NCBI GenBank assembly: GCA_030684835.1
Contig: JAUXWZ010000084.1
Coordinates: 1-41,911 of the forward strand
Length of the DNA: 41,911 nt
Direction of reading: 5' to 3'
Origin: Beijerinckiaceae bacterium
GTDB lineage: Bacteria; Pseudomonadota; Alphaproteobacteria; Rhizobiales; Beijerinckiaceae
The notes beneath the pieces were generated by a model, which was given only the letters and a program-made list of their open reading frames with translations, did no database searches and was not told where the DNA came from. The position numbers and the translations under genes are program-made. Below, one piece after another: positions 1 through 41,911 of this stretch; the first letter of the stretch is position 1, and each line of letters begins with the position of its first letter.

Positions 1-360
1 GGTTGCCTTCTGCGCGGCACGAAGCGCGAAGACGTTGAGCGCGGTCAGGTTCTTTGCAAGCCGGGTTCTGTGAAGCCGCACACGAAGTTCAAGGCCGAAG
101 CCTACATCCTGACGAAGGATGAAGGCGGTCGTCACACGCCGTTCTTCACGAACTATCGTCCGCAGTTTTATTTCCGCACGACGGACGTGACGGGCATCGT
201 AACGTTGCCGGAAGGCACCGAGATGGTGATGCCTGGCGACAACGTGACGATGGAAGTCGCGCTGATCGTTCCGATCGCGATGGAAGAGAAGCTTCGCTTC
301 GCCATCCGCGAAGGCGGCCGCACAGTCGGCGCCGGCGTGGTTGCATCCATCATCGAGTAA
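1..360 (+). CDS. tuf: Elongation factor Tu, C-terminal part (5' end outside window)
   Basis: The frame is open from base 1 to a TAA at 358-360 and encodes the last 119 residues of EF-Tu, covering the end of domain 2 and all of domain 3. The stretch beginning [13 protein letters not shown] and the motifs [20 protein letters not shown] and the terminal [14 protein letters not shown] are unmistakable. EF-Tu delivers aminoacyl-tRNA to the ribosome as a GTP complex; domain 3 contacts tRNA and EF-Ts. It leads into rpsJ 60 nt downstream, the usual str-to-S10 junction. The GTPase domain lies outside the window, so its integrity cannot be judged. Confidence 0.97.
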
Positions 361-420
361 GCGGTTTCGGTTCGACCGGCGCGGGGTTTGTCCCGCGCCG
401 ATCGCTCAGAGGATTTTTCC

Positions 421-729
<309 letters not shown>

Positions 730-780
730 GGGTAAAACCGGGCGCCTCTTCAAAGTAAAGCGCCTTCGAGGATAGGTAAC

Positions 781-1515
781 ATGCGGTCAGGTGTCATCGC
801 ACAAAAGGTCGGAATGACCCGCGTCTTTAACGAGACGGGGGAGCAAATTCCGGTCACGGTCCTGAAAATGGACGGCTGTCAGGTCGTCGCTCACAGGACG
901 ATGGAAAAGAACGGCTACTCGGCCATTCAGCTCGGCATTGGCCGCGCGAAGGTCAAGAACGTATCCAAGGCTGAGCGTACGCGCTTTGCCAAGGCGAGCG
1001 TTGAGCCGAAAATGAAATTGGTCGAATTCCGCGTTCCGGAAGACGGCGTGATTCCGGTCGGCGCAGAAATTACTGCTGATCACTTCGTGACGGGCCAGTT
1101 CGTGGACGTCACCGGCACGTCTATCGGTAAAGGCTTTGCCGGCCCGATGAAGCGCTGGAACTTCGGTGGCTTGCGAGCCACCCACGGCGTGTCCGTCTCG
1201 CATCGTTCGCACGGTTCAACCGGTGGTCGTCAGGATCCCGGCAAGACCTTCAAGAACAAGAAGATGGCCGGCCACATGGGTGTCGATCGCATCACCACGC
1301 TTAACCTGCGTGTTGTCTCGACCGATCCCGATCGCGGCCTGATCCTTGTCGAAGGTTCGGTTCCCGGTCACGCAGGTGGCTGGATCACCGTTCGCGATGC
1401 GATCAAGAAGGCTCTTCCTAAGGACGCGCCGCAACCCGGCAAGTTCCGCACTGTCGATAGCGCCGTTGCTGCAGACGCAGCCGACGCTCCGGCTCAAACC
1501 AATCAGGAGGCCTGA
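781..1515 (+). CDS. rplC: 50S ribosomal protein L3
   Basis: This 244-residue protein starts [16 protein letters not shown] and contains the long loop motif [13 protein letters not shown] followed by [17 protein letters not shown] and GHMG, which reaches towards the peptidyl-transferase centre in known structures. It is an early 50S assembly protein. Compared with the E. coli protein (about 209 residues) there is a C-terminal tail of roughly 30 Ala/Asp-rich residues after the conserved core, which is common in alphaproteobacteria. It lies 51 nt after rpsJ and only 3 nt before rplD, so it is part of the same transcript. Confidence 0.97.
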
Positions 1516-1518
1516 GCC

Positions 1519-2139
1519 GTGAAGATAAACATCACGTCTCTCGACGGCGCTGACAACGGTTCAATCGAACTGAACGACGATTTGTTCGGTCTCGAGCCGC
1601 GCGAAGATCTCATCGCGCGCATGATCCGCTACCAGCTCGCCAAGCGCCGCGCCGGCACTCATGCGGTGAAGAACCGCGCTGAGATCGCTCGCACGGGCAA
1701 AAAGATCTATCGCCAGAAGGGCACGGGCGGCGCACGTCACGGCTCGGCTCGCGTGCCGCAGTTCCGCGGCGGTGGTCGCGCCTTCGGTCCGCAAGTGCGC
1801 AGCCATGCGCACGATCTGCCAAAGAAGGTTCGCGCTCTCGCGCTTCGCCACGCTCTTTCTGCGAAGGCTCGTGACGGCGGCATCATCGTGTGGGATGGAG
1901 CTTCAATTGATGCTCACAAGACCAAGGGCCTGCTCTCGTCGTTCGAGAAGTTGGGCTTCCGGTCAGCCCTGATCATCGATGGCGCTCAGGTCCAGGAAAA
2001 CTTTGCCCTCGCCGCGAGCAACATTCCCAACATCGACGTTCTGCCGATCCAGGGCATTAACGTCTACGACATCATCCGCCGCGAGAAGCTCGTGCTGACC
2101 AGGGCGGCCGTGGATGCGCTGGAGGCGCGTTTCAAATGA
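1519..2139 (+). CDS. rplD: 50S ribosomal protein L4
   Basis: L4 (206 residues) has the expected basic extended loop with [15 protein letters not shown] and [10 protein letters not shown] (about residues 55-95), which lines the nascent-peptide exit tunnel, followed by the conserved globular end. The start is a GTG at 1519, preceded by AGGAGG inside the end of rplC and 3 nt after the rplC stop, so translation is probably coupled. In E. coli L4 represses its own operon; whether that happens here cannot be read from this sequence. Confidence 0.96.
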
Positions 2140-2447
2140 GCCAGGCTTCGCGTTTCGCCGACACCCGGCACTACGACGTGATCGTCGCTCCCGTCATCAC
2201 CGAAAAGGCGACGATGGCGAGCGAACAGAACAAGGTTGTCTTCAAGGTGCGCAAGGATGCGACCAAGCCGCAGATTAAAGCTGCGGTTGAGCGTCTCTTC
2301 GACGTCAAGGTCGATAGCGTGAATACGCTGGTGCGCAAGGGTAAGACGAGAGTTTTCCGCGGAACCCGCGGCACGCAGAGCGACGTCAAGAAGGCGGTTG
2401 TCACCCTCGCCGAGGGCCACCGCATCGACGTGACGACCGGCCTGTAA
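2136..2447 (+). CDS. rplW: 50S ribosomal protein L23
   Basis: L23 (103 residues) contains the family signature [10 protein letters not shown] near the N-terminus and the segment [22 protein letters not shown]. It sits at the exit of the peptide tunnel, where trigger factor and SRP dock. Its ATG overlaps the rplD stop in an ATGA arrangement (4 nt), a direct sign of translational coupling. A short N-terminal stretch (about 14 residues) precedes the core; this is usual in rhizobial relatives. Confidence 0.96.
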
Positions 2448-2471
2448 GAGAGCTCGAGGGACAAGAGAACC

Positions 2472-3311
2472 ATGGCGCTCAAGACATTCAAACCGGTCAC
2501 TCCAGGCCTCAGGCAGCTGGTCATCGTCGACCGCTCGCAGCTCTGGAAGGGCAAGCCGGTCAAGACCCTTACGGAAGGTCAGTCCTCCGCTGGCGGTCGC
2601 AACAATAACGGTCGCATCACCGTCCGCTTCCGCGGCGGTGGGCACAAGCAGACCTATCGCGTCGTTGATTTCAAACGCCGCAAGTTTGACATGCCGGCGA
2701 AGGTGGAGCGGATCGAATACGATCCGAACCGCACCTCCTTCATCGCGCTGATCAAGTACACCGATGGTGAGCTTGCCTACATCATTGCTCCCCAGCGCAT
2801 TGCGCCGGGCGATGAAGTTGTCTCTGGCAATCAGGTGGACGTGAAGCCGGGCAACGCGATGCCGCTGGCCAACATGCCGGTTGGCACCATTGTGCACAAC
2901 GTCGAGCTGAAGATTGGCAAGGGCGGCGCGATTGCCCGCTCCGCCGGCTCCTACGCTCAGATCGTTGGCCGCGACCAGGGCTACGTGATCGTCCGTCTCA
3001 ATTCGGGTGAACAGCGTCTCGTGCATGGCCAGTGCTTCGGCACGGTCGGCGCGGTGTCGAACCCGGACCACATGAACACATCGCTGGGCAAGGCAGGGCG
3101 CAAGCGCTGGCTTGGTCGCAAGCCGCATAACCGTGGCGTCACCATGAACCCGGTCGACCATCCCCATGGCGGCGGCGAAGGCCGCACCTCGGGTGGCCGT
3201 CATCCGGTTTCCCCGTGGGGCAAGCCGACCAAGGGCAAGAAGACCCGGTCGAACAAGTCCACCACGAAGTTCATCGTGTCCTCGCGTCACAACCGCAAGA
3301 AAAAGGGCTGA
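2472..3311 (+). CDS. rplB: 50S ribosomal protein L2
   Basis: L2 (279 residues) is a primary 23S rRNA binder needed for subunit association and peptidyl transfer. The sequence shows [21 protein letters not shown] in the N-terminal OB-like part, the middle SH3-like domain with APQRIAPGD, and the C-terminal motif [21 protein letters not shown] with its conserved histidine. Length and termini match the family, with no insertions. It starts 24 nt after rplW and is followed 3 nt later by rpsS. Confidence 0.97.
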
Positions 3312-3314
3312 TCC

Positions 3315-3593
3315 ATGGCGCGTTCGATCTGGAAGGGCCCGTTTGTTGACGGCTACATCCTCAAGAAGGCAGATGCCTCGCGGGCTTCCGGCCGCAGCGA
3401 AGTTATCAAGATCTGGAGCCGTCGCTCCACGATCCTTCCGCAGTTCGTCGGTTTGACTTTTGGCGTCTACAACGGCCAGAAGCACATTCCGGTGAACGTG
3501 TCGGAAGACATGATCAATCATAAGTTCGGAGAGTTTGCTCCGACGCGGACCTTCCACGGTCACGCAGCGGACAAGAAAGCGAAGAGGGGCTGA
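3315..3593 (+). CDS. rpsS: 30S ribosomal protein S19
   Basis: S19 (92 residues) starts [15 protein letters not shown] and contains [24 protein letters not shown] and the conserved [14 protein letters not shown] end, which contacts 16S rRNA in the head next to S13 and the A-site tRNA. It is 3 nt downstream of rplB and 2 nt upstream of rplV. No unusual feature was seen. Confidence 0.97.
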
Positions 3594-3595
3594 GG

Positions 3596-3982
3596 ATGTC
3601 CAAGCCTAAGAATGAACGGGCGCTCAAGGACAACGAGGCCAAGGCCGTCGTGCGCATGCTGCGCGTCAGCCCGCAGAAGCTCAATCTTCTTGCCCAGTTG
3701 ATCCGCGGCAAGAAGGTGGATCGCGCGCTCGCCGATCTGGAATTCTCGCGCAAGCGCATTTCCGTTGCTGTCAAGAAGGCGCTGGAAAGCGCTATCGCGA
3801 ACGCTGAAAACAATCATTCGCTCGAGGTTGACGATCTTGTCGTCGCCGAGGCGCACGTCGGCAAGGCGCTTGTCATGAAGCGTTTTCACGCCCGCGCCCG
3901 TGGCCGCGCCGGACGGGTCGAGAAGCCATTCTCGAACCTGACGATTGTGGTGCGCGAAGTGCCCGCCGAAGCGAAGGCCTGA
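3596..3982 (+). CDS. rplV: 50S ribosomal protein L22
   Basis: L22 (128 residues) shows the core [35 protein letters not shown], and the beta-hairpin segment [21 protein letters not shown] that reaches into the exit tunnel and is a known site of macrolide-resistance mutations. Length is ordinary for alphaproteobacteria, which carry a short N-terminal extension. The ATG at 3596 follows GAGG and lies only 2 nt after the rpsS stop. Confidence 0.97.
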
Positions 3983-3992
3983 GGAGAATACG

Positions 3993-4745
3993 ATGGGTCA
4001 GAAAGTCAATCCAATCGGCTTGCGTCTCGGCATTAATCGTACGTGGGATTCGCGTTGGTACGCCTCACGCGGCGAATATGCCCGGCTTCTGCACGAGGAC
4101 ATGAAGATTCGCGAAGTGCTGATGAAGGAGCTGAAGCAGGCTGCTATCTCGCGCATCGTCATCGAGCGCCCGCACAAGAAGTGCCGCGTCACCATTCACT
4201 CGGCGCGTCCGGGCGTGGTGATCGGCAAGAAGGGCGCCGACATCGACAAGATCCGCAAGATCGTCACGAAGATCACTGACTCCGAAGTCGTGATCAACAT
4301 CGTCGAAGTGCGCAAGCCTGAAGTTGACTCCACGCTTGTTGCGGAATCGATTGCTCAGCAGCTCGAGCGCCGCGTCGCGTTCCGCCGCGCCATGAAGCGC
4401 GCTGTGCAGTCTGCGATCCGTCTCGGCGCCCAGGGCATCCGCATCAACTGCGCGGGTCGTCTCGGCGGCGCTGAAATCGCGCGCCTCGAATGGTATCGTG
4501 AGGGTCGCGTTCCGCTGCATACTTTGCGCGCGGACGTTGACTATGGAACCGCTACGGCGCACACCGCCTACGGAACCTGCGGAATCAAGGTTTGGATCTT
4601 CAAGGGCGAAATCCTTGAGCACGATCCGATGGCGCAGGACAAGCGAATGAATGAACAGGACAGCGGCGGCGACCGTCGTCCGCGCCGCGAAGGCCGTGAC
4701 CGCGATGACCGCGGTCGGGGTAATCGCGGTCGCGACGCGGCCTAA
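3993..4745 (+). CDS. rpsC: 30S ribosomal protein S3
   Basis: S3 (250 residues) starts [20 protein letters not shown] at the ATG at 3993, which has GAGGAG upstream; an open frame extends 5' to 3945 inside rplV but does not match the family. A KH domain with the GxxG-type loop [12 protein letters not shown] (about residues 70-85) and the C-terminal motif [14 protein letters not shown] identify it. S3 lines the mRNA entry channel with S4 and S5. The last 25 or so residues form an Arg/Asp/Gly-rich tail ([17 protein letters not shown]) beyond the conserved fold. Confidence 0.97.
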
Positions 4746-4774
4746 GCTGGCAGGAAGGATCGAGAGTCTAAGCC

Positions 4775-5188
4775 ATGTTGCAACCCAAGCGCACAAAGTT
4801 CAGGAAGGCCTTCAAGGGCCGCATCCACGGGCAAGCTAAGGGCGGCTTCGAGCTCAACTTCGGCCAATTTGGTCTGAAGGCTCTGGAGCCGGAGCGCATT
4901 ACCGCCCGCCAAATCGAGGCGGCGCGTCGCGCCATGACCCGCCACATGCGCCGCGTTGGCCGCGTGTGGATACGCATTTTCCCGGATGTGCCGGTTTCGA
5001 AGAAGCCGGTGGAAGTCCGTATGGGCAAGGGCAAGGGCGCTCCCGAATATTGGGCGGCGCGTGTGGCCCCGGGCCGCATCATGTTCGAGATCGATGGCGT
5101 TACGCCGGAACTCGCACGTGAGGCGCTGACGCTGGCGGCAGCGAAGTTGCCGATCAAGACGCGCTTCGTTCAGCGCATCGTAGAGTGA
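4775..5188 (+). CDS. rplP: 50S ribosomal protein L16
   Basis: L16 (137 residues) begins [19 protein letters not shown] and has the conserved [17 protein letters not shown] and [18 protein letters not shown] segments, near the A-site finger and the peptidyl-transferase region. Length equals that of most bacterial L16 proteins. It lies 29 nt after rpsC and 10 nt before rpmC. Confidence 0.97.
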
Positions 5189-5198
5189 GGAGAAAGTG

Positions 5199-5411
5199 AT
5201 GGCCAACAATCAGCGCATCTCCGATCTGCGCGTCCTGACCGATGATCAGCTGAAGGAGGAAGTCCTGAAGCTGAAGAAGGAGCAGTTCAACCTGCGCTTT
5301 CAACGCGCGACGGGACAGCTCGAAAACACATCGCGCGTGCGGGTAGTACGCCGTGACGTCGCCCGCGCCCTCACTGTCGCCGCGCAGAAGCGCGCCGAGG
5401 CGAAGAAGTAA
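5199..5411 (+). CDS. rpmC: 50S ribosomal protein L29
   Basis: L29 (70 residues) is a small helical hairpin at the exit tunnel next to L23. The core [39 protein letters not shown] is fully typical, with the conserved NLRFQ. Two adjacent starts are possible: GTG at 5196 and ATG at 5199. I chose the ATG because the GAGGAG ribosome-binding site at 5187-5192 is then 6 nt away. Confidence 0.95.
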
Positions 5412-5421
5412 GGACACCGAC

Positions 5422-5664
5422 ATGCCAAAGCGTATTCTCCAGGGCACCGTCGTCTCCGACAAGCAGGAAAAGACCGTGGTCGTGCGCGTTGAGCGCCGGT
5501 TCACGCATCCTCTCCTGAAGAAGACGGTCCGTCGTTCGAAGCACTATCACGCGCACGACGAAGCCAAATCCTATAAGGTGGGTGATACCGTCTCGATCGA
5601 AGAGACCAAGCCCATTTCCAAGCTGAAGCGCTGGACCGTCGTTGAGACGACGCAGAAGGCCTGA
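5422..5664 (+). CDS. rpsQ: 30S ribosomal protein S17
   Basis: S17 (80 residues) starts [21 protein letters not shown] at the ATG at 5422 and carries the conserved [23 protein letters not shown] and [19 protein letters not shown]. It is an OB-fold primary binder of 16S rRNA. It lies 10 nt after rpmC and ends the S10 operon; a 97-nt gap with a hairpin separates it from rplN. Confidence 0.97.
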
Positions 5665-5713
5665 GGCATTCATTTACACCTAGGGAACGAGAACCGCTCC
5701 CTTCAGGCGTAGT

Positions 5714-5731
5714 CTGGAAGTTCGCTTCCGG
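5714..5731 (+). promoter_or_regulatory. UUCG-loop hairpin in the rpsQ-rplN gap
   Basis: In the 97-nt gap at the S10/spc operon boundary, CTGGAAG and CTTCCGG form a 7-bp stem (one G-T pair) closed by a TTCG tetraloop. No T-run follows, so it is not a standard intrinsic terminator; mRNA stability or processing at the operon boundary is possible. Seen by eye only. Confidence 0.45.
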
Positions 5732-5761
5732 AAACCGATCTGAGAAGAAAGGCACGTTGCC

Positions 5762-6130
5762 ATGATTCAGATGCAAACCAACCTCGACGTGGCGGATAAT
5801 TCCGGAGCACGCCGCGTGATGTGCATCAAGGTGCTCGGCGGCTCCAAGAGGAGATACGCGGGCGTGGGCGACATCATCGTGGTGTCGATCAAGGAAGCCA
5901 TTCCGCGCGGTCGCGTGAAGAAGGGCGACGTCATGAAGGCGGTCGTCGTTCGCACTGCGAAGGACATCCGCCGTGCAGACGGTTCGGTGATCCGCTTCGA
6001 TTCGAATGCGGCCGTCCTCATCAATAACCAGGCCGAGCCGATCGGCACGCGTATCTTCGGACCGGTTCCGCGCGAATTGCGCGCCAAGAACCACATGAAG
6101 ATCATCTCGCTCGCGCCGGAGGTGTTGTAA
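5762..6130 (+). CDS. rplN: 50S ribosomal protein L14
   Basis: L14 (122 residues, the canonical length) begins [22 protein letters not shown] and contains the family motif [31 protein letters not shown] and ending GPVPRELR. It forms inter-subunit bridges and is the binding site of the silencing factor RsfS. It opens the spc operon. Its TAA shares its last base with the rplX start (TAATG). Confidence 0.97.
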
Positions 6131-6447
6131 TGGCTGCGAAAATTAAAAAGGGCGACAAGGTCGTCCTGCTCGCCGGTCGCGACAAGGGTCGCTCGGGCGA
6201 AGTCATCAAGGTGATCCCAGACGAGAACCGCGCTCTTGTTCGCGGTCTCAATATGGTGCGTCGCCATCAGCGCCAGACGGCGAGCCAGGAAGGCGGGATC
6301 ATCTCGAAGGAGGCTCCTGTCGACTTGTCAAATCTTGCGATCGCTGATCCCAAGGATGGCAAGGCTTCGCGCGTCGGTTTCAAGATTCTCGAAGACGGCC
6401 GCAAGGTCCGCTTCGCAAAGCGTTCCGGAGACCTGATCGATGCCTGA
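6130..6447 (+). CDS. rplX: 50S ribosomal protein L24
   Basis: L24 (105 residues) has an N-terminal KOW motif ([22 protein letters not shown]) and the conserved [17 protein letters not shown]. It initiates 50S assembly at the 5' end of 23S rRNA. The start overlaps the rplN stop by one base (TAATG) and its 3' end overlaps rplE by 8 nt, so the three genes are probably translated in a coupled way. Confidence 0.97.
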
Positions 6448-7087
6448 GGCGAATGAAAAGGCCCCGAAGGCCAAGTCAAAGCGCGCGGAAGGATCTGCTA
6501 CCGCAAAGTTTGCGTCCGCAGAATCTCTCGCGCTCCCTGCCGGCTATTCGCCGCGCCTGCGCAAGCACTTCGACGAAGTCGTGCGCCAGAAGATGATCGA
6601 GCAGTTCGGTTACAAGAACCGTCTTGAAGTGCCTGTGATTGAGAAGATCGTTCTCAATATGGGCGTCGGCGAAGCCGTCAACGACACCAAGAAGGTGACG
6701 TCCGCTGCTGCGGATCTTGCGTTGATTGCCGGACAGCGTCCCGTGATTACGCGGGCGCGTCTCGCCATCTCGAGCTTCAAGGTTCGCGAAAACATGCCGA
6801 TTGGCGCGAAAGTCACTCTTCGCAGCACGCGCATGTACGAGTTCCTTGATCGTCTAATCACGGTCGCGCTCCCGCGCGTTCGCGATTTCCGCGGCCTCAA
6901 TCCGAAATCGTTCGATGGTCGCGGCAATTTCGCGATGGGTATCAAGGAGCACCTCGTGTTCCCTGAAATCGATTACGACAAGGCTGAGTCGGTCCTCGGT
7001 ATGGACGTTATCGTCTGCACCACGGCCAAAACTGACGAAGAGGCGCGTGCTCTGCTCAGCGCTTTCAACTTCCCGTTCCGGCAGTGA
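6440..7087 (+). CDS. rplE: 50S ribosomal protein L5 with N-terminal extension
   Basis: The conserved L5 fold begins about residue 33 ([24 protein letters not shown]) and includes [33 protein letters not shown] and the C-terminal [21 protein letters not shown]5 binds 5S rRNA and contacts the P-site tRNA. The protein has 215 residues, against roughly 180-190 in most bacteria, because of a Lys/Ala/Ser-rich N-terminal leader of about 32 residues. The leader starts inside rplX (8-nt overlap). Alternative starts nearer the core are not ATG, so I keep the long form, but the true N-terminus is less certain than the gene. Confidence 0.94.
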
Positions 7088-7125
7088 GACCACGTCTCAG
7101 ACGCGGGACCAAGAGGTAGGCATAC

Positions 7126-7431
7126 ATGGCGAAGAAAAGCTCCATCGAGAAGAACAACCGTCGCGTGAAGCTGGTGAAGAAATTTGCCGCGCGTCGCGAG
7201 CGGCTCAAAGTGATCGCATACGACAAGTCGCTCGACATTACCGAGCGCTTTGAGGCGGCCATCAAGCTTGCGGAAGTGCCGCGCAACTCGTCCAAGACGC
7301 GTGTGCGCAACCGCTGCGAAGTGACAGGTCGTCCGCGCGCCTTTTACGGGAAGATGCGCATGTCGCGCATCGCGGTCCGCGAGCTTGGCTCGAAGGGTCT
7401 GATTCCCGGTCTTGTGAAGTCGAGCTGGTAA
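7126..7431 (+). CDS. rpsN: 30S ribosomal protein S14 (zinc-free type)
   Basis: S14 (101 residues) begins [28 protein letters not shown] and ends with the family motif [29 protein letters not shown]. It is the long C-minus form: only one cysteine is present ([10 protein letters not shown]) and there is no CxxC pair for zinc. Length matches this form. It lies between rplE and rpsH as in the canonical spc order; the ATG follows AAGAGG. Confidence 0.96.
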
Positions 7432-7441
7432 GGAGGGCGCG

Positions 7442-7834
7442 ATGAATGATCCTTTGGGCGATATGCTCACGCGCATCCGCAACGCTCAGTTGCGCCGCAA
7501 GAACAAGGTAACGACGCCAGGCTCGCGCCTGCGTGAGAACGTGCTCGTAGTCCTCAAGGATGAGGGCTACATCCGTGACTTTTCGTCCACGGATTACGGC
7601 AACGGTCGCACCGAGTTTGAAATTGAACTGAAGTACCATGAGGGCCAGCCGGTCATCCGGGAGATCGAGCGCGTCTCGAAGCCCGGCCGCCGTGTCTATA
7701 GCGCCGTCACCGCGATGCCGCGGGTCGCTAATGGCCTCGGCATCACAATCGTCTCGACTCCGAAGGGCGTTATGGCCGACCACTCTGCTCGTGAGCAGAA
7801 TGTGGGCGGCGAAGTGCTCTGCCGGGTGTTCTGA
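7442..7834 (+). CDS. rpsH: 30S ribosomal protein S8
   Basis: S8 (130 residues) starts [20 protein letters not shown] and ends with the conserved [19 protein letters not shown]; the central KPGRRVY and [14 protein letters not shown] segments are also typical. S8 is a primary 16S rRNA binder, and in E. coli represses the spc operon by binding mRNA near rplE; such a site is not evident here. AAGGAGG lies just upstream of the ATG. Confidence 0.97.
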
Positions 7835-7852
7835 TCGGAAGGCGAAACGCAA

Positions 7853-8386
7853 ATGTCTCGTGTCGGTAAGAAACCCGTCGCAATCCCCGCCGGAGTCACG
7901 GCGAAGGTCGACGGTCAGAAGGTCGCTGTAAAAGGCGGCAAGGGCGAGCTCAGCTTCGTCGTCCATGACGATGTTGAAGTCACCGTAGAGGGTTCTGCGA
8001 TCAAAGTGGATCCGCGCTTCGAAACAAAGCGCGCCCGCGCCATGTGGGGCATGTCCCGCGCCATGATCAATAATTTGGTCGCCGGTGTGTCGAAGGGCTT
8101 CGAGAAGAAGCTTGAGATCACGGGTGTTGGCTACAAGGCGGCGGTGGCGGGTAAGAACCTGCAGCTCTCGCTCGGCTACAGCCATGATGTAACTTATCCG
8201 ATCCCGGCCGGCGTCTTGATTACGACGCCCAAGCCCACCGAGATTGCGATCTCGGGTATCGATAAGCGCCAGATTGGCCAGATTGCCGCCGAAATCCGTT
8301 CGATGCGCCCCCCGGAGCCCTACAAGGGCAAGGGCGTGAGGTACGCTGGCGAGTTCATCTTCCGTAAGGAAGGCAAGAAGAAGTAA
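7853..8386 (+). CDS. rplF: 50S ribosomal protein L6
   Basis: L6 (177 residues) has the duplicated L6 fold: first repeat with [15 protein letters not shown], second with [25 protein letters not shown], and the C-terminal rRNA-binding signature [16 protein letters not shown]. Length is exactly as expected. It lies 18 nt after rpsH and 12 nt before rplR. Confidence 0.97.
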
Positions 8387-8398
8387 GGAGCGCCTGCA

Positions 8399-8761
8399 AT
8401 GGCTAAGGACAATCAGGCCGTCAGCCGCCGCAAGGCGCGCGTGCGCCGCTCAATTCGCGCTCGCGCCTACGGCAAGCCCCGGCTTTCCGTGCATCGGTCT
8501 TCAAAGCAGATCTATGCGCAGATCATCGACGACGAGCAGGGGTCGACACTTGTCGCCGCCTCTTCGCTTGAAAAGGATCAGCGCGAGGGTCTGAAAACAG
8601 GCGCCAACAAGGACGCTGCGAAGGCCATTGGCCTTCTCATCGCCCAGCGTGCGGCAGAGAAGGGCATCAAGGATGTCGTTTTCGATCGCGGCTCCTACAT
8701 CTATCACGGGCGCGTTAAGGCGCTTGCAGAGGCGGCCCGCGAGGGCGGTCTCAACTTCTAG
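8399..8761 (+). CDS. rplR: 50S ribosomal protein L18
   Basis: L18 (120 residues) binds 5S rRNA together with L5 and L25. The Arg-rich start [35 protein letters not shown] and the end [28 protein letters not shown] are diagnostic. It is followed by an unusually long gap (154 nt) for this operon, which contains a large hairpin before rpsE. Confidence 0.97.
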
Positions 8762-8788
8762 GCCTCTTTGCCTCGGTGAAAAGGTATT

Positions 8789-8825
8789 GGGCGGTGCGCG
8801 TGTCGCATGACATGTGCAACCGCCC
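8789..8825 (+). promoter_or_regulatory. Large stem-loop in the rplR-rpsE gap
   Basis: GGGCGGT at 8789-8795 pairs with ACCGCCC at 8819-8825, and the interior continues with nine more pairs (two of them G-T) down to a GCAT loop, with one bulged A. This gives about 16 bp in a 37-nt element inside the only long gap of the rplR-rpsE-rpmD run. There is no T-tract, so a plain terminator is unlikely; RNA stability, pausing or processing are possible roles. Pairing was worked out by hand. Confidence 0.5.
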
Positions 8826-8915
8826 TCATTGACTCTCCTCGCGCAAAAGGCGAGAGGAGGGCTCCCAGCGAGCGGGACGCGTGAGGCGTTCCGCGCAAGT
8901 GACGGAAGAAAAAAT

Positions 8916-9488
8916 ATGGCACGTGAAGGTGAAGGCGGTCGCCACAATCGCGATCGTGATGACCGTGACGGCGAATTCGTGGACCGGCTGGTTCACATTA
9001 ACCGCGTCGCGAAGGTTGTGAAGGGTGGCCGTCGTTTCGGCTTTGCTGCTCTCGTCGTCGTCGGCGACCAGAAGGGTCGCGTTGGCTTTGGCCACGGCAA
9101 GGCGCGCGAAGTTCCTGAAGCCATCCGCAAGGCGACGGAAGCCGCCAAGCGCGGGCTCATCCGGGTTCCGCTTCGCGAAGGCCGTACGCTGCATCATGAC
9201 GTGTTCGGGCGCCACGGCGCTGGTCGCGTTGTTCTGCGCGCCGCTCCCGCGGGCACCGGCATCATTGCGGGCGGTCCGATGCGCGCTGTCTTCGAGACGC
9301 TCGGCATGCACGATGTCGTTGCGAAGTCGCAGGGTTCATCCAACCCCTACAACATGATCCGCGCGACCTTCGATGCGCTCAAGCGCGAGGATTCGCCCCG
9401 TTCGGTTGCCGCGCGCCGGAGCCTCAAGGTTTCGACGCTTCAGGCTCGCCGCCAGGGTGGCGACGCCGAAGCCGCTGCTGAAGCCTGA
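8916..9488 (+). CDS. rpsE: 30S ribosomal protein S5
   Basis: S5 (190 residues) has the double-stranded RNA-binding-like N-terminal domain ([29 protein letters not shown]) and the C-terminal domain with [18 protein letters not shown] and [15 protein letters not shown]. It shapes the mRNA entry channel and affects decoding accuracy. The first 19 or so residues are an Arg/Asp-rich leader ([13 protein letters not shown]) like that of other alphaproteobacteria. The ATG at 8916, preceded by GGAAG, was chosen because it matches the family; the frame is open further upstream through the gap but that part is unrelated. Confidence 0.96.
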
Positions 9489-9502
9489 GGGGAGGGATCA
9501 AC

Positions 9503-9703
9503 ATGAACACCTCCACCAAGAAAACGGTTACCGTTGAGCAGGTTTCCAGCTCCATCGGCCGTCCGCATGAGCAGCGCGAGACTCTCAAGGGCCTGCGTCT
9601 CAACAAGATCGGCCGCCAGTCCTCACTCGAGGATACGCCGTCCGTTCGTGGCATGATCGCCAAAGTCGCGCACCTTGTGCGCGTCGTTGACGGCAACAAG
9701 TGA
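9503..9703 (+). CDS. rpmD: 50S ribosomal protein L30
   Basis: L30 (66 residues) contains the conserved core [28 protein letters not shown] and [15 protein letters not shown]. It is a small non-essential 50S protein that is missing in some lineages; its retention here between rpsE and rplO is canonical. The ATG follows GAGGGAGGG-type purines 6-14 nt upstream. Confidence 0.95.
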
Positions 9704-9713
9704 GGAGGGCGCG

Positions 9714-10196
9714 GTGAAACTCAACGACATTCGCGACAATCCAGGCTCCTCCAAGGACCGCATGCGCGTGGGCCGTGGTATTGGCTCTGGCAAAGGCAAG
9801 CAGGCGGGTCGCGGCGGCAAGGGCCAGACGGCCCGTTCCGGCGTCCGCATCAAGGGCTTCGAAGGCGGCCAGATGCCGCTACATCGTCGACTGCCCAAGC
9901 GCGGCTTCAACGCCCCGTTCTCCACCGATTACAACGAGGTTAACCTCGGCCGCCTGCAGCAGGCGGTAGAGGCAGGCGTACTCGACGCGGGCAAGGTTGT
10001 AACGCTCGAAGCTCTGATCGAGGCGGGCGTTTGCGCTAAGGCGCGCGACGGCGTCAAGATCCTCGGCAACGGCGAGTTGACGGCAAAGCTCAATCTCGAA
10101 GTTGCAGCAGCTTCCAAGTCTGCTGTTTCGGCGATCGAGAAGGCCGGCGGGTCGGTCAAGTTGCTCAACGCAGTTGTTGAAGCTGCCGAAGCCTGA
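9714..10196 (+). CDS. rplO: 50S ribosomal protein L15
   Basis: L15 (160 residues) starts [29 protein letters not shown], with the Gly/Lys-rich N-terminal arm ([34 protein letters not shown]) that threads through 23S rRNA. I place the start at the GTG at 9714, after GAGGAGGG and matching the family; the frame is open 39 nt further upstream but overlaps rpmD. It is the last ribosomal gene before secY, with a 143-nt gap that contains two hairpins. Confidence 0.95.
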
Positions 10197-10203
10197 TCGG
10201 ATA

Positions 10204-10235
10204 GGACGTCGCCGTTTGCGGCGTCCAACATTTTT
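10204..10235 (+). terminator. Hairpin with T-run after rplO
   Basis: GGACG (10204-10208) pairs with CGTCC (10222-10226), with an inner CCG/CGG stem around TTTG; AACA then TTTTT (10231-10235) follow. This is the shape of a weak intrinsic terminator or attenuator between rplO and secY. Because secY and adk are expected to be co-transcribed from the spc operon, partial read-through is likely. Confidence 0.45.
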
Positions 10236-10236
10236 C

Positions 10237-10272
10237 GAGCGGGGCGTAAGGCGTCGACCTTTCGCCCCGTTC
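10237..10272 (+). promoter_or_regulatory. Long hairpin upstream of secY
   Basis: GAGCGGGGCG (10237-10246) pairs with CGCCCCGTTC (10263-10272) with one G-T pair, and after a T-T mismatch AAGG pairs with CCTT around a CGTCGA loop: 14 pairs in 36 nt. It follows the previous hairpin by one base. It could act together with it as an attenuator or set secY expression relative to the ribosomal genes; this is inference. Confidence 0.45.
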
Positions 10273-10339
10273 TAATGTCATAAGTAGCGGCATAGTCTCA
10301 GGAACAGGGCGCGCCCGGCGCGCCGCTCGGAGCTCAAAA

Positions 10340-11674
10340 ATGGCATCGGCAGCCGAACAGCTCGCTTCCTCAATCAATTTCTCGGCGATTGCGAAAGCCG
10401 AAGAGCTCAAGAAGCGCATCTGGTTTACCCTCGGCGCGCTAATTATCTATCGCATCGGGACGTATATTCCGCTGCCTGGCATTGATCCTGTGGCGTTCGA
10501 GCAGAGCTTTACCGGCAGCCAGCAGGGCGTACTTGAACTTTTCAACATGTTCGCGGGCGGCGCCGTTCAGCGTATGGCGATCTTCGCCCTGAACATCATG
10601 CCCTACATCTCAGCCTCCATCATCATTCAGCTTATGACGTCGGTGGTGCCGACGCTGGAAGCGCTGAAGAAGGAAGGCGAGTCAGGCCGCAAGGTCATCA
10701 ATCAATACACCCGCTACCTCACGGTCGTACTTGCGGTATTCCAGGCGTGGGGAATCGCCATCGGTCTCCAGGGGCAGACCGGCATTGTCGCCAATCCCGG
10801 GCCTTTCTTCATTATTTCGACGATCCTCTCGCTGACCGGAGGTACGATCTTCCTGATGTGGCTGGGTGAGCAGATCACCGCGCGTGGCATCGGTAATGGC
10901 GCATCTCTGATCATCTTCGCAGGCATCGTCGCCGCGTTCCCCTCGGCCATCGTGTCGACGCTCGAACTTGGCCGACAGGGCGCCCTGTCAACGGCGCTCA
11001 TCCTTGTCGTGATGTTGATGTCGGTTGTCGTGATCGCCTTCATCGTGTTCATGGAGCGCGCGCAGCGCCGATTGCTCATCACCTATCCAAAGCGACAGGT
11101 GGGTCAGAACCAGATGGTTGGTGGGCAGACGTCATTCCTGCCCCTCAAGATCAACACGGCAGGCGTGATTCCGCCGATCTTTGCGTCGTCTCTCTTGTTG
11201 TTGCCGACGACATTGGCGAATTTCTCGCAGGCCGGGGCGACTGGCTGGCTGGCGACGTTCAACACCTACTTTGCGCACGGTCGTCCGGCCTACATGATTT
11301 TCTACGTGATGCTGATCGCGTTTTTTGCGTTCTTCTACACGGCCATCGTTTTCAATCCGACGGAAACGGCGGACAATCTCAAGAAACACGGCGGATTCAT
11401 TCCGGGCATTCGCCCCGGTGAACGGACCGGGGAATACATCGATTATGTGTTGACCCGCATCACCGTTATCGGCGCGCTGTATCTATCCGCCATTTGTCTG
11501 TTACCCGAAATACTCATTTCCTACGCGGCCTTGCCGTTCTATTTCGGCGGCACGTCATTGCTGATCGTTGTCAGCGTGACGATGGACACGGTGGCGCAGG
11601 TGCACGGGCATCTTCAGGCTCAGCAATATGAAGGGCTTGTGCGCAAAGCAAAGCTTCGGGGGAGGCGCAGGTGA
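10340..11674 (+). CDS. secY: Protein translocase subunit SecY
   Basis: SecY (444 residues) is the channel of the SecYEG translocon in the inner membrane. Ten hydrophobic segments can be followed, starting at [16 protein letters not shown], with the conserved loops [28 protein letters not shown], the cytosolic loop with [15 protein letters not shown], and the C-terminal [23 protein letters not shown]. Length matches the family. The gene ends with GTGA, whose first three bases are the adk start. Confidence 0.97.
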
Positions 11675-12252
11675 AATTGATACTTCTCGGTCCGCCGGGT
11701 GCGGGCAAGGGAACACAAGCGACGCGTCTGATGGAGAAGCACGGAATTCCGCAGCTCTCCACCGGCGATATGCTTCGGGCAGCCGTAAAAGCTGGCACGC
11801 CGGTAGGTCTGCAGGCCAAGGCCGTGATGGAGACGGGCGGGCTTGTGTCGGACCAGATCGTCGTCGGCATCATCGCTGACCGCATGGACGAGCCGGACGC
11901 CCGCAAGGGTTTCATACTCGATGGTTTTCCGCGCACGGTCGCTCAGGCGCAGGCGCTGGATGACATGTTAGCCCAGAAGCGCATGAAGCTCGACGGGATC
12001 GTTGAGCTGAAGGTCGACGAAAACGCGCTTCTCGCCCGCATCGAGAAGCGGGCAGCCGAGACCGTCGCTGCCGGAGAGATGGTGCGCGTGGACGATAACC
12101 CGCAAGCGTTCAAAAAGCGGCTTGAGGCCTATCGCGAACAGACAGCGCCCGTATCCGCCTATTACGCATCGAAAGGCACGCTCAAACAGGTAGATGGCAT
12201 GGCCTCCATCGACGATGTGAGTAGGGCGATCGATAGCGCCCTGGTTGATTAA
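11671..12252 (+). CDS. adk: Adenylate kinase (short form)
   Basis: This 193-residue enzyme interconverts ATP plus AMP and 2 ADP. It has the P-loop [11 protein letters not shown] at residues 7-17, the AMP-binding STGDMLRAA, and the DGFPRT motif. The lid is the short form with no zinc-binding cysteines, normal for alphaproteobacteria, and it ends near the family length of about 190. The start is a GTG at 11671 that overlaps the secY TGA (GTGA), so the two are translationally coupled. A 215-nt gap with two hairpins follows. Confidence 0.96.
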
Positions 12253-12263
12253 TTCGGTTATCG

Positions 12264-12317
12264 CCTGAAAGGATCGTCCTTTCGGGTGGTCGCGTGTTGA
12301 CTCCAGGCCTTGCCTGG
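12264..12317 (+). promoter_or_regulatory. Tandem hairpins in the adk-rpsM gap
   Basis: The first element pairs CCTGAAAGGA (12264-12273) with TCCTTTCGGG (12277-12286) around a 3-nt loop, ten pairs including one G-T. The second pairs CCAGGC (12303-12308) with GCCTGG (12312-12317). Neither is followed by a T-run. They lie at the spc/alpha operon boundary in a 215-nt gap, where the rest (12318-12467) shows no clear signal apart from a GGAG ribosome-binding site before rpsM. Attenuation or RNA processing is plausible but unproven. Confidence 0.45.
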
Positions 12318-12467
12318 CCTAGTCACCGCGTATCCATAGAGACGCCAGCGTCCCGGAGCCTTCTTCAGGAAGGGTCGGGTTTGTTTGCGTTTCGCCCTCG
12401 CAAGGCCGGCCTCCACCGGTGCGGGGTTATCTTAACGCTGCCTAGCAGCATCAGATGGAGACGGCCT

Positions 12468-12836
12468 ATGGCCCGTATAGCTGGCGTTAACATTCCGACT
12501 GGCAAGCGCGTTATCATTGCGCTTCAGTACATTCACGGCATCGGCTCCAAGAAGGCCGAGGAGATTTGTGAAAAGGTGAAGATCCCGGCCGAGCGGCGCG
12601 TTTCTCAGCTCACCGACGCTGAAGTCCTTCAGATTCGCGAGACGATCGATCGCGACTACCTCGTTGAAGGCGATCTGCGCCGCGAAGTGTCGATCAACAT
12701 CAAGCGCCTCATGGATCTTGGTTGCTATCGTGGCCTGCGCCATCGTCGCCAGCTGCCCGTTCGCGGCCAGCGCACGCACACCAACGCCCGCACCCGCAAG
12801 GGCAAGGCGAAGGCGATCGCCGGCAAGAAGAAGTAA
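12468..12836 (+). CDS. rpsM: 30S ribosomal protein S13
   Basis: S13 (122 residues) starts [26 protein letters not shown] and includes the helix-two-turns-helix segment and the rRNA-binding tail [29 protein letters not shown]. It contacts the P-site tRNA and L5. The ATG at 12468 was chosen from family length; the frame is open upstream to 12294 but through the non-coding gap. A GGAG site lies 10 nt before the ATG. Confidence 0.97.
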
Positions 12837-12859
12837 TCCCGCACATCGAAGCGGTGAGA

Positions 12860-12884
12860 GCCCGCGCGTAAGGCGCGGGCCTTT
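12860..12884 (+). terminator. GC-rich hairpin after rpsM
   Basis: GCCCGCGC (12860-12867) pairs perfectly with GCGCGGGC (12873-12880) around a GTAAG loop, followed by CTTTG. The T-tract is short, so it is at best a weak terminator or attenuator between rpsM and rpsK, which are expected to share a transcript. Confidence 0.45.
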
Positions 12885-12949
12885 GACCACATTCCATTTG
12901 ATCCCCAGCGCCTGGAGCTACGGGCGCGCCTGAAGGAAGAGTAGAGACT

Positions 12950-13339
12950 ATGGCTAAAGAAGCTAACCGCGTCCGCCGCCGCGAACGCAAGAACATCGCC
13001 TCCGGCGTCGCGCATGTCAGCTCGACGTTCAACAACACGATGATCACCATCTCCGACGCGCAGGGCAACACCATCGCATGGTCGTCCGCCGGCACCATGG
13101 GCTTCAAGGGTTCGCGCAAGTCGACCCCCTATGCCGCTCAGATGGCTGCTGAGGACGCTGCGCGCAAGGCGTCGGAACATGGCGTTCGTACCGTGGAAGT
13201 TGAGGTTTCAGGCCCCGGTTCAGGTCGTGAATCTGCGCTGCGCGCTTTGCAGGCCGCCGGCTTTACGGTGACCTCGATCCGCGACGTAACGCCGATCCCG
13301 CACAACGGCTGCCGTCCCCGCAAGCGCCGCCGCGTCTGA
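12950..13339 (+). CDS. rpsK: 30S ribosomal protein S11
   Basis: S11 (129 residues) contains [44 protein letters not shown] and the signature [22 protein letters not shown] ending CRPRKRRRV. It forms part of the platform near the E site. Length is exactly typical. The ATG is preceded by GGAAGAG. It is separated from rpoA by 116 nt. Confidence 0.97.
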
Positions 13340-13455
13340 CGCATCAAAATAATCCGCGCGTGCTGGCCGACGGGCTGCGCGCGCGTTCGTCTAGAACTCC
13401 ATAGCCGCGGGCCAGGGTCGACGGACCGATATGCCCGGGGCGCCGAGAGGCCGCC

Positions 13456-14472
13456 GTGATTCAGAAGAACTGGCAAGAACTCATCAAGCCGAACAAGCTC
13501 GAGGTCGCCTCGGGTCATGACCCGCGCCGCATGGCGACGCTCGTCGCCGAGCCACTTGAGCGCGGTTTCGGTTTGACGCTCGGAAACTCGCTGCGCCGCA
13601 TCCTGTTGTCTTCGCTTCAGGGCGCCGCCATCACGTCCGTTCACATTGACGGCGTGCTCCACGAATTTTCGTCGATCCCTGGCGTACGTGAAGATGTCAC
13701 CGACATCATCCTGAACATCAAGGACATCGCCATCAAGATGCAGGGCGAAGGCCCCAAGCGCATGATCCTGAAGAAGCAGGGTCCTGGCGCGGTCGTGGCT
13801 GGCGACATCCAGGTGACGGGCGATATTCAGGTGCTCAACCCCAACCTCGTGCTTTGCACGCTGGACGAAGGCGCTGAGATCCGGATGGAGTTCACGGCCA
13901 ACACCGGCAAGGGCTATGTCCCGGCCGACCGTAACCGTACGGAAGACGCGCCCATCGGTCTCATCCCGGTCGACAGCATCTACTCGCCTGTGAAGAAAGT
14001 CAGCTATCGCGTTGAGAATACACGCGAAGGTCAGATCCTTGATTATGACAAGCTGACGATGATCATCGAGACGAACGGCGCGATTTCGCCCGAAGATTCG
14101 GTCGCATACTCGGCTCGCATCCTGCAGGATCAGCTCAACGTCTTCGTGAATTTCGAAGAGCCCCGCCGCGAGGAAGCCACCCCGTCAATCCCCGAGCTCG
14201 CCTTCAACCCGGCGCTGCTCAAGAAGGTGGACGAACTCGAGCTTTCGGTGCGTTCTGCGAACTGCCTGAAGAACGACAACATCGTCTACATTGGCGACCT
14301 GATCCAGAAGTCGGAAGCCGAAATGCTCCGCACGCCGAACTTCGGACGCAAGTCTCTTAACGAGATCAAGGAAGTGCTTGCTCAGATGGGCTTGCATCTT
14401 GGCATGGAAGTGCCGGGCTGGCCGCCTGAGAACATCGAAGAGCTCGCGAAGCGCTTCGAGGAGCATTACTAG
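13456..14472 (+). CDS. rpoA: DNA-directed RNA polymerase subunit alpha
   Basis: RpoA (338 residues) nucleates RNA polymerase assembly. The N-terminal domain (about 1-235) has the dimerisation/beta-contact signature [21 protein letters not shown]; the C-terminal domain (about 255-325) has [23 protein letters not shown] and [16 protein letters not shown], with residues used for UP-element and activator contact. The start is GTG at 13456, preceded by GAGAGG, and gives [17 protein letters not shown], which matches alphaproteobacterial RpoA. It is followed by a hairpin and then rplQ. Confidence 0.97.
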
Positions 14473-14482
14473 AATTTGCAGC

Positions 14483-14516
14483 AACCCCTCTCTTCGCGTC
14501 GCGCAGAGAGGGGTTT
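14483..14516 (+). terminator. 10-bp hairpin between rpoA and rplQ
   Basis: AACCCCTCTC (14483-14492) pairs perfectly with GAGAGGGGTT (14506-14515), and the strand continues TTC. The stem is strong but the T-run is only three bases, so partial termination or 3'-end protection of the rpoA transcript are the likely roles. It sits in the 98-nt gap before rplQ. Confidence 0.5.
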
Positions 14517-14570
14517 CAAGCAACGACGGTCGACCCTTGGCACGGCGGCCGCAAAAAGCAGGAGTAAGCC

Positions 14571-14975
14571 ATGTATCACGGACGCAAAAAGCGCCGCTTT
14601 AACCGCACCGCTGAACACCGCAAGGCGATGTTCGCAAATATGTGCCAAGCGCTCATCAAGCACGAACAGATTGTCACCACGCTGCCAAAGGCGAAAGATC
14701 TTCGCCCGGTCATCGAGAAGCTCGTGACCCTCGGCAAGCGCGGAGACCTGCATGCCCGCCGTCAGGCGATCGCGCAGATCAAGGACGTCGTCATGGTCAA
14801 GAAGCTCTTCGACGTGCTCGGCCCGCGCTACAAGGAACGCAACGGCGGTTATACGCGCGTGCTTAAGGCGGGCTTCCGCTTTGGCGACAACGCTGCGATG
14901 GCCGTCATCGAATTCGTTGATCGCGATGTCGACGCCAAGGGCAAGGACTCCGGTCCGACCTCCGAAGCCGCCTGA
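14571..14975 (+). CDS. rplQ: 50S ribosomal protein L17
   Basis: L17 (134 residues) begins [26 protein letters not shown]; the family core continues with [36 protein letters not shown] and the end [29 protein letters not shown] short tail follows. AGGAG lies 7 nt upstream of the ATG. It closes the alpha operon and is followed by a clear intrinsic terminator. Confidence 0.97.
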
Positions 14976-14997
14976 ACAGGCCGCCCCGATTTACGAA

Positions 14998-15023
14998 AGG
15001 TCCGCTTCGGCGGGCCTTTTTTA
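14998..15023 (+). terminator. Intrinsic terminator after rplQ
   Basis: AGGTCCGC (14998-15005) and GCGGGCCT (15010-15017) form an 8-bp stem (one T-G pair) with a TTCG tetraloop, followed directly by a run of six T. This ends the ribosomal supercluster. The acylphosphatase gene on the opposite strand ends 14 bp further on, so it may serve both directions. Confidence 0.9.
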
Positions 15024-15036
15024 TTGACGACAACAA

Positions 15037-15345
15037 CTAGCGCGTCGGTAGCACGACGAAATGCGCTCCGAACGTCTCTGATAGCGCCTCTTTGGTTTCC
15101 TCATTGATTTGAACGACGGTTACATCCGCCTTGGGCGGCCCGCGGAGCAAGCTCTCGGCCATTTGCGCAACACGGTCGGCATCCCCGGAAAAGACAGCCT
15201 CTACAGACCCGTCGCTTCTATTGCGAACAAATCCGTTCAGTCCGAGCGCAATTGCGTGGGCGTTTACCCACGCGCGGTAGCCAACCCTTTGCACTCGCCC
15301 GCGGACGAAAGCGCGAATAGTGCGTTCATTTGAATTCTCGTTCAT
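15037..15345 (-). CDS. acyP: Acylphosphatase
   Basis: This 102-residue protein hydrolyses acyl phosphates in the cytosol. The phosphate-binding loop is FVRGRVQRVGYRAWV with the catalytic Arg at position 24, and the catalytic Asn is in FVRNRSDGSVEAVFSG at position 42. Length matches the family (about 90-100). In the usual signature (V-Q-G-V-x-F/Y-R) the residue after Q is glycine; here the codon is AGG, so Arg20 replaces it, which could affect activity. It is convergent with rplQ and divergent from the lipoprotein gene downstream. The ATG has only a weak ribosome-binding site. Confidence 0.9.
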   Translation of the reverse strand: MNENSNERTIRAFVRGRVQRVGYRAWVNAHAIALGLNGFVRNRSDGSVEAVFSGDADRVAQMAESLLRGPPKADVTVVQINEETKEALSETFGAHFVVLPTR

Positions 15346-15547
15346 GGGTCGTCCAGGTCAAGGCGCGTTCGTGATCGCGCGGAGTTCGTCAATCTTAACG
15401 GAAGCTTCACCAGCTCAAACAAATTTTGCCTCATTGTCGGTCAGCCCGACTGCAAGTCGCCTGTACTTAACTAGCGTGACACTCTCCCCGGCTATTGTTT
15501 CCCAAGCGTAAGTCTGCCGCGTTTGTTGATTTCGAGTTGGGGGCGTC

Positions 15548-16561
15548 ATGGTTTTCTTGCCGTTTGATCGTGTTGGCTTGACCCGTCCATTTGTAGTTTG
15601 CCTACTCGCTGGAAGTCTCGGTGGTTGTTATACGCTGGGTGGGGGCGCGGGTAAGTCAGCGGCGAGTCCCAGCACACCGACGCCGGCAAAATTCGCCTCA
15701 TTCTCCGGCACAGTGACATCGAAGGGCGTCATAACCCAGGCGGTCACCAATCAGGTCGCCGGGACAAGCACGCTGACGGTTGAAACCAAGGATCTGCCGG
15801 CCCAAATCGAGACTTTCGTTCAGCCGCCGGACCCGACCACGAAGCAGCAGCGGGTGGATTTCCGGGCTGGCGGCTACGGCTATTTTGGAACGGATGAGGG
15901 AAAAGTTGAACACAGCGGGGCGGCCGTTCGCGGCTCCGCCGTTCACAGTGCCGATACATGGGTGATTTACACGAACACGCCAGGTTCGCGCCTTGACACG
16001 AGCCTGGGCGCGCCGAGTCTTCAGCATTCCTATGTCGGTGTCGCGAGCCTTGGCAAACGCGCCGCGGGCTCTTCGGGGTCGATGTATTCTTATTCCGCCG
16101 GGTTCTTTGGCGGCGAAAGCACTGCGAATATGCCTGTCTCCGGCAAGGCCGAATACGCGGGGACGTTCGAGGGCTTCCAGGAGACGTCGGTTAATGGCTC
16201 CGAACTGGTTAAAAGCAACATATCGGGCAAGGCAAACCTCGCTGTTGATTTTGGCGCCAATACTGTTCGCGGGCGGATTGACGACATCAACAATCATAGC
16301 GCCGGGCCGGTCAAGGTCGCGACCGAATACAGCGTTGGATACAATGGCAGCATCTCGAAATCATCGTTCACAGGGATGTCCTGGCTGACGCAGAAGAACA
16401 GCGATATGCCGCTTAACGGCTTCTCTCAGAATTCAGGCACGCTTCAGGGTGGCTTCTTCGGCCCGGGCGCGGCTGAGGCGGCAGGCGCCGTTGGCGTATC
16501 GGCGGCGAGTGAATCGAAGAAGTATCTCATCACCGGAGCCTTTGGCGCGAAGAAGAAATAA
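15548..16561 (+). CDS. Surface lipoprotein with TbpB-like C-terminal barrel (probable Slam cargo)
   Basis: The 337-residue protein has a signal peptide ending in the lipobox-like AGSLGG-C (Cys27), then a Gly/Ser/Pro-rich linker. Residues about 160-337 read like the handle and beta-barrel of transferrin-binding-protein-B-type proteins: SYSAGFFGGESTANMPVSG, then SGKANLAVDFGANTVRGRIDD, then GGFFGPGAAEAAGAVGV and the terminal ITGAFGAKK. That last block, with GxFYGPxAxExGG and GAFGAK, is the hallmark of this family. Such lipoproteins are flipped to the cell surface by Slam proteins, and a Slam-like gene begins 5 nt downstream. The ligand is unknown: residues 45-160 have no recognisable domain, and no TonB receptor is adjacent. 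GGGGG precedes the ATG. Confidence 0.85.
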   Translation: MVFLPFDRVGLTRPFVVCLLAGSLGGCYTLGGGAGKSAASPSTPTPAKFASFSGTVTSKGVITQAVTNQVAGTSTLTVETKDLPAQIETFVQPPDPTTKQQRVDFRAGGYGYFGTDEGKVEHSGAAVRGSAVHSADTWVIYTNTPGSRLDTSLGAPSLQHSYVGVASLGKRAAGSSGSMYSYSAGFFGGESTANMPVSGKAEYAGTFEGFQETSVNGSELVKSNISGKANLAVDFGANTVRGRIDDINNHSAGPVKVATEYSVGYNGSISKSSFTGMSWLTQKNSDMPLNGFSQNSGTLQGGFFGPGAAEAAGAVGVSAASESKKYLITGAFGAKKK

Positions 16562-16566
16562 GCCCG

Positions 16567-17877
16567 GTGTTGTCCATCTGGCGCTCTGTATGTCTCGCGC
16601 TGCTGCTCGCGTGTTTCGTTTCTCCGCCCGCGCGAAGCGACGAGGCGGCCGAGAAGGCGGCATTCGAACAGGCTGAGCAGCTGATTCAGGCGCGCCGCTT
16701 CGACGACGCGCGAAAACTGCTGGCCGCGACGCCGCGCGAGAGTGGATACGCACGCGTCTATGGCGGGTTTGTCTATGCCCGTCTCGATGAGGAAACCGGG
16801 CGCCTGACCACAGCGCGCGATGCGTATCGCAAAATCCTTGAGGCCCACCCCAGTCTCGCGCGCGTACGCCTTCATCTGGCGCGCACGCTCGCCAAGCTCG
16901 AAGACAATGACGCCGCACGCCGCCACTATGAATTCGTGCTCGGCGCAGCCGATGTAACCGCGCCTTATGCTGATCGCGTGCGGGCCGATATGCGCCTGCT
17001 CGACGGAGCGAAAAGTTGGAGCGCGCAGGGGTATGTGACCGTTGCGCCAACGTCCAACATGACGAGCGGGGCATCACAGGATGTCATCATCATAGGTGGG
17101 TTGCCCTTCACGCCAGCGGCGGCGTCCCGCCGCAGGCCCGGCGTCGGCGCCTTGTACGGCGCAGACCTCTCCTATGCTGCGCCGGTGTCTGGAAACTGGG
17201 GCTGGGTGGGGACGCTCTCAACCGTCAATCGCGACTATCAGGGCAGTGCGTATGACGATCGCACCGCGCGCGCGAGTGCGGGCGTGCGATATCTAGTTCC
17301 CGGCGGCGTCGCGATGCTTGAGTTGGTCGGGATCCGGCGCTGGTTTGGTGATGCTGGCTACCAATATTCATTCGGGCCCCTTTTATCGACGCGCTTCTTT
17401 GCGACAGAAAAAGATCGCATCACCGGCTCGGTATCTTTTGCCGAACAGCGTTACGACGACGCCAAATATCTGAACGGCCACCGTATATCCCTTGCAGCAA
17501 GCTGGGACAGATTCACATGGCCGGGACAATTCGTTCGCCTCGGCGCTTCGTATGATCGCGAGACGGCGCGCAACGATCACATGACGTTCAATGAATTTGG
17601 CGGGCTGGTTGGATATAATGTCGAGACGCCCTGGGCGCTGTCAGTATACCCGGAGCTTGCCTACGCGTACCGCGCCTACGAAGGCGACTTTCCGTTGTTG
17701 AACGAACCGCGCCGTGATCACCGCGTGGTGGGCTCACTCTCGCTGGTGAAAACGAACCTCACGCTCTTCGGTCTCGCGCCGCGCTTGTTGCTCAGCTACA
17801 CGCACAATTTCTCGAACGTGAAATTCTATCAGTATGACCGCATTGATACGGCGCTCACGCTGACGCGCGGCTTCTGA
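16567..17877 (+). CDS. Slam-like outer-membrane translocator (TPR + DUF560-type barrel)
   Basis: The 436-residue protein has a signal peptide (cleavage probably after the Ala/Arg-rich end near residue 24), an N-terminal helical part with two or three TPR-like repeats (AEQLIQARRFDDARKLL, TARDAYRKILEAHPSLARVRLHLARTLAKLEDNDAARRHYE; about 30-135), and from about residue 150 to the end an alternating beta-strand pattern of a 14-stranded-type barrel finishing in a C-terminal Phe. This layout is that of surface lipoprotein assembly modulators (Slam, type XI secretion), which move lipoproteins across the outer membrane. The start is GTG at 16567, 5 nt after the partner lipoprotein. It converges with the next gene, only 6 bp apart. 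Confidence 0.85.
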   Translation: MLSIWRSVCLALLLACFVSPPARSDEAAEKAAFEQAEQLIQARRFDDARKLLAATPRESGYARVYGGFVYARLDEETGRLTTARDAYRKILEAHPSLARVRLHLARTLAKLEDNDAARRHYEFVLGAADVTAPYADRVRADMRLLDGAKSWSAQGYVTVAPTSNMTSGASQDVIIIGGLPFTPAAASRRRPGVGALYGADLSYAAPVSGNWGWVGTLSTVNRDYQGSAYDDRTARASAGVRYLVPGGVAMLELVGIRRWFGDAGYQYSFGPLLSTRFFATEKDRITGSVSFAEQRYDDAKYLNGHRISLAASWDRFTWPGQFVRLGASYDRETARNDHMTFNEFGGLVGYNVETPWALSVYPELAYAYRAYEGDFPLLNEPRRDHRVVGSLSLVKTNLTLFGLAPRLLLSYTHNFSNVKFYQYDRIDTALTLTRGF

Positions 17878-17883
17878 CGCCGC

Positions 17884-18435
17884 TTACGTGCGATCGAATG
17901 GCGTTGCGAAACGCGGCCGCACTTTTGCGGCAGGCCCGCTGCGCTCTGGCGTCGCCGCGGTTTGCGGTGAACCGTCCGGTGCGCGCCACACGGGCGCGGC
18001 CCCGGCCGCAACACGCGGCGCGCAGGCCGCCAGTTCACGCATATAGGCGTCGGGAAAGGACCAGGCGCGCGCGGCCGCCAGAACGCTTTCCATGTAACCC
18101 GCGCGAGGCTCGCCCCGCGCAGTGGAGGCGCCGACGTAGATCAACGCGCGCGCGCTGCCACCGCCCTCGCGCAGCACCGGTTGCTGGATCTTCTTGTAGA
18201 GCCCGCTGGCGACGCCTTCGTAGCGGTCTAGCGAGCGAACGTCTGCGAGCGCAAGATCCCACAGCACGCCATGGACCGATCGTTGCGGATCGCGCAGGAA
18301 CGAGGCGTACCCGCCTTCCATGATGATGAAGCGGGATCGCGGCAGGCGCGCAGCGCCAAGCGGACGCGAAGCGGGCGCGCGCGTGCGCATTGCCTCGACG
18401 TCCATATTTGAACCGTAAGCAAAATAAAGCGGCAT
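17884..18435 (-). CDS. Gamma-glutamylcyclotransferase-like protein
   Basis: The 183-residue protein opens with LYFAYGSNMD, the YGSN loop that binds the gamma-glutamyl group in the GGCT/AIG2 fold, and contains VHGVLWDLALADVRSLDRYEGVASGLYKK, where the Glu of DRYEG is the expected acid/base residue. Proteins of this fold release 5-oxoproline from gamma-glutamyl amines or glutathione, but many bacterial members are uncharacterised. The C-terminal 50 residues (Pro/Ala-rich) are outside the fold. It follows the carboxylase alpha subunit by 50 nt on the same strand and could be co-transcribed. Confidence 0.8.
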   Translation of the reverse strand: MPLYFAYGSNMDVEAMRTRAPASRPLGAARLPRSRFIIMEGGYASFLRDPQRSVHGVLWDLALADVRSLDRYEGVASGLYKKIQQPVLREGGGSARALIYVGASTARGEPRAGYMESVLAAARAWSFPDAYMRELAACAPRVAAGAAPVWRAPDGSPQTAATPERSGPAAKVRPRFATPFDRT

Positions 18436-18485
18436 GCCGACAGCTTACCCGCCTCGCGCGCGGGAAGGAATAGTGCGCGCGTCGA

Positions 18486-20495
18486 TCACGTAAATTCCAT
18501 GATCGTGGCGTCCACTGGCAAGCTGTCGCCTTCCTTGGCGAGAACCTTCTTGATGGTGACGTCGCGCTCGGCGCGAAGCACGTTTTCCATCTTCATTGCT
18601 TCCACAATAGCGAGTGCTTCACCCGCCTTGACCTCTTGCCCATCACGCACGTGGATCGCTTTCACGAGCCCGGGCATCGGGCAGAGCAAAGCCTTCGATG
18701 TATCGGCAACTATCTTTTCTGGCATCAAGGCGGCCATTTCCGCCTCGCGCCGCGTGAAGACGCGCGCGTTGACTGCGACGCCTCTGTGCGAGAGATGGAA
18801 TCCGTTGAGGATCGGACGCACCTGAACCGCAACCTCTTCATCGTCCACTAGACCGCGCCAGACGGCCTCGCCGGGCGCCCAATTGGACGTGAGCCTATGC
18901 GCATGGGCGCTGCCGTCTTCCATGCGCATCATCAATACGCCGTCGCCGTCGTCGATGAGTAGGTCATACCGTTTTGCATCCAGCAGGACGGCGCGCGCGC
19001 GCTCGAAGCTGACCAGCGTCTGCGTTTTCATCTGGCCGGAAATGAGCCGCTTGCGCTCGTTCAGCACATGGTCAATGGCCGCTGCCACAGCGGCGAGGAG
19101 ATGCGCGGTTTCGCCTTGCGCCTTGAGCGGCGCAAATCCATCGGGATATTCTTCCGCAATGAAGCCCGTCGAAAGCTCGGCCTTTTTCCATCGTTCATGC
19201 TGCATGAGCGACGAAAGAAATGCGATGTTGTGGCGAATGCCGTCGATTACGAATTCATCGAGCGCGCGCGCTTGCGCTTCGATGGCGGTTGCCCGATCGC
19301 CCGCGTGTGTGACGAGCTTGGCGATCATCGGATCGTACCAGATCGAAATTTCGCCGCCCTCATAGACGCCCGTATCGTTGCGCACGGTGACGCCGTTGGA
19401 ATGGCCTTCCGCGGGCGGGCGATATTTTACGAGACGCCCGGTAGACGGCAGGAAGTTGCGTGTCGGATCTTCCGCATAGATGCGGCTTTCCACCGCCCAG
19501 CCGCGCAAGTGCACGTCGCTCTGCTTGATAGCGAGAGGCTCGCCGGCTGCAACGCGGATCATCTGCTCGACCAGATCGACGCCTGTGATGAGCTCCGTCA
19601 CCGGATGCTCCACCTGCAGGCGCGTGTTCATCTCGAGAAAGAAGAAGCTCTTGTCCTGCCCTGCCACGAACTCCACCGTGCCTGCGGAATCGTAATCAAC
19701 CGCCTTCGCCAGCGCGACGGCCTGCTCGCCCATGCGGCGGCGGGTTTCTTCGTCGAGCAGAGGCGATGGCGCTTCCTCAATAACTTTTTGGTTGCGGCGC
19801 TGGATCGAACATTCGCGCTCTCCCAAATAGATGACGTTGCCATGCTTGTCGCCAAGCACCTGAATCTCGATGTGGCGCGGATTGACGATAAACTTTTCAA
19901 CGAAAACCCGGTCGTCGCCGAACGATGACTTCGCCTCGGACTTCGCGCGGTCGAATCCTTCCGCCACCTCGTCGCGTGAATAGGCGATGCGCATGCCCTT
20001 GCCGCCGCCGCCCGCCGAAGCCTTGATCATCACGGGATAGCCAATTTCATCGGCGATCTGCACGGCGTGATCCGCGCTCTCGATGACGCCAAGAAAACCT
20101 GGCACGGTCGTGACCTTCGCGGCGTTCGCAAATTTTTTGGATTCGATCTTGTCGCCCATTGCGGCAATGGCCCTGGGGTTTGGGCCGATGAAGACGATGC
20201 CGTTCGCCTTCAGCGCGTTGGCGAAGGCCTCGCGCTCGGAGAGAAAACCGTAGCCGGGGTGAACCGCCTCGGCGCCAGTCTGCTTGCAAGCTGCGATAAT
20301 CTTGTCGATGACGAGATAGGAGTCCGTGGCTGCGGGCGGGCCAATGTGGATGGCTTCGTCCGCCATCTCGACATGCAGGGCGTCTTTGTCTGCATCCGAA
20401 TAAACCGCGACAGTGGCGATTCCCATGCGGCGCGCCGTCTTGATGATGCGGCAGGCGATTTCGCCCCGATTGGCTATCAGGATTTTTTTGAACAT
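18486..20495 (-). CDS. pccA: Acetyl/propionyl-CoA carboxylase alpha subunit (biotin carboxylase + biotin carrier)
   Basis: The 669-residue protein starts MFKKILIANRGEIACRIIKTARR and has the biotin-carboxylase ATP-grasp domain (about 1-450) with KASAGGGGKGMRIA, the metal and bicarbonate site LEMNTRLQVEHPVTE, then a BT-type linker domain, and a C-terminal biotinyl domain whose AMKM lysine is Lys635, 34 residues from the end. This is the layout of propionyl- or related acyl-CoA carboxylase alpha chains. I chose the ATG at 20495; a TTG at 20516 would add 7 residues. The beta chain is encoded upstream on the same strand beyond two small genes. Propionyl-CoA is the likely substrate but is not proven by the sequence. 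Confidence 0.93.
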   Translation of the reverse strand: MFKKILIANRGEIACRIIKTARRMGIATVAVYSDADKDALHVEMADEAIHIGPPAATDSYLVIDKIIAACKQTGAEAVHPGYGFLSEREAFANALKANGIVFIGPNPRAIAAMGDKIESKKFANAAKVTTVPGFLGVIESADHAVQIADEIGYPVMIKASAGGGGKGMRIAYSRDEVAEGFDRAKSEAKSSFGDDRVFVEKFIVNPRHIEIQVLGDKHGNVIYLGERECSIQRRNQKVIEEAPSPLLDEETRRRMGEQAVALAKAVDYDSAGTVEFVAGQDKSFFFLEMNTRLQVEHPVTELITGVDLVEQMIRVAAGEPLAIKQSDVHLRGWAVESRIYAEDPTRNFLPSTGRLVKYRPPAEGHSNGVTVRNDTGVYEGGEISIWYDPMIAKLVTHAGDRATAIEAQARALDEFVIDGIRHNIAFLSSLMQHERWKKAELSTGFIAEEYPDGFAPLKAQGETAHLLAAVAAAIDHVLNERKRLISGQMKTQTLVSFERARAVLLDAKRYDLLIDDGDGVLMMRMEDGSAHAHRLTSNWAPGEAVWRGLVDDEEVAVQVRPILNGFHLSHRGVAVNARVFTRREAEMAALMPEKIVADTSKALLCPMPGLVKAIHVRDGQEVKAGEALAIVEAMKMENVLRAERDVTIKKVLAKEGDSLPVDATIMEFT

Positions 20496-20618
20496 GTGCG
20501 CCCCGGCGATCCCCAAGCAGGAACGGCGCTCTGGGCGCCGCTCGTTTTCGGTTCAAGTCTTATTGTGGGGGGCAGGGCCCGTCCATACGCCAAAGGGCGA
20601 GCCGGACGTGAAGATGCT

Positions 20619-21158
20619 TTAAGCAGCGACTTCTTGGACGGCGGCCGGCGGATCGCGCGGCACATAAAGCCGACCGGCGAGGCCTGCCGCCCGCAGTGCA
20701 ACACGAGCAGCGTCAAGCGCCACTTTTTCGCTCTCGAGCGCCATCCCTTTTTGAACGCGCGCCGATAGGTCGTTCAGGCGCTCAAGCACGTAGCGCATCA
20801 GCGATGAGGGACAATTGGCGGCGCGCTGCACCATGGCGGCGGCCAGTTCGAAGGCGAGCGTCTCGTCGAGCCCGTCGTCAAAACGGGCGATGAGCCATTC
20901 AGCGTTTTCTTCCGTCAGGTCGCCGCGCGGGGCGGCGCGGTCGATCAGATAATCCGAAATGGTCTCGATGAAGAATTCGCGCCACTGCTCGCAGGCCGGA
21001 AAGTTTTGCGCTGCGAGGCCAGCGATGCTCGCGGCGTCGTGGTGGCTCGGGCGTCTATTGCCCAGCAGCGAGTGCCGGAGGGCCAGAACATCACCGACGT
21101 GGATTCGGCGCGAGCGGGCAATCATGGCGCAAAGCGCGCCAGTCACAGGGGCCTGCAT
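20619..21158 (-). CDS. Unknown protein, paralogue of the preceding gene
   Basis: The 179-residue soluble, mostly helical protein is not one I recognise. Residues 59-90 (W..FFIET..DY then ..EEN.EWL) align without gaps to residues 67-98 of the neighbouring upstream gene product, and the following segments also line up (FELAAAMVQRAANCP against FALLVNVLAEADRVP). I chose the ATG at 21158 because it falls 37 nt after the upstream stop; the frame is open to 21308 but would overlap that gene and adds Pro-rich residues. It lies 123 nt before pccA, so an accessory role linked to the carboxylase is possible but unproven. Confidence 0.7.
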   Translation of the reverse strand: MQAPVTGALCAMIARSRRIHVGDVLALRHSLLGNRRPSHHDAASIAGLAAQNFPACEQWREFFIETISDYLIDRAAPRGDLTEENAEWLIARFDDGLDETLAFELAAAMVQRAANCPSSLMRYVLERLNDLSARVQKGMALESEKVALDAARVALRAAGLAGRLYVPRDPPAAVQEVAA

Positions 21159-21195
21159 ATTGGAAACTCTCGCGTGTGAGGTGATCGCTGGTGCG

Positions 21196-21657
21196 TCAGG
21201 CCGCGACGGAGCGGGACTGGTGAAGCGCGAAGGCGACGGTCGGCCATGCGGCGGCGCGGCCATGGACGGCAGCGGGCAGCCAGGCGGGTACGCGGTCGGC
21301 TTCGGCAAGCACGTTCACGAGGAGCGCAAAACCGTTGAGCGTGCGGCCCGTGTCTGCCTGCTCCAGCAGCCATTCGCTCTGTGCGCCGTTCAGGAAGCCC
21401 GTGGGGCGGCTCTGCCACACAATGTAGTCAGTGACTGTTTCGACGAAGAAGGAGGTCCATTCCTCGTCCTTGTCGGAGACGGAGCGATCAAGGTCGAAGA
21501 GCGCCTCGGCCTCGGTGCGCGTCATCGGCGCAACGGCCGTGAAGTATTCGCGCAGCTGGCTCAACTCGGCGCCGCCGATCTTGTCGCCTGACTTGATGGA
21601 ATCGATGAGCGCCTGGCCTTCGTTGAGGTGGCTGGTCGAAACTTGAACGTTTGTCAT
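21196..21657 (-). CDS. Unknown small protein with W-x2-FF-x-ET-x2-DY motif
   Basis: The 153-residue protein has no signal peptide or membrane segment. The N-terminal half (DKIGGAELSQLREYF, TRTEAEALFDLDRSV) has the spacing of paired acidic helix-loop-helix units, recalling EF-hand or TerB-like folds, but without a clear metal loop. Residues 67-98 carry the block shared with the downstream gene (W67, F70-F71, E73-T74, D77-Y78, E95-W96). AAGGAGAG 8-9 nt upstream of the ATG is a strong ribosome-binding site. It is probably the first gene of a unit that runs through its paralogue and pccA; its 204-nt upstream gap contains an inverted repeat. Confidence 0.75.
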   Translation of the reverse strand: MTNVQVSTSHLNEGQALIDSIKSGDKIGGAELSQLREYFTAVAPMTRTEAEALFDLDRSVSDKDEEWTSFFVETVTDYIVWQSRPTGFLNGAQSEWLLEQADTGRTLNGFALLVNVLAEADRVPAWLPAAVHGRAAAWPTVAFALHQSRSVAA

Positions 21658-21791
21658 GTCCGTCTCTCCTTGACGCTCTTGCGCCCTGATGTGGAGAGAA
21701 TTGGCCGGAGCCCCTTTCCAGAATCTGAATCGGATAGAGACAATCGAGAGCAGGGTTAAACGGCTGCGAAACTTGATGGTTTCGGGCTTCG

Positions 21792-21806
21792 TAACCGGCG
21801 CGGTTA
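21792..21806. promoter_or_regulatory. Inverted repeat in the pccB-to-small-gene gap
   Basis: TAACCG and CGGTTA flank GCG in the 204-bp gap between pccB and the two small genes. On the minus strand it lies about 135-150 bp upstream of the first small gene. It is either an operator-like site or a hairpin; there is no T-run. No other convincing promoter element was found in this gap. Confidence 0.3.
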
Positions 21807-21861
21807 ACGCAAGGTGAGCAAGCCTCTGGTTAGCCCCCTGGAAAGCCGGCGCCGCCAGCCC

Positions 21862-23397
21862 CTAGAGCGGAATATTGTCGTGCTTTTTCCAAGGGTTCTC
21901 CAGCTCCTTGTGACGGAGCTTGGCAAGCGCGCGGGCGACCCGGCGACGGGTGGAGTGAGGGCGGATCACATCGTCGATGTAGCCCCGTTCGGCCGCCACG
22001 AACGGCGACAAAAAGCGCTCTTCGTATTCTTTTGTGCGGCCCGCGATCTTGTCCGCATCGCCGATATCGGCGCGGAAGATGATCTCCACCGCCCCCTTTG
22101 CGCCCATCACCGCAATCTGCGCCGTGGGCCACGCATAGTTCACATCGCCGCGCAGATGTTTCGATGACATCACGTCATACGCGCCGCCAAACGCCTTGCG
22201 CGTGATGATGGTGACCTTGGGCACAGTCGCCTCCGCATAGGCGAACAGCAACTTCGCGCCGTGCTTGATGAGCCCGCCGTATTCCTGCGCCGTGCCCGGC
22301 AGAAAGCCCGGCACATCCACGAAGGTGACAATAGGAATGCCGAAGCAATCGCAGAAGCGCACAAACCGCGCCGCCTTGCGCGATGCGTCGCTATCGAGCA
22401 CGCCAGCGAGCACCATCGGCTGGTTGGCGACAAAGCCCACCGTGCGCCCGTCGATACGGCCAAAGCCCGTGATGATGTTCTTTGCGTGCGCCTGCTGAAC
22501 CTCGAAGAAATCGCCCTCGTCGGCGATCTTCACGATCAGCTCCTTCATGTCATAGGGCTTGTTGGGATGGTCCGGGATCAGCGTATCCAGCGACATGTCG
22601 ATGCGGTCGGACACATCGAACGTCGGCCATTCCGGCACATCGTCGCGGTTCGAGGCGGGCAGAAAATCAATGAAGCGCCGCATCTGCAACAACGCTTCCA
22701 CATCATTGTCGAACGCGCCGTCCGCCACGGAAGACTTTGTCGTATGCACAGACGCGCCGCCGAGTTCTTCGGACGTCACCGTCTCGTTCGTCACGGTCTT
22801 CACCACATCGGGGCCGGTGACGAACATGTAGCTGGTGTCGCGCACCATGAAGATGAAGTCCGTCATCGCGGGCGAATACACGTCGCCCCCCGCGCACGGG
22901 CCCATGATGAGCGAAATCTGCGGAATGACGCCCGAGGACAGCACATTGCGCTGGAACACCTCGCCATACCCGCCGAGCGCCGCGACGCCCTCCTGAATAC
23001 GCGCGCCGCCTGCATCGAACAGGCCAATAATGGGCGCGCGGTTGCGCAGCGCCATGTCCTGGATCTTGGTGATCTTCTGCGCGTGGGTCTCCGACAGCGA
23101 TCCGCCGAAGACCGTAAAATCCTTGGCGAACACATAGACGACGCGCCCGTTCACCGTGCCCCACCCGGTGACGACGCCGTCGCCGGGGATTTTGTCGCCC
23201 TTCTCCATGCCAAAGTCGGTGCAGCGGTGCTGCACGAACATGTCGTATTCCTCGAAACTGCCGTGATCGAGCAGCAGCTCCACCCGCTCGCGCGCCGTCA
23301 GCTTGCCGCGCTTGTGCTGCGCATCAATGCGCCCCTGCCCACCGCCAAGGCGAGCATTGGCGCGGCGGTCTTCGAGGGCTTCGAGAATGTCTTTCAT
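21862..23397 (-). CDS. pccB: Acyl-CoA carboxylase beta subunit (propionyl-CoA carboxylase type)
   Basis: The 511-residue carboxyltransferase has the two crotonase-like halves of the family: the N-terminal half with [50 protein letters not shown] and [12 protein letters not shown]; the C-terminal half with [45 protein letters not shown] and [13 protein letters not shown]. These are the oxyanion-hole glycines and acyl-CoA pocket. The strong match of the VPGFLPG and AFGGAY blocks points to propionyl-CoA carboxylase. I chose the ATG at 23397 ([20 protein letters not shown]); the frame is open to 23442. The repeat copy at 23523-23552 lies in its upstream region. Confidence 0.93.
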
Positions 23398-23522
23398 GGG
23401 GCGGCGCTTTCGAGGACGGTTTGTCTGGCCCCTGTTTAGCACGGGAGGGACGGGGGCTGAATGCGACGGAGGGAGGGGGCGCCCTCAAACGCACAATGGG
23501 AAGCGGGCGCGATGCCCCCGCG

Positions 23523-23552
23523 CGTCATACGCGGGCTTGACCCGCGTATCCA
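23523..23552 (+). repeat. 30-bp palindromic repeat, copy A
   Basis: The sequence is identical over 30 bp to copy C at 23931-23960. Its core, GCGGGCTTGACCCGC, is a near-perfect inverted repeat that can form a hairpin with a small loop. It lies just beyond the 3' end of the GIY-YIG gene (11 bp away) and within the upstream region of pccB. Confidence 0.85.
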
Positions 23553-23562
23553 TCACCAACGG

Positions 23563-23853
23563 TCAGTTATTGAGGCTCAAGTATAAATCATCCCAATCGG
23601 GATTCATGTCGACTATCAGGGCTTGTTTCCACTGACGGCGCCAATGCTTCATCGTCTTTTCCCGCTGGATGGCGGTGCGGATGTCATCGTGCCATTCGTA
23701 CCAGACGAGGTGTTTGACTCCGTATGTACTGGTGAAGCCATCAGCCAGTCCTTCACGATGTTGGAAGACGCGGCGGGCAAGGTCACTGGTGACGCCAATG
23801 TACAACGTACCGTCGCGCCCGCTCGCCATGATGTAGACCCAGCCGCCTTTCAT
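23563..23853 (-). CDS. Small GIY-YIG domain nuclease-like protein
   Basis: The 96-residue protein is a stand-alone GIY-YIG domain: WVYIMAS (first Tyr), TLYIGVTSDLARRVFQHR (YIG Tyr and catalytic Arg), HLVWYEW (position of the catalytic metal-binding region) and the helix AIQREKTMKHWRRQWKQALI. Members of the small UPF0213-like group are widespread in alphaproteobacteria and mostly uncharacterised. The fold cuts DNA in homing endonucleases and UvrC. Copies of a 30-bp palindrome lie on both sides, which suggests a mobile or repeat-associated unit. It is on the same strand as ATP12 and pccB but separated from both by repeat-bearing gaps. Confidence 0.88.
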   Translation of the reverse strand: MKGGWVYIMASGRDGTLYIGVTSDLARRVFQHREGLADGFTSTYGVKHLVWYEWHDDIRTAIQREKTMKHWRRQWKQALIVDMNPDWDDLYLSLNN

Positions 23854-23871
23854 CTCAGGATAGTGCGGTCT

Positions 23872-23901
23872 TGGATGCGCGGGTCAAGCCCGTGCATGAC
23901 G
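23872..23901 (-). repeat. 30-bp palindromic repeat, copy B (inverted)
   Basis: The reverse complement matches copies A and C with 3 mismatches in 30 bp, two of them at the arms of the inner palindrome. It lies 18 bp upstream of the GIY-YIG start, on the opposite orientation to the other copies. Confidence 0.8.
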
Positions 23902-23930
23902 GCGGAGAGTTTTCAGGGCCGCAGGAGCGA

Positions 23931-23960
23931 CGTCATACGCGGGCTTGACCCGCGTATCCA
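23931..23960 (+). repeat. 30-bp palindromic repeat, copy C
   Basis: The sequence is identical to copy A over 30 bp and begins 29 bp after copy B, with which it forms an inverted pair. It lies between the GIY-YIG gene and the end of the ATP12-family gene (25 bp away). The flanking bases differ from those of copy A, so the repeated block is exactly 30 bp. Confidence 0.85.
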
Positions 23961-23984
23961 AGCCGGATGCCCGAGGCAGGGCGC

Positions 23985-24797
23985 CTACCGCCCCACAACC
24001 CGCGCCGCCGCTTCCATTTCCCGCCACCGCCGCTCGCGGCGCACGGTCGCTTCCTCATCCTGCCCCCACGCGCGGATCTGGAAATCTTCATCCACATGCG
24101 CGGCTTTCCATGCGGCTGGCGCGTCCAGAAAGCCCTCCGCCACGGCCAGCGCCAGCAGGGGTGAGCCGGTGAGCGTCGTCATCACATGCAGGCCCGCAAG
24201 ACGCAGCGCTGCAGAATCGTCCGCGTCCGGCCCCACCACGGCCTCCACCGCGCGGCGCACGGCGGCGAGCGAGGCCTCCGGTTGGGCGACGAACATGACG
24301 CCCTCCGACAGCACGAAGCGCACGCCATATCGTTCGCGCGCCCAGTCCAGCACCGGGTCCCACGCCGCCGCCTGTTCGGCGACGAGGCTGGCCGGATCGC
24401 CCGCGCGATAGACCAGAAAATCTGAACCTGCGTATTTCATCAGGTCGTCCAGCGTCGCCGCCATCTCGCCCGCCACGCCATCGAGCGCGGAATTGACGAT
24501 GCGGGTCAGCGGCATATTGCCGGGATCGATGTATTCCCCAACCGCGTCCCATTCAGCCACCAGCACATCGGCCAGCGCGCGGGTGGGCACAGCGAGCGCT
24601 TTCTTGCCCGGCGTGCGGGCGCGCCGCCCGTCGAGCGTCAGCGCGAAACGGCCGCCCGCCTGCTCGACGCCGGTCTGTTTCCAGAACCGCCGGGGCAGGT
24701 GCTTTTTCAGGTCGCGGCGGGCCAGCTCAATCGGGTCGATCGCTTCGCCGGGCAGGGGCGCCAGCGCTTTCTGAAGATCGTTCTTGTCATCGCTCAT
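23985..24797 (-). CDS. ATP12-family F1-ATPase assembly chaperone
   Basis: The 270-residue protein shows the family pattern: RRFWKQTGVEQAGGRFALTLDGRRARTPGKKALAVPT near the N-terminus, LADVLVAEWDAVGEYIDPGNMPLTRIVNSALD, and the central DLMKYAGSDFLVYRAGDPASLVAEQAAAWDPVLDW. In mitochondria Atp12p binds the alpha subunit of F1; alphaproteobacterial relatives (including the Paracoccus protein of known structure) are taken to act in ATP synthase assembly. It is the last gene of a tight unit with the HAD, CMD, RluA-type and crcB genes; it starts 9 nt after the HAD stop. Confidence 0.9.
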   Translation of the reverse strand: MSDDKNDLQKALAPLPGEAIDPIELARRDLKKHLPRRFWKQTGVEQAGGRFALTLDGRRARTPGKKALAVPTRALADVLVAEWDAVGEYIDPGNMPLTRIVNSALDGVAGEMAATLDDLMKYAGSDFLVYRAGDPASLVAEQAAAWDPVLDWARERYGVRFVLSEGVMFVAQPEASLAAVRRAVEAVVGPDADDSAALRLAGLHVMTTLTGSPLLALAVAEGFLDAPAAWKAAHVDEDFQIRAWGQDEEATVRRERRWREMEAAARVVGR

Positions 24798-24806
24798 GAG
24801 CAGAAT

Positions 24807-25466
24807 CTAGGCCCCTTCGGGCGCAGTTTCGAGGTGCGGATAAAGCGCCGCGAAATCCCCAAGAATCGCATGCGCGCCCGCAGCCAGCAGCGCCGCAGGC
24901 GCATGGTAGCCCCATGAAACACCGAGCGCCCGCACGCCCGCAGCGCAAGCCATCTCCACGTCATAGGTCGAGTCGCCGATCATCAATGCGTGGGACGCCT
25001 CAACGCCCGTCTCGGCCAGCGCAGCCAGCACCATGTCGGGCGCGGGCTTGGAGGGGTGATCGTCCGCCGTCTGCACGGTGACGAACAGGCGCTCCCAGCC
25101 GGTCTTGTCGAACAGGTTCGCCACGCCCTTGCGCGACTTGCCGGTCGCGACGCCCAGCATCACATCATCGCGCGCGCTCAGCGCCTCGATAACTTCAAGC
25201 GCGCCGGGAAACAGTGGATCGTCCCATGCGATATCGTGGCGCATGTCATGCCACGCGTCCTTGTAGGCTTGCGCCATGCTCTGCGCGGGCGCGTGGGGCG
25301 CCAGCGTCTCGAAAGCGCGCACCAAGGACAGGCCGACGATGGACAGCATCTGCGCGCGAGGCGGCGCCTCCAGCCCATGCGCCACAAACGCGCGCCGCTG
25401 CGCCTCGCAGATGTAATTCTGGCTGTCGACCAGCGTGCCGTCGACATCGAAAATGATGAGCTTCAT
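24807..25466 (-). CDS. HAD-superfamily hydrolase (phosphoglycolate phosphatase-like)
   Basis: The 219-residue protein has all four HAD motifs: FDVDGTLVDS (nucleophile Asp7, Asp9), VATGKSRKG (motif II Thr), the Lys of HPSKPAPDM (motif III) and MIGDSTYDVEMACAAG (motif IV). The inserted helical cap after motif I is of the C1 type, as in phosphoglycolate phosphatase and related subfamily IA enzymes. The substrate cannot be read from sequence. It lies 4 nt downstream of the CMD-family gene. Alphaproteobacteria often carry a HAD gene next to the RluA-type and ATP12 genes. Confidence 0.88.
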   Translation of the reverse strand: MKLIIFDVDGTLVDSQNYICEAQRRAFVAHGLEAPPRAQMLSIVGLSLVRAFETLAPHAPAQSMAQAYKDAWHDMRHDIAWDDPLFPGALEVIEALSARDDVMLGVATGKSRKGVANLFDKTGWERLFVTVQTADDHPSKPAPDMVLAALAETGVEASHALMIGDSTYDVEMACAAGVRALGVSWGYHAPAALLAAGAHAILGDFAALYPHLETAPEGA

Positions 25467-25470
25467 GCGT

Positions 25471-26037
25471 CTAGTCCGGCAGCCGCGGCAAGGGCTCTTC
25501 GCCCTGCGGCGCAGGCGTGCGCGCCACGTTCATGGTGAGCGCGAGCAATTGGTAATAGCCGACGATTCCGCACAGATCTATGACGCCATTCTCGCCAAAG
25601 AGCGCTGCGGCGTGGGCGTATGTCTCATCACTGACGCGGCGCGTCTGCAAAAGCTCGGTGACGAAATCGTACACGCACTGCTCATCGCCCGTCAGATCTG
25701 ACGGCCTGCGCGCCTGGGCGATAGCGTCGATTGTGGCCTGCGCCACGCCCGCGGCCAGCGCGTGCTTGCGGTGCGCGCCCCATTCATAATCCTGCGTCCA
25801 GTGCCGCGCGACCAGCAGGATTGTGAGTTCGGACAGCCGGCCCGACAGCGAGCAGCGATAACGCAGATATTCGCCCATGCGCTGGGCCGTTGTGAGCAGT
25901 TCGGGCGAGCGGATGAAGACGTGCCACGGGCCCGTGAAATCAGTCTTGCGCAGCGCGACAAAATCCGCGTGCGCGGCTTTCTGCGCGTCGTCGTAAAACG
26001 CCTGTGGGATGGGGCCAAGCCGTTCGCGCGACATCAT
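25471..26037 (-). CDS. Carboxymuconolactone decarboxylase-like (CMD/AhpD fold) protein
   Basis: The 188-residue protein has the CMD core SGRLSELTILLVARHWTQDYEWGAHRKHALAAGV, with the EW..H arrangement typical of the family, and the helix FGENGVIDLCGIVGYYQLLALTMNVA. There is no CxxC pair, so an AhpD-type peroxidase function is unlikely; many such proteins are annotated only by fold. Its ATG (26037) overlaps the stop of the RluA-type gene in an ATGA arrangement, so translation is coupled; a second ATG follows directly. Its presence in this housekeeping unit is a little unexpected. Confidence 0.8.
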   Translation of the reverse strand: MMSRERLGPIPQAFYDDAQKAAHADFVALRKTDFTGPWHVFIRSPELLTTAQRMGEYLRYRCSLSGRLSELTILLVARHWTQDYEWGAHRKHALAAGVAQATIDAIAQARRPSDLTGDEQCVYDFVTELLQTRRVSDETYAHAAALFGENGVIDLCGIVGYYQLLALTMNVARTPAPQGEEPLPRLPD

Positions 26038-27686
26038 TCCTCCGGGGCGTTTTCAATCGGGTCGTACTGGGATTCCTCGAACCCGAAGAGGCTGAAGGTC
26101 TTCTTCATGTGCGGCGGCAGCGGCGCCGTCACATCAAGCGTGCCGCCTGATGGGTTGGGCAGCATGAGACGGCGCGCGAGAAGGTGCAGCTTGCGCTCCA
26201 CTTCGCCCGGCACGGCGCGCATGGGATCGGTGCGGCGCGGGTCGTTATGCGCAAAATTGCCGTGATATTTCGGATCGCCGATGATGGGATGACCAATGGC
26301 CTCGGCGTGCGCGCGCAGCTGATGCGTGCGGCCTGTGATGGGCTTCATCGACAGCCACGAGAGGCGCGGTGAGACCTTGTCGACCGTTGCGTAGAACGTC
26401 ACCGAATGTTGCGCGTCCATCTCGCCATGTTTGGCGACGCGCATTTTCTCCGGGTCGATGCGCACAGGCTCGTCATCGAACTCAAAGTCTCTGCCCCTGC
26501 CGCGGCCGCGTCCCTGCGAGCGGTCATCGCCCATCGCTGCGCCCTTGGCGAGAAACAGCGAGATGCGCCCCTGCGGCGGCTTCGGCACGCCTTCAACAAG
26601 CGCCCAGTAAATCTTGCGCGCCTGACGCGAGCGAAAGATTTCGCCAAGGTCGGCCGCCATTTTGCGGGTTTTGGCGATGAGCAGCACGCCCGACGTGTCA
26701 CGGTCGAGCCGATGCACGAGGACAGGGCGTTCGCCCATCTCTTCGGCCATGCCCTGCAAGATGCCGTCGATGTGGCGCGTTGTGCCCGAGCCGCCCTGCA
26801 CGGCGAGGCCCCACGGTTTGTTGAGCACCAGCAACTTGCGGTCTTCAAACAGCGTGATCTCGCGAATGAACTTCGTATCCTGCGGCGAGGCCTCGGGCGC
26901 GCGCTTCACGGCGGGCGCTTCAACCTCGATCTTGATGGGCGGAATGCGCACGACATTGCCCGTCTTGAGGCGGTCAGAGGCCTCGACGCGCTTGCCGTCC
27001 ACACGCACTTCGCCCTTGCGGCAAATCTTGTTGAGATGCGACAGGCCCATGGCGGGCCAGCGGCGCCGGAACCAGCGGTCGAGCCGCATGCCGTTTTCAT
27101 CTTCGCTCACGGCGATAGCCTGAACGCCCGCAGGCGCGGGCGGTTGGGCAGGGCCCTTAGTCGCCGGGGTTTTGGGCGTAGTCGTTTTGGCCTTTGCCAG
27201 GGCGGGCTTTTCGACCGCACTCTCGTCGGTGGGCGGCTTGGCCCGCGTCGGCCTCGCGAAAGCTGGCCTTTCGGAATCCGGTTTGCCGAAAGAAGGCTTT
27301 CCGAAAGAGGGCTTGCCGAAAGAAGGCTTCCCGAAGGAGGTCTTGCCGCCGGGCCGCTTTGTGGGCGGACGCGCGCTTTTAAAGCTGTCGCGCTCGGGCC
27401 GCTCCTGCGCGGCGCGGTCCCCCTCAGGGCGTTTGCGTTCGGCCCGGGGGGCTTCGGAGCGCGTGCGCGACGGCGCTGGAGAGGCTGACCGGGACGGGCC
27501 AGACGAGCGTGATGGCGCAGCCGAGCGCACAGGCTTTTCGCGCCGCTCTTCGTCGCGATTGTCCCTGCCTTGACTTGCCGCCTTGCCCGGCGGGCGGCGG
27601 GGCGGCCGCTTTGCGCCAGCGCTTTTCTCGCCGGCGTCTTTGCCCCCGGCGGTCTTGTTTCCCGAACGTCCTGTTTGTCTGGTCAT
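26034..27686 (-). CDS. RluA-family pseudouridine synthase with long disordered N-terminus
   Basis: The 550-residue protein has an S4-like RNA-binding domain (about 193-255, RLDRWFRRRWPAMGLSHLNKICRKGEVRVDGKRVE) and the catalytic domain from about 275, with HRLDRDTSGVLLIAKT containing the catalytic Asp328 and ISWL/TGRTHQLRAHAEAIGHPIIGD. It should isomerise uridine in rRNA, probably as an RluC-type enzyme. Residues 1-190 are unusual: Lys/Arg/Pro/Ala-rich, predicted disordered, and including four tandem FGKPS repeats. The ATG at 27686 overlaps the crcB stop (ATGA), which fixes the start; the open frame upstream to 27791 is inside crcB. Confidence 0.9.
   Translation of the reverse strand: MTRQTGRSGNKTAGGKDAGEKSAGAKRPPRRPPGKAASQGRDNRDEERREKPVRSAAPSRSSGPSRSASPAPSRTRSEAPRAERKRPEGDRAAQERPERDSFKSARPPTKRPGGKTSFGKPSFGKPSFGKPSFGKPDSERPAFARPTRAKPPTDESAVEKPALAKAKTTTPKTPATKGPAQPPAPAGVQAIAVSEDENGMRLDRWFRRRWPAMGLSHLNKICRKGEVRVDGKRVEASDRLKTGNVVRIPPIKIEVEAPAVKRAPEASPQDTKFIREITLFEDRKLLVLNKPWGLAVQGGSGTTRHIDGILQGMAEEMGERPVLVHRLDRDTSGVLLIAKTRKMAADLGEIFRSRQARKIYWALVEGVPKPPQGRISLFLAKGAAMGDDRSQGRGRGRGRDFEFDDEPVRIDPEKMRVAKHGEMDAQHSVTFYATVDKVSPRLSWLSMKPITGRTHQLRAHAEAIGHPIIGDPKYHGNFAHNDPRRTDPMRAVPGEVERKLHLLARRLMLPNPSGGTLDVTAPLPPHMKKTFSLFGFEESQYDPIENAPEE
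27283..27346 (-). repeat. 15-bp tandem repeat coding for FGKPS
   Basis: Four near-identical 15-bp units in frame encode FGKPS, FGKPS, FGKPS and FGKP within the N-terminal part of the RluA-type gene (residues 118-136). The period is a multiple of 3, so changes in copy number would keep the frame. Small differences at third positions show it is not a very recent expansion. Confidence 0.8.
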
Positions 27687-28066
27687 GTCAGACTCCGCAC
27701 TACGGAGAGCGCGCTTGCAAGCGCAATAATAGAAAGCACGACGGACGCCCCGACATAGGTCGCAGCGGAGAGCGCCTGTCCGCGCTCCCACAGCACCAAG
27801 GCGTCGAGCGAAAACGCCGAGAAGGTCGTGAAGCCGCCCAGAACGCCGGTGGCTAGGAACAGGCGAACGTGCTGGCTCCAGCTTTGATCAGCCCGAAAAG
27901 CGAGCCAGCCCACGAGGGCGCCCATGATGAAGGAGCCGACGACATTCACCGTCAGCGTGCCCCATGGAAACTGCAGGCCGAACCAGCGCAGACACCCAAC
28001 ATTGACTGCGTAGCGCGCCACGCCGCCAAGCCCGGCGCCGAGAAAGATAAGGAAAAACGTGTTCAT
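27683..28066 (-). CDS. crcB: Fluoride exporter CrcB/Fluc
   Basis: The 127-residue membrane protein has four hydrophobic segments and the Fluc signatures: GAGLGGVARYAV near the start, WGTLTVNVVGSFIMG with the pore Asn, and VLGGFTTFSAFSLD with the phenylalanine box and the central break in TM3. Fluc proteins are dual-topology dimers that let F- leave the cell. I chose the ATG at 28066 because it starts exactly at the family N-terminus; the frame is open to 28237. It heads a five-gene unit whose second gene overlaps it by 4 nt. I see no fluoride riboswitch upstream. Confidence 0.93.
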   Translation of the reverse strand: MNTFFLIFLGAGLGGVARYAVNVGCLRWFGLQFPWGTLTVNVVGSFIMGALVGWLAFRADQSWSQHVRLFLATGVLGGFTTFSAFSLDALVLWERGQALSAATYVGASVVLSIIALASALSVVRSLT

Positions 28067-28194
28067 GCCGCTGTATAGCCTGCGGCGGCGCGTATCTCCA
28101 ATGCATTCCCTGCCTGCCATTGCCTCGTCCCCAGCCTCACGCTTACCATGCCGTGAATACTCACCTTTGCGGACGCGTGCTGGGGGCGACGACG

Positions 28195-28791
28195 ATGGCG
28201 ATTGCGCGAGCTTTGATGGGTTTAATAGCGGTCGCATCGGCCGCGCTCACAGTCTCCGGCGCCCGCGCGCAGACCGCCGCGATCCTGATCCCTGGAGCGG
28301 GTGGGCCTGTCCCGATCGATTTCCTGATGCGCAATACGAATGCGTTCTCCAGCGCCGGGGTGGAAGCGTTCGTCGCGACAAGCCCGCAGCAGGCGGTCGC
28401 GTTATCTCAGAAGCTCAAAAGCGCCAATCGCCGTGTATTCCTTGTCGGCATGAGCCGAGGCGGCATGATGGCCTCTGGCGCAGTCGCCGCCGGCGCGAAG
28501 GTGGATGGCGTGGTGTTTGTCTCGACGGGGCTCAACGCCGTGCGCCAGCGCATCGGATCACCTTCGCGTTTGCCGCAAACGCTTATCGTTCACCATCGCA
28601 ACGACGGCTGCGACAGAACGAGCCCGCGGGAGGTCGCCAGCTTTGTTCAATGGTCCGGCGGACGCGCGCGCGTCGCCTGGATGGATACACAGGGCCGCGA
28701 ACCGCCAAATCCATGCGGTCCCCGCGGCGCGCATGGATTTTATATGCAGGATGGACCAGCGGTGCGGGCTATTCTGTCCTTCGTGCGTTGA
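28195..28791 (+). CDS. Secreted alpha/beta-hydrolase-like protein
   Basis: The 198-residue protein has a signal peptide ending near GARA-Q (residues 1-26), then AAILIPGAGGPVPIDFL, the nucleophile elbow VGMSRGGMMA (Ser87), HHRNDGCDRTSP with Asp137 or Asp140 as the acid, and GAHGFYM with His180. These are in the order expected for an alpha/beta hydrolase of dienelactone-hydrolase size. The substrate is unknown. Cys139 and Cys174 could form a disulphide in the periplasm. I chose the ATG at 28195; a GTG at 28153 would add 14 residues before the signal peptide. It converges with rarA, 7 bp apart. Confidence 0.75.
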   Translation: MAIARALMGLIAVASAALTVSGARAQTAAILIPGAGGPVPIDFLMRNTNAFSSAGVEAFVATSPQQAVALSQKLKSANRRVFLVGMSRGGMMASGAVAAGAKVDGVVFVSTGLNAVRQRIGSPSRLPQTLIVHHRNDGCDRTSPREVASFVQWSGGRARVAWMDTQGREPPNPCGPRGAHGFYMQDGPAVRAILSFVR

Positions 28792-28798
28792 GGCGCGC

Positions 28799-30109
28799 CT
28801 AGCCGCCTCGCTCGCGCCTGAGCTTCGCCCAGTATTCAAGCCTCTTGCTGATCTCACGCTCAAACCCGCGCTCGACAGGCTCGTAGACTTTTTGCGGGCC
28901 GATTTGTTCGGGCCAGTAGTTTTGGCCCGAGAAGGCGTCGGGCTCGTCGTGGTCATACCGATAGCCCGCTCCATAGCCTTCTTCACGCATCAGCTTGGTG
29001 GGCGCGTTCAAAATGGCGCGAGGCGGCATGAGGGAGCCATGTTCTTTGGCGAGTCGCTGCGCGCCTTTCCAGGCATTGTAGGTCGCGTTCGATTTTGGCG
29101 CCGTCGCGACATAGATCACCGCTTGCGCCAGCGCGAGTTCGCCTTCCGGACTGCCGAGAAAATCGTAGGCGTCTTTCGCCGCGTTGGCGATGACCAGAGC
29201 CTGCGGGTCCGCAAGACCGATATCTTCAACAGCCATGCGCACGATGCGCCGCGCAAGAAAAAGCGGGTCTTCGCCCGCATCCAGCATGCGCGCGAGATAA
29301 TAGAGCGCGGCGTCAGGATCAGAGCCGCGCACGGTTTTGTGCAGCGCACTAATCAGATTGTAATGCCCCTCTTGCGCCTTGTCATAGATCGGCGCCCGCC
29401 GCTGTACGATCTCGGCGAGCGCGCTCGTGTCGAGGATTTCGTCTTCGCCCGCCGCCCGCCAGATTTCCTCGACCAACGTGAGCGCCGCTCGTCCATCGCC
29501 ATCGGCCATGCGCATCAGCGCGGCGCGCGCGTCTGCGTCGAGCGGCAACGTTTTCGCTTCCATTTCCTCGGCGCGCGCGAGTAGCATCTCTATTGCGTCA
29601 TCATCGAGCGCGCGAAAGGTCATGACCCGGGCGCGCGAGAGAAGCGCGGCGTTTAATTCGAAGGATGGATTCTCCGTCGTCGCGCCGATCAATGTGATCG
29701 TGCCGTCCTCCATCACCGGAAGAAAAGAGTCCTGCTGCGCACGGTTGAAGCGATGTATTTCGTCAACGAACAGGAGCGTGCCCTGGCCGATGGATCGGCG
29801 CTTGCGCGCCTCTTCAAACACTTTCTTCAGGTCTGCGACGCCGGTGAAGATTGCGGAGATTTGCGCAAAGTGCAGGTCTGTCTCGTTCGCAAGCAGCCGC
29901 GCCACAGTGGTCTTGCCCGTGCCCGGCGGTCCCCAGAAGACAAGCGATCCGAGCGAGCCTGAACGTAGCAGCCGACTCAGCGCGCCGTTGCTTCCAATCA
30001 GATGATCCTGTCCCGCAACCTCTTCGAGCCGCGACGGGCGAAGTCGATCCGCCAGCGGACGAGGCGCGCTCTTGTCTAAACCGGAAGCGGAGAAGAGGTC
30101 GCCAGCCAT
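28799..30109 (-). CDS. rarA: Replication-associated recombination protein RarA (MgsA)
   Basis: The 436-residue AAA+ ATPase starts MAGDLFSASGLDKSAPRPLADRLRP, has Walker A GPPGTGKTT, Walker B LLFVDEIHRFN, sensor 1 GATTENPSF, the Arg finger LLSRARV and a C-terminal tetramerisation and helical domain with YYLARMLDAGEDPLFLARR and EDIGLADPQAL. RarA acts on stalled replication forks and gaps together with SSB and RecA. I chose the ATG at 30109 as the family start; an upstream ATG at 30142 would add 11 residues. It diverges from the ParA-like gene. Confidence 0.95.
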   Translation of the reverse strand: MAGDLFSASGLDKSAPRPLADRLRPSRLEEVAGQDHLIGSNGALSRLLRSGSLGSLVFWGPPGTGKTTVARLLANETDLHFAQISAIFTGVADLKKVFEEARKRRSIGQGTLLFVDEIHRFNRAQQDSFLPVMEDGTITLIGATTENPSFELNAALLSRARVMTFRALDDDAIEMLLARAEEMEAKTLPLDADARAALMRMADGDGRAALTLVEEIWRAAGEDEILDTSALAEIVQRRAPIYDKAQEGHYNLISALHKTVRGSDPDAALYYLARMLDAGEDPLFLARRIVRMAVEDIGLADPQALVIANAAKDAYDFLGSPEGELALAQAVIYVATAPKSNATYNAWKGAQRLAKEHGSLMPPRAILNAPTKLMREEGYGAGYRYDHDEPDAFSGQNYWPEQIGPQKVYEPVERGFEREISKRLEYWAKLRRERGG

Positions 30110-30334
30110 GATATGCGCCTGCAAACAAAAGAAATTATGCAACAGAATATGAGTCTTTCAAGCCACACAGGCCCGTAAATTCATGAAGAGTCAAATAGTG
30201 AATCCCTGAAACAGGTTGCGACTCAATATTACTAATCGTAACTTCGTTCCCGAATCGAGCTTGTGCCAAGAAGTCTTCGCTCGGTTGTCGTTGGGGGGCG
30301 GTGGCGCAGACCCGAGGCTCCAGGGGGATTTTTT

Positions 30335-30988
30335 ATGCGGACAATCGCTCTCGTCACCCAAAAGGGCGGCTCGGGAAAAAGTACGATAGCATCATCATTG
30401 GCCGTTGCGGCGCTTGAAGCTGGTGAACGTGTATTCATCATCGATATGGACCCGCAGGCGTCACTGTTGCGCTGGTTCAAAGAGCGTCAGGAGAATGACA
30501 TTGCCGTCGAGGCGGTTGCGCCTGGCAAGCTGAACGCCGCGCTCACCACTCTTGAAAAGTCAGGCGTCACGCTTGTCATCATTGACACCGCTGGCTCTGA
30601 TAATGCCGCTTCGGTCGCCGCCATGAAGGCTGCTGACCTCTGTCTCATCCCTTGCCGGCCGAATGCCTTTGACCTGTGGGCGAGCGAGAACACGCGCAAG
30701 CTTGTGCGCGAAATGCGCAAGGAATACGCCTTCATTCTCAATCAATGCCCGCCCGCACAACAGACCGCGCGCGTTGAGGAAGGCTCCAAGGCGCTGGAGG
30801 CGATGGGCGGTCTCATCACGCCGCTGATCGGCGCCCGCGTGGATTATCAGGAAGCCGCTCGCATCGGTTGGGGCGTGACGGAACTCAATCCGTCGGGCAT
30901 GGCCGCTGAGGAGACGCGCAAGCTTTGGGCGTCCATCAAGCGCCGCATGGCGAAGGGCGCCGCAGGCAAGAGCCGCAAGGCCGCCTGA
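30335..30988 (+). CDS. Orphan ParA/MinD-like ATPase
   Basis: The 217-residue protein begins MRTIALVTQKGGSGKSTIA, a deviant Walker A with the signature Lys10 and Lys15, followed by Walker A' VFIIDMDPQASLLRW and Walker B TLVIIDTAGSDN. Such ATPases position chromosomes, plasmids or other cargo by switching between dimeric and monomeric states. There is no parB, minC or cargo gene beside it, so its cargo is unknown. The start at 30335 has AGGGGGA upstream. The ~225-bp region before it, shared with rarA, is AT-rich relative to its surroundings. The C-terminus is Lys/Arg-rich. Confidence 0.85.
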   Translation: MRTIALVTQKGGSGKSTIASSLAVAALEAGERVFIIDMDPQASLLRWFKERQENDIAVEAVAPGKLNAALTTLEKSGVTLVIIDTAGSDNAASVAAMKAADLCLIPCRPNAFDLWASENTRKLVREMRKEYAFILNQCPPAQQTARVEEGSKALEAMGGLITPLIGARVDYQEAARIGWGVTELNPSGMAAEETRKLWASIKRRMAKGAAGKSRKAA

Positions 30989-31013
30989 TTTTTTAGCGCA
31001 ACCCGTTTGAATG

Positions 31014-31037
31014 AACGCCGCCCACGGGCGGCGTTTC
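31014..31037. terminator. Convergent terminator between ParA-like gene and degP
   Basis: AACGCCGCC (31014-31022) and GGCGGCGTT (31027-31035) form a 9-bp GC-rich stem around CACG, ending in TTT and flanked on the other strand by A-rich bases that would be read as TTC on the minus strand. It sits between two convergent genes and may end both. Confidence 0.6.
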
Positions 31038-31057
31038 TCGTTGGCGCCCTAAGCGGC

Positions 31058-32473
31058 TCAGCCGCCAAGCACTGTTTGAAACACTTGACCACCACGACGG
31101 ATGGTCAGCCTCCAGAGCCTTGGGCGCCCCGCTGCCGCTTCTTCAAGATCCTTTGTGCGGGCAATGCGGCTGTTGTTGACCTCCACCACCACGTCGCCTT
31201 TTTGCAGGTTCACGCGTGCGGCGGTTGAATTGTCATCAATCTCCGAAATCACAACGCCTTCGGTAAAGCCTTCGACGCCAATCTCCTCGGCGACGGCTGG
31301 CGAATAATTTACCACCGTTGCGCCCTCAAACGGCGACCTTCCGGTCAGCTTGATCGCCTCGCGCGCCGGCGTTTCAGGCGCCTGCCGCATCGCTACGGAC
31401 AGCGTGACCGGCTTGCCGGTGCGCAATACCGTGACGACTGCTGAGCCCCCTAGTTTGCGGGTGCCCAGACGAAAGCCAAAGGCCTCTGGATCGTCCACAC
31501 CCAGGCTATCCACTGCGGTGATGATGTCGCCGCGCCGCACGCCTGCCGCTTCCGCCGGGCTTTTCGGGTGCACGTCAGCAACGAGTGCGCCTGAAGGCCG
31601 ATCAAGGCCCAGCGAATCCGCGATGTCTTTTGACAAGGGTTGCAATGAGGCGCCGAACCACGGGCGCCGCACCGTTTTTCCGCCGTTCTGCGCGCTTGCG
31701 ACCACCACACGCACCATGGCGGAGGGAATGGCGAAACCGATGCCCACAGAGCCGCCGCTGCGCGAATAGATCGCCGAATTCAGCCCCACGAGCCGGCCCG
31801 ACATGTCGACGAGAGCGCCGCCCGAATTGCCGGGATTGATGGCGGCGTCGGTCTGAATGAAAAAGCCGTAATCGCTGATTCCCGTCTGCGTGCGCGCCAG
31901 CCCGGAAACGATGCCTTGCGTCACGGTCTGGCCCACGCCGAACGGATTGCCAACAGCAAGCACGATGTCGCCGACTTCAAGGTCGTCGGACTCGCCTGTT
32001 TCAAGATACGGAAAGTTCGATCCGCCCTTGATGCGTAAAACAGCGATGTCGGTGCGCGGATCGCGCAACACGATTTCGGCGTCGAGTTCGCGCCGGTCTG
32101 CGAGCGCCACGCGCACTTCCGTCATGCCCTCGATGACATGATTGTTTGTCACGACGAGTCCGCTCGCTTCCACGATGACGCCGGAGCCGAGCGAGCGCGA
32201 GGTTTGCCCACCGGGCCGCTGGCCAAAAAAGCGTTGGAAGATGGGGTCGTCGAACAGCGGATTAGCCTGTCGGCGTTCAACGCGCGACGCGTAGACGTTC
32301 ACGACTGCGGGCGTGACGCGCTTCACCACCGGCGCGTAAGAGTAAACCAGTTGACTGCGGTCGCCGGGGGTGACGCGCAAAGGGGCGGGCGATTGCGGGC
32401 TGGGCGATTGCGCGTTTGCGGGCGCAGCGCCCGCAAGTCCCACGACGAGGAGCAGGGTCACGAAGCGGTTCAT
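31058..32473 (-). CDS. Periplasmic DegP/HtrA-family serine protease
   Basis: The 471-residue protein has a signal peptide (about 1-22, ending ANA-Q), a trypsin-like domain with the triad His112 (NNHV), Asp142 (RTDIAV) and Ser217 (PGNSGGALVD), and two PDZ domains (about 270-360 and 385-465). This is the DegQ/DegP/DegS type that degrades or chaperones misfolded envelope proteins. The ATG at 32473 gives a good signal peptide; a TTG at 32482 has a better spaced GGAG site and would add three residues. It lies 48 nt after lipB on the same strand. Confidence 0.92.
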   Translation of the reverse strand: MNRFVTLLLVVGLAGAAPANAQSPSPQSPAPLRVTPGDRSQLVYSYAPVVKRVTPAVVNVYASRVERRQANPLFDDPIFQRFFGQRPGGQTSRSLGSGVIVEASGLVVTNNHVIEGMTEVRVALADRRELDAEIVLRDPRTDIAVLRIKGGSNFPYLETGESDDLEVGDIVLAVGNPFGVGQTVTQGIVSGLARTQTGISDYGFFIQTDAAINPGNSGGALVDMSGRLVGLNSAIYSRSGGSVGIGFAIPSAMVRVVVASAQNGGKTVRRPWFGASLQPLSKDIADSLGLDRPSGALVADVHPKSPAEAAGVRRGDIITAVDSLGVDDPEAFGFRLGTRKLGGSAVVTVLRTGKPVTLSVAMRQAPETPAREAIKLTGRSPFEGATVVNYSPAVAEEIGVEGFTEGVVISEIDDNSTAARVNLQKGDVVVEVNNSRIARTKDLEEAAAGRPRLWRLTIRRGGQVFQTVLGG

Positions 32474-32521
32474 CGGGGTCAATAGTCTCCATCAGGCGCT
32501 GTTGCGTCAACATAGCTTCAA

Positions 32522-33253
32522 TTACGGCGCGGGGATGGTGCGGCCGAATACAGTCTCAAATTCCCGCCGCAGGACCGAATCAACCTCCGGCATGGTGACG
32601 GGCAGACCCATGTCCACAAGCGACGTTACCCCAAAGCGCTGCTCGGAAATCCCGCAGGGGACAATGCCGCTGAAGTGCGAAAGGTCCGGCTCGACATTCA
32701 GCGAGACGCCATGGAACGTCACCCAGCGGCGCACGCGAATGCCAAGCGCGGCGATCTTGTCCTCGAACGCCTCGCCCTTGTCTGGCCTCTTCACCCATAC
32801 GCCGACACGGTCCTCGCGCCGCTCTCCGCGCAGGTTGAACGCATCGAGCGCGCCGATAATCCACGCCTCCAGAGCGCACACATAGGCGCGCACGTCGGGC
32901 CTGCGGCGCTTGAGGTCCAGCATGACGTAGCCCACGCGCTGGCCGGGCCCATGGTAGGTGTATTGCCCGCCACGGCCCGTGCGGAAGACCGGGAATCGTG
33001 GATCGACGAGGTCGCCGTCTTTCGCAGACGTGCCGGCGGTGTAAAGCGCAGGATGCTCCATGAGCCAGACGCATTCCGCCGCCTCGTTGGCGGCAATGGC
33101 GTCCACCCTCGTCTCCATGGCGGCGACGGCGACGTCATAGTCTGTCAGGCCGTCCCAGATGCGCCATTCGACAGGCGCCGCTCCCTCGGGCGCAGCCATG
33201 CGCCAGGCAAGAGCGCCACGCTCGGGCGTGATAAGGCAGGCGGGATCGGGCAC
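32522..33253 (-). CDS. lipB: Octanoyltransferase LipB
   Basis: The 243-residue enzyme transfers octanoyl from acyl carrier protein to lipoyl domains, the first step of lipoate synthesis. It has the LipB signatures [20 protein letters not shown], the Lys of [19 protein letters not shown] and the active-site Cys of GIVPCGI. The start is GTG at 33253, with GGAGAG 6-10 nt upstream; the first 24 residues precede the conserved core. It may be co-transcribed with the protease gene. Two of the hallmark loops are intact, so it should be active. Confidence 0.94.
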
Positions 33254-33353
33254 TTATCTCTCCGTTCGATCAGTCATCCACATATATGAACGCCCGGAAA
33301 GGGGCCATCGCGCCGACATTGCGCTCAAAATGAAAATCGGTTCGCCACGGCGC

Positions 33354-33381
33354 TTGTCACCGCCCGATCGATTTGTTAGAC
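33354..33381 (+). promoter_or_regulatory. Possible promoter for tRNA-Leu
   Basis: TTGTCA (33354-33359) and TTAGAC (33376-33381) are 16 bp apart, about 75 bp upstream of the tRNA. They resemble the housekeeping -35 and -10 boxes but alphaproteobacterial promoters are loose, so this is a weak call. The rest of the 204-bp lipB-tRNA gap shows nothing clear. Confidence 0.3.
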
Positions 33382-33457
33382 GGCCCATGCTGATGTTGCG
33401 GGGCTCCAGTCGGAGCAGCGTCGGACCGGGGCTTTCGGGTTCCAGATATCCCCTTTT

Positions 33458-33544
33458 GCGGCCATGGCGGAATTGGTAGACGCGCTAGCTTGAGGTGCTA
33501 GTCCTTTAACCGGGGTGGAAGTTCGAGTCTTCTTGGCCGCACCA
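33458..33544 (+). tRNA. tRNA-Leu (anticodon GAG)
   Basis: The acceptor stem GCGGCCA (33458-33464) pairs with TGGCCGC (33534-33540), followed by the discriminator A and an encoded CCA. The long variable arm (about 33502-33517) marks it as a class II tRNA; the anticodon stem CTAGC/GCTAG encloses TTGAGGT with the anticodon GAG at 33492-33494, and the T arm contains GTTCGAGTC. It reads CTC and CTT codons. It stands alone, divergent from lipB and convergent with the binding-protein gene. Confidence 0.95.
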
Positions 33545-33583
33545 AGATATTCTGTGACGAAATTGAAGCAGCGCGCTCGGCCC

Positions 33584-34603
33584 TTACCGGTCGAGCGCCG
33601 CTTTAACTCTTGCGATTGTCTCAGGCGACGCCGCGCTGGCGCGCTGCAGCAGTTCTTCCACCTCTAAGCCGGTGACGAGGCTGATTTCGAGCTTTCGCTT
33701 TTTGGCCTCGCTGATGAGCTCCGGGTCTTTCATCGCTCCTTCGAATCCGTCTCGCAGCGCAGCGGCGCGGTCAGATGGCAGATCCGGCGACGAAAAGAAC
33801 GGTCGTCCCAGCGCCTCACGCGCAAGAATGAAGTTGAGCGCAAGTTGGTCGGGCCCGCTGGCGGTGATGTCGCGGATGCTCGGCGCGCCCGGCAAATCAG
33901 GATGCGCGCTCCTTCCTGTATGAAACAGAACATTTATTTTGCCCCCATCGAGCCAGTGCCGGTGCAGCGACGTCAACGAGCCCAGCGACCAATAGGCGAT
34001 GCCATCGAGTTCACCGCGCTCCATCGCGAGAGCGCCTTCTGAGGTGCCCTTATAGCCCTTGATGATTTTGAACTTCGTCCCGATCAAATTGTTGAACGCG
34101 AGCGGCATTATCTCGGAGTCGGCGCCCGCGCCAGTGCCCGGGGTTAGCAATTCGTTGGCGCGCAGATCCGCTAACGTTTTCACTTTCGATGTGTGCCACG
34201 AGAACGCGACAGCTGTTTCGCGATTCATGCTGCCCAGCCAAGAAAACTTCAGAGGGTCAATGTTCAACTCGTTTTGCCCAAGCATGGGCTCGAACGGCAG
34301 GCCCCGGCCAATTGTGCCCATGGTCAGCCCATCTTTTGGCGCCACGCGATACACATAGTCGGCTGTGCGCAAACCGCCCGCGCCGATCATATTGCGCGGC
34401 ACAAAGCCGGGATTGCCGGGCACGTGCTTGCCCATATGCGCGATGAGAAGGCGCGCATAAATATCATAACCGACGCCAGCATTCGTCGCGATGATCATCT
34501 GGATTTGTTTGCCTTTGTAAAAGTCCGCGACGCTCTGCGCATGCGCTGAGCTGGCGCCAAGACAAACAAGCGCAGTGAGCGCCCTTAGGAAGTGAGCGGC
34601 CAT
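33584..34603 (-). CDS. TctC-type periplasmic binding protein 1
   Basis: The 339-residue protein has a signal peptide (about 1-22, SSAHA-Q), then SVADFYKGKQIQMIIATNAGVGYDIYARLLIAHMGKHVPG and GAGGLRTADYVYRVAPKDG, the ligand-binding loop blocks of the tripartite tricarboxylate transporter receptor family. These proteins bind carboxylates and related compounds and feed TctAB-type membrane subunits, none of which is encoded nearby. GGGGAGG lies 7 nt before the ATG. It is 36 nt downstream of the flavin monooxygenase gene and probably in one operon with it, which suggests that it brings in that enzyme's substrate. The binding partner is unknown. Confidence 0.85.
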   Translation of the reverse strand: MAAHFLRALTALVCLGASSAHAQSVADFYKGKQIQMIIATNAGVGYDIYARLLIAHMGKHVPGNPGFVPRNMIGAGGLRTADYVYRVAPKDGLTMGTIGRGLPFEPMLGQNELNIDPLKFSWLGSMNRETAVAFSWHTSKVKTLADLRANELLTPGTGAGADSEIMPLAFNNLIGTKFKIIKGYKGTSEGALAMERGELDGIAYWSLGSLTSLHRHWLDGGKINVLFHTGRSAHPDLPGAPSIRDITASGPDQLALNFILAREALGRPFFSSPDLPSDRAAALRDGFEGAMKDPELISEAKKRKLEISLVTGLEVEELLQRASAASPETIARVKAALDR

Positions 34604-34639
34604 CTTTTCCTCCCCTTGTTCAGGCCTTTCAGCCCTTTC

Positions 34640-35758
34640 TTAGATACGTCCCGTGTCCTGACTGGGAACGCGCAGACCCATGTGTTCGAGCCGCGCGAGA
34701 ACTTCCTGCAGGTGCGGCATTTCAGTGATGTAATTTACGAGCCCAAGCGCGATGCCATCCAGCCCCGCTTCGCTCATGCGCCGAAATTCATCCGCGCACT
34801 CGTCATACGAGCCCATCACCGGGTAGGTGCCGATGCCGCTGATGAGGCGGCGCTTGAGCGCCTCGACATCGTTGTAGCGTCCCTCGCGGCCGCGCATACG
34901 AATGCGGGCGGCATGTTCCGCAGCCTCCCAATCGCCATGTTCGTTCACAATGTAATTATAAAATTCGTCAGCTTCTTTGCGCGTGGGGCGGCAGATCGTA
35001 TGGCCGCTGCCGAATACGCCTGCCTCGCGGCCATATTCTTCCGAAATTCCGCGCACCTCTTCCACGTTGCGCTTGAGGTGCTCGAGGTCGTTGAAGGAGG
35101 TGAAAAGACAGTCGACATGACGCCCTGCAAATCGTCGGCCTTCGATCGAAGCGCCCGCGCTGATGAGCAGCGGAAATTCGCCGCCCCATGGCTTGGGTTT
35201 GGAAAGCACGTCCTTCAGGCGAAACCATTGGCCCTCATGATCGAAGGGCTCTGTCTCGCTCCATACACGCTTGACGATTTCCACCCACTCTTCCGTAAAG
35301 TCGTAGCGCGTCTCATGAGGAATGAGATCGATGCCGAACATTTCAAACTCGCCGTGATTCCAGCCGGAAACAATGTTGAGCGCGAAACGTCCTTTGCCGA
35401 TGTGATCGGCTGTCACCATTTGCTTGGCCGAGAAAATGGGGTTCGCGAATCTCACATGCAGCGTTGCGCTGACCGTAATTCGCTTTGTCGCGGCAAGAAG
35501 CCCTGCGGCCCAGGTGATCGTCTCAAACGTTGAACCTTCAGTGTCCGTGACGCCCTTATAGCCATGCCACCGGCCGATTGGCAGCAGGAAATCAAAGCCC
35601 GCCTCGTCGGCCATTCGGGCGGCGGTCGCATTGTTGTCCCACGACGCTTCCCAATGTTCTGGCGCCGTCGTCATGCACATGCCGTTTGAACAATTCATGC
35701 CAAACAGACCGATGCGAAACTTGCTCGGGCCCACCATAGGCGATAGAGGGCGTTTCAT
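34640..35758 (-). CDS. Luciferase-like (LLM) flavin-dependent monooxygenase
   Basis: The 372-residue protein is a TIM-barrel monooxygenase of the bacterial luciferase group, close in pattern to the SsuD/DmoA/RutA branch: FDFLLPIGRWHGYKG, TFETITWAAGLLAATKRITVSATLHV, GKGRFALNIVSGWNHGEFEMFGI and GASIEGRRFAGRHVDCLF. Relatives use FMNH2 and O2 to cleave C-S or C-N bonds in alkanesulfonates, dimethyl sulfide or pyrimidines; the substrate here is unknown and no flavin reductase gene is adjacent. The ATG at 35758 has GGAGGAA 5 nt upstream; the frame is open to 36007 but that part lacks the family. It leads a two-gene unit with the binding protein and diverges from another binding-protein pair. Confidence 0.88.
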   Translation of the reverse strand: MKRPLSPMVGPSKFRIGLFGMNCSNGMCMTTAPEHWEASWDNNATAARMADEAGFDFLLPIGRWHGYKGVTDTEGSTFETITWAAGLLAATKRITVSATLHVRFANPIFSAKQMVTADHIGKGRFALNIVSGWNHGEFEMFGIDLIPHETRYDFTEEWVEIVKRVWSETEPFDHEGQWFRLKDVLSKPKPWGGEFPLLISAGASIEGRRFAGRHVDCLFTSFNDLEHLKRNVEEVRGISEEYGREAGVFGSGHTICRPTRKEADEFYNYIVNEHGDWEAAEHAARIRMRGREGRYNDVEALKRRLISGIGTYPVMGSYDECADEFRRMSEAGLDGIALGLVNYITEMPHLQEVLARLEHMGLRVPSQDTGRI

Positions 35759-35791
35759 AATTTCCTCCGAAATTTCCTTGCTTTTTTCCAA

Positions 35792-35821
35792 ATATAAGGC
35801 GGGCGCCTGCACAAAGTCCAA
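35792..35821 (-). promoter_or_regulatory. Probable promoter of the LLM monooxygenase operon
   Basis: Read on the minus strand, TTGGAC (-35) and TTATAT (-10) are separated by 18 bp, placing transcription start some 30 bp before the ribosome-binding site of the monooxygenase gene. It is the best promoter-like pair in the divergent region. Confidence 0.45.
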
Positions 35822-35857
35822 TCTGAAAAGCGCGCAGCCCGCGAGATTCATTGCCTC

Positions 35858-35887
35858 TTGCCGCGCGGCACGAAAGGCGCCTAAACT
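35858..35887 (+). promoter_or_regulatory. Possible promoter and palindromic operator for binding protein 2
   Basis: TTGCCG (35858-35863) and TAAACT (35882-35887) lie 18 bp apart upstream of the rightward genes. A perfect 12-bp palindrome, TGCCGCGCGGCA (35859-35870), overlaps the -35 box, as a repressor operator would. It is also in the middle of the region shared with the leftward promoter, so one regulator could control both. No regulator gene is in the window. Confidence 0.3.
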
Positions 35888-35925
35888 TCCCAGAAAATAC
35901 GACCAATTTCCGGGGAGGAGGTCCA

Positions 35926-36978
35926 ATGAACATTCGCAGCGCGGGGCTCTATTCGCTTGTCGTCGCATTGACGGCGATGGGCGCAACGCAATCGCAAGCC
36001 GATCCAATCGCCGACTTTTACAAGGGCCGCAATGTAGACTTCATCGTTGGCGCGGCGGCGGGTGGCGGCTTCGACCAGACCGCGCGGCCGATGGCGCCAT
36101 TCCTGTCAAAATACATTCCCGGCAATCCCAATGTGGTAATCCGCAACATGCCGGGCGGCGCCGGCGTGATCATGACGAACTATCTCGTCAGCGCTGCAGC
36201 TTCCGATGGCTCGGTCTTCGGCATGGGAACTGGCAACATTCCCTATGAGCCGCGTCTCAACATGCTGTCGCCGGATGGCAAGAACATTCGTTACGATCCA
36301 CAAAAGCTAGCATGGATTGGCACGCCCGTGCGCGAACCACAGGTGAGCTACGTTTGGCACGCGACGCCGGTCCAGACATGGCAAGATTTGCGAACCCAGA
36401 AAGTGCGCTTCGGCGCCACGGCCGCAAGCGGCGATAATGCGATCTTCCCCGCGATGGCGAACAAATTGCTCAATCTCAAGTCTGAGGTCATCACCGGCTA
36501 TCGCGGCGTTGCGGAGATCTTGCTCGCGATGGAGCGTGGCGAACTTGAAGCCAACAATAGCGCTTATTCGACGTTGGGCGTTTCAAAGCCCGATTGGCGC
36601 AGGGACAACAAGGTTCGTTATGTGATGCAGTTCGGCGTTGAACGTATGCCCGAATTGAAGGATGTGCCCACGCTCTATGAACTAATTGACGATCCTGAAG
36701 ACAAGAAGATGCTGCGTTTCTTTTTTCTGAAATTCGAAATGCATCGGCCCATCTACGCGCCGCCGAACATTCCGCCTGCGCGTCTTGAGGCGTTGCGCGT
36801 CGCGTTTGATCGCACGATGAAAGATCCAGATTTTCTCGCCATCGCCGACAAGATGGGCCTGCTCATACGCCCGCTTGACGGCGCTGGCGTCGCCAAGCTC
36901 GTCGACGAAATCATGACCACCCCCCAACCCGTCGTCGACAGACTGCGCCGCACCCTAAACGACGCCGGCATAAAGTAA
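35926..36978 (+). CDS. TctC-type periplasmic binding protein 2
   Basis: The 350-residue protein has a signal peptide (about 1-25, ending QSQA-D) and the family blocks ADFYKGRNVDFIVGAAAGGGFDQTARPMAPFLSKYIPG and GGAGVIMTNYLVSAAASDG, with a C-terminal half ending IMTTPQPVVDRLRRTLN. Compared with its neighbours the segment after the signature loop (GMGTGNIPYEPRLNMLSPDGK) carries an insertion, so its ligand may differ. GGAGGAGG lies 5 nt before the ATG at 35926, which fixes the start. It is followed 34 nt later by binding protein 3 on the same strand. Confidence 0.85.
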   Translation: MNIRSAGLYSLVVALTAMGATQSQADPIADFYKGRNVDFIVGAAAGGGFDQTARPMAPFLSKYIPGNPNVVIRNMPGGAGVIMTNYLVSAAASDGSVFGMGTGNIPYEPRLNMLSPDGKNIRYDPQKLAWIGTPVREPQVSYVWHATPVQTWQDLRTQKVRFGATAASGDNAIFPAMANKLLNLKSEVITGYRGVAEILLAMERGELEANNSAYSTLGVSKPDWRRDNKVRYVMQFGVERMPELKDVPTLYELIDDPEDKKMLRFFFLKFEMHRPIYAPPNIPPARLEALRVAFDRTMKDPDFLAIADKMGLLIRPLDGAGVAKLVDEIMTTPQPVVDRLRRTLNDAGIK

Positions 36979-37012
36979 CGCGCTCATGCGCAATTCATGA
37001 ATGGGGTATCAC

Positions 37013-38059
37013 ATGACGCGTGTTTCGGGATTGGTCGTTATTGCTCTTGCGGCGTGCGTGGCGCCAGCTGCAGCTGATGACATCGAGCGGTTCTATCAGG
37101 GCAAGCGCATTCAGGTGATTGTTGGTTCTGGCGCAGGCGGCGGCTATGACACGTACGCTCGGCAAGCCGCGCGGCATCTCGGCCGCTTCATTCCGGGCTC
37201 ACCGATTTTCGTCGTTCAGAATATGCCGGGCGCAGGCGGGGTGGTGGCTGCAAACTATGTTTCTAATGTTGCGCCAAAAGACGGCACTGTCATTGCCGCC
37301 ACCCAACGCGAAGTGCCGCTTATTCAGTTGATGGGTCAGCAGGGCGCGCGCTTCAAGGCCAACGAATTGCAATGGCTTGCAAGTCTGTCGTCAGAGCCTG
37401 GCGTTTGCGCCGTCGCCACGCGCACGGGCGTTTCGACCTTTGAAGACATGTTGAAAAAGCCGCTCAACATAGGCGGCACGGGGCCAAACATTACCGAGTT
37501 TCATCCCGCGATGCTCAACAACCTCATGGGCGCCAAGTTCAAACTCGTGAAGGGTTACACGACGACGCAACAGGTTCATCTGGCGATCGAGCGCGGCGAA
37601 GCTGATGCGATTTGTCAGTCCTGGGCGTCCTACAAGCCGCAGGCCGAATCCCTCGTGCGGCTCAACCTAATCAAGCCAATTGTGCAGATGTCTTTGCGTC
37701 CCGAGCCGGAGATGACGAAGCTCGGATTGCCAATGATCTTTGATCAGATCAACGACGCGTCGGTCGCTAGCGGTTTTTCCGCTGAACAAGTGAAGGGCTA
37801 TTTCACGCTGCTGATTGCGACCGGTTTTGCCGGCAGGCCATTCTTTATGGCGCCCGAGGTTCCGAAGGATCGTGTGGCCGCGCTGCGCAGCTCGTTTGCT
37901 AAAATGGTGGCGGACCCAGAATTCGTCGCGGAAGCGCAGAAGCAAAAGCGCGACATTGACTATGTCTCGGGCGACGAGCTTCAGCAGATCATGTCGGATC
38001 TTGCGAAAACGCCCGCGGAAATGCTCGGCAAGCTCGAGGGCCTGATGCAGTACAAGTAG
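37013..38059 (+). CDS. TctC-type periplasmic binding protein 3
   Basis: The 348-residue protein has a signal peptide (about 1-20, APAAA-D) and the family blocks DDIERFYQGKRIQVIVGSGAGGGYDTYARQAARHLGRFIPG and GAGGVVAANYVSNVAPKDGT. It is clearly a paralogue of the two other binding proteins but differs from both throughout, so this is an old duplication or separate acquisition. I chose the ATG at 37013; an in-frame ATG at 37001 lies just before it, and GGGG between them serves as the ribosome-binding site. It ends the accessory cluster. Confidence 0.85.
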   Translation: MTRVSGLVVIALAACVAPAAADDIERFYQGKRIQVIVGSGAGGGYDTYARQAARHLGRFIPGSPIFVVQNMPGAGGVVAANYVSNVAPKDGTVIAATQREVPLIQLMGQQGARFKANELQWLASLSSEPGVCAVATRTGVSTFEDMLKKPLNIGGTGPNITEFHPAMLNNLMGAKFKLVKGYTTTQQVHLAIERGEADAICQSWASYKPQAESLVRLNLIKPIVQMSLRPEPEMTKLGLPMIFDQINDASVASGFSAEQVKGYFTLLIATGFAGRPFFMAPEVPKDRVAALRSSFAKMVADPEFVAEAQKQKRDIDYVSGDELQQIMSDLAKTPAEMLGKLEGLMQYK

Positions 38060-38171
38060 CCGGGCGGAAAAATACAGCTGTATCCCTGCCAGCAAGCGTT
38101 GCAGCCGCCTTTGTATTCTTTTAACCCTGTCGCTTAACGCTCCATTACCGGGGTGCGGTTAATTTTCGCCA

Positions 38172-38996
38172 ATGCGACAGGCCATCGTTCATCATTTGCC
38201 GCCCGCGGTGCGGTTCACATTCGCGGGCGTCGCCGCATTGCTGCTGGCTGCGTGCGCCGGTGGCTCGTCGTTGCAAATGGACGACGGCACGGGTGAAGGC
38301 GCGCGTCCCGGCGCCGGCAATGAGCACTTCAACACGCTTCATCCCTCGCAATTTCCCATCCACGGCATCGATGTGTCGCGCTGGCAGGGGACTATCGACT
38401 GGCGCGCCGTTCGCGCATCGGGCGTCAAGTTCGCGTGGATCAAGGCGACCGAAGGCGGCGACCACGTCGACCCACGCTTCCGGGAGAACTGGGACAACGC
38501 CAAGGCGGCCGGCGTGCCGCGCGGTGCTTATCATTTTGTCTGGTGGTGCCGGCCCGGTCACGAGCAGGTGGAGTGGTACAAGCGAAACGTGCCCTACGAC
38601 AGGGACGCGCTGCCTCCCGTTCTCGATGTTGAGCATCAGCCAACCTCGCGCACATGTCGCAAGAAGCTGACGCGTGAAGAGACACTTGCGAAAATGCGAC
38701 TGATGCTCCGCGAGATGGAGTCCCATTACCGCAAGAAGCCGGTCATTTACGTGACCGTCGATTTCTACGCCGAGATGATGCATCCGAACGAATTCAGCGA
38801 TTATCCGGTTTGGGTGCGCTCGACCAAGTATGAACCCAGCGTGCATTACCCCGGCCGCGCCTGGACATTCTGGCAATACCAGTCCGATGGGCGCATCCCG
38901 GGCATGAAGGGAAATATTGATCGCAACGCCTTTTACGGCACGCGCGAGCAATGGCGAGACTGGCTTGCGGGCCGACACCAGCGCGCGGCGAGATAA
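38172..38996 (+). CDS. GH25 lysozyme-like lipoprotein
   Basis: The 274-residue protein has a signal peptide with the lipobox LLAAC (Cys28), then a linker, and a glycoside-hydrolase-25 barrel from about residue 62: HGIDVSRWQGTIDW (Asp67), WIKATEGG (Glu94), PPVLDVEHQ (Asp152, Glu154) and the end TFWQYQSDGRIPGMKGNIDRN. The conserved Asp and Glu residues are present, so it should cleave peptidoglycan muramidase-style. As a lipoprotein it would be anchored in the envelope, where it may remodel the wall. Start 38172 is an ATG with weak upstream purines. Confidence 0.9.
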   Translation: MRQAIVHHLPPAVRFTFAGVAALLLAACAGGSSLQMDDGTGEGARPGAGNEHFNTLHPSQFPIHGIDVSRWQGTIDWRAVRASGVKFAWIKATEGGDHVDPRFRENWDNAKAAGVPRGAYHFVWWCRPGHEQVEWYKRNVPYDRDALPPVLDVEHQPTSRTCRKKLTREETLAKMRLMLREMESHYRKKPVIYVTVDFYAEMMHPNEFSDYPVWVRSTKYEPSVHYPGRAWTFWQYQSDGRIPGMKGNIDRNAFYGTREQWRDWLAGRHQRAAR

Positions 38997-38999
38997 AGC

Positions 39000-39500
39000 C
39001 TAAATCCAACGCCGCACACGCGCTGCGTAGGCGCGCCATGCGTCGCCAAAGCGCGCGTCGAGATGTTTTTCTTCGCGCTGGATCGCCAACATCGTCACGA
39101 AGACCATGGTTATCGGCGCGGCCAACGCGAGCCATCCCCACCGCAGCGCAATTGCAAAGCCGATCAGTAAAATCGTGTTGCCGAGATAAATCGGGTTGCG
39201 CGTGTAGGCGTAGACGCCGCTGCTCACCAGTGCGTTTGAGCCCATGTTGGGCAAAATCGCCGTGCGATGGCGAACAAGCGCGGTCATCGCCGCGAGGTCG
39301 AGCGTGAAACCGCTTGCCGCAAAGATGAGGCCTACCACTTTGGGCGCTATTGCAAGCGCGCCGTCGAGCGCAACGAGAGGCGCCGCGCCCTGCAGCAGCC
39401 AGGAAAGCGCAAACGCCGCCGTATAGATGATCGGCGGCCACGGCAATGTGTTCGGCCGCTCCGCAAATTTCCCGTCTGGACGCTCGCCACTGTCCTGCAT
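39000..39500 (-). CDS. Isoprenylcysteine carboxyl methyltransferase-like membrane protein
   Basis: The 166-residue protein has four or five hydrophobic segments and the family signature: RHRTAILPNMGSNALVSSGVYAYTRNPIYLGN, then in the C-terminal part REEKHLDARFGDAWRAYAARVRRW. This is the ICMT/PEMT-type methyltransferase motif (with the S-adenosylmethionine site around TRNPIYLG and EE...RFG). Bacterial members act on membrane lipids or are uncharacterised. AGGGA lies 9 nt upstream of the ATG. It diverges from the glutathione transferase gene. Confidence 0.85.
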   Translation of the reverse strand: MQDSGERPDGKFAERPNTLPWPPIIYTAAFALSWLLQGAAPLVALDGALAIAPKVVGLIFAASGFTLDLAAMTALVRHRTAILPNMGSNALVSSGVYAYTRNPIYLGNTILLIGFAIALRWGWLALAAPITMVFVTMLAIQREEKHLDARFGDAWRAYAARVRRWI

Positions 39501-39658
39501 GCCGTGTTCCCTGACGTTGCGCCCGGCCTGATCGCCTGCGCACGACCCATATCAAGGGCTGTCCCATTGTAATGCGGAAAGTTCAGCGCGTAAGGGCCGC
39601 TTGGCCATTGCGCTTTCGCGTGTTTGGCTATCTCTTCCGTGTGACCGTGGGAGAGGGC

Positions 39659-40270
39659 ATGCTGAAGATCTGGGGCCGAACGAACTCGCTCAATGTGCAG
39701 AAAGCGCTGGCTGCGCTTGAGGAGGCTTGCGTTCCATACGAGCGCTTCGACGCCGGCCTTGCGTTTGGCGTCGTCAATACGCCCGAGTACCGCGCGATGA
39801 ATCCAAACGGGCTGGTGCCCACTATCGACGACGGCGGCTTCGTCCTGTGGGAATCGAACTCCATCATCCGATACGTGTGTTCGAAGTATGCGCCGCATTT
39901 GTCGCCTGTCGATCCGCAGGCGCGCGCGGGCGCGGAGCGCTGGATGGACTGGCAATTGACGACGCTTCTTGATCCACTCAACGCAATCTTTCGACCGCTC
40001 GTGCGCAAGATGGGAACACCGGACGTCGCCGCGATCGAGAAAGCGCGGGTGGAATGCGTTCAAAATTTCGCAATTTTGGACAACGTTCTCGCGCGCCAGC
40101 CCTTCGTGACCGGCGCGACCTTCGGCATTGCCGATTGCTGCATTGCCCCCGTCGCGCATCGCTGGCTGAATTTGCCGGTTGAACGCGTGCCGTCGCCCCA
40201 TCTCGAAGCCTGGTATGCGCGCGTGCTTGAAAGGCCCTGCGGCACTGTGCTGGAGCTTCCTTTGTCATAA
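39659..40270 (+). CDS. Glutathione S-transferase family protein
   Basis: The 203-residue protein has the thioredoxin-like N-terminal domain (MLKIWGRTNSLNVQKALAALEEA; GLVPTIDDGGFVLWESNSIIRYV, with the ES pair that binds the gamma-glutamyl part) and an all-helical C-terminal domain (about 85-203) with ATFGIADCCIAPV. The first domain has Ser in place of a catalytic Cys or Tyr position, as in many bacterial beta/theta-like enzymes; the substrate is unknown. I chose the ATG at 39659 with GAGAGGG upstream; the frame is open to 39572 but matches nothing. Confidence 0.88.
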   Translation: MLKIWGRTNSLNVQKALAALEEACVPYERFDAGLAFGVVNTPEYRAMNPNGLVPTIDDGGFVLWESNSIIRYVCSKYAPHLSPVDPQARAGAERWMDWQLTTLLDPLNAIFRPLVRKMGTPDVAAIEKARVECVQNFAILDNVLARQPFVTGATFGIADCCIAPVAHRWLNLPVERVPSPHLEAWYARVLERPCGTVLELPLS

Positions 40271-40329
40271 ATTGACAGGCCTGAGCCGCCCTCGCCATGC
40301 GTCGGCGTTGCGTTTAAGGTGCCGGCGTC

Positions 40330-41127
40330 ATGTTCTTTTATCTGTCAAAAATTCTGTGGCTGGTCATTGCGCCCGCCAACCTGCTGCTGTTGCTGCTTTT
40401 GGCGGGAGCCGCACTGTTGTTCACGCGCTTCATACGCGCTGGGCGGCGCCTGGTGCTCGCATCGGCTCTCGGCTTTTTCGTGCTGGGAATCCTTCCCGTC
40501 AGCACATGGATGATGCGCACACTTGAGGACCGATTTCCTCCGCCGGCCGCCAATATGCCCGCGCCCACAGGCATCATTGTGCTTGGCGGGGCGCTGGATG
40601 AGCAGATCACGCGCTTTCGCGGACCGATCGAGCTAACTGAGGGGGGCGATCGCATGACAGAAGGCGTCATGCTCGCGCGCCGCTTTCCCGATGCGAAGGT
40701 CATTTTCACCGGGGGTTCAGCGGCGTTGCTCGGCTCGCCAGACCGGGAGGCGCAGGCCGCGGAAAAATTGTTTCTCGGGCTGGGGATACCGCAAGAGCGG
40801 CTTATCCTGGAATCGGAGTCTCGCAACACCTACGAGAACGCGATTTTCACGCTCGAGATCGTGAAGCCGAAAGCCGGTGACGTATGGCTACTGGTGACAT
40901 CGGCCTCACATATGCCGCGCTCGGTCGGCATTTTCCGCAAGGCGGGCTTCAACGTGACGCCGTATCCGGTCGACTACGCAACGCTTGGAGTGAACGCCGA
41001 GTACCGCGCGCCTTTTCGGAACGTGACGGCGGGCCTGAGACGGACGGAGGTTGCGCTGCGCGAATACATCGGGCTGGTCGCCTATTGGTGGACCGGCAAG
41101 ACCGACGATCTGTTCCCGGCGCCCTGA
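40330..41127 (+). CDS. YdcF/DUF218 family inner-membrane protein
   Basis: The 265-residue protein has two N-terminal membrane segments (about 7-30 and 42-62) and a DUF218 domain with IIVLGGALDEQ, VIFTGGSAAL, the conserved ESRNTYENAIF and TSASHMPRSVGIFRKAGF. This is the ElyC/SanA/YdcF family; ElyC is linked to envelope and peptidoglycan integrity in E. coli. The ATG at 40330 follows GGTGCC and a weak purine stretch. It converges with the DUF3253-like gene, with no gap. Confidence 0.88.
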   Translation: MFFYLSKILWLVIAPANLLLLLLLAGAALLFTRFIRAGRRLVLASALGFFVLGILPVSTWMMRTLEDRFPPPAANMPAPTGIIVLGGALDEQITRFRGPIELTEGGDRMTEGVMLARRFPDAKVIFTGGSAALLGSPDREAQAAEKLFLGLGIPQERLILESESRNTYENAIFTLEIVKPKAGDVWLLVTSASHMPRSVGIFRKAGFNVTPYPVDYATLGVNAEYRAPFRNVTAGLRRTEVALREYIGLVAYWWTGKTDDLFPAP

Positions 41128-41439
41128 TCAATCGCTGCGCGGCAGACCTAGCCGGTAGACTCCGCGAAAATCGTCCGGGTCCGCGGGCTTGCCCTTGCGG
41201 TAGATAACGAGCTTGCCCTGCCGCGCGAGGCCTATCGACGCCGAGCGCACATGTGCGAGCCAATTACGCCAGCCAAGTTCGTCCTCGCCGCGCGCCTGCG
41301 CGAACGCCCGCGCCGCCTGAATGGGGTCGATGGATTTGTGCGGGCCGACCTCGGCGCAAAGTTCGAGGATCGTCTCTTCAAGGCTGCGCCGCCGCTCGTG
41401 CGCTTCCTTGTGGCTGGATTCCTTGGGCTCTTTCGTCAT
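41128..41439 (-). CDS. DUF3253-like small protein
   Basis: The 103-residue protein resembles the DUF3253 family by its pattern SLEETILELCAEVGPHKSIDPIQAARAFAQ and VRSASIGLARQGKLVIYRKGKPADPDDFRGVYRLGLP, a winged-helix-like layout. Function is unknown. I chose the ATG at 41439 with AAAGGA about 12 nt upstream; the frame is open to 41514 but would overlap the preceding gene. It lies 31 nt after the DUF599-like gene. Confidence 0.75.
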   Translation of the reverse strand: MTKEPKESSHKEAHERRRSLEETILELCAEVGPHKSIDPIQAARAFAQARGEDELGWRNWLAHVRSASIGLARQGKLVIYRKGKPADPDDFRGVYRLGLPRSD

Positions 41440-41470
41440 GAGCCGGTGATGTCCTTTGCAGAGCGCCGCG

Positions 41471-41911
41471 TCAAGGCTTGTCGCCTTTGGCTCCGTCCTT
41501 GGGCGTCCATTCAATCGCGTCGTGGGCGTCAGACGTATATTGCCGCGACCACATCACAGCCATCACGAAGGCAGTGGTCGCAGCTAGCGCCCATGGGCTC
41601 AAAAACCAGCCAAGGTAGGCAAGCGCGAAGAAGAAAGCGCGCTGCCCGCGGGTGAAGTGCCGGGCGGCCGCCACGCCCATGCGCCCCGCGCGGCCGGCGA
41701 TAAGCGCGCGCTCCGCCGCTTCGGGTGAGCCTGCTGCCGGCGTCGCGCCCACCAGCACCGCGGCGTAGTTAAACAGGCGATAAGCCCAGGCGAATTTGAA
41801 AAACGCGTAGCCGAAGATGAACAGGAGGCCGATCACCTTCACCTCCCACAGCGTGCGGGTGGCGGCGATGCCAAACGGCAGGTCGGCGGCGATCTTCACG
41901 GCGTCATCGCT
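41471..41911 (-). CDS. DUF599-like membrane protein (5' end outside window)
   Basis: The frame is open from the window edge to a stop at 41471, encoding the C-terminal 146 residues or so of a membrane protein. At least three hydrophobic segments are visible: VIGLLFIFGYAFFKFAWAY, FFFALAYLGWFLSPW and ALAATTAFVMAVMW, with FAWAYRLFNYAAVLVGA and ARHFTRGQRAFFFALAYLGWF resembling DUF599. The N-terminus is missing, so the start and first membrane segment cannot be given. Function is unknown. Confidence 0.75.
   Translation of the reverse strand, partial: SDDAVKIAADLPFGIAATRTLWEVKVIGLLFIFGYAFFKFAWAYRLFNYAAVLVGATPAAGSPEAAERALIAGRAGRMGVAAARHFTRGQRAFFFALAYLGWFLSPWALAATTAFVMAVMWSRQYTSDAHDAIEWTPKDGAKGDKP

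Follow-up and report, generated by a model that had tools for sequence, protein, structure and literature searches.

The window, a 41,911-nt stretch of DNA from a Beijerinckiaceae bacterium, carries the gene of a putative surface lipoprotein (the cargo) followed by that of a Slam-type outer-membrane protein. The ribosomal cluster that the initial annotation saw beside this pair is indeed there, the gene order being secY-adk-rpsM-rpsK-rpoA-rplQ, an acylphosphatase-like gene (minus strand), the cargo and Slam genes (plus strand), a GGACT/AIG2-like gene (minus strand) and a biotin carboxylase gene (minus strand). The features are as follows.

15037..15345, minus strand: acylphosphatase-like gene bordering the pair's site on the left (best match to the NCBIfam acylphosphatase models E 5.4e-25, under that model's cut-off; synteny)
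15548-16561, plus strand: gene of the cargo, a putative surface lipoprotein (337 aa, ATG start)
15626..15628, plus strand: codon of the lipobox cysteine, Cys27, located by eye from the sequence and its translation
15686..16129, plus strand: codons of cargo residues 47-194, the handle-like N-domain with its pedestal, more variable by pairwise identities
16567-17877, plus strand: gene of the Slam, a type XI secretion system (T11SS) outer-membrane protein (436 aa, GTG start; PF04575, E 1.5e-26)
17884..18435, minus strand: GGACT/AIG2-like gene bordering the pair's site on the right (PF13772 and PF06094, both over cut-off; synteny)
21862-23442: carboxyl-transferase-like gene

The cargo is composed of a signal peptide with a lipobox up to Cys27, a flexible linker (~28-46), a nine-strand N-domain (~54-189) and a TbpB-type barrel of eight strands (~200-336). 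The initial annotation named a lipobox at this cysteine, a GAFGAK-like end and a TbpB-type C-terminal barrel, and all three are borne out. The lipobox reads LAGSLGGC in the translation (LGGC ending at Cys27, by eye) and the protein terminates in ITGAFGAKKK, while the profile search named in advance places PF01298 (TbpB_B_D) on residues 195-336 with 54.2 bits (cut-off 26). PF08794 (FHBP_C) also matches with 28.8 bits (cut-off 28.1). NCBIfam slam_lipo (NF041636), a narrower model of Slam-dependent lipoproteins, gives 45.5 bits, under its cut-off of 80, and the cargo thus falls outside it. The stop codon of the cargo is separated from the start of the Slam by 5 nt, exactly the spacing first reported. 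Co-transcription of the two genes is very probable and translational coupling possible; no shared promoter or iron box was seen by eye in the upstream regions of five loci.

The second protein had been read as a TPR protein with a barrel in the layout of Slam, and the profiles agree. PF04575 (SlipAM, DUF560) matches residues 151-436 over the full model with 94 bits (cut-off 22), and the general TPR model TPR_19 scores 25.9 bits (cut-off 25), identifying an N-terminal TPR region. PF24575 (TPR_Slam) reaches 30.9 bits, under its cut-off of 35.2, and a DUF2860 match is likewise sub-cut-off. No NCBIfam model is over cut-off on this protein, the sub-cut-off matches being mostly TPR proteins, and a sequence search of solved structures returned TPR or helical-repeat chains, some designed proteins and other weak matches, with no Slam among them. 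The outer-membrane barrel of Slam has 14 strands. The AlphaFold2 model (pLDDT 85.6, pTM 0.72, 23 sequences) likewise predicts 14 long strands and two 3-residue ones at 150-435, preceded by a signal helix and seven TPR-region helices at 22-147.

The assembly from which the window comes (4.93 Mb, 96% complete, 208 contigs) contains one SlipAM match and one TbpB_B_D match, and neither family is found in the control genomes (0/14). Because the single matches of the two families in a 4.9-Mb assembly adjoin each other and the controls lack both, the adjacency of cargo and Slam is more than chance. A search with a Slam alignment (A2, the window protein and 22 of 24 matches) finds the Slam in 10 of 51 genomes of the genus, the own one included (8 strong, 2 weak), with a cargo gene immediately upstream in 8/8 strong genomes. 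At the family level, PF04575 matches one of 99 sampled genomes, which is the own genome, and at the order level the A2 search matches 27 of 397 sampled genomes, some through TPR repeats only. The barrel profile matches ORFs in 16 of 29 short loci around the order-level matches, with two genomes counted twice and some matches TPR-only. A lipobox gene adjoins 185 of 353 Slam homologues in a published survey (PMC5449769). In one genus-mate (G524; L004:1-4451), three different cargo genes stand in tandem before a single Slam gene; the first is truncated where the contig ends, and its 5' part is perhaps represented by a fragment on another contig. Such multiple-cargo clusters are known, nine having been recorded in 2017 (PMC5449769).

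The pair is most probably a compact type XI (Slam) secretion unit that displays the cargo on the cell surface, with a probability of about 0.86. The second protein might instead be an ordinary porin or another TPR-barrel exporter similar to PgaA, and the first a lipoprotein facing the periplasm, as the sub-cut-off scores of TPR_Slam and DUF2860 would allow, but this is highly improbable in view of the SlipAM score across the full model, the combination of a TPR region with 14 long strands, and the pairing with TbpB barrels in all eight strong loci of the genus. An ordinary porin was rejected by the SlipAM score, the TPR region and the pairing with the cargo. As a secretion unit, the Slam pair is ordinary in kind, a known machinery in a little-studied host that fits the environmental alphaproteobacterium suggested at first.

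Residues 45-160 of the cargo were initially said to match nothing known, which holds for the sequence of the N-domain but needs refining for its predicted fold. With residues 45-190 as the query, 16 of 370 candidates match at E ≤ 1, and all belong to the cargo family; 15 of them carry PF01298, and the remaining one, P0034 (234 aa), has no Pfam entry. The AlphaFold2 model of the cargo alone, proposed at the outset as a check, is confident (pLDDT 85.8), with a nine-strand N-domain and eight barrel strands at 200-336. Foldseek and VIA match it to the TbpB C-lobe, the NHBA C-terminal domain, fHbp and haemophilins, and in the case of the TbpB C-lobe and haemophilins the match covers the N-domain together with the barrel. 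The TM-scores by query length are low (0.26-0.37 among the Foldseek matches listed), and VIA matches spanning both domains have an rmsd of ~4-5. Because the nine-strand N-domain is confidently modelled and these matches extend over both domains, the predicted architecture looks like the known handle-plus-barrel arrangement, though the N-domain sequence is unmatched.

Forty of 46 matches to the cargo were aligned (A1), with P0034, P0036, P0037, P0042, P0044 and P0046 excluded as short or distant. All 40 have PF01298 at E ≤ 1 (best 2.5e-20), and other Pfam or NCBIfam matches are few and weak (BAALC_N in 7 members, Mucin in 6, PapD_N in 4 with a best E of 0.0011, and pilus-chaperone models in 3 each). 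Mean identity across the 780 pairs rises from 37.7% at residues 47-148 to 54.6% at 149-194 and 62.8% in the barrel. Among 38 of the relatives, two truncated rows being excluded, the conserved positions within residues 41-194 are E121, N123 (Ser in the window), G124, R128, G129, the stretch 143-154 and Tyr162, and no His, Cys or Met is conserved there in at least 70% of them. Some of the metagenomic cargo proteins look mosaic. P0008 and P0009 have identical barrels and are ~70% identical in the remainder; P0004 and P0014 are near identical to ~235-240, beyond which P0014 tracks P0025/P0026. P0009 is encoded on a 559-kb contig and P0008, P0004 and P0014 on contigs of 1.4-1.6 kb, and because the latter are < 2 kb, the mosaics are possibly artefacts of misassembly between co-occurring paralogues. 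One explanation of this variation is a diversity locus facing phages or competitors, in which the displayed domain varies under phages, predators and rivals and the conserved barrel acts as a recombination anchor. The low identity of residues 47-148 relative to the barrel, the apparent mosaics, the three cargos before one Slam in a genus-mate and the patchy presence of the pair in the genus would be consistent with it, but it is unlikely, as fast divergence is usual for any exposed domain and paralogues may have been misassembled on the short contigs.

The secretion unit has much in common with neisserial Slam1 and Slam2, whose cargos are TbpB, LbpB, fHbp and HpuA. The Slam proteins share a TPR region and a SlipAM (DUF560) barrel, the cargos share a lipobox and a C-terminal eight-strand barrel, and the genes are adjacent here as in the case of Slam2-HpuA (PMC5449769). 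Unlike the neisserial systems, there is no TonB receptor alongside and no Skp over cut-off in the genus. TbpB has two lobes, whereas the window cargo is single-lobed. TbpB proper was rejected, since 337 aa hold one N-domain and one barrel, not two handle-barrel pairs, and the contig has no TbpA-type PF00593 match. Haemophilins, such as HphA, are single-lobe T11SS cargos with a fold similar to that predicted here, but the window cargo differs from them in having no conserved His, Cys or Met in residues 41-194 and no TonB receptor alongside. A sequence-profile search of solved structures with the cargo found no haemophore chain at E ≤ 10.

Rhodobacteraceae and Roseobacteriaceae are alphaproteobacteria. 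Their cluster 3 T11SS loci, which occur partly in non-host environments and rarely have a TonB receptor, resemble the present alphaproteobacterial locus, and some of them have a lipoprotein cargo of 282-375 aa with an eight-strand barrel, as here (PMC12282271). Unlike cluster 3 loci, to which the likeness is by published description, the neighbour genes scanned here include no thymidylate synthase, glyoxalase or DUF1194.

As the initial annotation observed, no TonB receptor stands next to the pair: PF00593 has no match on the window's contig, nor among the selection of genus-locus ORFs scanned. The own assembly has four TonB receptors, all on other contigs. By NCBIfam, two are over the cut-off of a siderophore-receptor model, the third resembles BtuB and the fourth ZnuD below cut-off, and none is over the cut-off of a haem or haemoglobin/transferrin/lactoferrin receptor model. 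A few sub-cut-off matches being counted, the eight strong Slam genomes have 1-4 receptors each, compared with 0-18 across the genus; a dedicated TonB partner was rejected because these counts do not set the Slam genomes apart. The cargo could be a haemophore or metal scavenger at the cell surface, supplying a TonB receptor whose gene lies elsewhere in the genome. This is improbable, because no receptor is matched on the contig or in the scanned loci, the four receptors stay under the haem and transferrin cut-offs, and the fold is matched by fHbp and NHBA as well as by haemophilins; neither fHbp nor NHBA is known as an iron carrier. Residues 41-194, where no His, Cys or Met reaches 70% conservation in the alignment, likewise do not favour a cargo that carries haem or metal, though the cargo may still have such a role.

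The mechanism proposed here starts from the observed genes, families, adjacency and distribution and from the predicted folds, and borrows lipidation, translocation and recognition by the cargo barrel from studied relatives. The cargo would be made with a lipoprotein signal peptide and lipidated at Cys27. In Lol sorting, Asp at the +2 position causes retention in the inner membrane; the cargo has Tyr there, not Asp, and would leave by the Lol route. It would then be kept unfolded in the periplasm and recognised by the Slam through its C-terminal eight-strand barrel with the assistance of the TPR domain. Having crossed the 14-strand barrel of the Slam and reached the outer leaflet, it would fold outside, exposing the handle-like N-domain. 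Unfolded TbpB has been moved through Slam1 in proteoliposomes (PMC9090332). The weakest step is the last one: the chances are about even that the displayed N-domain binds an extracellular macromolecule or surface, in adhesion or capture, and does not pass haem or iron to a dedicated TonB receptor.

Skp has been called essential for functional translocation of TbpB in N. meningitidis, and E. coli without it shows half the surface TbpB (PMC9090332). None of the 51 genomes of the genus has Skp (PF03938, Skp/OmpH family) over cut-off, while 6 of the 14 controls do, E. coli and Caulobacter included; at a loose E ≤ 1, an uninformative level, some match appears in 39/51 genus genomes and all 14 controls. 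In the own genome (G000:C77, L125:1338-5114), lpxD directly follows bamA at ~100 nt with no gene between them. With no Skp over cut-off in the 51 genomes, the cargo would depend for translocation on another holdase, or on a Skp possibly too divergent for detection.

Two genus-mates have a divergent Slam gene that overlaps the gene of a FecR-domain protein of 540-543 aa by 4 nt.

L056:6453-8075 with L056:8072-9406: FecR-TbpB protein with the divergent Slam
L057:6934-8565 with L057:8562-9893: FecR-TbpB protein with the divergent Slam

SlipAM gives 49.9 bits on the Slam of L056, the one of the two that was scanned. The partner proteins match FecR over cut-off at the N-terminus and TbpB_B_D under cut-off at the C-terminus (E 0.0041 and 0.00097), and no lipobox was seen in them. 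This combination is absent from the cargo architectures named in the relevant section of PMC12282271, the main text of which does not mention FecR, and the FecR-TbpB protein is possibly a new T11SS cargo architecture, judging from its domain matches.

The pair lies between the acylphosphatase and GGACT genes in the window and in three other loci of the genus (L005, L006, L009). In L003 and L004 the contig begins inside or just before a cargo gene and GGACT follows the Slam, and in L007 neither flank is present. In L008 the pair is elsewhere, adjoining the carboxylase gene, and acylphosphatase and GGACT are adjacent; a gene with TPR and glycosyltransferase family 41 domains (L008:6691-8739) lies there between GGACT and the pair. 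Fifteen genus-mates were compared for the site, 13 without a Slam match and 2 with the weak type: the two flanking genes are neighbours in 11 of them; for the other 4, the stretch compared yielded no acylphosphatase. Several Slam-less genus-mates have gaps of ~2 kb between GGACT and the carboxylase gene. In G487, a 100% complete genome without a Slam match, the flanking genes are ~20 nt apart by their aligned ends. A tree of three flanking proteins groups G487 with the window and L003 (support 71) within a clade of support 77, both modest values, G505 having no flank in the tree. The most economical history has the pair gained once at this site in the clade of G000 (the own genome), G527, G487, G491, G508, G509 and G524 and lost once in G487, with G489 explained by a separate gain or a move; because of the modest support, independent gains are possible. 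Between the window and L003, identity is 82% for the cargo, 92% for the Slam, 93% for GGACT, 96% for biotin carboxylase and 98% for the carboxyl-transferase-like gene.

The points of interest are the apparently Skp-less background and the possible domain swapping. The Slam pair might be a surface-display cassette of environmental alphaproteobacteria with no recognisable Skp, unrelated to iron piracy, in which the conserved barrel is an export tag and very different handle domains are exchanged when tandem or co-occurring cargo genes recombine, giving a variable surface; this is a speculative and rather unlikely proposal. If it is true, Slam export can use another periplasmic chaperone, and the TbpB barrel serves generally as an interchangeable module for export. 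The pair would lend itself well to testing the requirements of Slam export and the function of such surface proteins outside animals: the site is occupied in some relatives and empty in others, both models are confident, and the background is apparently Skp-less.
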